Source: Chloroflexota bacterium (GTDB taxonomy: Bacteria > Chloroflexota > Anaerolineae > Anaerolineales > E44-bin32). From it: a stretch of 38,661 nt of DNA. Both the position numbers and the translations under genes were made by a program. Location of the stretch: NCBI GenBank assembly GCA_027298025.1, contig JAPUGV010000097.1, forward strand, positions 1 to 38,661, written 5' to 3'. The stretch's first letter is position 1. The number at the start of each line of letters is the position of its first letter. This document shows, piece by piece, positions 1-38,661 of this stretch. The notes beneath the pieces were generated by a model. That model did not search any database. It saw nothing but the letters and a program-made list of their open reading frames with translations, and had not been told where the DNA came from.

Positions 1-498
1 GACCAGAGTTTCGAGCTTCAGTGGCCGGTATTCCTGTGCATTGATCTGAGCGATGACCCAGGCATCCATGTTCAATCGGTGGGCGTCAAAATCGAGCCGG
101 CGCACGGCCTTACTCCAGAGTTTGAGGTCTTGGGGCGGCGCCACATAGGCGAAATCGTGCGAGCTGCCGGGCTGGCGATCAATCCATTCGAAGACATCCG
201 CCCGAACGAGCTGGGCTCGATCCGTGAATTCGGTGAGCTCGAGGTTTTCGCGTATCGTTTGAAGAGCGGCCGAGTGCTTCTCAACAAATGTGACGTGAGC
301 AGCACCGCGGCTCAACGCCTCAATCCCCACGCTTCCGGTTCCGGCGAATAAGTCCAGGAAATCACTATCGTGTAGAGCCGGCGCGAGGATATTGAAGAGC
401 GCCTCTTTGACTTGATCGCGTATCGGGCGGGTCAGATTGCCGGGCACCATCCGTAGGCGCCGGCCTTTGGCGCTGCCGGCGATGACGCGTAGGGGCAT
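1..498 (-). CDS. rsmD: 16S rRNA (guanine-N2)-methyltransferase RsmD, C-terminus cut by window edge
   Basis: Read on the minus strand from the ATG at 498, the frame is open to base 1 (166 residues). The protein starts MPLRVIAGSAKGRRL, followed by the family's TRPIRDQVKEALFNIL segment. It then has the SAM-binding motif LDLFAGTGSVGIEALSRGA and the acidic end of the next strand (FVEKH). RsmD methylates G966 of 16S rRNA during small-subunit assembly in the cytoplasm. Most family members are about 180-200 residues, so only the last part is missing. The catalytic-loop motif usually written (N/D)PPF/Y reads APPQ here (in YVAPPQ), so the acidic or amide residue and the aromatic are both replaced. It is the last visible gene of the scpB operon; its ATG lies 1 nt after the sucD stop. 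The family call is firm; exact base specificity is inferred. Confidence 0.9.
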   Translation of the reverse strand, partial: MPLRVIAGSAKGRRLRMVPGNLTRPIRDQVKEALFNILAPALHDSDFLDLFAGTGSVGIEALSRGAAHVTFVEKHSAALQTIRENLELTEFTDRAQLVRADVFEWIDRQPGSSHDFAYVAPPQDLKLWSKAVRRLDFDAHRLNMDAWVIAQINAQEYRPLKLETLV

Positions 499-499
499 G

Positions 500-1363
500 T
501 CAGTTCAACAGCTCGGGAATGGCTTCGGGATTTTCTGCCACGCTGACGCCGGCGCTCTGAAGTGCGGCGACTTTGTCTGCCGCCTTGCCTGACCCAGCCT
601 CGATAATGGCGCCCGCGTGCCCCATTCTTTTACCCGGCGGGGCCGATTGGCCCGCGATAAAGGCCACCACTGGCTTCGTCATGCTGGAAGAGATGAAATC
701 CGCAGCCCGCTCTTCTTCCTCACCACCGATCTCACCGATCATCACAACCGCCTCAGTGTGGTGATCATCCTCAAACATCTGGAGTGCATCGGTGAAGCGG
801 GTCCCGCTGATCGGGTCACCCCCGATGCCAACGCAGGTCGTGACTCCCAAGCCAGCCTGCTGTAAAGCATAGAGAACTTCATAGGTGAGCGTGCCAGAGC
901 GCGAGACCACACCGATAGAGCCCAGATCGGCGATGCGTCCCGGAATGATCCCTGCCTTGCTTTCGCCAGGCGTCAATAATCCCGGACAGTTGGGTCCTAC
1001 CAGCCGGACACCCTCCTGATCCAGGTAGCGGCGCACCTTCATCATGTCCTGAATCGGTACGCCCTCCGTGATGCAGATCACGAGTGGCACTCCCGCATCT
1101 CCCGCTTCTAGCATCGCGTCACCCGCGAACTTTGCGGGAACGAAAAGGACGCTGCAGTTAGCTCCCGTGGCGGCCAGCGCTCGTTCCACCGTATCGAACA
1201 CCGGGACCTTGCCATCAAGCACCCAATCACCGCCTTTGCCGGGCGTCACCCCGGCCACAACCTGAGTCCCATAGTCCAACATCTGCGACGCGTGGAATAA
1301 CCCTTCCCGCCCTGTGATGCCCTGCACGAGCACGCGCGTATCTTTGTCAATGAGGATGCTCAT
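500..1363 (-). CDS. sucD: Succinyl-CoA ligase (ADP/GDP-forming) alpha subunit
   Basis: This 287-aa protein is the CoA-binding half of succinyl-CoA synthetase, which interconverts succinyl-CoA + NDP + Pi with succinate + CoA + NTP in the TCA cycle. Visible features are the N-terminal CoA-binding Rossmann fold ([12 protein letters not shown], residues ~14-25), the VGPNCPG segment near residue 125, the [12 protein letters not shown] phosphate-helix region, and the C-terminal GHAGAII motif carrying the histidine that becomes phosphorylated. Length is normal for the family. Its ATG overlaps the sucC stop codon as ATGA, implying translational coupling and 1:1 synthesis with the beta subunit. The rsmD start follows its stop by one base. 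Nothing looks damaged. Confidence 0.97.
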
Positions 1364-2505
1364 TCAGTTACGCCCATCTTGGCAGCTTCGATGACCATCT
1401 CCGCCGCCTCTACGAGGGATGAGGCCGTATCCATTTTGGCATCTGCCAGGATCTTGCGCCCTAGCTCTTCATTGGTCCCTACCAGCCGCGTAACCAAATA
1501 CACTTCTCGAGGCACCTGTTCGAGCCCCATGAGAATTCCTCTCGCCACCTCGTCGCAGCGTGTGATCCCTCCAAAGATGTTGAACATCATCGAATTGACT
1601 TCCGGATCCGCCAGGATGATCTGTATCGCGGCGGCAACCTTTTCAGCCGCCGCCCCTCCCCCAATATCCAGGAAGTTGGCCGGCTCACCGCCCAGCCCCT
1701 TGATCACGTCCATGGTGGCCATTGCCAGACCGGCACCGTTTACCATGCAGCCGATGTTCCCCTCCAGTTTTACGTAGGAAAGGCCGAGCCCACGAGCTTC
1801 TCGCTCGGAGGGCGCTTCCTCATCCAGGTCTCGCAGCTGCTCCAGCTCGGGGTGTCGGTAGAGCGCGTTGTCGTCGATCACGATTTTTCCGTCCAATGCG
1901 AGCAGTTGATCCTGCCGCGTAATTACTAACGGATTGATCTCAGCTAATGTCGCATCAGAATTCCAATAGGTGTCAAACAGGCCGCGAGCCATCTGGGAGA
2001 ATTCGCTCCAATGCTGTCTCGGGAGCTCCATCGCCGCTGCCAGATTGCGGGCCTGATAGTCACGAAGTCCGATGAGTGGGTCAACCCATGCCCGGGCAAT
2101 CTTATCGGGATGAGTCCGGGCAACTTCCTCGATTTCGACCCCACCTTCTGCGGAGGCGATGAGAACCGGACTGCCCTGCGTGCGATCGTTGGTAACTCCC
2201 AAGTAGATTTCGGTGCTAATTTCCGCCGCCTCATCCACCAGAATCTTTCGTACCGGCAATCCATTGATTTCCAGTTCGAATATTCCGGCAGCAAGTTGCT
2301 CGGCTTCTTCCGGTGATTTTGCCAGGCGAATACCGCCCGCTTTTCCGCGCCCCCCCACCAAGACCTGCGACTTGACTGCAACCGCACCCCCAAGCTTCTC
2401 GGCGATCGCTCGAACCTGCGCAGGCGTTTCGGCCACTTCGCCCCGAGGGATCGGCACTCCCTGCTTTGCGAAGAGTTGCTTCGATTGATACTCGTGTAAT
2501 CTCAA
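1360..2505 (-). CDS. sucC: Succinyl-CoA ligase beta subunit
   Basis: The 381-aa ATP-grasp subunit binds the nucleotide and succinate and pairs with SucD. The N-terminus ([20 protein letters not shown]) is the classic SucC start. The ATP-grasp strand [18 protein letters not shown] and the metal-binding AEINPLV segment are present. The C-terminal power-helix domain includes NFLDIGGGA and [15 protein letters not shown]. The start codon is TTG at 2505, overlapping the upstream gene's stop as TTGA, and the end overlaps sucD as ATGA. The protein is therefore translated from the middle of a long polycistronic message rather than from its own leader. Nucleotide preference (ATP or GTP) cannot be decided by eye. 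Confidence 0.97.
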
Positions 2506-5500
2506 TCGCCTACCGGTAGTTCGAACCGCATGACTCGGTCATTGGCGCCGTCCGTGACCCAGATAACGCCAGCCTCTGCAAAAGCGACCCCGACAGGTAG
2601 CCCAAACTGGGCATCCCCTCCACCGTAGCTCCCCCACCCCATAACAAATTCTCCTTCAGAATCGAAGCACAATACCCGATAACCTTCAGGATCAGAGACA
2701 CAAACATCTCCATTCTCCCTCACAACCAAATAAGGTTTGTTTTCCAACGATTGACCCAGCCAGCCGTCCACAGGCCACTCGGCCACCGCTACGAAGTCTC
2801 CATCGCCGAGCTCTTCGAAAACTTGGATGCGCTGGTTCCAAGTATCGGCCACATAGACCCGGCCCTCCGAGTCAACGTCCACTCCGACCGGCTCATCGAG
2901 TCCACCCAACTGGAGTCCGAACCCACCAAATTGGCCGAGCGGATTGCCCTCGGCATCTAAGACTACGATCCGCTTGTTTCCTGTATCGGCCACGAACAGG
3001 CGACCATCGTCATCAATGGCAACGGCCCGCGGTCCCCAGAAGTCCAAAGGATCGCCCGTTTGTCCGAATGAGCCGAAACTGCTTAGGTATTCCCCCTCGG
3101 CTGTGAAGCGTTGTATGCGATGGTTCCAGGTGTCCGCGACGTAGACCGATCCATCGGGTCCCACTGCCACATCCCAGGGCTCGTTGAAGGTCCCCGGGGG
3201 CGCGGACCCGCCCTCCGGTGCAGCCGCGAAACTTCCCCACTCACCGAGCACCAAGCCCTCCGCGCTAAAGCGCTGCACCCGGTGATTCATAGCGTCCGCC
3301 ACATAAAAATCACCGTTGGGAGCAATCGCAATTCCCCGCGGTCCTGAGAGCTGACCGGGAGCGCCCCCGGGGCCCCCTACCTGCACCCCAGCCGACAACG
3401 TGATCATTCGATCCGCATAGGGATCAACGTACGGCGCCGCCTCCAGCTCCGCGGGGGTCACACCGTAGTCCCATATCAAAGATCCGATGTCCTTGCGGAT
3501 GTACAGCCGCATCCGATCGGAAGGGTTCCAATTTTCCAGTGAATAGTCCTGGCCGGTAACTTGTCCATAGGCCTCGTAATCTCGATTCAGCCAGATATCC
3601 CAGAGTGCGCCACGCATTTCCGACGAGGTGAGCGCGTTCCCCAATCGCGCGGGAGTAAGGTTGAAGTAGTCCTGCATGGGCCACCACATTCTTATGTATT
3701 CGAAGCTGTTATAGCGGTCCTCCATAAGAGGGTCGACTTTGGCCCAGTTATTGTCTCCCGCGATCACAACCGGGTAATTTAAGAGGTCTCGACTTGGAGA
3801 AGGTCCATAGTAAAGCGCTTGATCGTAGTTGCGCAGATACCAGTTGATCGGCCACGACACATCGTCGTCAAATGCCACCCGGATCGAGAGCCCATCCGTC
3901 GTCCGACGAGATAGGTCCTGGATCTGGTCCAGCACGGTCTTGACCCCAGTTGCGGAGTGTGCGTAAACCAGGAACTCGGTCGCGTTATCGAAATTAATGT
4001 ACGAGGCGCGGAAGGCGGTCCTCAACGTCAGGAGCCCCAAGACCACAAGCACAATGACGCCTGCCAAATGGCGCAGGTTCACCTTCGACCCTTTGCGTCT
4101 TAAATAGACGATCGCCGCCAGCGCACCCACCGCGACTCCAGCCGCGGCCAGGAATCCATTTGTTGACCTAAGCTCGTCGAGCGTGCTGCCCTGGAACGGC
4201 GCCGCGGGCCCTAACAGGTAGCCCAGCGCGCGCGAGGCCGAGATAATTAGGGCCAGGACCAGCAGCGCCAGCAGCCAGCCCCCGCTGTTTCGCATCCGAG
4301 ACCAGTTGACCGCATCGAGGAATCGGCCAATAGCCCAACCCGCGAGGAAGATCAGCGGCAGGACGATGTGTACGGTGAGCCACGGCATCTTTTCCCCGGC
4401 GAATGTGTATCCCAAGAACGAGAAGAACGCCCAGTATGCAAAGAAGGGAATGACCGGAAATCGCCTGGGCTCGTCCTCTTCTGCTTCCGCCGAACGGGCT
4501 TTCCGCTTGGGCTTCCCTAGCGATCGCACACCGATCGCCAGCGCCATCAACGCTCCGACGAGGGGTAGAAATTCGTAGAACGGAAGTTGGATCAATGCAT
4601 AGTAGTAGTCCGGCTGGCTGCCGCGCTCCACGCCTTGCTGCACGAGCCAGTATCCCAGGGAACCCACTAAGCCGGTGGCGATACCATTCGGATTTGTGAA
4701 AAGGGTGGTGTAGAAGAGCAAGAAAGGCAAAACGAAGGCGCCGGCTATGGGGAGCCAGCGACGAATATCCCACGCGAAACCAATGGCAAGGCTGATCGAG
4801 AGTAGCACTAGGACCACTCCGATGGTCGGCCAAAACGAGGCCGGGTCCTGGTAGGCAAGCGGATCCCAGCCCAGGAAATTCGCAGGGATGGCCGCCAATT
4901 GAGGCAGTGTCAACGTGCCCACGATGACCAGTAGATCCAGTGCAGGAAATTCGGTTCTGAGTCGGCGGCCATACTGGCGGATCACGGCCACCGCGATCAT
5001 TCCGCCCCCGACGATCGCCAGAAGGGCGCCGGCCGCGATGACGGGAGAGAGACCGGTGCCGGGCAAGACTTCCGCGCCCGGATCCAGCGGCTGAGCTACA
5101 CCGGATTCCAACGCGCTTCGATCTTGAAAGTAGGTGACGAGCGCAAAACCGGTACCCACAAGCGCCACAAGAACGCCAGCCAGGAAAAGCCTGCGCAGCC
5201 CTTCGCTACGCCATCGTTCATTCCATAAGCGCCAAGCTAGCATCGCGGTCAGGAACACCAACACCAGCGCCACATAAATAAAAGCGGTCTCTTTTGTTGC
5301 GTAGTGCAGCGCCAGGGTCACCGCGAGCAGGTAAAGCCATTGAGTTCGCCGGGTCTCGTAGTATCGGAAGATGGCCCAAAACATGAGCAGGCCCAGAAGC
5401 ACTACAAAGGCCTCGTTGCGAACGTAACGGCTGTAGTACAGCATGAAGGGTGAGATCAGCATGAGCGCCGCAGTTACGATCGCTCCGATCTTGCCGAGCC

Positions 5501-5864
5501 AAGGGCGGAAGGCCCAAATCAGGGCGACCGCAGCCACTCCGGCCAACGCGGCCGGGATGCGGGCCGAGGCATCCGAATCGCCGAACAGGAAGTAGGAAAG
5601 CCCCACCAGATGGAATTGCAATGGACCGTGCATCAACGGCGTGTGCTGGAAACCGCGGCCCTCCGCCAACTCCCATGAATAATAGGTATGCAGGCTCTCA
5701 TCATGGCTCATAACGCGGGTTTCAAGATCGTAGAAACGGGTGAGAACGGCCGCCACCAGAATTCCGGAGAATATCAGGGTTTCGACATTCACATCCACTC
5801 GGACTGACAAGAGGCGTTCAAGCCAATTTTCGGGGCGTTCGCCCATTGGAATGGAGTGGTTCAT
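2502..5864 (-). CDS. Agl23/TIGR03663-type multi-pass membrane protein fused to a C-terminal NHL beta-propeller
   Basis: This is a 1120-aa two-part protein. Residues ~28-620 form a multi-spanning membrane region with a GT-C glycosyltransferase layout. The first outside loop carries an Asp-Glu pair (MSHDES, D55-E56) and HTPLMHGPLQFH, as in the TIGR03663 family (flippase-activity-associated, found in archaea and Chloroflexota). A soluble stretch (~640-820) follows. Residues ~825-1120 contain six NHL repeats built on xxPxGVAVxxxGxVYVADxxNxRIQxF, giving a predicted six-bladed propeller, probably outside the membrane. The likely role is transfer of a sugar from a lipid carrier, or assisting lipid-linked glycan flipping; the substrate is unknown. 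It sits 4 nt after rluB and overlaps sucC (TTGA). The family call rests on motif recognition; the function is inferred. Confidence 0.8.
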   Translation of the reverse strand: MNHSIPMGERPENWLERLLSVRVDVNVETLIFSGILVAAVLTRFYDLETRVMSHDESLHTYYSWELAEGRGFQHTPLMHGPLQFHLVGLSYFLFGDSDASARIPAALAGVAAVALIWAFRPWLGKIGAIVTAALMLISPFMLYYSRYVRNEAFVVLLGLLMFWAIFRYYETRRTQWLYLLAVTLALHYATKETAFIYVALVLVFLTAMLAWRLWNERWRSEGLRRLFLAGVLVALVGTGFALVTYFQDRSALESGVAQPLDPGAEVLPGTGLSPVIAAGALLAIVGGGMIAVAVIRQYGRRLRTEFPALDLLVIVGTLTLPQLAAIPANFLGWDPLAYQDPASFWPTIGVVLVLLSISLAIGFAWDIRRWLPIAGAFVLPFLLFYTTLFTNPNGIATGLVGSLGYWLVQQGVERGSQPDYYYALIQLPFYEFLPLVGALMALAIGVRSLGKPKRKARSAEAEEDEPRRFPVIPFFAYWAFFSFLGYTFAGEKMPWLTVHIVLPLIFLAGWAIGRFLDAVNWSRMRNSGGWLLALLVLALIISASRALGYLLGPAAPFQGSTLDELRSTNGFLAAAGVAVGALAAIVYLRRKGSKVNLRHLAGVIVLVVLGLLTLRTAFRASYINFDNATEFLVYAHSATGVKTVLDQIQDLSRRTTDGLSIRVAFDDDVSWPINWYLRNYDQALYYGPSPSRDLLNYPVVIAGDNNWAKVDPLMEDRYNSFEYIRMWWPMQDYFNLTPARLGNALTSSEMRGALWDIWLNRDYEAYGQVTGQDYSLENWNPSDRMRLYIRKDIGSLIWDYGVTPAELEAAPYVDPYADRMITLSAGVQVGGPGGAPGQLSGPRGIAIAPNGDFYVADAMNHRVQRFSAEGLVLGEWGSFAAAPEGGSAPPGTFNEPWDVAVGPDGSVYVADTWNHRIQRFTAEGEYLSSFGSFGQTGDPLDFWGPRAVAIDDDGRLFVADTGNKRIVVLDAEGNPLGQFGGFGLQLGGLDEPVGVDVDSEGRVYVADTWNQRIQVFEELGDGDFVAVAEWPVDGWLGQSLENKPYLVVRENGDVCVSDPEGYRVLCFDSEGEFVMGWGSYGGGDAQFGLPVGVAFAEAGVIWVTDGANDRVMRFELPVGD

Positions 5865-5868
5865 GGAT

Positions 5869-6606
5869 CTACCTCACCTCGGCCGGCTCGCTCACTACGA
5901 GCCTTAAGCCCTCAATTTCCTGTTTTGTCAACGGACGCCATGCTCCCGGCTCCAGATCGTCTAGACTAAGGTTGGCCATGCGAACCCGAATGAGACGCTC
6001 GACACTCAGGCCGAGCGTGCGGGCGGTCTCACGTATCTGACGTTTCATTCCCTGTCTTAGGATGACTCCCACCCATGCGTCAGGCGCCTCCTCCAACCAT
6101 ACTTTTGCCGGAGACGTTCGTATGTGGTCTGCAATCGTGACACCTTCCTTCCATGATTGCAACTGATCCTCGCTGGGGATCCGATCCAGAAGCACCCGGT
6201 ATTCCTTCTCATGAGCGTACGATGATTGCGTGAGTGCGTGCGTCAACTCACCATCGTTCGTCAGCAAGATGAGCCCCTCGCTCTCCAGGTCCAACCTGCC
6301 AACGGGATAGACGCGCGTCTCAATTTCTACAAGATCGATCACTGTCGGCCAACCGCCTTGCGAAGAGAGGGACGAGAGCACCCCCGCCGGCTTGTGAAGT
6401 AGCACGTAAACGAGCGGGTCCGGGTTGCGCATGGGCTTTCCATCCACCACGATTTCGTCCTTTGAAGGATCGGTGCGCATCCCTAACTTGGCGCGCTCGC
6501 CATTGACCCTCACCCTGCCCTCTCGAATCATGCGTTCGCATGTGCGGCGCGATCCATATCCCGCCTGCGCCATGGCCTTCTGGAGCTTGGGCGCCTCAGG
6601 ATCCAT
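5869..6606 (-). CDS. rluB: Pseudouridine synthase of the RluB/RsuA family
   Basis: This 245-aa enzyme isomerises a uridine in rRNA to pseudouridine. An N-terminal S4 RNA-binding domain (KLQKAMAQAGYGSRRTCERM, then GRVRVNG, residues ~7-65) precedes the synthase domain. The catalytic motif is YPVGRLDLESEGLILLTND, in which the Asp of GRLD is the nucleophile. The C-terminal KRQIRE motif is also present. The frame is open further upstream, but MDPEAPK at 6606 is the natural start because the S4 domain begins directly after it. This gives an 11-nt overlap with the scpB end. scpB-rluB adjacency is common in bacteria. Whether the target is 23S (RluB) or 16S (RsuA) rRNA is inferred from scpB linkage. 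Confidence 0.9.
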   Translation of the reverse strand: MDPEAPKLQKAMAQAGYGSRRTCERMIREGRVRVNGERAKLGMRTDPSKDEIVVDGKPMRNPDPLVYVLLHKPAGVLSSLSSQGGWPTVIDLVEIETRVYPVGRLDLESEGLILLTNDGELTHALTQSSYAHEKEYRVLLDRIPSEDQLQSWKEGVTIADHIRTSPAKVWLEEAPDAWVGVILRQGMKRQIRETARTLGLSVERLIRVRMANLSLDDLEPGAWRPLTKQEIEGLRLVVSEPAEVR

Positions 6607-7222
6607 CGGAAACCTGCTCGTCCGGCTCCCTTGACCGGTCCCTATTCCCCTCGGAGCCGCGGGTCTGCAACGATACCTTCGGATTCCCAATCTCGATCTC
6701 AGGCAGCTCCTCCAGTGAGCTCAAACCAAAATGCTGAAGAAATTCCCCGCTCGTCCCGTAGAGAATAGGGCGGCCTGGCCCGCTCGTCCGTCCGGTTTCT
6801 TCGACCAAACCATGCCGAAGCAGAGTCTTAAGTGAGGAGTCGGAGTTGACGCCCCGAATGGAATCGATCTCCGGCCGCGTTATGGGCTGTTGGTAGGTAA
6901 TGATGGCCAACACTTCCAGCGCCGCTCGGCTGAGATGTGCCTGGCTGTCCAGTTGGAGTAATCGTTCGATTTCGGGAGCGTACTCCGGGGCGCTGGTCAT
7001 TTGCGCGCCGCCTTTGTGATACTGGATACGCAAACCGCGCTCGACGTATTGAGCCTCGAGGTTCGATAGTGCGCTTTTAACCTCCGCAGGGCGGACACCC
7101 AGAGCCGTAGCAAGCTGGTCAATTGTCGCTGGCCCGGGTGAAGCGAACAGCAGCGCCTCCAGCTTCGCCTCTAGATTGCCCTGCGTGCTATAATCCCGCG
7201 CCATTTCTCCCGATGCATCCAT
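6596..7222 (-). CDS. scpB: Segregation and condensation protein B
   Basis: The 208-aa protein carries the two winged-helix domains of ScpB. The motifs are LEALLFASPGPATIDQLATAL (residues ~19-40), the family signature LEVLAIITYQQPITRPEID (~104-122) and IRGVNSDSSLKTLL, followed by GRPILYGTSGEFLQHFGL. With SMC and ScpA it forms the complex that compacts and segregates chromosomes. The C-terminal ~35 residues are charged and low in conservation. Two ATGs are possible: 7222 (used here) and 7204 (MARDYS, with GGGAG just upstream). The first would overlap the start of the divergent lipoprotein gene. scpA is not next to it, unlike in many bacteria, so the kleisin partner must be encoded outside the window. 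It is the first gene of the six-gene minus-strand operon. Confidence 0.92.
   Translation of the reverse strand: MDASGEMARDYSTQGNLEAKLEALLFASPGPATIDQLATALGVRPAEVKSALSNLEAQYVERGLRIQYHKGGAQMTSAPEYAPEIERLLQLDSQAHLSRAALEVLAIITYQQPITRPEIDSIRGVNSDSSLKTLLRHGLVEETGRTSGPGRPILYGTSGEFLQHFGLSSLEELPEIEIGNPKVSLQTRGSEGNRDRSREPDEQVSDGS
7186..7194 (+). promoter_or_regulatory. Extended -10 promoter for the 7213 lipoprotein operon
   Basis: TGCTATAAT at 7186-7194 is a perfect extended -10 element (TGn plus TATAAT). No good -35 box stands at the usual distance, as is often tolerated with an extended -10. Transcription should start near 7201, leaving about a dozen untranslated bases before the ATG at 7213 and no Shine-Dalgarno sequence. 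The element lies inside the 5' end of the opposite-strand gene scpB. Confidence 0.6.
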
Positions 7223-7782
7223 TTAAAGTTGGTTCAGGGCCATTTCTGCTCGCAGTCTCCCTGGTCGCAGCTGGCGTGGCCTGCCAGATCAACGTCGGCG
7301 GTCCCGAGCCACCGGCGGATATCATTGAGGCTTCCACAGCCAGCGCCTCGGAATTGGCAAACAACTGGGAATCCGCTCTGTCGCTGGGCACTGGTGAGGT
7401 CGTCTTGGTGATTACCGAGCAGCAATTGACATCCTTTTTGTCGGAGCGGTTTGAAAGTGATGAGGAGCCTATCCTAAGGCACCCGCAAGTGTTCTTGCGA
7501 AATGGGGAGATCAGGATCTATGGCACCGCCAGCGCAGGAGTCTTCGAGGCCGGCGCTCTGTTGACCATTCAACCGACGGTTGGTTCGGGTGGCGATGTCG
7601 AGTTCGAGATCACAACGGCTGAATTTGGACCAGTTCCCGCACCTAATCCCCTTACCGCGGTTCTGTCGGAGTTACTCACCGAGGCCTTTACTGGCACACT
7701 CGGCTCCATGGCCACCGGGATCCGAATCACCTCGCTTGCCATTGCCGACGGCCAGGTGGCGATCGTCGGCAGCCCGAGGTAG
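7213..7782 (+). CDS. Putative lipoprotein of unknown function
   Basis: This is a 189-aa protein of no family I recognise with certainty. It begins with a short hydrophobic signal sequence (FLLAVSLVAAGVAC) ending in a lipobox-like GVAC, so Cys23 is the probable lipidated residue, placing it on the outer face of the membrane. The rest is a soluble domain rich in beta strands (VVLVITEQQLTSFL, PQVFLRNGEIRIYGT, VEFEITTAEFGPVPAPNP). This pattern recalls small lipid-binding DUF2993/YpmS-like domains; that is a guess from the alternating strand pattern. The ATG at 7213 is chosen because the signal peptide starts there; the frame is open upstream but gives an implausible N-terminus. It ends in TAG 6 nt before the next gene, which is also a lipoprotein. 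Confidence 0.75.
   Translation: MHPFKVGSGPFLLAVSLVAAGVACQINVGGPEPPADIIEASTASASELANNWESALSLGTGEVVLVITEQQLTSFLSERFESDEEPILRHPQVFLRNGEIRIYGTASAGVFEAGALLTIQPTVGSGGDVEFEITTAEFGPVPAPNPLTAVLSELLTEAFTGTLGSMATGIRITSLAIADGQVAIVGSPR
7776..7780 (+). promoter_or_regulatory. Ribosome binding site supporting an ATT start codon
   Basis: GAGGT at 7776-7780 lies 8 nt before ATT at 7789 and overlaps the first base of the upstream TAG stop. No ATG, GTG or TTG exists in the frame between that stop and 7867, where translation would begin after the signal peptide. The spacing therefore favours ATT as the initiator. Confidence 0.5.
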
Positions 7783-7788
7783 CGAGCC

Positions 7789-9411
7789 ATTATACCCACG
7801 CGCAATTTCAACCGCTATCGGACCACCCGGGCGAGGGTCACGGCGAGCATCTTCCTCACCGTCGCATTGGCCGCGTGCGTCAGTCCGCAGGCCACTGCCG
7901 CAACAATCGATGTTGAAATCGTGGTCGACGGGGAGCCTATTGCGGTTCCCGTTCCGGTCGGTTCCACCGTTCAATTCGCGTTAGATCAAGGTAGCGTGAC
8001 ACTTGGCGAACTCGATCGTGTGGATCCGCCCGTTTATACAGTCGTTACCGACGGCACAGAGATTGTGGTCGTTCGACGGGTGGAGCACTTCGAAATTGAG
8101 GAGCTTGTGCTCCCTTTCTCCCGACAGACGGTCCGCAATGAAGGGCTGCCCGAGGGTCAAACTCGCCTGATTCAGGCCGGGTCGAACGGGATGGAGGAAA
8201 TCACCTATCGCATTGTCGAGGAAGGTGGCGACGAGATGTCCCGGCAGCCGGTGAAACGCACGGTGGTGATCGAGCCACTGCCTGAGATCATCATGATCGG
8301 CGCTCAAGCGGCGCATACACCGCTGAACATCAGGGGCACGTTGGCTTATATTTCGGGCGGCAACGCCTGGGTGATCGAGGGGAACTCCGCCAACCGGCGC
8401 CCGGTTGTTGTATCCGGCGATCTCGACGGGCAAGTCTTTCGTCTCTCCCCGGATAGCAAGTGGCTACTTTACACGCGCGGTCTGGATGAAGAGAGTGACG
8501 ATTTCAATTCACTTTGGGTGGTTGATATCGAAAATGAAGATGCCAGCCCTCTAGATATCGGCGCCCGGAACATCGTGCATTTCGCAGATTGGGCACCGAA
8601 ATCAGACTCGCCCGTGCTTGCGTATTCGAGCGCCGAGCCCCGTCAGGCGCCTCCTGGCTGGCAGGCCAATAACGATCTGATCCTGGTCAATCTGAGCTCC
8701 GGAGGCCGCGTGCTTCGGGAACGCGAACTGCTCCCGCCGAACTCTGGAGGCCAATACGGTTGGTGGGGCACTTCGTTTGCATGGGCTCCAGATGGCGTGC
8801 ACATAGCATATGCGCGAGCGGACAGCGTGGGTCTTATTGATTCGCGAGAGCCGGCCTTCGAGCCGCTGCATGAAATTATTCCGCTGCAAACCGGCAGCGA
8901 CTGGGCCTGGGTGCCCGGAGTCGCCTGGGGCCCAAACAGTCGCACGTTGTATCTGGTCGACCACGCTCCGCCGCTGGGAATCAATGATCCGGCGGCTTCG
9001 CCGGCCTTCGATCTAGTCGCGATCAGCGGTCCGGGGGAACCCCCGCTTCCACTCGTGACTCGAACCGGTATGTTTGCCTACCCTTCCTCCTCTCCGGTCG
9101 AGCTAATGGATTCCGGTGAGATCGCCTCTCAAGTGGCCTTCCTGCAGGCCCTCTCTCCCCTTCAGAGCGAAGACAGCAGCTACCGTCTGATGGTTATGGA
9201 TCGTGATGGGAGCAATGTGCGCGCCTTGTTCCCGGAAGCCGGTAAACGCGGGATCGCCCAGAATGAACTCTCACCGCCCTCCTGGTCGCCGGATGCCGAT
9301 CGCCTGGCGCTGATCTATCGAGGGGATGTCTGGATCGTGGACTCCTCGACAGGCGCGGGCCAGCAGCTGACCGGAGACGGGCTCACGATCGCGCTGGACT
9401 GGAAGCCTTGA
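7789..9411 (+). CDS. Lipoprotein with DUF348/G5-like domains and a C-terminal PD40-type propeller; probable ATT start
   Basis: From ATT at 7789 the product is 540 aa. It has an Arg-rich N-region, a hydrophobic core (ASIFLTVALAAC) and a textbook LAAC lipobox, so it is a secreted lipoprotein. Next come a DUF348-like ubiquitin-fold segment (TIDVEIVVDGEPIAVPVPVG) and a G5-like segment (ITYRIVEEGGDE to VVIEPLPEIIMIGAQ), both typical of cell-wall-associated proteins. The remaining ~370 residues show WD40-like/TolB-type blades (FRLSPDSKWLLYTRG, FAWAPDGVHIAYAR, PSWSPDADRLALIYRGDVWIVD). A conventional start would be TTG at 7867, but that leaves MAACVSPQ and destroys the signal peptide. Alternatives are a base error at the start codon or readthrough of the upstream TAG, since both genes share a frame. 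A wall- or glycan-binding role is inferred from the G5 region. Confidence 0.75.
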   Translation: MIPTRNFNRYRTTRARVTASIFLTVALAACVSPQATAATIDVEIVVDGEPIAVPVPVGSTVQFALDQGSVTLGELDRVDPPVYTVVTDGTEIVVVRRVEHFEIEELVLPFSRQTVRNEGLPEGQTRLIQAGSNGMEEITYRIVEEGGDEMSRQPVKRTVVIEPLPEIIMIGAQAAHTPLNIRGTLAYISGGNAWVIEGNSANRRPVVVSGDLDGQVFRLSPDSKWLLYTRGLDEESDDFNSLWVVDIENEDASPLDIGARNIVHFADWAPKSDSPVLAYSSAEPRQAPPGWQANNDLILVNLSSGGRVLRERELLPPNSGGQYGWWGTSFAWAPDGVHIAYARADSVGLIDSREPAFEPLHEIIPLQTGSDWAWVPGVAWGPNSRTLYLVDHAPPLGINDPAASPAFDLVAISGPGEPPLPLVTRTGMFAYPSSSPVELMDSGEIASQVAFLQALSPLQSEDSSYRLMVMDRDGSNVRALFPEAGKRGIAQNELSPPSWSPDADRLALIYRGDVWIVDSSTGAGQQLTGDGLTIALDWKP

Positions 9412-9436
9412 CTGGCCTCATGATGAAAGGTAGACC

Positions 9437-10387
9437 ATGCGAGTCGTCGTGACTGGGGGTGCCGGATTCATCGGCTCCCATCTCTGCGATCGGCTGATCG
9501 AGGCGGATCATGAGGTCATGGCAATCGACAACCTCGTTACCGGAGACGCCGAGAACCTCGCGCACCTGGCCGGCCACGATCGATTTCAGTACATCCGGCA
9601 CGACGTATCCAATTTCATCTTCGTGTCAGGAAAAGTGGATGCGATCTGGCATCTCGCTTCTCCTGCCTCCCCAAATCCCCTGTCCCCATACGGATACCCG
9701 CAGCTTCCAATCCAGACCTTGAAAGTGGGCGCACTCGGCACACACAACGCCCTGGGCCTGGCGCGTGCAAACGAGGCGGTTTTCCTGTTGGCCTCCACCT
9801 CAGAAGTCTATGGAGATCCCGAGCAGCATCCACAGCGGGAAGACTATTGGGGGCATGTGGATCCTATCGGGCCTCGATCGATGTACGACGAGGCCAAGCG
9901 ATTTGCGGAAGCTATCACGATGGCCTATCACCGCTACCATTCGATGGACACGCGTATCGTCCGGATATTCAACACATACGGCCCCCGAATGCGGTTGGAC
10001 GATGGTCGGGTCGTGCCGAACTTCATTCGCCAGGCGATCGAGGGCAAACCCCTGACAATTTACGGGGACGGTCAGCAAACACGGAGCTTCTGCTACATTG
10101 ACGATCTCGTTGAGGGGCTGCTCAGCCTCATGGAAATTAAATCCCACAACCCGATCAATCTTGGGAATCCGGTCGAGATGACGATTGAGGAGCTGGCGGA
10201 TCTCGTGCTGCGACTCACGGGGAGCGAAGCCGGAGTCGAGTATTTGGCCGATCAAAGAGATCGGTCCGATCCCCAGCAGCGAAGGCCTGATATCGGCCGC
10301 GCAAAGGAAATTCTGGACTGGGAGCCGAGCGTCCCGCTTGAGGAAGGCCTCCGGGCGACGATAGAGGACTTCAGGATACGCCTCTGA
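9437..10387 (+). CDS. NAD-dependent sugar epimerase/dehydratase, UDP-glucuronate decarboxylase (UXS)-like
   Basis: This 316-aa extended SDR enzyme has the NAD-binding GGAGFIG at residues 7-13. The catalytic motifs are [14 protein letters not shown] (T121) and YDEAK (Y150, K154), and [10 protein letters not shown] and [13 protein letters not shown] follow. The HPQxEDYWG and [11 protein letters not shown] signatures match UDP-glucuronate decarboxylases, which make UDP-xylose from UDP-glucuronate. dTDP-glucose 4,6-dehydratase-like activity is the main alternative. AAGGT precedes the ATG by about 7 nt. The end overlaps the next frame as CTGA. Placement after two lipoproteins and before a GtrA-like protein suggests a supply of nucleotide sugar for envelope glycans. 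Confidence 0.88.
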
Positions 10388-10845
10388 ACCGGCGCCGCGA
10401 GCTCACCCGCTTCTACAAGTTCTCGGTGGTCGGCGCGATTGGGGCTGTCGTTGACTTCGGCACTTTTAATTTGCTGCGCAGCGGGATTGGGATGCTGGAC
10501 GAGATCGCGCAATCGATCTCGTTCCTGGCGGCTGTGACCAGCAATTTCCTCTGGAATCGGTACTGGACGTATCCCGATTCGCGCAGCAAACCGATGGGTC
10601 GGCAGGCGTCCCAGTTCTTCATCGTGAACGTCGTCGGGTTGGCAACCCGAACCGCTGTTTTTTGGCTCATAAAGCCCACAATGATCGTGCTGGCCGGCGA
10701 CCTGCTGGATACATTTATCGGTGATACGAGCGCCAGTCAGGCGGTGGACCTGGGCGTGAACCTGGCCCTGGGGGCGGCCGTCATCGTCGTGCTTTTCTGG
10801 AATTTTGGTGTCAACCGCGTGTGGACCTATTCAGACGTCCAATAG
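10384..10845 (+). CDS. GtrA-like membrane protein; probable CTG start
   Basis: From CTG at 10384 the product is 153 aa with four predicted membrane segments: [20 protein letters not shown], the [20 protein letters not shown] region, the [19 protein letters not shown] region and [21 protein letters not shown]. The N-R-Y/V-W-T-Y signature after helices 2 and 4 is characteristic of GtrA/DPMS-like proteins, thought to help move polyprenyl-linked sugars across the membrane. A conventional GTG start at 10426 would cut into the first helix and lose the family's typical F-x-K/R-F-x-x-V-G beginning. CTG restores it, overlaps the upstream stop as CTGA, and has AGGA (10373-10376) 7 nt upstream. No ATG, GTG or TTG is available between the in-frame stop at 10339 and 10426. 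Confidence 0.82.
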
Positions 10846-10875
10846 TCCTAAAAGCCCCGCGTATCTGAACCGACC

Positions 10876-10883
10876 TGTATAAT
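10876..10883 (+). promoter_or_regulatory. -10 promoter element for the 10900 operon
   Basis: TGTATAAT at 10876-10883 contains a perfect TATAAT ending 16 nt before the ATG at 10900. The predicted leader is about 10 nt and lacks a Shine-Dalgarno sequence. No convincing -35 box is visible. Confidence 0.5.
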
Positions 10884-10899
10884 CGAAGCATTAAATCCG

Positions 10900-11280
10900 A
10901 TGCGTGAATCCGCCCACAAGCCCATACCAATCTACAACACCCCTGGGGATTGGGTGGCCATGATGCTCTATCCTTATATCTACAGCACGGTAGGAGAATG
11001 GATAGGCTGGGTCACCCCTAAGAAGGACGTGTACAACGTGCACGGGATCTACGTGGGTTGGCTGACGAAAGAGCCTCGAGTCCTAAGACGCAGGGTACAG
11101 GAAGGGATGCTCGCCCGGCGCGATTCGCCGCCAATACCAGACAGGATCCGTCCTCCTGCCACCGTTCCACTGCCGCCGATGATGGCGGAGCTGCCTTTTG
11201 AGATCGTGGACGTCTTCGATGATGATCGCGAGCATCTCACGACTTTGGATTATGGCGAACACAAGGAAGATATGGATTGA
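10900..11280 (+). CDS. Small protein with a WIGWV/YVGWL beta-repeat motif, unknown function
   Basis: This is a 126-aa protein without signal peptide or clear membrane helix. Its N-terminal half contains two short beta-type repeats (GEWIGWVTPKKDVYNVHG and YVGWLTKEPRVLRRR), with the hydrophobic-Gly-hydrophobic turns seen in the so-called 4-fold beta flower proteins. That link is by pattern only. A Pro-rich linker (PPIPDRIRPPATVPLPP) precedes an acidic tail (FDDDREH, EHKEDMD). It has its own promoter and near-leaderless start, and its stop overlaps the thioesterase start as TTGA, so the two are probably co-translated. I cannot assign a function. Confidence 0.7.
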   Translation: MRESAHKPIPIYNTPGDWVAMMLYPYIYSTVGEWIGWVTPKKDVYNVHGIYVGWLTKEPRVLRRRVQEGMLARRDSPPIPDRIRPPATVPLPPMMAELPFEIVDVFDDDREHLTTLDYGEHKEDMD

Positions 11281-11768
11281 GGGAGTCAAGGACAGTCGCG
11301 GAATCGCGAGTTACATTATCTCAGCTGATGCAGCCCCAGTTCGCGAACCTGATGGGAACGGTTCATGGCGGCTGGATCATGAAGCTCGTTGACGAAGCTG
11401 GCGGTCTTTCTGCCATTCGCCACGCGCAATCTCAGGTCGTAACCGTAGCTATAGATCAAATGACTTTTCATTCCCCTATCCGGATCGGGGATCTCGTTAC
11501 GCTCGAGGCGGAGGTAACCTACGTAGGTAACTCCTCCATCGAGACCCGGATCCGGGTCATCGCTGAAGATCCGCGCTCAGGCGAACGTACCCACACCAAC
11601 ACTGCCTACCTGGTATATGTGGCGCTCGACTCATCTGGTGGGCCAACCCGGGTACCGCGTCTGATCGGCGAGACAGAGGCCGAACGGCATCGCATAGAGC
11701 GCGGTGAACAGCGGCAGGCCGACCGTTTGGCTCGCATGCGCTCCGACGCGGAGGGTGTTGTACAGTGA
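11277..11768 (+). CDS. Hotdog-fold acyl-CoA thioesterase (YciA/BFIT type)
   Basis: This is a 163-aa single hotdog domain. The signature region NLMGTVHGGWIMKLVDEAGGLSA contains HGG (residues 30-32) and the downstream catalytic Asp39. The later strands VVTVAIDQMTFHSPIRIGD and THTNTAYLVYVAL fit acyl-CoA hydrolases that release CoA from fatty acyl-CoA. The C-terminal ~35 residues are charged and helical (EAERHRIERGEQRQADRLAR), as often seen in this family. The start is TTG at 11277, overlapping the previous stop (TTGA), and the end overlaps the ATPase start (GTGA). Substrate chain length cannot be told from sequence. Confidence 0.88.
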   Translation: MRESRTVAESRVTLSQLMQPQFANLMGTVHGGWIMKLVDEAGGLSAIRHAQSQVVTVAIDQMTFHSPIRIGDLVTLEAEVTYVGNSSIETRIRVIAEDPRSGERTHTNTAYLVYVALDSSGGPTRVPRLIGETEAERHRIERGEQRQADRLARMRSDAEGVVQ

Positions 11769-12928
11769 CCCAGCATGCACGAACACTCACCGAGCTGCTC
11801 TCAGCGGCCGGCGCTAAACGTATTCTCGAGGCGCCGCTTACCGAAGACCTGGGACTGGCTGAAGGGCTTCCATTCCCCTTCCTCGCCCTCGTCGGACAAT
11901 CGGAAATGAAACTGGCCCTAGTGCTGAGCCTGATCAACCCCAATGTGGACGGGGTGCTGTTGATTGGAAATCGAGGAACGGGCAAATCCACGGCAGTGCG
12001 GGGTTTGATTGACCTGCTGCCGGAAGTAAATCGCAGCCTGTGTCCTTATGGCTGTCTACCCGAGGACATCGAAACGGGAGGCATCGACGAAGTCTGTCCA
12101 GATTGCGCCCGGAAGTATGGCGAGGGCGAGAGCCTGACCTATCGGGACTCGGTGCAACTCATTGAACTTCCGCTTAACGCGGGATTGGAAGACGTCATCG
12201 GTGGCCTCGACTCTCGAAACGGAGCGCATCGCCGGCACCGACTCAATCGCGGGATTCTGGCCCGTGCAGATCGTAACCTGCTCTATATTGATGAAGTGAA
12301 CCTGCTCAATGACGAGATTGTGGATGCAATTTTGGATGCAGCCGCGCAGGGCGCCTATACCGTCCGGCGCGGTACTCTGGCTGCTACGTATCGGTCTCGG
12401 TTCGTATTGATCGGATCCATGAATCCCGAAGAGGGCAGGCTACGGCCGCAGATCCTTGATCGTTTCGGATTGCGAGTGTTGGTGAGCGGATTGAAGGGAA
12501 AGCGGCAGCGCCTGGAGGCCTATCGCCGTACGATCGCCTACCGTGCCAATCCGCTTCAGGTCGTGCGCGAATATGCAAATGTTACAGCCCTCATGCGCGA
12601 GGAGCTTCAAGCGGCCCGCGAGGCGATGCCGAACGTGGGGCTCACGAAGGCCACCGAGCGGTACGGACTAGATCTCATTAAGCAAATGGGAATTGATTCT
12701 CTGCGAGCCGAGATCACATTGTTTGAAGCCGCGCGGGCGCGCGCGGTCGCAGACGGGCGGCAGAAGGCTTCCACCAAGGATATCCGGGCGGTGGCGCCGA
12801 TTGCGATCCGCTTGCGCCGCTCGGAATTTATGGAGGATTTCTTCAAGGCTCAGAGCAAGGAGCAGCGCCGGCTTCAGCGAGTGCTCAAGGAATCCGGTTC
12901 CGCCAAAAAGAAACGGGCGCAGCCCTAG
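11765..12928 (+). CDS. AAA+ ATPase of the magnesium-chelatase I-subunit (BchI/ChlI) family
   Basis: This 387-aa ATPase has Walker A GNRGTGKST (68-76), Walker B LLYIDEVNLL (172-181), sensor-1 GSMNPEEG (217-224) and arginine-finger region RPQILDRFG (227-235). The inserted hairpin LAATYRSRFVLIG fits the helix-2-insert clade of Mg-chelatases. In chlorophyll makers the I subunit works with D and H subunits to insert Mg into protoporphyrin. Neither partner is here, and many non-phototrophs use such ATPases with VWA proteins for other metal-centre or remodelling jobs. Residues 93-114 carry four cysteines (CPYGC and CPDC), which could bind zinc. The start is GTG at 11765, overlapping the thioesterase stop. 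The C-terminus is basic (SAKKKRAQP). The role is unresolved. Confidence 0.88.
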   Translation: MTQHARTLTELLSAAGAKRILEAPLTEDLGLAEGLPFPFLALVGQSEMKLALVLSLINPNVDGVLLIGNRGTGKSTAVRGLIDLLPEVNRSLCPYGCLPEDIETGGIDEVCPDCARKYGEGESLTYRDSVQLIELPLNAGLEDVIGGLDSRNGAHRRHRLNRGILARADRNLLYIDEVNLLNDEIVDAILDAAAQGAYTVRRGTLAATYRSRFVLIGSMNPEEGRLRPQILDRFGLRVLVSGLKGKRQRLEAYRRTIAYRANPLQVVREYANVTALMREELQAAREAMPNVGLTKATERYGLDLIKQMGIDSLRAEITLFEAARARAVADGRQKASTKDIRAVAPIAIRLRRSEFMEDFFKAQSKEQRRLQRVLKESGSAKKKRAQP

Positions 12929-12983
12929 GTTCTGGTGTTCTTCACCACTCACTCCGGATTTGTGAAAATTCAGGCCAGAATCA

Positions 12984-13010
12984 AACTGGCCGGTGATCTG
13001 CCGGCCAGTT
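12984..13010. terminator. Hairpin between convergent genes, possible bidirectional terminator
   Basis: A perfect 10-bp inverted repeat (AACTGGCCGG / CCGGCCAGTT) with a 7-nt loop lies between the convergent ATPase and acyl carrier protein genes. It is GC-rich and well placed to end both transcripts. Neither side is followed by a clear run of T, so a Rho-independent terminator is only probable. Confidence 0.55.
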
Positions 13011-13031
13011 GCTTGTTCGAAATAGATCAAC

Positions 13032-13274
13032 CTACCTCATATTCGAATCGATGTACTCTACCGCCTGCCCGACGGTCGTTATCTTCTGCGCATCCTCGTC
13101 AGAGATCTCGCCGGAGAACTTTTCTTCAAAAGCCATAATGAGCTCAACCAGATCGAGCGAATCTGCCTCCAGATCCTCTCGGAACCTCGCCTCAAGTGTG
13201 ACCTTGCTCTCTTCTGCTCCCAGCAGGTCTACGATGATTTTCTGGATTTCGGTATAGGTCTCTTCTTCTGCCAT
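13032..13274 (-). CDS. acpP: Acyl carrier protein
   Basis: This is an 80-aa acidic four-helix protein. The phosphopantetheine attachment site is the Ser of [17 protein letters not shown], matching the DSL motif. It carries growing acyl chains for fatty acid synthesis in the cytoplasm. The frame is open upstream, but the ATG at 13274 (MAEEETYTE) gives the standard length. It is preceded on its strand by a strong Shine-Dalgarno sequence (GAGGAGGGA), in contrast to the divergent fni gene, which has none. It stands alone, not in a fab operon. Confidence 0.95.
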
Positions 13275-13317
13275 TTGGTCCCTCCTCGCGCCGGCTATTG
13301 TAATTGAATAGCGCAAT

Positions 13318-13346
13318 TTGACGCGGCTAATGCGCGCTGATATTAT
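13318..13346 (+). promoter_or_regulatory. Sigma-70-type promoter for fni
   Basis: TTGACG (13318-13323), a 17-nt spacer and TATTAT (13341-13346) form the best promoter in the window. Transcription should start near 13353, giving a leader of roughly 15 nt before the ATG at 13368. That leader has no Shine-Dalgarno sequence. Confidence 0.7.
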
Positions 13347-13367
13347 CCTCCCATTCAACACCCCCAA

Positions 13368-14393
13368 ATGAGCAAAGTTACGGTGGAACGAAAGGCGGAC
13401 CACATCCGAGTCAACTTGGAGGAGGATGTGGATTCCGGATTGATATCAGGCTTCGAGAGTCTGAGATTCGAACACAATGCTCTCCCCCAACTGGACTTGG
13501 ATGAGATAGACCTTTCGCAGGAATTTCTGGGGAATCACTTGGCGGCTCCTCTGCTCATCTCCTCGATGACCGGTGGGACAGCGCAGGCGGGCGAGATCAA
13601 TCGGAATCTTGCAATAGCAGCTCAGAGTTCAGGCATCGCAATGGGCTTGGGCTCCCAGCGTGCGGCGATTGAAGACCCCGGCCTCGCGGATACCTTCAAC
13701 GTGCGCGGGCTGGCGCCCGATGTCCTGCTGTTCGCCAATCTTGGCGCGGTTCAGCTCAACTATGGTTACGGCGCGGATGAGGCGCAACGCGCGATCGATA
13801 TGATCGAAGCCGACGCGTTAGTGCTGCATCTCAACGCATTGCAAGAAGCCGTGCAACCGGAAGGCGATACCAACTTCGGTGGTTTGCTACCCCAGATCGA
13901 GGCCGTGGTTGGCTCCGTGACGGTCCCCGTGATTGTGAAGGAAGTTGGATGGGGAATCTCGGCCTCCGTCGCCACTCGCCTCGTTGAGGCGGGCGTAGCG
14001 GTCATCGACGTGGCGGGTGCCGGCGGCACTTCATGGTCTCAGGTCGAGATGCACCGTGCTGCTGAGGAAAAGCAGGCGGAGCTCGCCTCCAAATTTATCG
14101 ATTGGGGAATTCCTACAGCGGAGGCCGTACGGCAGGTTCGCGCCGCGCTCCCGAATATTCCCATAATCGCCTCCGGCGGCCTGCGAGGCGGCCTAGATCT
14201 CGCAAAATCGATCGCCCTGGGAGCGCAGCTGGGCGGCATGGCAGGGCCATTCCTTCGCGCGGCGGCTGAATCCTCTCAGGCCGTGACCGATCTCATCGAT
14301 CGGACGCTACAGGAGCTGCGCGTGTGCATGTTTGCGACCGGCACGCGCGATCTCAACGCCCTTCCCTCCGCGAAATTGCTCTCTCAACCTTGA
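13368..14393 (+). CDS. fni: Type 2 isopentenyl-diphosphate delta-isomerase
   Basis: This 341-aa FMN-dependent TIM-barrel enzyme interconverts IPP and DMAPP. Family motifs in order are RKADHIRVN at the N-terminus, [30 protein letters not shown], the substrate and metal region [54 protein letters not shown] and [13 protein letters not shown]. Length is normal. It requires reduced FMN, NADPH and Mg2+ in characterised members. It is the first gene of a two-gene isoprenoid unit; the prenyl synthase starts 10 nt after its stop, so the pair supplies and then consumes the allylic substrate. Confidence 0.96.
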
Positions 14394-14403
14394 GCGAACT
14401 TAC

Positions 14404-15402
14404 GTGAGCACGGAAACTCCAATCACCTCGCAGATGCTTGTGGCCGTGCACGATGATTTGCTGCTTGTCTCGGAATCCTTGCGCGAGGGATCTTCCGCAG
14501 AGCTCTATGACATGGCCGCTCATCATTTTGGCTGGGATGAAAATGGGCGACCCGGCAAAGGAGTACGACCCTTGCTGTGCTTGCTATGCAGCGCAGCCGC
14601 CGGAGGTGACTGGGAGAAGGCCATTCCTGCCGCGACTAGCATAGAGCTGATGCATAATTTCTCACTGATTCATGACGACATTGAGGATGGCAGCGACCTG
14701 CGCCGTCATCGGCCCACTCTTTGGAAGCTATGGGGAATGCCCCAGGCAGTCAATGCCGGCGATGCCTTGTTCGCGCTCGCCAGGCTTTCCAGTGCTCGCC
14801 TGCTTGAGCTCGGCCACGACGCTTCAACTGTGCTCCGCGTCCAACGGATGATAGACGAGACCTGTCTGGATCTTACGAAGGGGCAGTATTTGGATTTGAG
14901 TTTCGATTTCGATGATGCAGGAGTTCTCGAGCGGTATTTGGAGATGATCCAAAACAAGACCGCCTCACTCGTTGCGTCCAGCGCGGCGGTCGGAGCCCTA
15001 TGTGCGGGAGCCTCTGACGACGCTATCGATGCCTACCAGACATTTGGGCATCATCTGGGCCTCGCCTTCCAGATCCTGGATGATGTGCTAGGTACGTGGG
15101 GCAGCGAAGGCAGCATGGGAAAGCCGGTTGGCGCAGATGTGGAGACCCGGAAACCTTCCTACCCACCCATATATGCGCTCGAAAATTCCCCAGATTTTGG
15201 CCACCTGTGGCGCGATCCAAGAGCCAGCAAGGAGCAGGTCATGGCTGCACTGGATCGATCGGGTGCTCAACACGCCGCGCATGATGCCGCGGTCAGGCAA
15301 ACAGGCCTTGCATTTGAGAGCCTGGACGCCGCAAAGCCCACCGAACCCGCCGCCTCTGCGCTTCGAACGCTGGCCGATCGGCTCCTCGTCCGGGAATCCT
15401 GA
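14404..15402 (+). CDS. Polyprenyl diphosphate synthase (farnesyl/geranylgeranyl type)
   Basis: This is a 332-aa trans-prenyltransferase. GKGVRPLLCL precedes the first aspartate-rich motif HDDIED (D91-D95), followed by RRHRPTLW. The second motif reads QILDDVLGTWG, so its last position is Gly instead of Asp (DDxxG rather than DDxxD). GKPVGADVETRKPSYP follows, where the family has its GKxxGxDxxxxKxTxP motif. It condenses IPP with DMAPP, GPP or FPP; the final chain length cannot be read safely by eye. The GTG at 14404 avoids a 62-nt overlap with fni that a further-upstream start would cause; ATG at 14434 is the alternative. Confidence 0.88.
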   Translation: MSTETPITSQMLVAVHDDLLLVSESLREGSSAELYDMAAHHFGWDENGRPGKGVRPLLCLLCSAAAGGDWEKAIPAATSIELMHNFSLIHDDIEDGSDLRRHRPTLWKLWGMPQAVNAGDALFALARLSSARLLELGHDASTVLRVQRMIDETCLDLTKGQYLDLSFDFDDAGVLERYLEMIQNKTASLVASSAAVGALCAGASDDAIDAYQTFGHHLGLAFQILDDVLGTWGSEGSMGKPVGADVETRKPSYPPIYALENSPDFGHLWRDPRASKEQVMAALDRSGAQHAAHDAAVRQTGLAFESLDAAKPTEPAASALRTLADRLLVRES

Positions 15403-15443
15403 CCGAGTTTTAGCCACAAGAATCCACTAGCCGCACCGTTTCA

Positions 15444-15471
15444 TTGCGCCGAAAAGTGGGCATGCTATAAT
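15444..15471 (+). promoter_or_regulatory. Promoter of the kinase-phosphatase operon
   Basis: TTGCGC (15444-15449), a 16-nt spacer and TATAAT (15466-15471) with an upstream TG (extended -10, TGCTATAAT). The leader is about 38 nt and contains AAGGAG at 15501-15506, 10 nt before the ATG at 15517. Confidence 0.7.
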
Positions 15472-15516
15472 CTCGCCGGATTGCTCCTTTCGGCCTTTAG
15501 AAGGAGCCTTCTTCAT

Positions 15517-17403
15517 ATGAAGCGGACTACCAAAGCGCTAAATGACATCACCACCGAGACCACCCAACTCGGTCAGCTAGAGCCTGGGGTCACCTTGCAA
15601 GAGCGGTACCTCGTGCTTGCGCTGCATGGCGCGGGTGGCATGAGTTCCGTTTATCGGGCTCGCGATCTGCATTTCCCCAACGTCACAAAAACGGTGGCCG
15701 TAAAAGAGATGATCAACATGGCCACCGATCCTGCCATGCACGAAATGATCGTGCGCAATTTCGAGCGAGAGGCAGACTTGTTGGCCACTCTTTCGCATCC
15801 CGCGATTCCCAGAATCTACGACTACTTCACTCATGAAAGCAGCTCCTACCTGGTCATGGAGTTCATTGACGGTCAGGATCTGGAGGCTGTGTTAAGAGAT
15901 TCGGAGGAATTCCTGGCCGAAGACCAGGTCGTGAAGTGGGCTATTGAGCTGTGCGATGTGCTGAACTACTTGCACCATCACAAGCCGCAGCCGGTGATCT
16001 TTCGCGATGTGAAGCCTTCTAACATCATGGTTGATGGCTACGGCAGCATCCGGTTGATCGACTTCGGTATTGCGCGGATTTTCCAGCCGGGTCAAAAGGG
16101 CACCATGATCGGCACGGACGGTTACGCTCCTCCCGAGCAATACCGAGGCGAGGCCTCTCCCCCCGGCGACATGTATGCCCTGGGCGCCACGCTCCACCAT
16201 CTGCTGACGCGACGAGATCCGCGCGCCGAGCCGCCTTTCTCATTCTCCGAGCGACCCATCCGAGACATTAACGATAAGGTCTCTCCGGAATTAGAGGCAA
16301 CCATCAACGCCGCGTTGTCTTACGACCCCGGGGACCGGTTCGCCACCGCAGAGGCCATGAAAGCCTCTCTGTTGTCCGTGGCAAAGGAGACCGGGATCCT
16401 GGTGTCCCCGCGCACGGCCGCTTCAGCGGGTCAGCCGAGCAACGAGGTTCAGGAGGTCTGGTCTTTCGAGTGCGAGGACGAGCTGCGAGGTTCGCCGCTC
16501 GTCATCGATGGCGTTGTCTACATTGGGTGCTACGACAACAATCTCTACGCCCTTGATGCGAAAACGGGAGAGTTCATCTGGAAATTCGCCACCGAGGGCG
16601 GCATCGCAAGTACACCAGCTTCTGACGGTGAGCTGGTCTTTGTCTCTTCCGAGGATACGCGCATGTATGCGCTCTCGGGAAAGAAAGGCACGCTCGCATG
16701 GACCTACTATGCGGGCGGCCCGATCCGATCCTCACCTGTCGTCTCTGAGGGTCACATTTTCGTCGGCGCTGACGATGCCAGATTGCACGTCGTCAACATG
16801 TTCAATGGGTCCGCCGCCTGGAAGCAAGAAGTGGCGGGCCCAATTCGCTCCACGCCATTGATCGTCGACGAGCGGGTCTACTTTGGATGTGAGAGCAGCG
16901 ACTTCTATTGCTACGATTTCCGCGGCGAGCTCAAATGGCGTTTCGGCAAGGCAAAGCGAGGCATCACCTCCTCGCCGATCCTGGTCGATGGAATGCTGTT
17001 TTTCGGGTGCATGGATTGGTCGCTCTACGCAGTGGAGGCGGAGGCTGGCTGGCAGATCTGGAAGTTCCGCATGGGCCGGCCCACCATATCTTCGCCTGTA
17101 TTCGCGGAGGGCCGTATCTACACCGGTTGCGCAGATGGCCGGATCTATGCCATCGACTCGAAGGGCGGTCGCGAGGTCTGGCACTTCCAGACCGAACACC
17201 AGGTAACTGGCTCCCCCACGATCTTTGAGGACTCGATATTTTGCGGTTCGGTGGACGGATCCATGTACTGCCTGGACATGCGCTCCGGGCGCAAGAGATG
17301 GCAATTCCAAACCGGCGGGCCGATAACCGGCACGCCGACGGTGAGCGACAATCGGATCTACTTTGGCTCCAATGACCACCGCGTCTACGCTCTCCTGACT
17401 TAG
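15517..17403 (+). CDS. Hanks-type Ser/Thr protein kinase with an eight-bladed PQQ-type beta-propeller
   Basis: This is a 628-aa protein. The kinase domain (~28-290) has G-loop GAGGMSSV (38-45), VAVKE (K63), helix-C Glu84 and HPAIPRIYDYF. The catalytic loop is FRDVKPSN (D164, N169), so Phe replaces the usual His of HRD; DFG is at 182-184 and an activation segment GTDGYAPPEQY follows. Residues ~312-628 form a propeller. I count seven full repeats of about 40 residues (xSSPxxxxGxVYxGCxDxxLYAxDxxxGxxxWxF) and a partial eighth that the N-terminal EVWSFECEDE strand can close. There is no membrane helix or signal peptide, so the propeller is cytoplasmic, unlike many PQQ-repeat kinases. It is the first gene of a six-gene operon with a PP2C partner. 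Confidence 0.93.
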   Translation: MKRTTKALNDITTETTQLGQLEPGVTLQERYLVLALHGAGGMSSVYRARDLHFPNVTKTVAVKEMINMATDPAMHEMIVRNFEREADLLATLSHPAIPRIYDYFTHESSSYLVMEFIDGQDLEAVLRDSEEFLAEDQVVKWAIELCDVLNYLHHHKPQPVIFRDVKPSNIMVDGYGSIRLIDFGIARIFQPGQKGTMIGTDGYAPPEQYRGEASPPGDMYALGATLHHLLTRRDPRAEPPFSFSERPIRDINDKVSPELEATINAALSYDPGDRFATAEAMKASLLSVAKETGILVSPRTAASAGQPSNEVQEVWSFECEDELRGSPLVIDGVVYIGCYDNNLYALDAKTGEFIWKFATEGGIASTPASDGELVFVSSEDTRMYALSGKKGTLAWTYYAGGPIRSSPVVSEGHIFVGADDARLHVVNMFNGSAAWKQEVAGPIRSTPLIVDERVYFGCESSDFYCYDFRGELKWRFGKAKRGITSSPILVDGMLFFGCMDWSLYAVEAEAGWQIWKFRMGRPTISSPVFAEGRIYTGCADGRIYAIDSKGGREVWHFQTEHQVTGSPTIFEDSIFCGSVDGSMYCLDMRSGRKRWQFQTGGPITGTPTVSDNRIYFGSNDHRVYALLT

Positions 17404-17429
17404 GCACGGAGATTGCGGCACAGAATTTC

Positions 17430-18317
17430 ATGACTTTCCTGCAACGCATATTCGGGAAGGCTCCCACGGATCTCGAGCAAACAAGCCCGGACGGCATTGA
17501 AACCGCGCCTCTGGATCCTGCGGCCATAGGTGGTGCGCCGCTGAGTAATCACACCCTTGTGGGCTCCTCCCAGTCGACCGGTGTGGAGCGTGCACATAAC
17601 GAGGACGCGCTATTTGCTTTGCTCGGCAGCTCTTCCGGGGAAGATTCGATTCCCGATTTTGGCCTGTTTGTCGTTGCGGACGGCATGGGAGGCCATCGAT
17701 CAGGTGAAGTGGCCAGTGCGCTTTCTGTGCGTTCGGTCGCCCATCGGCTAGCGGCCGATTCGCTATTGCAATTGTTTGACCTGAACGGATCCGCGGAAGG
17801 GCTCCCCTTGCAAGATGTGGTGCGCCGGGCACTCCAGGATGCGAACCAGTCTGTGGTCAGTAAGGTGCCGGGCGGGGGCACCACCCTCACCACCGCGCTT
17901 GTTCTCGGAAAGCAGATGACCATCGGTCATGTAGGCGACAGTCGCGCATATATCCTTACCCCGCACGAAGCGAAGGTCGTCACAAGGGATCACTCATTGG
18001 TCAATCGGCTGGTTGAATTAGGTCAGCTAACGGAATCCGAGGCGGCCGTCCATCCGCAGCGCAACGTACTCTATAAGGCTATCGGACAGGGAGCAAACCT
18101 CGAAGTCGATGTGGAGACTCATCCCATTCCGAAGAATGGCTTCCTCCTCATTTGTTCGGATGGCCTTTGGGGGGTTGTTCCTGACGAGGAGATCCAACGA
18201 ATAGCATGGGGGGCAGATCACCCGCAGGCGGCATGTGATGAACTTATTCGGGCAGCAAATGCCGCCGGAGGGCCGGATAACATCACTGCGGTTCTTGTCT
18301 ACTTCCCGTCAACGTAA
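17430..18317 (+). CDS. PP2C-family Ser/Thr protein phosphatase
   Basis: This 295-aa protein has all PP2C motifs: RAHNEDA (54-60), VADGMGGH (82-89), GGGTTLTTAL, the HVGDSRAYIL strand, TRDHSLVNRLVELG, CSDGLWGVV and GGPDNITAV. The acidic residues that bind the two metals are all present, so it should be active. It removes phosphate from Ser/Thr and is expected to reverse the kinase encoded 26 nt upstream. A ~40-residue N-terminal extension of low complexity precedes the domain and might be a docking or substrate segment. There is no membrane anchor. Its stop is followed by the next Shine-Dalgarno sequence within the same few bases. Confidence 0.94.
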   Translation: MTFLQRIFGKAPTDLEQTSPDGIETAPLDPAAIGGAPLSNHTLVGSSQSTGVERAHNEDALFALLGSSSGEDSIPDFGLFVVADGMGGHRSGEVASALSVRSVAHRLAADSLLQLFDLNGSAEGLPLQDVVRRALQDANQSVVSKVPGGGTTLTTALVLGKQMTIGHVGDSRAYILTPHEAKVVTRDHSLVNRLVELGQLTESEAAVHPQRNVLYKAIGQGANLEVDVETHPIPKNGFLLICSDGLWGVVPDEEIQRIAWGADHPQAACDELIRAANAAGGPDNITAVLVYFPST

Positions 18318-18328
18318 GGTAGAACCAA

Positions 18329-19813
18329 TTGACCGGAGAGCTTGATTACTACGCCATCTTAGGCGTGCCGCGCAACGCTTCCGAAGAGGATATTCGCCGC
18401 GCCTATCGCGAGGCTGCCCTCAGGCTGCATCCGGACAAAAACGAGGGTCCCGAAGCAGTGGAACTATTCCTCCAGATTAACCGCGCCTATGAACTCTTAA
18501 GCGACGCCGATCAGCGTGCGGCCTATGATCAAGAGCTCAAGGAGATCGAAGCGGAAATGATCTCCAAGGCCAGTTTTGGGGCCAAGGTGATCCAGAGCCG
18601 CAAGAAACTGCTGCAACTTGATGAACCGCAGGTCCACTACCTGCTGATCGATATCGAGCCCAGCCACGACCTCCCGGAAATACGGCCTCCCATCAACCTG
18701 GCTATCGTCATCGACCGATCCACCTCGATGCGCGGCCGGCGGCTGGACCAACTTCGCAACGCTACCCTCAAGATCATGAGTGGGCTGAACGAAGGCGATT
18801 CGACTTCGATTATCGCCTTCAGCGATCGCGCCGAACTAATCGTCTCGCCGGATCAGGCCAGAGATAGAGCAGTGGCGCGCGCCCGCCTGAGTCTTTTGCA
18901 GGCCGGAGGCGGCACGGAGATCGCGCAAGGTCTGCGCATGGGGCTTGGTGAAATCGATCGTTACTTCTCGCGGGAGGGGATCAACCATCTGATTCTGCTG
19001 ACAGATGGTCGAACCTATGGAGATGAGAACGAATGCATCCAGATGGCGGACGCTGCCGCTCTGCAGGGCATCACAATCCACGGCATAGGGATCGGCAGCG
19101 ATTGGAGCGATCGCCTCCTGGACGACTTGGCTAGCAGAACCGGTGGTGACGTCGCATTTCTCGATACTCCTGAGGCCATTGTGGGTGTGATGGAGGATAT
19201 CTTTGAGAAGCTAAGTCATACTGTAGCCAGCCGCCTCCGCTTAGAGGGTTCGGTAGCGCAGCAGGTCGACCTGCGCTCTACCTTTCGCCTGTTGCCCGAA
19301 CCCATGCCGATGGGCGATAGCCTGCCTCTAACCCTGGGGAATCTGCCCAGGGATGGCATTGTGCGTGTGTTGCTCGAGATGGTGATTCATCCCATCGGCA
19401 AGATATCGGAGCTCACCCTGGCTCACTTCACGATCGATGGGGATATACTCGGGAAGCAAGATGAGAATGTTCCACTCCCGCTCGAGGTCCTAATTCCGGT
19501 ATCGGACGAGCCAGATATGGACCCGCCCTCGGAGGAGATCACCGCCGCCCTGAGCCAGATATCTCTCTACCGGATGCAGGAGAAGGCCCGTCATGAGGCT
19601 GAGCTGGGACAATCCGCACAGGCCGCACGACGCTTGGAAAATCTGGCCACTCAACTGCTGGCGAGCGGCGAGCGAGAGCTGGCGAAGTCGGCGCTAAGCG
19701 AAGCCGACCGACTGGCACACTCGCGTCGACTTTCTAGCGAAGGCGAGAAAGTGCTCAAATACGGAACGCGCGCACTGATGATCCCCGCCCGGACGGGCGA
19801 GAGCGAATCATGA
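18329..19813 (+). CDS. J-domain / von Willebrand factor A fusion protein
   Basis: This 494-aa protein begins with a J domain (residues ~5-70) containing the HPD tripeptide (34-36) that stimulates DnaK-type ATPases. The Gly/Phe and zinc regions of true DnaJ are absent. A VWA domain follows (~122-290) with a full MIDAS metal site: DRSTS (D129, S131, S133), T196 in GGGTEI and D226 in TDG. Residues ~300-400 look like a beta-rich domain, and the C-terminus is helical with Ala/Glu/Arg-rich segments. The TTG at 18329 is used, 8 nt after AAGGT. A plausible role is a chaperone-recruiting adaptor holding a partner through the metal site. The 3' end overlaps the FHA gene (ATGA). The domain calls are firm; the role is inferred. 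Confidence 0.92.
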   Translation: MTGELDYYAILGVPRNASEEDIRRAYREAALRLHPDKNEGPEAVELFLQINRAYELLSDADQRAAYDQELKEIEAEMISKASFGAKVIQSRKKLLQLDEPQVHYLLIDIEPSHDLPEIRPPINLAIVIDRSTSMRGRRLDQLRNATLKIMSGLNEGDSTSIIAFSDRAELIVSPDQARDRAVARARLSLLQAGGGTEIAQGLRMGLGEIDRYFSREGINHLILLTDGRTYGDENECIQMADAAALQGITIHGIGIGSDWSDRLLDDLASRTGGDVAFLDTPEAIVGVMEDIFEKLSHTVASRLRLEGSVAQQVDLRSTFRLLPEPMPMGDSLPLTLGNLPRDGIVRVLLEMVIHPIGKISELTLAHFTIDGDILGKQDENVPLPLEVLIPVSDEPDMDPPSEEITAALSQISLYRMQEKARHEAELGQSAQAARRLENLATQLLASGERELAKSALSEADRLAHSRRLSSEGEKVLKYGTRALMIPARTGESES

Positions 19814-20316
19814 TTGAATGCCCCTCCTGCAAGCACTCTGAGTTTGTCGGCACGCTGTATTGCAGCGAGTGCGGCACGCGGCTGGTGCACACAGCACTCA
19901 TCGGACCCGGGGGTGGCTTTATTGAATTCGAGGGCCCAGATACGAACGATGGGCCGCCGCTTGGCCCCGGTCTAGCCGCGGGCGCCATTTTCGGCTTGCG
20001 GGTAATGAAAACTGGGGATATGGTTTCATTGGCTGGGCGAGACAATTACACGCTTGGCCGATCGGCCGGCAGCCAGGCCATCGTGCCGGATGTAGATCTC
20101 GACACTTACGGTGCTCAGGATCAAGGTATCTCGCGGCTGCACGCCGAGATTCGACTGGACGAGTCGGGCGTGCATGTTGTTGACCTGGATTCAGTAAACG
20201 GAACGCTCATCAACGGAAAACGGATCGAGCCCCAGCAGCCGCATGTGCTTAAAAACAAGGACATCGTTCAACTGGGGCACATGCAGCTTCAAGTCATTTC
20301 TCGAATTCGCGGTTAA
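19810..20316 (+). CDS. Zinc-ribbon / FHA domain protein
   Basis: This is a 168-aa protein. A small zinc ribbon at the N-terminus has two CxxC pairs (C4/C7 and C18/C21). A Gly/Pro-rich linker leads to an FHA domain (~75-165) with GRS (83-85), the phosphothreonine-binding SRLHAE (108-113), and NGTLINGKRI (130-139). FHA domains bind phosphothreonine peptides, so this is the likely reader of marks placed by the operon's kinase and removed by its PP2C. Stop/start overlap with the J-VWA gene suggests the two proteins are made together. There is no membrane segment. Target peptides are unknown. Confidence 0.92.
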   Translation: MIECPSCKHSEFVGTLYCSECGTRLVHTALIGPGGGFIEFEGPDTNDGPPLGPGLAAGAIFGLRVMKTGDMVSLAGRDNYTLGRSAGSQAIVPDVDLDTYGAQDQGISRLHAEIRLDESGVHVVDLDSVNGTLINGKRIEPQQPHVLKNKDIVQLGHMQLQVISRIRG

Positions 20317-20328
20317 ACAGGACAAACC

Positions 20329-20571
20329 ATGCCAACCACAGTCTTAATTCATCTTTCCGGCGAGGACCCCGTATTGGGAGAAATCGAGGAGATTCCCGCC
20401 CCCGGCGATACGACGGTCACCGTCAACAATCCCCGAAGGAGAGATGGCAAGGATCTCCCATACATAGACGGAAACGTCGTCACCGTTGTGTGGCCCATGC
20501 ACCGAGTCACTTTCGTGGAGATCCTCCCCACCGCCGAAGAAGAAGAACTGATCGGCTTCGTAAGAGAGTAG
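20329..20571 (+). CDS. Small conserved-looking protein of unknown function
   Basis: This is an 80-aa acidic protein starting [20 protein letters not shown], with AGGA about 7 nt before the ATG. Alternating hydrophobic residues ([29 protein letters not shown]) suggest an all-beta fold of five or six strands, with an acidic helical tail ([12 protein letters not shown]). It has no cysteines, membrane helix or signal peptide. Its stop is separated from the response-regulator ATG by a single base. I do not recognise the family. The position between a phosphopeptide reader and a transcription factor makes an accessory or anti-activator role possible but unproven. Confidence 0.7.
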
Positions 20572-20572
20572 C

Positions 20573-21307
20573 ATGGAGACTTCCGGGCCTCGTCGCGTGC
20601 TCGTGGTCGACGACGAGCCCAGGATGATTCACTTCATCCGTCTCAACTTAGAGCACGACGGATATGAGGTGATCGAGGCCACCTCGGGACCTGAAGCTCT
20701 CGAAGTTATGCGGGATCGTCTGCCCGAGCTCATCCTACTAGACGTGATGATGCCGGATATGGACGGCTTCGAGACGTTGCAGCTGATTCGCGAGATATCG
20801 ACCGTTCCCGTGATCATGTTGACTGCCAAGGGCGAGGAGGAGGATCGCGTTCGTGGCCTAGAGCTCGGCGCTGACGACTACATCACTAAGCCTTTCAGTC
20901 CCCGGGAGATGGTCAGTCGAGTGCGGGCCGTCATTCGCCGCACAGAAACTCCAAGTACACCCGTTCGAGGACCTATTGAGGTCGATGATCGCCTGAAGAT
21001 CGATTTCGACCGTCGCGAAATCTACGTGGAAGGCGAGCTCGTTCAGTTGCGCCCAACCGAATTCAAGATGCTCTACCACCTGGTGCAAAACGCAGGCTGG
21101 GTGGTGCCCCACGATCAACTATTGGCGAAGGTTTGGGGTTATGAATACCGGGATGAAACGCACTACTTGCGACTGTACGTGAATTACTTACGGAAGAAGC
21201 TGGAGGCGGATCCGTCGGATCCCAAGTACATTCTCACGGAACGAGGTGTCGGCTATCGCTTCGTTGATTACAAGCGGGAGCGCGAACGAGAGGCCAAGCG
21301 TTCTTAG
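20573..21307 (+). CDS. OmpR/PhoB-type response regulator
   Basis: This is a 244-aa two-domain transcription factor. The receiver domain has D13-D14, phospho-acceptor D57 ([11 protein letters not shown]), T84 and K106 (YITKPF). A C-terminal winged helix (~140-235) has [12 protein letters not shown], the recognition-helix region [15 protein letters not shown] and the wing TERGVGYRF. It should bind direct-repeat DNA as a dimer when phosphorylated. No histidine kinase gene is adjacent; the nearest is at 29411. Its place as last gene of a Ser/Thr kinase operon suggests cross-talk between the two types of phosphorylation, which is inference. The TAG stop abuts the stop of the convergent DUF971 gene with no base between. 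Confidence 0.95.
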
Positions 21308-21640
21308 TTACGGCGCCTTCGCGCTGGGGCTAAGCTCTCTGAGATATTCCCAGGTGTAGATCCCGTAGCGGTGCCCGTCCTTCCATACTAGCTGAAGCGC
21401 GTAATTTCCAACCCCTTCCATACGATCCAATTCCGTCGACCCTGTGGTCGCAAGCGGGATCTCCAGCATTTCCGGGCTTCCGCGCTTTCCCATCTGCTCA
21501 TGGCCTCCCCGACACTCCGCGCAAGGACAGGCTGCTCGCAATCCGGCCAGCGGATACTCGCTGTGGTGCCCATCCTCCCAGTCAATAATCAGCAGCCCCT
21601 TCGAGCGGGAGGCGGATATCTTCTTAGGACGCAGGGTCAC
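21308..21640 (-). CDS. DUF971 (GBBH-like N-terminal) domain protein
   Basis: This 110-aa single domain carries the DUF971 pattern: LLIIDWEDGHHSEYPLAGLRAACPCAECRGGHEQ, with the Cys-rich loop CPCAEC, then YALQLVWKDGHRYGIYTWEYLREL. In eukaryotes the same domain forms the N-terminus of gamma-butyrobetaine hydroxylase. Stand-alone bacterial versions are often linked to iron-sulfur or Mrp proteins, and their function is not settled. The GTG at 21640 overlaps the SH3 gene stop as GTGA. It is the last gene of the three-gene minus-strand operon and converges on the response regulator. Confidence 0.85.
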   Translation of the reverse strand: MTLRPKKISASRSKGLLIIDWEDGHHSEYPLAGLRAACPCAECRGGHEQMGKRGSPEMLEIPLATTGSTELDRMEGVGNYALQLVWKDGHRYGIYTWEYLRELSPSAKAP

Positions 21641-22107
21641 GGGGCACTCTCAAGAGAACGCAAGAACGGGTCCGCGGCCCACCCCTGCTTGCTTGGATCG
21701 AATGGGTTGGCAAGCCGCCACCAGGTATAGCCATCGGATTCTCTCGGACCTTCGACCACCTCAAACACCTCGCTCTCCAAGCCCAGCATTAGGACATCTG
21801 CCGCCAGGCTGGGATTTTCCCGGATGCGTAGGCCTTCCCCCTCTGTACCGAAAACCTCCACCAGCTCGCCGGTCGCGAACTGCTTCGGAGCGCCGGGTGG
21901 GGGGGTATGTATCAGCGTCGGCAGCAAGGGAGCAGTCGGGGTGAAAATCACTGGCGGGGTCGCTGTTGGAAGCGGAATGACTGTCAATACCGGAGATAGA
22001 GCGCCGAGCCGCGACGTACCGCGCAGGCGAGCGAGAGTTAGGAACGCGACGGTAAGTAGCAGACCGACCATCGCACCTCCAAAGACCCAGAGTCTTCCGC
22101 GCTTCAA
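21637..22107 (-). CDS. Membrane-anchored SH3-domain protein
   Basis: This is a 156-aa protein. A single membrane helix (WVFGGAMVGLLLTVAFLTLA, residues ~7-26) is followed by a long Thr/Pro linker (PLPTATPPVIFTPTAPLLP, TPPPG). A bacterial SH3-type domain (~78-156) follows, with GLRIRENPSLAADVLMLGLE and YTWWRLANP. Such domains usually bind peptidoglycan or wall peptides outside the cell. The start is TTG at 22107, overlapping the lipid kinase stop as TTGA. With a lipid kinase upstream, an envelope role is likely; no enzymatic domain is present. Confidence 0.8.
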   Translation of the reverse strand: MKRGRLWVFGGAMVGLLLTVAFLTLARLRGTSRLGALSPVLTVIPLPTATPPVIFTPTAPLLPTLIHTPPPGAPKQFATGELVEVFGTEGEGLRIRENPSLAADVLMLGLESEVFEVVEGPRESDGYTWWRLANPFDPSKQGWAADPFLRSLESAP

Positions 22108-23027
22108 CCCGCCTCGGGTTCGGGCATCAGTACATTAAGCGAGCTTGGCAGCGTTTGAAACCGGAGCGGCGATTTCAGGACTTCCGGTTCCCCGTCAAAG
22201 TGCATGTGGATTTCCGACTCGGCTTCAAAAACAGCCTCTTCCGCCTGAAAGTGAACGACATCCGGCGCATCCACATGCGCTCCCAACAAAATCTGGACCA
22301 CACGCGTCACCGCGTCCTTCAAGGAACGACCTCCAATCAACCAGAAGTCGAGCTTGCCGTCGTCGAACTTGGCATCAGGGCTGAGTTCAACCAAACCGCC
22401 CGCATACTTGCGGATGTTGCTCGCGATGGCAACCAGATAGCGATCTTCCCACACTTGATCGCCCGCCTTGACCCTTAGCTCCACGCCCTCCCAGCCGATC
22501 GAGGTCCATAGCGCGAGTAATCCGTAATGAATGGCTCCAAAGGCTTTCTCCCACCGCTGCCGGGGTTCGATGCTGCCCACGATCTCCGCATCCAGCCCAA
22601 TTCCAGCCCAGAGTAGGAATTCCTGGCCGTTTGCTGTCCCCATGTCGACCTTGTGGATTTCACCGCGTGCCAAGCGACCGGCGGCCTTCTCCAAAGCGAA
22701 GAGGTGAATCCAATCCAGCTGTTCGATGCCGATTTCTTTGGCCCATACATTGGCGGTTCCCGAGGGCAGTACTCCCAGCGCCACATTGGTTCCGGAGAGT
22801 GCAGACGCCACCCGACCCACCGAGCCATCGCCGCCCGCCACGAAGACTGCTTGGCAGCCGGCCTCCACAGCTCCCAGGGCCAGTTCGCCCAGATGCACTC
22901 CATGCTGGGCCTCCCGGACTTCGACCTTCCACCCCGCCTTGTCGAGCACCCCCACAGCTCGACTAAGCAGCCATCCGGCCGGAAACCGCCCTGCCGCGGG
23001 GTTATAGATGAGCCATGCGGACCGCAT
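22104..23027 (-). CDS. Diacylglycerol/sphingosine kinase-family lipid kinase (YegS/DagK-like)
   Basis: This is a 307-aa protein. The N-terminus IYNPAAGRF is the standard family opening. The nucleotide-binding motif GGDGSV (65-70) and PSGTANVWA (87-95) are intact, and the C-terminal beta-sandwich domain includes DDGKLDFWLIGG and HFDGEP. Members phosphorylate diacylglycerol or related lipids at the inner face of the membrane, recycling lipid head-group precursors or making signalling lipids; the true substrate here is unknown. It is the first gene of an operon with SH3 and DUF971 proteins and is divergent from a Ser/Thr kinase gene. Confidence 0.9.
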   Translation of the reverse strand: MRSAWLIYNPAAGRFPAGWLLSRAVGVLDKAGWKVEVREAQHGVHLGELALGAVEAGCQAVFVAGGDGSVGRVASALSGTNVALGVLPSGTANVWAKEIGIEQLDWIHLFALEKAAGRLARGEIHKVDMGTANGQEFLLWAGIGLDAEIVGSIEPRQRWEKAFGAIHYGLLALWTSIGWEGVELRVKAGDQVWEDRYLVAIASNIRKYAGGLVELSPDAKFDDGKLDFWLIGGRSLKDAVTRVVQILLGAHVDAPDVVHFQAEEAVFEAESEIHMHFDGEPEVLKSPLRFQTLPSSLNVLMPEPEAG

Positions 23028-23058
23028 AACGAGAATGGGAGCCTCAAAAGGGTGTCAC

Positions 23059-23088
23059 ATTATAGCCTAGCCACCCTCTGGCCGTCAG
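23059..23088 (-). promoter_or_regulatory. Promoter for the lipid kinase operon
   Basis: On the minus strand, CTGACG (23088-23083), an 18-nt spacer and a perfect TATAAT (23064-23059) precede the lipid kinase ATG (23027). This leaves a leader of about 25 nt. A GAGG lies in the leader but is rather far from the start. Confidence 0.55.
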
Positions 23089-23094
23089 TATAGA
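23089..23094 (+). promoter_or_regulatory. Possible -10 element for the membrane Ser/Thr kinase gene
   Basis: TATAGA ends 11 nt before the ATG at 23106, in the same pattern as other near-leaderless starts in this window. The leader would be only about 5 nt, and there is no Shine-Dalgarno sequence. No clear -35 box is visible. Confidence 0.35.
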
Positions 23095-23105
23095 ATTCGC
23101 TCGGC

Positions 23106-24098
23106 ATGGAAAAAGAACTTATAGGCGGACGCTATCAGGTCTTGCAACAAATCGGAGCCGGAGGTATGGCGATCGTCTACCTCACCCGGGACCTCAACCT
23201 ACAGCGGCAGGTGGCGGTCAAGCAGCTGCGACACATCTTTGCCGACGACGCCGAGTTTCGGGTCCGTTTCCTTCAAGAAGCCCGCGCTGCTGCTAACCTG
23301 GTCCACCCTAATATCGTCACGATCTACGACTTCGGCCGTGATCCGCAGGACATCTATATCGTGATGGAGTATGTGGAAGGCACGGATCTCAAGACCCTCC
23401 TCAGACGGCGTAGTCCACTGCTGCATCTTGAAGCGGTGCGATGGATGTTGCAAATCTGCGAAGGAGTTGGCTATGCGCATCGTGCAGGTCTGGTGCACTG
23501 TGATTTGAAACCGCACAACATCCTCGTATCAAATTCTGAACGCATCAAGATTACCGATTTTGGTATCTCGCGCGCGCTGGCTACGATCGACCCGGACGAA
23601 CGGCTCGATGTCGTTTGGGGTAGCCCGCAGTACTTCTCTCCGGAGCAGGCCGCCGGCACGGCCCCCTCCCCAGCTAGCGATGTCTATTCGCTGGGAGTCA
23701 TCCTTTACGAGATGTTGACTGGCCGGCTGCCCTTCGAGGCCGCGGATATTGACCTGTTGGCGGAGCTGCACCAGGTGGCTCCAGTGGTTCCCCCAAGCAC
23801 CTACGATCCCTCAATCCCTTCCGAGCTCGACCAGATCCTGGCAAAAGTGCTTTCTAAGGAACCCGCCGCCCGCTACCGGACGGCTGACCAATTTGGCCGG
23901 GTGCTCGCAACATTCTCAGAAGAACAGCCCTCGCTGCCTCGAACGTTCCAGGTCTCTCAAGCTGCCACGCGCGCGATGGATATTTTCCATCCGGACCCGG
24001 TGGATTGGTGGGCGATCGGCCTGGGCTTGCTTGCTTTTCTGGCCGTGGGCGGTCTCTTCCCCCTTTGGTTGTGGGTTTGGCTACGGTATCAGCCGTAA
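23106..24098 (+). CDS. Membrane-anchored Hanks-type Ser/Thr protein kinase
   Basis: This is a 330-aa protein. The kinase domain (~8-270) has G-loop GAGGMAIV (17-24), VAVKQ (K39), helix-C Glu58 and HPNIVTIYDFG. The catalytic loop is HCDLKPHN (D133, N138), so Cys replaces the Arg of HRD (a non-RD kinase), and DFG is at 151-153. A short linker leads to one C-terminal membrane helix (WWAIGLGLLAFLAVGGLFPLWLW, ~301-325) with only a few residues beyond it. It therefore has no extracellular sensor of its own, unlike PASTA-type kinases. Non-RD kinases are often not controlled by activation-loop phosphorylation. It is followed by ftsH, which has its own promoter. Confidence 0.93.
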   Translation: MEKELIGGRYQVLQQIGAGGMAIVYLTRDLNLQRQVAVKQLRHIFADDAEFRVRFLQEARAAANLVHPNIVTIYDFGRDPQDIYIVMEYVEGTDLKTLLRRRSPLLHLEAVRWMLQICEGVGYAHRAGLVHCDLKPHNILVSNSERIKITDFGISRALATIDPDERLDVVWGSPQYFSPEQAAGTAPSPASDVYSLGVILYEMLTGRLPFEAADIDLLAELHQVAPVVPPSTYDPSIPSELDQILAKVLSKEPAARYRTADQFGRVLATFSEEQPSLPRTFQVSQAATRAMDIFHPDPVDWWAIGLGLLAFLAVGGLFPLWLWVWLRYQP

Positions 24099-24137
24099 TC
24101 GTCTCTTACGATTGTCTTACTTTTCCCATGCAACTCT

Positions 24138-24170
24138 GTACGGTATAATCGGCTCTGCGCTGGACCGTAC
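24138..24170 (+). promoter_or_regulatory. ftsH promoter region with a flanking inverted repeat
   Basis: A perfect TATAAT (24144-24149) is bracketed by GTACGG (24138-24143) and CCGTAC (24165-24170), an inverted repeat spaced by 21 nt. The right arm is itself part of the palindrome CCGTACGG (24165-24172). The arms flank the -10 and the expected start site, a sensible operator position. The -35 region is weak. The leader ends in AGGAGG, 5 nt before the GTG start of ftsH. Confidence 0.45.
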
Positions 24171-24210
24171 GGAAAGTAAGCACTATCGCGTTCGCGCGTA
24201 GGAGGTAATC

Positions 24211-26085
24211 GTGAATTCCCCACGGGGGCGAAATTCCATAGTTCTCGTTATATTGCTCCTGATCGTCGTTGTTCTGGTTGTCCAGTTCAGGTCCGGTCAG
24301 ACTCCTCCCGAACGCCTCGATTTCAACGAGGTCGCCGATCTCATCCGCACGGGACGGATCGCTCGCATCATCGTCGATGAGAACGATCTGATGATCATCT
24401 TTCCGGGTGGCGAGACCCGCGCTATTTCCCGCAAAGAGCCGACCACGACAGCAGTCGAACAGCTGATGGCATTGGGCGTGACCCAGGAGATGCTCTCATC
24501 GGATCGGGTTAAGCTCGAAATCAAGCAGCCGAGCGATTTCAACCAGATCATCACGCTTGTCACCTACCTGCTGCCAGGTTTGCTGGTCGTAGGCCTGATT
24601 TTCTTCATGCTACGCCAGGCGCAAGGATCCAACAATCAGGCCTTGTCCTTCGGAAAGAGTAGAGCGCGCATGTTTACCGGGGATCAGCCGACGGTGACCT
24701 TTGATGATATCGCGGGTGTCGACGAGGCCAAGCAAGAGCTTCAGGAGATCGTCGAGTTCCTCGAAGAGCCTGAGAAATTTATCAAGCTTGGGGCGCGCAT
24801 CCCTAGGGGTGTGCTGCTCATTGGGGCGCCTGGGACTGGCAAGACGCTCATGGCCAAGGCTGTATCCGGCGAGGCCGGCGTGCCATTCTTCTCGATCTCT
24901 GGCTCGGAGTTCGTAGAAATGTTCGTAGGCGTTGGCGCCAGCCGGGTGCGGGATTTGTTCGATCAGGCCAAGCGGCATTCTCCGGCCATTGTCTTCGTAG
25001 ATGAGATCGATGCTGTGGGCCGCCATCGTGGCGCCGGATTGGGCGGCAGCCACGACGAACGTGAGCAGACCCTCAACCAGATGCTGGTCGAGATGGACGG
25101 GTTTGACACGGATGCCAGCGTGATTATTGTGGCCGCAACCAACCGGCCCGATATTCTCGATCCAGCGCTGTTGCGCCCGGGCCGCTTCGATCGGCGCGTG
25201 ATTCTGGATCGGCCGGATATGCACGGACGTGAGATGATCCTCAAAGTGCATGTGAAGGGCATGCCGATCGAAGAACAAGTTGATCTCAAGACCGTCGCCA
25301 AGGCTACTCCCGGATTCGTGGGCGCCGATATCGAAAACCTGGTCAATGAGGCCGCCATACTCGCCGCACGCCGGAACAAGAATTCCATTGGCCCTGACGA
25401 ATTTCAAGAGTCAGTCGAGCGCGTGATCGCCGGCCCAGAGCGTCGCAGCCGCATCATCAGCGAAGAAGAAAAGAAGATCATCGCTTTCCACGAGGCCGGT
25501 CACGCGGTCGTCATGCATGTGATCCCGGAGGCCGACACCATTCACAAAGTCAGCATCATCGCCCGCGGTATGATGGGCGGCTTCACCATGGCACTCCCCG
25601 AAGAGGACCGAACGCTGACTTCCCGCCGCAAGATTGGGGCCGATATGGCCGGGCTATTGGGCGGGCGGGCGGCCGAAACGCTCGTATTCAACGACATCAC
25701 ATCCGGCGCCTCCAATGACCTGGAGCGCGTCACGGAGCTTGCTCGCAACATGATCACCCGCCTCGGAATGAGCCAGGAGCTCGGCCATATGGTCTATGGC
25801 CAGAAAGACGAGCTGGTGTTTCTGGGGCGCACGATCGGGGAACAGCGAGACTATTCAGAGAGCATCGCCGAGAAGATCGACCTGGAGGTCAGGCAGCTCG
25901 TGGAGGACGCCTTCGAGCGCGCCATGGATATCTTGAAGAAATATCGTGCCCAGCTGGACACCATCGCCGAAACGCTGATCGAAGTTGAGACGCTGGAGCG
26001 CAATCAGTTTGAGGAGCTTTTTGACGAGCCAGTAGGTCCCAAAAACGGCGGCACGCCCATCCCGGTCGGCGCCGCGGCCGACTGA
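24211..26085 (+). CDS. ftsH: ATP-dependent zinc metalloprotease FtsH
   Basis: This 624-aa membrane protease extracts and degrades membrane and short-lived cytosolic proteins. TM1 is at ~10-26, a periplasmic FtsH_ext domain follows, and TM2 is at ~112-133. The AAA+ domain has Walker A GAPGTGKT (205-212), Walker B IVFVDEID (260-267) and the second region of homology around [20 protein letters not shown] (309-328). The zinc site is HEAGH (427-431) with D503 (SNDLERV) as the third ligand. Length and order are normal. The start is GTG at 24211 behind a strong AGGAGG Shine-Dalgarno sequence. It is transcribed alone, between its own promoter and a strong terminator. Confidence 0.97.
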
Positions 26086-26109
26086 GCCAGTTACATTCAG
26101 GAACAAGCC

Positions 26110-26137
26110 AAAAGGCCCCTCGTTGGGGCCTTTTTTT
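26110..26137 (+). terminator. Rho-independent terminator after ftsH
   Basis: The arms AAAAGGCCCC (26110-26119) and GGGGCCTTTT (26125-26134) pair perfectly around a 5-nt loop, and a run of seven T (26131-26137) follows the GC core. The symmetrical A/T flanks could also work for the acyl-CoA ligase transcript coming from the other side. I see nothing recognisable between it and the ligase gene end (26138-26260). Confidence 0.92.
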
Positions 26138-26260
26138 ATAAGTACCGGCAGATTGTCAGTCAGGAAGGCCATCGGAACTAATATTCTCGATCGCCCTTGC
26201 CGGGTCCGGTCCATCCGCATTCATCGGGTAGACCTCGGTGCCGCCGCCACTGGAATGCGA

Positions 26261-27925
26261 TCAGACATCCGCTTCGGCCTCAATTTGCTCCTTATCCTGG
26301 CGGAGGAGTTCCCGCCGCATGATCTTCCCCACCGTGGTTTTCGGCAGCTCGTCGCGGAACGCCACCTGCGACGGCACTTTGAAGGGTGCAAGGCGATCCC
26401 GACACCAATCTTGAAACTCCTCGACGGTTGCCGTCTCATCCGGCTTGAGCACCACCCAGGCTTTTACAGTCTCTCCACGGTAGGCGTCCGGGATACCGGC
26501 CACGCCGACCTCCAGCACCTTCGGGTTCTCGGCAATAGCCTCTTCCACTTCTCGCGGCCATACCTGGAAACCACTGGGCTTGATCATCTCCTTCTTGCGT
26601 CCCACGATGTAGAAGTAGCCGTCGTCATCCATGTACGCGATGTCGCCCGTGTAAAGCCAGCCATCCCGAACCGTGTTGGAGGTCTCGGTGGGCATATTGT
26701 GATAGCCCTTCATGATGCTGGGACTCTTGATGATTAGTTCTCCCACCTCATTGGGCTCGAGTACGGTGATTTCGTCGTCCAACGATACGATGCGGCTATC
26801 GACATTGGGAAAAGGCAGACCGATCGAGCCGGTGCGGTTCTCGCCCATGATGGGGTTGGCGTGCGTCGCGACCAGCGACTCGGTCAGGCCGAAGCCCTCC
26901 ACCAATTTCCCACCCGTGAGCTCTTCGAACTTAGCTTTTGTCTCACGCAGCAACGGGGCCGATCCGGAGATGCAGGCCTTGATCGAGCTCAGATCATACT
27001 TCCCAGCCAACACATCCGGATGGTTGTTGATGGCGTTGTACATGGCAGGCACGCCCGGGTAAAGCGTCGGCTTGTGTTTGTCGATGCTGCTCAGGACATC
27101 CTTCAGGTCCCGTGGATTCGGGATCATGACCATCGCCGCCCCGCTTTGCACCGCGACCGCCATTCCTACGATCAGCCCATAAACATGGAACATCGGGATG
27201 GCCATGAGCATGATGCCTTCGCCGCGTTCGCCTTCCACGGCGCTCAGCCAAGCCTCGCCCTGAAGGGTATTGGCCACCAGCTGTCGATGCAGCCCGACCG
27301 CCCCCTTTGAGAGACCGGTCGTCCCGCCCGTGTACTGGAAAAGCGCCGTGTCATCGGGCCCGATCTCTACTTCGGGTCGATCCGCCGCAGTGTACTGATC
27401 GAGTACATCCTGCATCCATTCATCACCTTCCTGCAGGGTTACGCGGTGCCCGCCGCTACGCTCTTTGGCCACCGTGAACAGCAAACGAAGCACCGGTGGC
27501 AAGTACTCCTTAATGTTGGTGACCATAAATTGCTGCAGGTGAGTTTCCGATTGGGCTTCTTTGACCGTGTTATAGAAGTTGCTCATGACCAGCATGAGCC
27601 GGGCGCCCGAGTCGTTCATTTGGTGCCTGATCTCGCGGTGCGTGTAGAGCGGATTCGTCGCTACCGCCACGCCGCCTGCTTTCAGGATGGCGTAAAAGGC
27701 GATAACGAACTGTGGCGAGTTGGGCATGAAGATCGCAACTCGGTCGCCCTTATTCACACCACGTGCCACCAATCCCGCCGCCAATCGATCGGTGAGCTCA
27801 TTCATTTCGCGGTATGTGATCACCGCACCCTTAAAGATCGTGCAGGGCCGATCTGGGAAATCCCGCGCAGATTTATCCAAGAAGTCTTGTAGCCCGATTT
27901 CGGGCACCTCAACTTCCCTCGGCAC
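26261..27925 (-). CDS. fadD: Long-chain fatty acid-CoA ligase (AMP-forming)
   Basis: This is a 554-aa member of the ANL adenylating family. The P-loop YTGGTTGLSKGA near residue 195 is followed by GFGLTES, YTGDIAYMDDDGYFYIVGRKKEMIKPSG and the C-terminal PKTTVGKIMRREL, whose Lys completes adenylation. It activates a fatty acid to acyl-AMP and then acyl-CoA. The motifs fit FadD-type long-chain ligases better than acetyl-CoA synthetase; the exact substrate is unknown. The longest plausible start is GTG at 27925. A second GTG at 27907, in the same frame and 7 nt after AGGGA, is equally credible and would remove six residues. It is monocistronic and divergent from the aminotransferase operon. Confidence 0.92.
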   Translation of the reverse strand: MPREVEVPEIGLQDFLDKSARDFPDRPCTIFKGAVITYREMNELTDRLAAGLVARGVNKGDRVAIFMPNSPQFVIAFYAILKAGGVAVATNPLYTHREIRHQMNDSGARLMLVMSNFYNTVKEAQSETHLQQFMVTNIKEYLPPVLRLLFTVAKERSGGHRVTLQEGDEWMQDVLDQYTAADRPEVEIGPDDTALFQYTGGTTGLSKGAVGLHRQLVANTLQGEAWLSAVEGERGEGIMLMAIPMFHVYGLIVGMAVAVQSGAAMVMIPNPRDLKDVLSSIDKHKPTLYPGVPAMYNAINNHPDVLAGKYDLSSIKACISGSAPLLRETKAKFEELTGGKLVEGFGLTESLVATHANPIMGENRTGSIGLPFPNVDSRIVSLDDEITVLEPNEVGELIIKSPSIMKGYHNMPTETSNTVRDGWLYTGDIAYMDDDGYFYIVGRKKEMIKPSGFQVWPREVEEAIAENPKVLEVGVAGIPDAYRGETVKAWVVLKPDETATVEEFQDWCRDRLAPFKVPSQVAFRDELPKTTVGKIMRRELLRQDKEQIEAEADV

Positions 27926-28000
27926 ACCTTGGTCATAAGACCTATGCCAAACTCGCTCTTCTATCTCTCAATCCTTCCTCGATACGCGGGACCCGAATTC

Positions 28001-28006
28001 ATTATA
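28001..28006 (-). promoter_or_regulatory. Possible -10 element for the acyl-CoA ligase gene
   Basis: Read on the minus strand, bases 28006-28001 are a perfect TATAAT, about 75 nt upstream of the ligase start, with TTCTCG (28030-28025) at an 18-nt spacing as a weak -35. It lies back to back with the aminotransferase promoter. Confidence 0.4.
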
Positions 28007-28037
28007 TGCGTGCGCAAAGGTGCTCGAGAAGGCCGAA

Positions 28038-28046
28038 TGATATAAT
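28038..28046 (+). promoter_or_regulatory. Extended -10 promoter for the aminotransferase operon
   Basis: TGATATAAT (28038-28046) is a perfect extended -10. The predicted leader is about 62 nt and ends with GGAGG (28102-28106), 9 nt before the GTG at 28116. No good -35 is visible. Confidence 0.6.
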
Positions 28047-28115
28047 TCGCCGGTTCGCTCGTAATTGCATCTCTTTGCATCCAATCCGCTTCTCCCCAAT
28101 CGGAGGTTTCACTCT

Positions 28116-29411
28116 GTGAAGCTCGATAAAGCTCAGGAACTCCTCAAGCGCGACCAGGCGGTGGTTTCCCCGTCGTATCCGCGAGCAGCGCCATTCGTTA
28201 TGGAGCGCGGCCTAGGCGCAGAGGTCTGGGATGTGGACGGAAATCGTTTCATCGATTTTGCGGCCGGAATTGCCGTTTGCACGACCGGACACTCCCATCC
28301 CAAAGTCGTCGCCGCCATCTGCGATCAGGCGGAGCGCTTCATTCACATCTCGCCCGATTATTACCACACTGTTTGGGTTGAGCTCTCCGAGCGCCTTGCG
28401 GAAATCGCTCCCTTTTCCGAGCCGGCCAAGGTTTTCCTTGGCAACTCAGGTACCGAAGCAGTTGAAGCCGCGATCAAACTAGCTCTGCACCACACCGGAC
28501 GTCCGCTATTTATCGGATTCCAGGGCGGGTTTCATGGCCGCACTCTGGGCTCGCTGGCATTCACCTCCAGCAAAACCATTCAGAGAAGGGGCTTTGGCCC
28601 CCCTGCAATAGGCGTCACTCAAGTTCCGTACCCGAACGCTTACCGCCAGTTGCTGCGGCCGACGGGCGACGACTATGGAGAGACCGTCGTCAACTACATT
28701 GAGGATCAGGTCTTCAAATCCGTGGTGCCCCCTGAGGATTGCGCCGCAATCCTAGTGGAGCCTATTTTAGGCGAGGGCGGCTACGTGGTGCCGCCACCTG
28801 GCTTTTTCCCTGCCCTACGCGCCCTCTGCGACCGGCATGGAATCCTGCTTATCGTGGACGAAGTGCAGTCCGGTGTCGGTCGTACAGGAAAGTGGTGGGC
28901 CATCGAACATTGGGAGGTCGAACCCGACATTGTTTGCTTTGCCAAGGGGATTGCGTCGGGAGTGCCCATGGGAGGCATTGTAGCCCGCGAGTCTGTCATG
29001 GATTGGCCGGAAGGTGCGCATGGCAACACTTACGGCGGCAATCCGCTCGCGTGCGCCGCCGCGCTGGCAACGCTCGATCTGGTCGAGGAGCAGCTGATGG
29101 TTAACGCCCAGAGCATGGGCGATTACGCCATGGATGCACTCGAGGAAATGCAGAGTCGCCATCCCACCATCGGCGAGGTTCGGGGGAAAGGTCTGATGAT
29201 CGGTGTGGAGTTTGTTGATGGGAATGGGACAAAGCAACCCGCGCACGATTTGCGAGAGCGCGTGATCGAAGAGGCCTTTTCGCGGGGTCTATTGATATTG
29301 GGATGCGGCGAGAGCACCGTTCGCTTGGCCCCCGCCTTGAGCATAGAAGAAGGACTGCTGGACGAGGGACTCAGGGTCATGGAGGAGTCAATCTCGACCG
29401 TTTCCACTTAA
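28116..29411 (+). CDS. Class III pyridoxal-phosphate aminotransferase (4-aminobutyrate/acetylornithine type)
   Basis: This 431-aa enzyme moves an amino group between an omega-amino compound and a 2-oxo acid using PLP. Seen in order are GIAVCTTGHSHPKVV, the phosphate-binding NSGTEAVEAAIKLA (~110-123), GGFHGRTLGSLAFT, VDEVQSGVGRTGKWWA (D248) and the Schiff-base lysine in CFAKGIASGVPMGG (K277), then GNTYGGNPLACAA. The overall pattern resembles GabT-like enzymes; ArgD-like or beta-amino acid activity cannot be excluded. An upstream TTG at 28065 is open, but GTG at 28116 has the proper Shine-Dalgarno sequence and begins where homologs usually do. Its TAA shares one base with the next ATG (TAATG). 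Confidence 0.9.
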   Translation: MKLDKAQELLKRDQAVVSPSYPRAAPFVMERGLGAEVWDVDGNRFIDFAAGIAVCTTGHSHPKVVAAICDQAERFIHISPDYYHTVWVELSERLAEIAPFSEPAKVFLGNSGTEAVEAAIKLALHHTGRPLFIGFQGGFHGRTLGSLAFTSSKTIQRRGFGPPAIGVTQVPYPNAYRQLLRPTGDDYGETVVNYIEDQVFKSVVPPEDCAAILVEPILGEGGYVVPPPGFFPALRALCDRHGILLIVDEVQSGVGRTGKWWAIEHWEVEPDIVCFAKGIASGVPMGGIVARESVMDWPEGAHGNTYGGNPLACAAALATLDLVEEQLMVNAQSMGDYAMDALEEMQSRHPTIGEVRGKGLMIGVEFVDGNGTKQPAHDLRERVIEEAFSRGLLILGCGESTVRLAPALSIEEGLLDEGLRVMEESISTVST

Positions 29412-30967
29412 TGCTTCCAGATTTTCGCGTACGTCAGCGAGACTACCTGCTTGAGATCTCGCGCGCTCTTACCGAAGAGCTGGATCTCGATCGGCTCCTG
29501 GATCGAATCGTAAAACTTGCGGCCGAGCTGTTGGCAAGCTCGGCCGGTCTAATTGCGTTGCGCGAAACGGGTGGGTGGCGCGTGGCTGCCACGCACGGCG
29601 TCAACGACGAGTTTATGAAGACCCTCGATCCGCTGCTCGAGGATATTCCGGATCAGGGCGATCCGGCTCGCATTGCGCTGCCCGAGGTCAACCGCCGGCT
29701 CCAGAGCATTACCCAATCCGCCTCATTGGGGCTTCTTACAGGAGTGGGGCTACCGATGATCGCCCGCGAAGAGGTCGTGGGAGTCATCTTCGTGTTCAGA
29801 TCCTATCGGGGACGCTTCTCCCGGGATGATCGTCGGCTACTCGGGGCTTTCGCTGCCCAAGCCGCGATCGCCGTTTCCAATGCTCGTCTCTATACGCAGG
29901 TCGCAGATCAAAGCCGGCACCTGGATCAAGTGGTCGAATCCTCCGCGGACGGAATTTTCATCCTGGATCCGAGCTACAAGTTCACTCGATTTAATCGGGC
30001 CAGCTCGAAGCTCACCGGATATGGGGCAGACGACGTCGTTGGCAAAGAGCATTCTGAGATCATTCGATGGTCGAGCCGCGAACCAGGATCCACACTGGAT
30101 GAAGCGACCGGCGGCGGCTGGCCGCTTTCCGCGAGCGCCGAGCTGTATGTGGAGGGAGATCTATTGCGTGCAAGCGGCGGCCACATCAGTGTGGGAATCA
30201 CCTATGCCCCGACCTTTTCAGATGATGGTCGGCTGCTGAGCGTCGTGGCCAACGTGCGCGATATCACTCGGTTTCGAGAGGCCGAGGAACTCAAGACCAC
30301 TTTCATATCCATCATTAGCCATGAATTGCGCACTCCGGTTGCCTTGATTAAGGGTTACGTAGGCACTCTGCGCCGCGACGACGCGGATTGGGACCCGGAG
30401 GTCGTGCGCGACAGCCTAGCTGTAATCGAAGATGAATCCGATCGACTTGCCGATCTGATCGACGATCTCCTGGATGCCTCGCGGCTGCAGGCAGGAGCGC
30501 TATCATTGAACCGGTCGGATTTAGACCTTTTTCAACTTGCGGAGGAATTGGCAGTGCGTTTCCGAACCCAGTCGGATCGGCATTCGTTCGAGGTCGATCG
30601 GCCAGCCGATTTCCCGCTCGTCAGCGCAGACGAGGAGCGATTGACGCAGGTGCTCACCAACCTGCTCTCCAACGCGGTGAAATACGCGGAGGACGGCGGA
30701 CGGGTGCTGATCCGGGGGCGCCAAACCCATGATGAAGTCGTGATGTGCGTGAGCGATCAGGGTCCTGGAATTCGACCGTCGGATCGGCACCGGATCTTCG
30801 ATCGATTCTATCGATCGGAGGAAATCACCGGAAGCACACAAGGCGCGGGTCTCGGCTTGTATCTGGCCAAGGCCATAGTGGAGGCTCATGGGGGGAGGAT
30901 CTGGGTAGATGAGAAGGTAGAACAGGGGGCGCAGTTCTGCTTCTCCTTGCCGAGAGATGAGGAATAA
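29411..30967 (+). CDS. Cytoplasmic sensor histidine kinase with GAF and PAS domains
   Basis: This 518-aa protein lacks membrane helices. Residues ~10-160 form a GAF domain (ELDLDRLLDRIVKLAAEL, LGAFAAQAAIAVSNARLY). Residues ~168-290 are a PAS domain ending with the NVRDITRFREAEELK linker. The dimerisation domain holds the phospho-accepting H304 (ISIISHELRTPV). The ATPase domain has NLLSNAVKYAEDGG, SDQGPGIRPSD and GAGLGLYLAKAIVEAHGG. All catalytic boxes are intact. It senses a cytoplasmic ligand or redox state through GAF/PAS. The ATG at 29411 overlaps the aminotransferase stop by one base, so the enzyme and the kinase are translationally coupled. No response regulator gene is adjacent, so it is an orphan here; regulators at 20573 and 35990 are candidates. 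Confidence 0.94.
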   Translation: MLPDFRVRQRDYLLEISRALTEELDLDRLLDRIVKLAAELLASSAGLIALRETGGWRVAATHGVNDEFMKTLDPLLEDIPDQGDPARIALPEVNRRLQSITQSASLGLLTGVGLPMIAREEVVGVIFVFRSYRGRFSRDDRRLLGAFAAQAAIAVSNARLYTQVADQSRHLDQVVESSADGIFILDPSYKFTRFNRASSKLTGYGADDVVGKEHSEIIRWSSREPGSTLDEATGGGWPLSASAELYVEGDLLRASGGHISVGITYAPTFSDDGRLLSVVANVRDITRFREAEELKTTFISIISHELRTPVALIKGYVGTLRRDDADWDPEVVRDSLAVIEDESDRLADLIDDLLDASRLQAGALSLNRSDLDLFQLAEELAVRFRTQSDRHSFEVDRPADFPLVSADEERLTQVLTNLLSNAVKYAEDGGRVLIRGRQTHDEVVMCVSDQGPGIRPSDRHRIFDRFYRSEEITGSTQGAGLGLYLAKAIVEAHGGRIWVDEKVEQGAQFCFSLPRDEE

Positions 30968-30970
30968 CAC

Positions 30971-32317
30971 GTGGTAGCCTCCGGCACTTCCGTCCGTTGC
31001 CCGAATTGTGGTTCGCCGATCCAGGCCCACATTCACCAGCTGGTTGATGTAGGGCAGGATCCGAGCGCCAAGTCGCGACTGCTTTCTGGCAGCCTGAACT
31101 TCGTGCGATGCCCCGTATGCCAGTATGAGGGCCAGCTGTCGGCCCCGTTGGTGTATCACGACCCCGGCAAGGAATTGCTGCTGACCTACATTCCCGCGGA
31201 ACTCGGGATCCCGAAGGACGAGCAGGAGAAGCTCATCGGTCGCTTGATTAATCAGGCGATCGAGGCGCTCCCCGCCGAGAGCAGGAAAGGATATCTGTTT
31301 CAGCCCCAGGCGGTCTTGACGATTCAGGGCTTGATTGAGCGCATTCTTGAGAAGGATGGCGTCACCAAGGAGGAGCTGGATGCTCAGCGGGCAAAGATCC
31401 GATTGTTCGAGGATCTGTTGAGAGCACCCCAGGATTCACTGGAGGGATTCGTCGCGGAGCACGACGGGGAACTCGATGAAAGGTTCTTTCAGCTTGCCGC
31501 GCTCAGCCTCCAGACCACAGCCGATGAATCAGCGCGCGCTTCTGCCGCACAGGTAGTCGAGAGTTCGTTGCAGTTGAGCTCCTATGGAAAGCGGCTGGCG
31601 GAGCGAGAGGAGGAATTGCGATCCGCAGCAGCCAGCCTACGTGATGCTGGAGATGATCTATCCCGGGAAAAGCTTCTCGAGCTGCTCGTGGAGGCGGAGA
31701 CCGACGATCGCGTGCAGGCCATCGTGAGCCTGGCGCGGCCCGGGTTGGACTACGCATTTTTTCAATTGATTACGGAGCGCATCGATCAAGCCGAAGGCGA
31801 AGGTGCGAAGCGGCTCGAAGATCTCCGCCGGCGCCTGCTCGAGCAGACCGAGGAAATCGACCAGGCCCAGGAAGCCAGGCTAGCCCAAGTTTCTAACTTG
31901 GTCGGCTCTCTGGTGCAAGCCGAGGAGTTAGACCAAGCCATAAAAGCGGCTCTGCCTGCCATGGATGAACTCTTCCTGGCGGTCCTTCAGGCCAATATCC
32001 GCGGGGCTGAGGAAGGCGGCGACCAGGAGCTTCTGGTAAGGCTAAAAGAAATCGAGGAGAAAATTAACACCGCCATCATGGACAGCTTGCCGTCGAATCT
32101 GCGGCTTGCCCAGGAGCTGTTAGGAACGGAAGACGAGCAAGAAGCTCGTCGACTCTTGGACCAATCCGTGGAGCTCATTGATGATCAGCTCTTGGGGGCT
32201 CTTCTCGCCACTGGCCAGCGGCTGGAAGAAACGGACGATAAGGAGGGGGCGGAACGTCTGCGGCGCTTACATCGACACGCGCTGCGACTGTCCATGCGGG
32301 CCAATATAGCCTCGTAG
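30971..32317 (+). CDS. CpXC-domain protein with long helical C-terminus
   Basis: This is a 448-aa protein. The N-terminal ~90 residues form a CpXC-type zinc domain: CPNCGSPI near residue 10, CPVCQYEG near 47 and the following PLVYHDPGKELLLTYIP. The rest (~110-448) is almost entirely charged helix, rich in Glu, Leu, Arg and Ala (e.g. GKRLAEREEELRSAAASLRDAGDDL, RRRLLEQTEEIDQAQEARLAQ), and is probably coiled-coil or helical-repeat. It has no membrane helix or signal. The GTG at 30971 lies 3 nt after the histidine kinase stop, so it is in the same operon. CpXC proteins are poorly characterised; a scaffold or ligand-sensing partner of the histidine kinase is possible. Confidence 0.85.
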   Translation: MVASGTSVRCPNCGSPIQAHIHQLVDVGQDPSAKSRLLSGSLNFVRCPVCQYEGQLSAPLVYHDPGKELLLTYIPAELGIPKDEQEKLIGRLINQAIEALPAESRKGYLFQPQAVLTIQGLIERILEKDGVTKEELDAQRAKIRLFEDLLRAPQDSLEGFVAEHDGELDERFFQLAALSLQTTADESARASAAQVVESSLQLSSYGKRLAEREEELRSAAASLRDAGDDLSREKLLELLVEAETDDRVQAIVSLARPGLDYAFFQLITERIDQAEGEGAKRLEDLRRRLLEQTEEIDQAQEARLAQVSNLVGSLVQAEELDQAIKAALPAMDELFLAVLQANIRGAEEGGDQELLVRLKEIEEKINTAIMDSLPSNLRLAQELLGTEDEQEARRLLDQSVELIDDQLLGALLATGQRLEETDDKEGAERLRRLHRHALRLSMRANIAS

Positions 32318-32374
32318 CCCAGCCCGCTGAATCAACCAACAAGCAGAAATTCGCTCCTGGGCGATTTGGATCTT

Positions 32375-35291
<2,917 letters not shown>

Positions 35292-35295
<4 letters not shown>

Positions 35296-35924
35296 CTGGG
35301 TGTTGAGGCCTTCCTTGAGCCACGCATTTGTCGGTACCCTGACAGAATCACTGGAGTACCTCGCACAACGGAGAAAACCACCGCCACCCACGCCACGATC
35401 TCGGAGACCCGTAGGATCGGGTCCGAAGCAGCTTGGAGATTGCTTCCTTGTGGAAAACCCGAAAGTGCGTAGCCGAGGGTGAGTCCGCAGAAGGCCACGA
35501 TCTTGCTGATGCTGTAACTGGATCGCATCCAGGGAGAACTGACCACGAAATGGCCGAGCCCGGATCCCTCCTGCTCAAAGGGAGCCTTGCCCTGGCTCAC
35601 ACCAATGCTCCGAATGGCGTCGGTAAGCGTGGTGCGCACGATTACAATCAGCGGTATCGCTACGGAGATCGTGCCCAGGTCTGCCAACACAATCCACAGC
35701 ACCAACTCGTAGGTGCGATCGGTTGCAATATCGAGCACGCTGCCCATTAGGGATGTAGTCCCGGTTCTCCTGGCAATGACTCCGTCCACGGTGTCGAGAA
35801 AGAGGGCGAAAAACAAATAAGGGACCGACAATAACTGCACTCCCGGATTCCCGAAATAAAGCATCAGCAGGAAGCCTAGCAGCAGCGGAAAGCGGAGAAC
35901 CGTAATTAGGTTGGCCACGGCCAC
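35292..35924 (-). CDS. CDP-alcohol phosphatidyltransferase family protein
   Basis: This 210-aa membrane enzyme carries the complete CDP-OH motif D-G-x2-A-R-x8-G-x3-D-x3-D, read as DGVIARRTGTTSLMGSVLDIATD, which forms the catalytic metal site. Five or six membrane helices follow (e.g. LVLWIVLADLGTISVAIPLIVIV, IVAFCGLTLGYALSGF). It joins a CDP-diacylglycerol or CDP-linked head group to an alcohol such as glycerol-3-phosphate or an inositol phosphate. The start is GTG at 35924. Translational coupling to an LPLAT acyltransferase suggests successive steps on one phospholipid, similar to the PIS-PatA arrangement of Actinobacteria; that comparison is inference. Confidence 0.88.
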
Positions 35925-35973
35925 AATATTAACTCAACGACAGGGTCCTGTATGCGCCACTTCCAGCGCGTCG

Positions 35974-35979
35974 TATACT
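35974..35979 (+). promoter_or_regulatory. -10 element for the CheY-like gene
   Basis: TATACT ends 10 nt before the ATG at 35990, so the transcript would begin within a few bases of the start codon. No Shine-Dalgarno sequence and no clear -35 are seen. Confidence 0.4.
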
Positions 35980-35989
35980 TGAGTCGCTT

Positions 35990-36361
35990 ATGAGCCAGCA
36001 GAGAATTCTCGTTGTGGACGACGAAGTCAGCGTCGCCGAGCTCTTCAGCATGATGCTAGAGATGGAGGGCTATCGGGTGCGGGTTGTGCACGATGTTCAG
36101 AGCGCCAAGACCGCGCTTGAGGAGGAGCCGGTCGACCTGATGTTTGTGGACATCATGATGCCGGAGGCCTCCGGGTTGGAGCTGTGCAGATATGTGCGAG
36201 GCGAGCCGAACTTGGAAAATATCCCCATTGTGATCGTTTCCGCCCGATCTCAGCTGGAAGAGGTCCACGAAGGCCTTGAGGCCGGCGCGGATAGGTATCT
36301 GCTCAAACCGGTTTCGAAGCGGGAGCTCATTGAAGCCGTGCAAGAGGCCTTGGCAGATTAG
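35990..36361 (+). CDS. Single-domain response regulator (CheY-like receiver)
   Basis: This 123-aa receiver domain has no output domain. The acidic pocket is D10-D11, the phospho-acceptor is D54 (MFVDIMMPEASGLELC), the switch Ser is S84 (VIVSARS) and the conserved Lys is K106 (YLLKPVSKRELIE). It should accept phosphate from a histidine kinase and act by protein contact. No kinase gene is adjacent. It is transcribed alone, from an apparently leaderless start, and its stop overlaps that of the decayed gene downstream by 4 nt in convergent orientation. Confidence 0.93.
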   Translation: MSQQRILVVDDEVSVAELFSMMLEMEGYRVRVVHDVQSAKTALEEEPVDLMFVDIMMPEASGLELCRYVRGEPNLENIPIVIVSARSQLEEVHEGLEAGADRYLLKPVSKRELIEAVQEALAD

Positions 36362-37504
36362 GGAGCCAGAACGCCCCCCGTAACGTCTATGAAGTCGTAG
36401 GGTGTCACGTACTCTGAATACAGCGCGCGATCCGGCAAGCGCTCATAGTTCCCACCAAAAACCTGATTAAAGACCACTCGAAACGTGTTGACCGGCGTGA
36501 TGTGCGGGTATATCGCTTCCGTACCCCCGGGCAAAAGCAACGCGTTTAGTATCGTCATTCGCTCCTGAACGTATCCTTGACGCCCGCTGTTTGAATCCGG
36601 TCCATGATCAGCCTGGATAACGATCACGGGTGTCCTTCCGGACTGTGCCAGAATCGCCTCGACGATCCGCGTCGCGCCATTCCGTGCCTCCGAGGCCGGT
36701 CGAAAAGGCCGCGGTCTCGTAGCCCAAATCCTCCAGCTGGCGACGCACTACGCGGTCCTGAATCGGGTCCCATAGAGGCTCCCTTCCCCGCTCTTGCTCC
36801 GGCATCAGCGCTTCGACATAGTCCACATTCAGCGCCGAGGCCAACGCCAGGCTGGTCTGGGCGTAATTAGAGCGTGCTCCGCGCGCGACATAGAACCCCC
36901 ATTCCTCGAGGGCTTGTAGAAAAGGCTCATTGTCGAGCTCATAGACCGCCTGCAGCGTATCCTGTCGCGCGTAGCCATCGACAACAATGTAGTAGATACC
37001 GGGCGAGACCTGCCCGGCTGGTAGACGCAAATCCTGGGTCTCCTGAGGCGCTACTGCGGGCGATCCAACCCGATAGCTCACAATCGAGATCATGGGAAAA
37101 ACGAGCAGCGCCGCCGACACGAGGTTGAGAACCCGTGTCGCAGGTTGAGCATCGCGCAGGGATTTGAGGATCCAAACCGCGCCGCCGAGGAAAAGGACCG
37201 CCGCGGCAGGAGCCAGGTAGCGACGTCGTGCAACGCTGGCTCCAAGCCCGGCGGCCTTCAGTGTCCCGTAGAGGTGCCCGTAGCTGAAAAATAGCAGCAG
37301 GATTAGGCTGGTGATCAACCCTGCCCGTGGAAGATCCCTAAGGAGCAACCAGCTCAATCCGAGCAAGCCCGCGGCGCCGATGGCCGAAAGGGCCAGCGCC
37401 CGCGCAGCATCCTAGAGAGGGATCCAATCCATATTTTGTGCCAGCAAGGCGAGAATGGGGAAGGTCGCAATTAGGAGAGGATGCACGACCAGAGGTTTAT
37501 TCAT
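36358..37504 (-). pseudogene. Decayed sulfatase/phosphatase-superfamily membrane protein gene (stop codon plus internal deletion)
   Basis: Three pieces of one protein are visible on the minus strand. Piece 1 (ATG 37504) reads MNKPLVVHPLLIATFPILALL and on to NMDWIPL, then meets TAG at 37414-37412. The same frame continues as piece 2 (DAARALALSAIGAAGLLGL, more membrane helices, then GIYYIVVDGYARQD with the metal-binding Asp, and YETAAFSTG), ending at TGA 36608. Piece 3, in another frame (RIVEAILAQSGRTPVIVIQADHGPDS onward, with the DHG metal motif), runs to TAA 36358. In intact relatives over a hundred residues separate the AFSTG-like and QADHG-like segments, including a HxxxPHPPF region; here only ~20 codons remain. 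This indicates a deletion with a frame change near 36650-36690. Two independent lesions make it a pseudogene. Confidence 0.82.
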
Positions 37505-37518
37505 CACCCGCTATTCCC

Positions 37519-38496
37519 CTAGCGGAACTCTCGCGTCACCTCATCCAACTTGGAGAGCTCCTCCTCGGACAGTGCAAAGTCCATGGCGCCAGATGACTGC
37601 TGAGCATGCTCAACTTTGCTGGCACCGGGGATGGCGACTATTGATGTTCCATGAAAATTAACCAGCCAATTCAACGCTACCTGGCCAGGGGTTACCTCAT
37701 ATCGGGAAGCGATCTCTTCCAAAGCCCTGACTACCGGTCGACTGCGCTCCAAATTGCGGCGGATCATCAGCCTTCGAAACAGCATGGCTTGTCGAAGCAA
37801 CTCAGGGGCCTTGTGATATTTGCCCGTCAGCAGCCCGTACGCCAGCGGCGTGTATGCGATGATCGTGATCCCAAGTTCTTTTGCGGTCTCTAGGACTCCG
37901 TTAGTTTCAATCTCGCGATGAATTAGGCTGTAGTGCACCTGGTTCACGGCCAAAGGTAGTCCGCGCTCTTGAAGTGCTTTGTGCGCGCGCCGCATGCCTT
38001 TCGCGCTGAAGTTGCTGACACCCACTGAACGAATCTTTCCCGCCTCCACCAGATCCGCCATGGCTGCCATCTCGGCTTCTGGTGATGAGAAGCCCCATGG
38101 TTGATGCACCATGTAGAGATCGATGGTGTATCCATTCAAGTAACGAATTCGCTCATCAATCGTCTTGGGAATGTTTCCGGCGGCCCTAAGAATCGGAAAC
38201 CATTTGGTGCCCACGACGACTTCATTGTCCTCCGCCTGAGCCGCCTTGAGTGCAATGGAGAGTCCTTTCTCTGAATGTCCAGCCCCATACAATTCTGCGG
38301 TGTCAAACCAGTTAATCCCTCCCTCGAGCGCGGCCCCAACAATCGCATTCTTCTCTTCGGTTGTGAGATTCCGGAACATTCTCCCCATGATCCCTTTGCC
38401 GCCCCCGGAGAATTGCATCACCCCCAAGCCGATCGGCATAATTTCGATGTCGGTCCGTCCAAGCCTACGCATGGAAGCCTTTTGCTCCGCTGTCAT
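37519..38496 (-). CDS. Aldo/keto reductase
   Basis: This 325-aa (alpha/beta)8-barrel NADPH oxidoreductase has the catalytic tetrad D65, Y70, K98 and H131, seen in NWFDTAELYG, GTKWF and MVHQPW. The cofactor-binding region includes GVSNFS, LAVNQVHYSLIHRE and VAIPGASKVEHAQQ. It reduces aldehydes or ketones; the natural substrate is unknown. The frame is open to 38595, but ATG at 38496 (MTAEQKASMRRLG) is preceded by AAAGGA at about 5 nt and gives the family's usual N-terminus. It lies just upstream of the decayed membrane gene on the same strand, only 14 nt away. Confidence 0.92.
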   Translation of the reverse strand: MTAEQKASMRRLGRTDIEIMPIGLGVMQFSGGGKGIMGRMFRNLTTEEKNAIVGAALEGGINWFDTAELYGAGHSEKGLSIALKAAQAEDNEVVVGTKWFPILRAAGNIPKTIDERIRYLNGYTIDLYMVHQPWGFSSPEAEMAAMADLVEAGKIRSVGVSNFSAKGMRRAHKALQERGLPLAVNQVHYSLIHREIETNGVLETAKELGITIIAYTPLAYGLLTGKYHKAPELLRQAMLFRRLMIRRNLERSRPVVRALEEIASRYEVTPGQVALNWLVNFHGTSIVAIPGASKVEHAQQSSGAMDFALSEEELSKLDEVTREFR

Positions 38497-38531
38497 AGCA
38501 TTCCTTTCGAGATAGTCACGACCAGTGGAAT

Positions 38532-38661
38532 CTACCAGCCATCGAACGGATTCGTAAGTGATTGATACCGCCCGGTCCGCAGTGCGGAGGCCCATTCCTC
38601 ATTGGATCCTCGTTGGGGAGCAGGATGGGTGCTGCCATTCGAATAACGCCACGAGGATACG
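38532..38661 (-). CDS. Possible C-terminal end of a gene cut by the window edge
   Basis: A minus-strand frame is open from the window edge to TAG at 38534-38532. It gives 42 residues ending NEEWASALRTGRYQSLTNPFDGW. The composition looks protein-like and the stop lies 35 nt before the aldo/keto reductase start, a natural operon distance. I recognise no family, and a neighbouring frame is also open here, so this is tentative. Confidence 0.3.
   Translation of the reverse strand, partial: VSSWRYSNGSTHPAPQRGSNEEWASALRTGRYQSLTNPFDGW

Follow-up and report, generated by a model that had tools for sequence, protein, structure and literature searches.

A conserved lipoprotein gene with no ATG, GTG or TTG from which its signal peptide could be translated was found in a 38,661-nucleotide stretch of a Chloroflexota genome (contig JAPUGV010000097.1, here called the window). 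Its best candidate start codon, an ATT at 7789, coincides with a conserved DNA element that reads as a −10-like sequence on the opposite strand and, by its position, is probably part of the promoter of scpB, a gene transcribed divergently. We give roughly even chances to the full explanation, in which the canonical start was lost and translation would begin at an AUU inside the scpB promoter.

The lipoprotein gene and its absent canonical start

The source assembly is a draft of 283 contigs with a completeness of 90.2%, and the loci of relatives, titled Chloroflexota, Anaerolineales or Anaerolineae, come mostly from MAGs and from a few isolates. If read from ATT 7789, the plus-strand gene (7789–9411) encodes a 540-residue protein with a G5 domain (Pfam G5, E = 1e-14) and beta-propeller matches (DPPIV_N, 9e-8), beginning with a lipoprotein signal peptide (7789–7878) that ends in the lipobox LAAC, with the Cys codon at 7876–7878. 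Because 59 of 61 genomes (its own included) yield a match at E ≤ 1e-3, a few of them partial, and dN/dS is 0.084 against genome G001 of the same genus (dN 0.086, dS 1.03, 510 codons), this open reading frame (ORF) is a real, conserved gene under purifying selection and not a decayed one.

Upstream lies an LmeA-like lipoprotein gene (7213–7782, plus strand), for which the Pfam match falls below the cut-off (23.1 versus 27.3 bits). Its stop codon, TAG 7780–7782, ends 6 nt before the ATT, and the two adjacent ORFs share one plus-strand frame that spans 7213 to 9411. The divergent gene at 6596–7222 on the minus strand is taken to be scpB from protein likeness. Its longest ORF overlaps the start of the lmeA-like gene, so that the two 5′ ends would overlap in the region of 7204–7222 if scpB started at 7222. 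What we take to be an rsuA-like gene also lies to the left of the lipoprotein pair, opposite to it in direction like scpB, and a gene presumably encoding a sugar-nucleotide enzyme follows the G5 lipoprotein gene on the right.

A scan of all three plus-strand frames found no ATG, GTG or TTG in 7783–7866, in agreement with the first-pass annotation, which had reported none between the in-frame TAG 7780 and the signal-peptide core before TTG 7867. The same scan rules out rescue of the start by a frameshift. TTG 7867, three codons before the lipobox Cys, is the sole such codon in 7783–7869 in any plus frame. In this draft genome, a single base separates several of the codons at 7819–7848 from a canonical start. 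Of 212 loci compared, 201 gave a tblastn match, yielding 175 unique orthologue start regions; five of these (the window, three Leptolinea and L043) lack a canonical start 14–50 codons before the Cys, and all 11 loci missed by tblastn have one near the start of the match. Several apparent start-less cases were rejected: L043 carries an ATG 52 codons before the Cys, and both L023 and L024 have a TTG upstream. Locus L009 (G005) has an ATT where members of its family carry ATG, yet it also holds an in-frame ATG 15 codons before that ATT.

A conserved minus-strand element at the lipoprotein start

Read on the minus strand, the sequence ATTATACC at 7789–7796 becomes GGTATAAT, an extended −10-like element, ATTATA being the reverse complement of the −10 hexamer TATAAT. 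It occurs upstream of the lipobox in 131 of the 175 start regions and is met with in every frame (60/47/24). In 200 mononucleotide shuffles of these regions, the mean was 0.5 and the maximum 4; the same motif on the plus strand was found in none of the 175. Among 74 named loci, 73 were scored against control windows, and the element was near the start in 53 of the 73 versus none in each of nine control windows inside the gene. Where the ATT of ATTATACC is in frame (47 regions), a canonical start follows in 46, the window being the sole exception. Since the element recurs in all three frames and a canonical start nearly always follows the in-frame ATT, comparison of these regions indicates that ATT 7789 is conserved as DNA and not as a start codon.

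The first-pass annotation had suggested inspecting this codon in close relatives. G001 does carry ATT there, not ATG or GTG, and neither observation that the annotation had named as refuting its proposal was made. The codon lies within a 30-nt block (7789–7818) identical in G001, even though the remainder of the gene has a dS of about 1.0, and an ATG follows downstream in G001, so that conservation is no proof of a start. The block itself is under constraint at the level of DNA. Recurrent N-terminal peptides of orthologues (MRLYH/MRLYQ and IIPDM in L022, L029, L038, L083, L086 and others) arise where the minus-strand element is translated in frame; a protein-level cause of MRLYH, LYQ and IIPDM was rejected, the same DNA being read in three frames among the 131 regions.

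Assignment of the element to scpB is probable and rests on its position, which was scored in 66 of the named loci (8 were left out). Where no lmeA hit intervenes and the gap is under 250 nt, the element is present in 13 of 15 loci, at 21–102 nt from the extrapolated scpB start. With an lmeA-like gene in between, it occurs in 39 of 43 loci at 226–952 nt from scpB (median 627 nt); the distance to the scpB ORF start is 567 nt in the window, and an ordinary promoter distance is seen only in loci without lmeA. Two of the 43 lmeA loci hold a further ATTATA at no more than about 150 nt from scpB. The four remaining lmeA loci show no copy of the element at 150 nt or less from the Cys; one is present further upstream in L043 and L072 but in neither L051 nor L060. 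Loci with a wide gap and no lmeA hit carry the element in one of eight cases. Among these, L087 and L088 (Leptolinea) are without the distal element and carry ATTATA 26–27 nt from scpB; L049, L081 and L085 have a 7-of-8 match at 15–26 nt from scpB; L082 has neither near scpB; and in L104 the sole 7-of-8 match is close to the lipoprotein gene. Taken as a family, the loci have an extended −10 (TGnTATAAT or close) in one orientation and at promoter distance from a gene. A sigma-70 pair scan over 7100–7950 returned nothing, and no −35 conserved across the order was found; TTGCTG, as judged by eye, lies about 17 nt from the element, but only in part of the family to which the window belongs.

The window copy of the extended −10 is GGGTATAAT, matching TGNTATAAT at 7 of 8 positions. 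Three exact copies of TGNTATAAT in the window lie 9–18 nt before same-strand starts (ATG 7213 and the ORFs at 15481 and 28065). The plus-strand sites at 15463–15471, 28038–28046 and 24142–24149, exact copies of TGNTATAAT or GGTATAAT, each stand shortly before a plus-strand ORF. Such placement suggests that promoters in this genome may usually take this form; the count of two GGTATAAT in the window is not exceptional, as 4 of 100 shuffles hold as many.

A second extended −10, TGCTATAAT at 7186–7194 on the plus strand, lies near the 5′ end of scpB and faces the lmeA-like and lipoprotein genes. It recurs near the scpB 5′ end in 41 of 43 loci with lmeA and in 12 of 15 without. Opposing −10-like elements (7186–7194, plus; 7789–7796, minus) accordingly flank the lmeA-like gene, an arrangement that is recurrent across the order. 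In an excludon, as defined in PMC4179725, the transcript from one promoter is antisense to one gene and sense for its divergent neighbor. The likeness to the Listeria case is that a transcript from the putative scpB promoter would be antisense to the lmeA-like gene and sense for scpB; the difference is that the arrangement here is deduced from promoter-like positions. The opposing elements around the lmeA-like gene, present in many Anaerolineales, are best regarded as an unproven, testable candidate excludon with scpB.

ATT 7789 as a candidate start and its alternatives

The ATT at 7789–7791 is a near-cognate codon that combines the best-placed Shine-Dalgarno (SD) sequence with the lack of a canonical start. 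As the first-pass annotation had observed, GAGGT (7776–7780) ends 8 nt before it; this candidate SD lies across the 3′-terminal codons and the stop codon of the lmeA-like gene and doubles as its coding sequence. The duplex energy is −7.2 kcal/mol, computed with the textbook consensus anti-SD, which may differ from this genome's own. Energies this good or better were obtained at 3.7% of 3000 random window positions. Among 170 orthologue starts the median is −3.0 and two are stronger than −7.2, each value being the best of the candidate starts. The ATT lies 29 codons before the Cys; among 153 ATG-bearing orthologue regions, an ATG stands 20–26 codons before the Cys in 97 and 29 or more codons before it in 42.

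Of the features expected of a gene with a near-cognate start, the window displays both the lack of any ATG, GTG or TTG for the conserved N-terminus and a properly spaced SD. A near-cognate codon as the only start was not found in the close relatives: G001 has GAGGT and ATT plus an ATG 23 codons before the Cys, and G002 has a different sequence context at the start, with an ATG. Because G001 retains both GAGGT and ATT yet also has an ATG further on, the pair may exist for other reasons. The proposal that ATT 7789 is the start, made in the first-pass annotation, survives as the best single candidate in the window species, with the qualification that the ATT belongs to a widely conserved ATTATA. 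We regard initiation there, possibly coupled to lmeA, as an evenly balanced proposition.

In the proposed explanation, the 5′ end of the lipoprotein gene would overlap the promoter of divergent scpB, with ATTATACC at 7789 (GGTATAAT on the minus strand) serving as its −10; the conservation of this element is observed, and its promoter activity we infer. Selection on the DNA would keep ATTATACC in place. Most orthologues have their own canonical start near the element, and in the window species that start would have been lost. Translation would then proceed from the element's first codon, AUU 7789, which lies 6 nt past the lmeA-like stop and 8 nt past GAGGU. The route may be direct initiation or re-initiation by ribosomes leaving the upstream gene, the latter being plausible because the start would lie so close behind the lmeA-like stop. 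Judging from known AUU starts, lipoprotein output is expected to be low and sensitive to IF3.

Among the alternatives, it is unlikely that another near-cognate codon (ATA 7792, ACG 7798 or a later one) is the start and the ATT merely promoter sequence. ATA 7792 shares the same GAGGT, although at a longer spacing of 11 nt, and the 46 in-frame regions with a following canonical start illustrate that the ATT need not be the start in relatives; ACG 7798 and GCG 7831 have weak SDs (−2.3 and −3.2). We attach a similarly low likelihood to an assembly error at one base hiding a canonical start in the living strain. The draft state of the assembly speaks for such an error, as does the rarity of AUG-to-AUU switches, given as 1 of 61,358 ancestral AUG starts in PMC5622118. 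Against it, 7786–7818 is identical in the G001 assembly, and the window counterpart of the G001 ATG region departs from it by several bases and by its length, more than a single base.

A quite improbable alternative holds that ATTATACC is conserved at the lipoprotein start as a DNA or RNA signal of another kind than a promoter. The lack of an order-wide −35 would fit such a signal. An exact −10 hexamer in one orientation at 21–102 nt from scpB where lmeA does not intervene argues for a promoter, as do the proximal hexamers or 7-of-8 matches near scpB in several loci without the element and the three exact TGNTATAAT shortly before same-strand starts in the window. Far less credible still is readthrough of TAG 7780 into a 730-residue two-lipoprotein fusion, which the first-pass annotation had raised on the grounds that the ORFs share a frame. 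They are indeed adjacent and in frame, in G001 likewise, but over 44 loci the frame relation of the two genes varies (10/23/11), as does the lmeA stop codon (TAG 32, TAA 11, TGA 1), and the downstream ORF carries a lipobox-like Cys of its own, by pattern match, in 66 of 74 named loci.

Known and candidate near-cognate starts in Leptolinea, infC and other genes

AUU and AUC starts outside infC are seldom documented. One such case is Escherichia coli pcnB, which reportedly begins with AUU. AUU and AUA starts outside infC are already known, and the lipoprotein gene adds a candidate. In Staphylococcus aureus, according to PMC13009471, cvfC1 (AUU) and ccpN (AUA) start in this way with extended or good SDs and low output. 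The candidate ATT resembles them in joining a near-cognate codon to a good SD outside infC; the S. aureus starts differ in having been located by ribosome profiling and in being conserved in that role, whereas the ATT in the window was deduced from sequence. Weaker start codons tend to go with stronger SDs, as stated in PMC5622118, and the strong SD before the ATT fits both this tendency and the S. aureus examples. A gene caller restricted to ATG, GTG and TTG would place the start of such a gene wrongly and cut off its signal peptide. A further caution from this case is that a conserved near-cognate codon can be kept for an unrelated DNA element. If the proposed explanation is true, one hexamer would act as a promoter on one strand and as a start codon on the other.

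A second lineage without a canonical start is Leptolinea, represented by the isolate Leptolinea tardivitalis (L087/L128), the complete genome of Leptolinea sp. HRD-7 (L088/L127) and G335 (L129), which is assigned to the same genus. The canonical start of the lipoprotein gene is absent in all three genomes, and ATC stands at the same place in each, followed by ATT or ATC, AAA or GAG, and CGC or CGT. An SD-like GGGGA or GGGAC lies upstream, with energies for the three ATC codons of −4.0 (modest), −6.5 and −5.5. No promoter-like element was found at the lipoprotein start in Leptolinea, so it cannot explain the ATC there; as judged from these loci, the loss of the canonical start appears independent of that in the window species. 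A literature search joining Leptolinea and start codon returned no paper. A broader synthesis is conceivable, although we consider it rather doubtful as a whole: that a canonical start was exchanged twice independently for one under the control of IF3 (AUU for the window species, AUC for Leptolinea), that the window AUU is the −10 box of the scpB promoter, and that an order-wide excludon ties ScpB chromosome segregation to envelope lipoproteins.

The remark in the first-pass annotation that ATT initiation is established mainly for infC was apt here as well: ATC occupies the conserved start position of infC itself, which encodes IF3, in G000, G001 and G002 as well as in all three Leptolinea. 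The first three genomes have a GTG three codons ahead of the ATC, inside the likely SD, and this GTG is formally still possible as the start; no canonical codon precedes the ATC in the three Leptolinea. Like infC, known for AUU, AUC and AUA starts, the lipoprotein gene has a near-cognate codon at its start position. The two differ in that the ATT of the lipoprotein gene appears to be kept for the promoter-like element, most orthologues using ATG, GTG or TTG, whereas the near-cognate codon recurs across infC loci. We know of no autoregulatory logic for this lipoprotein gene. Of the 36 infC loci (L235–L270), 31 were parsed and 5 were not; the start position is near-cognate in 27 of the 31, as ATC (17), ATA (8) or ATT (2), which makes near-cognate starts plausible in these organisms.
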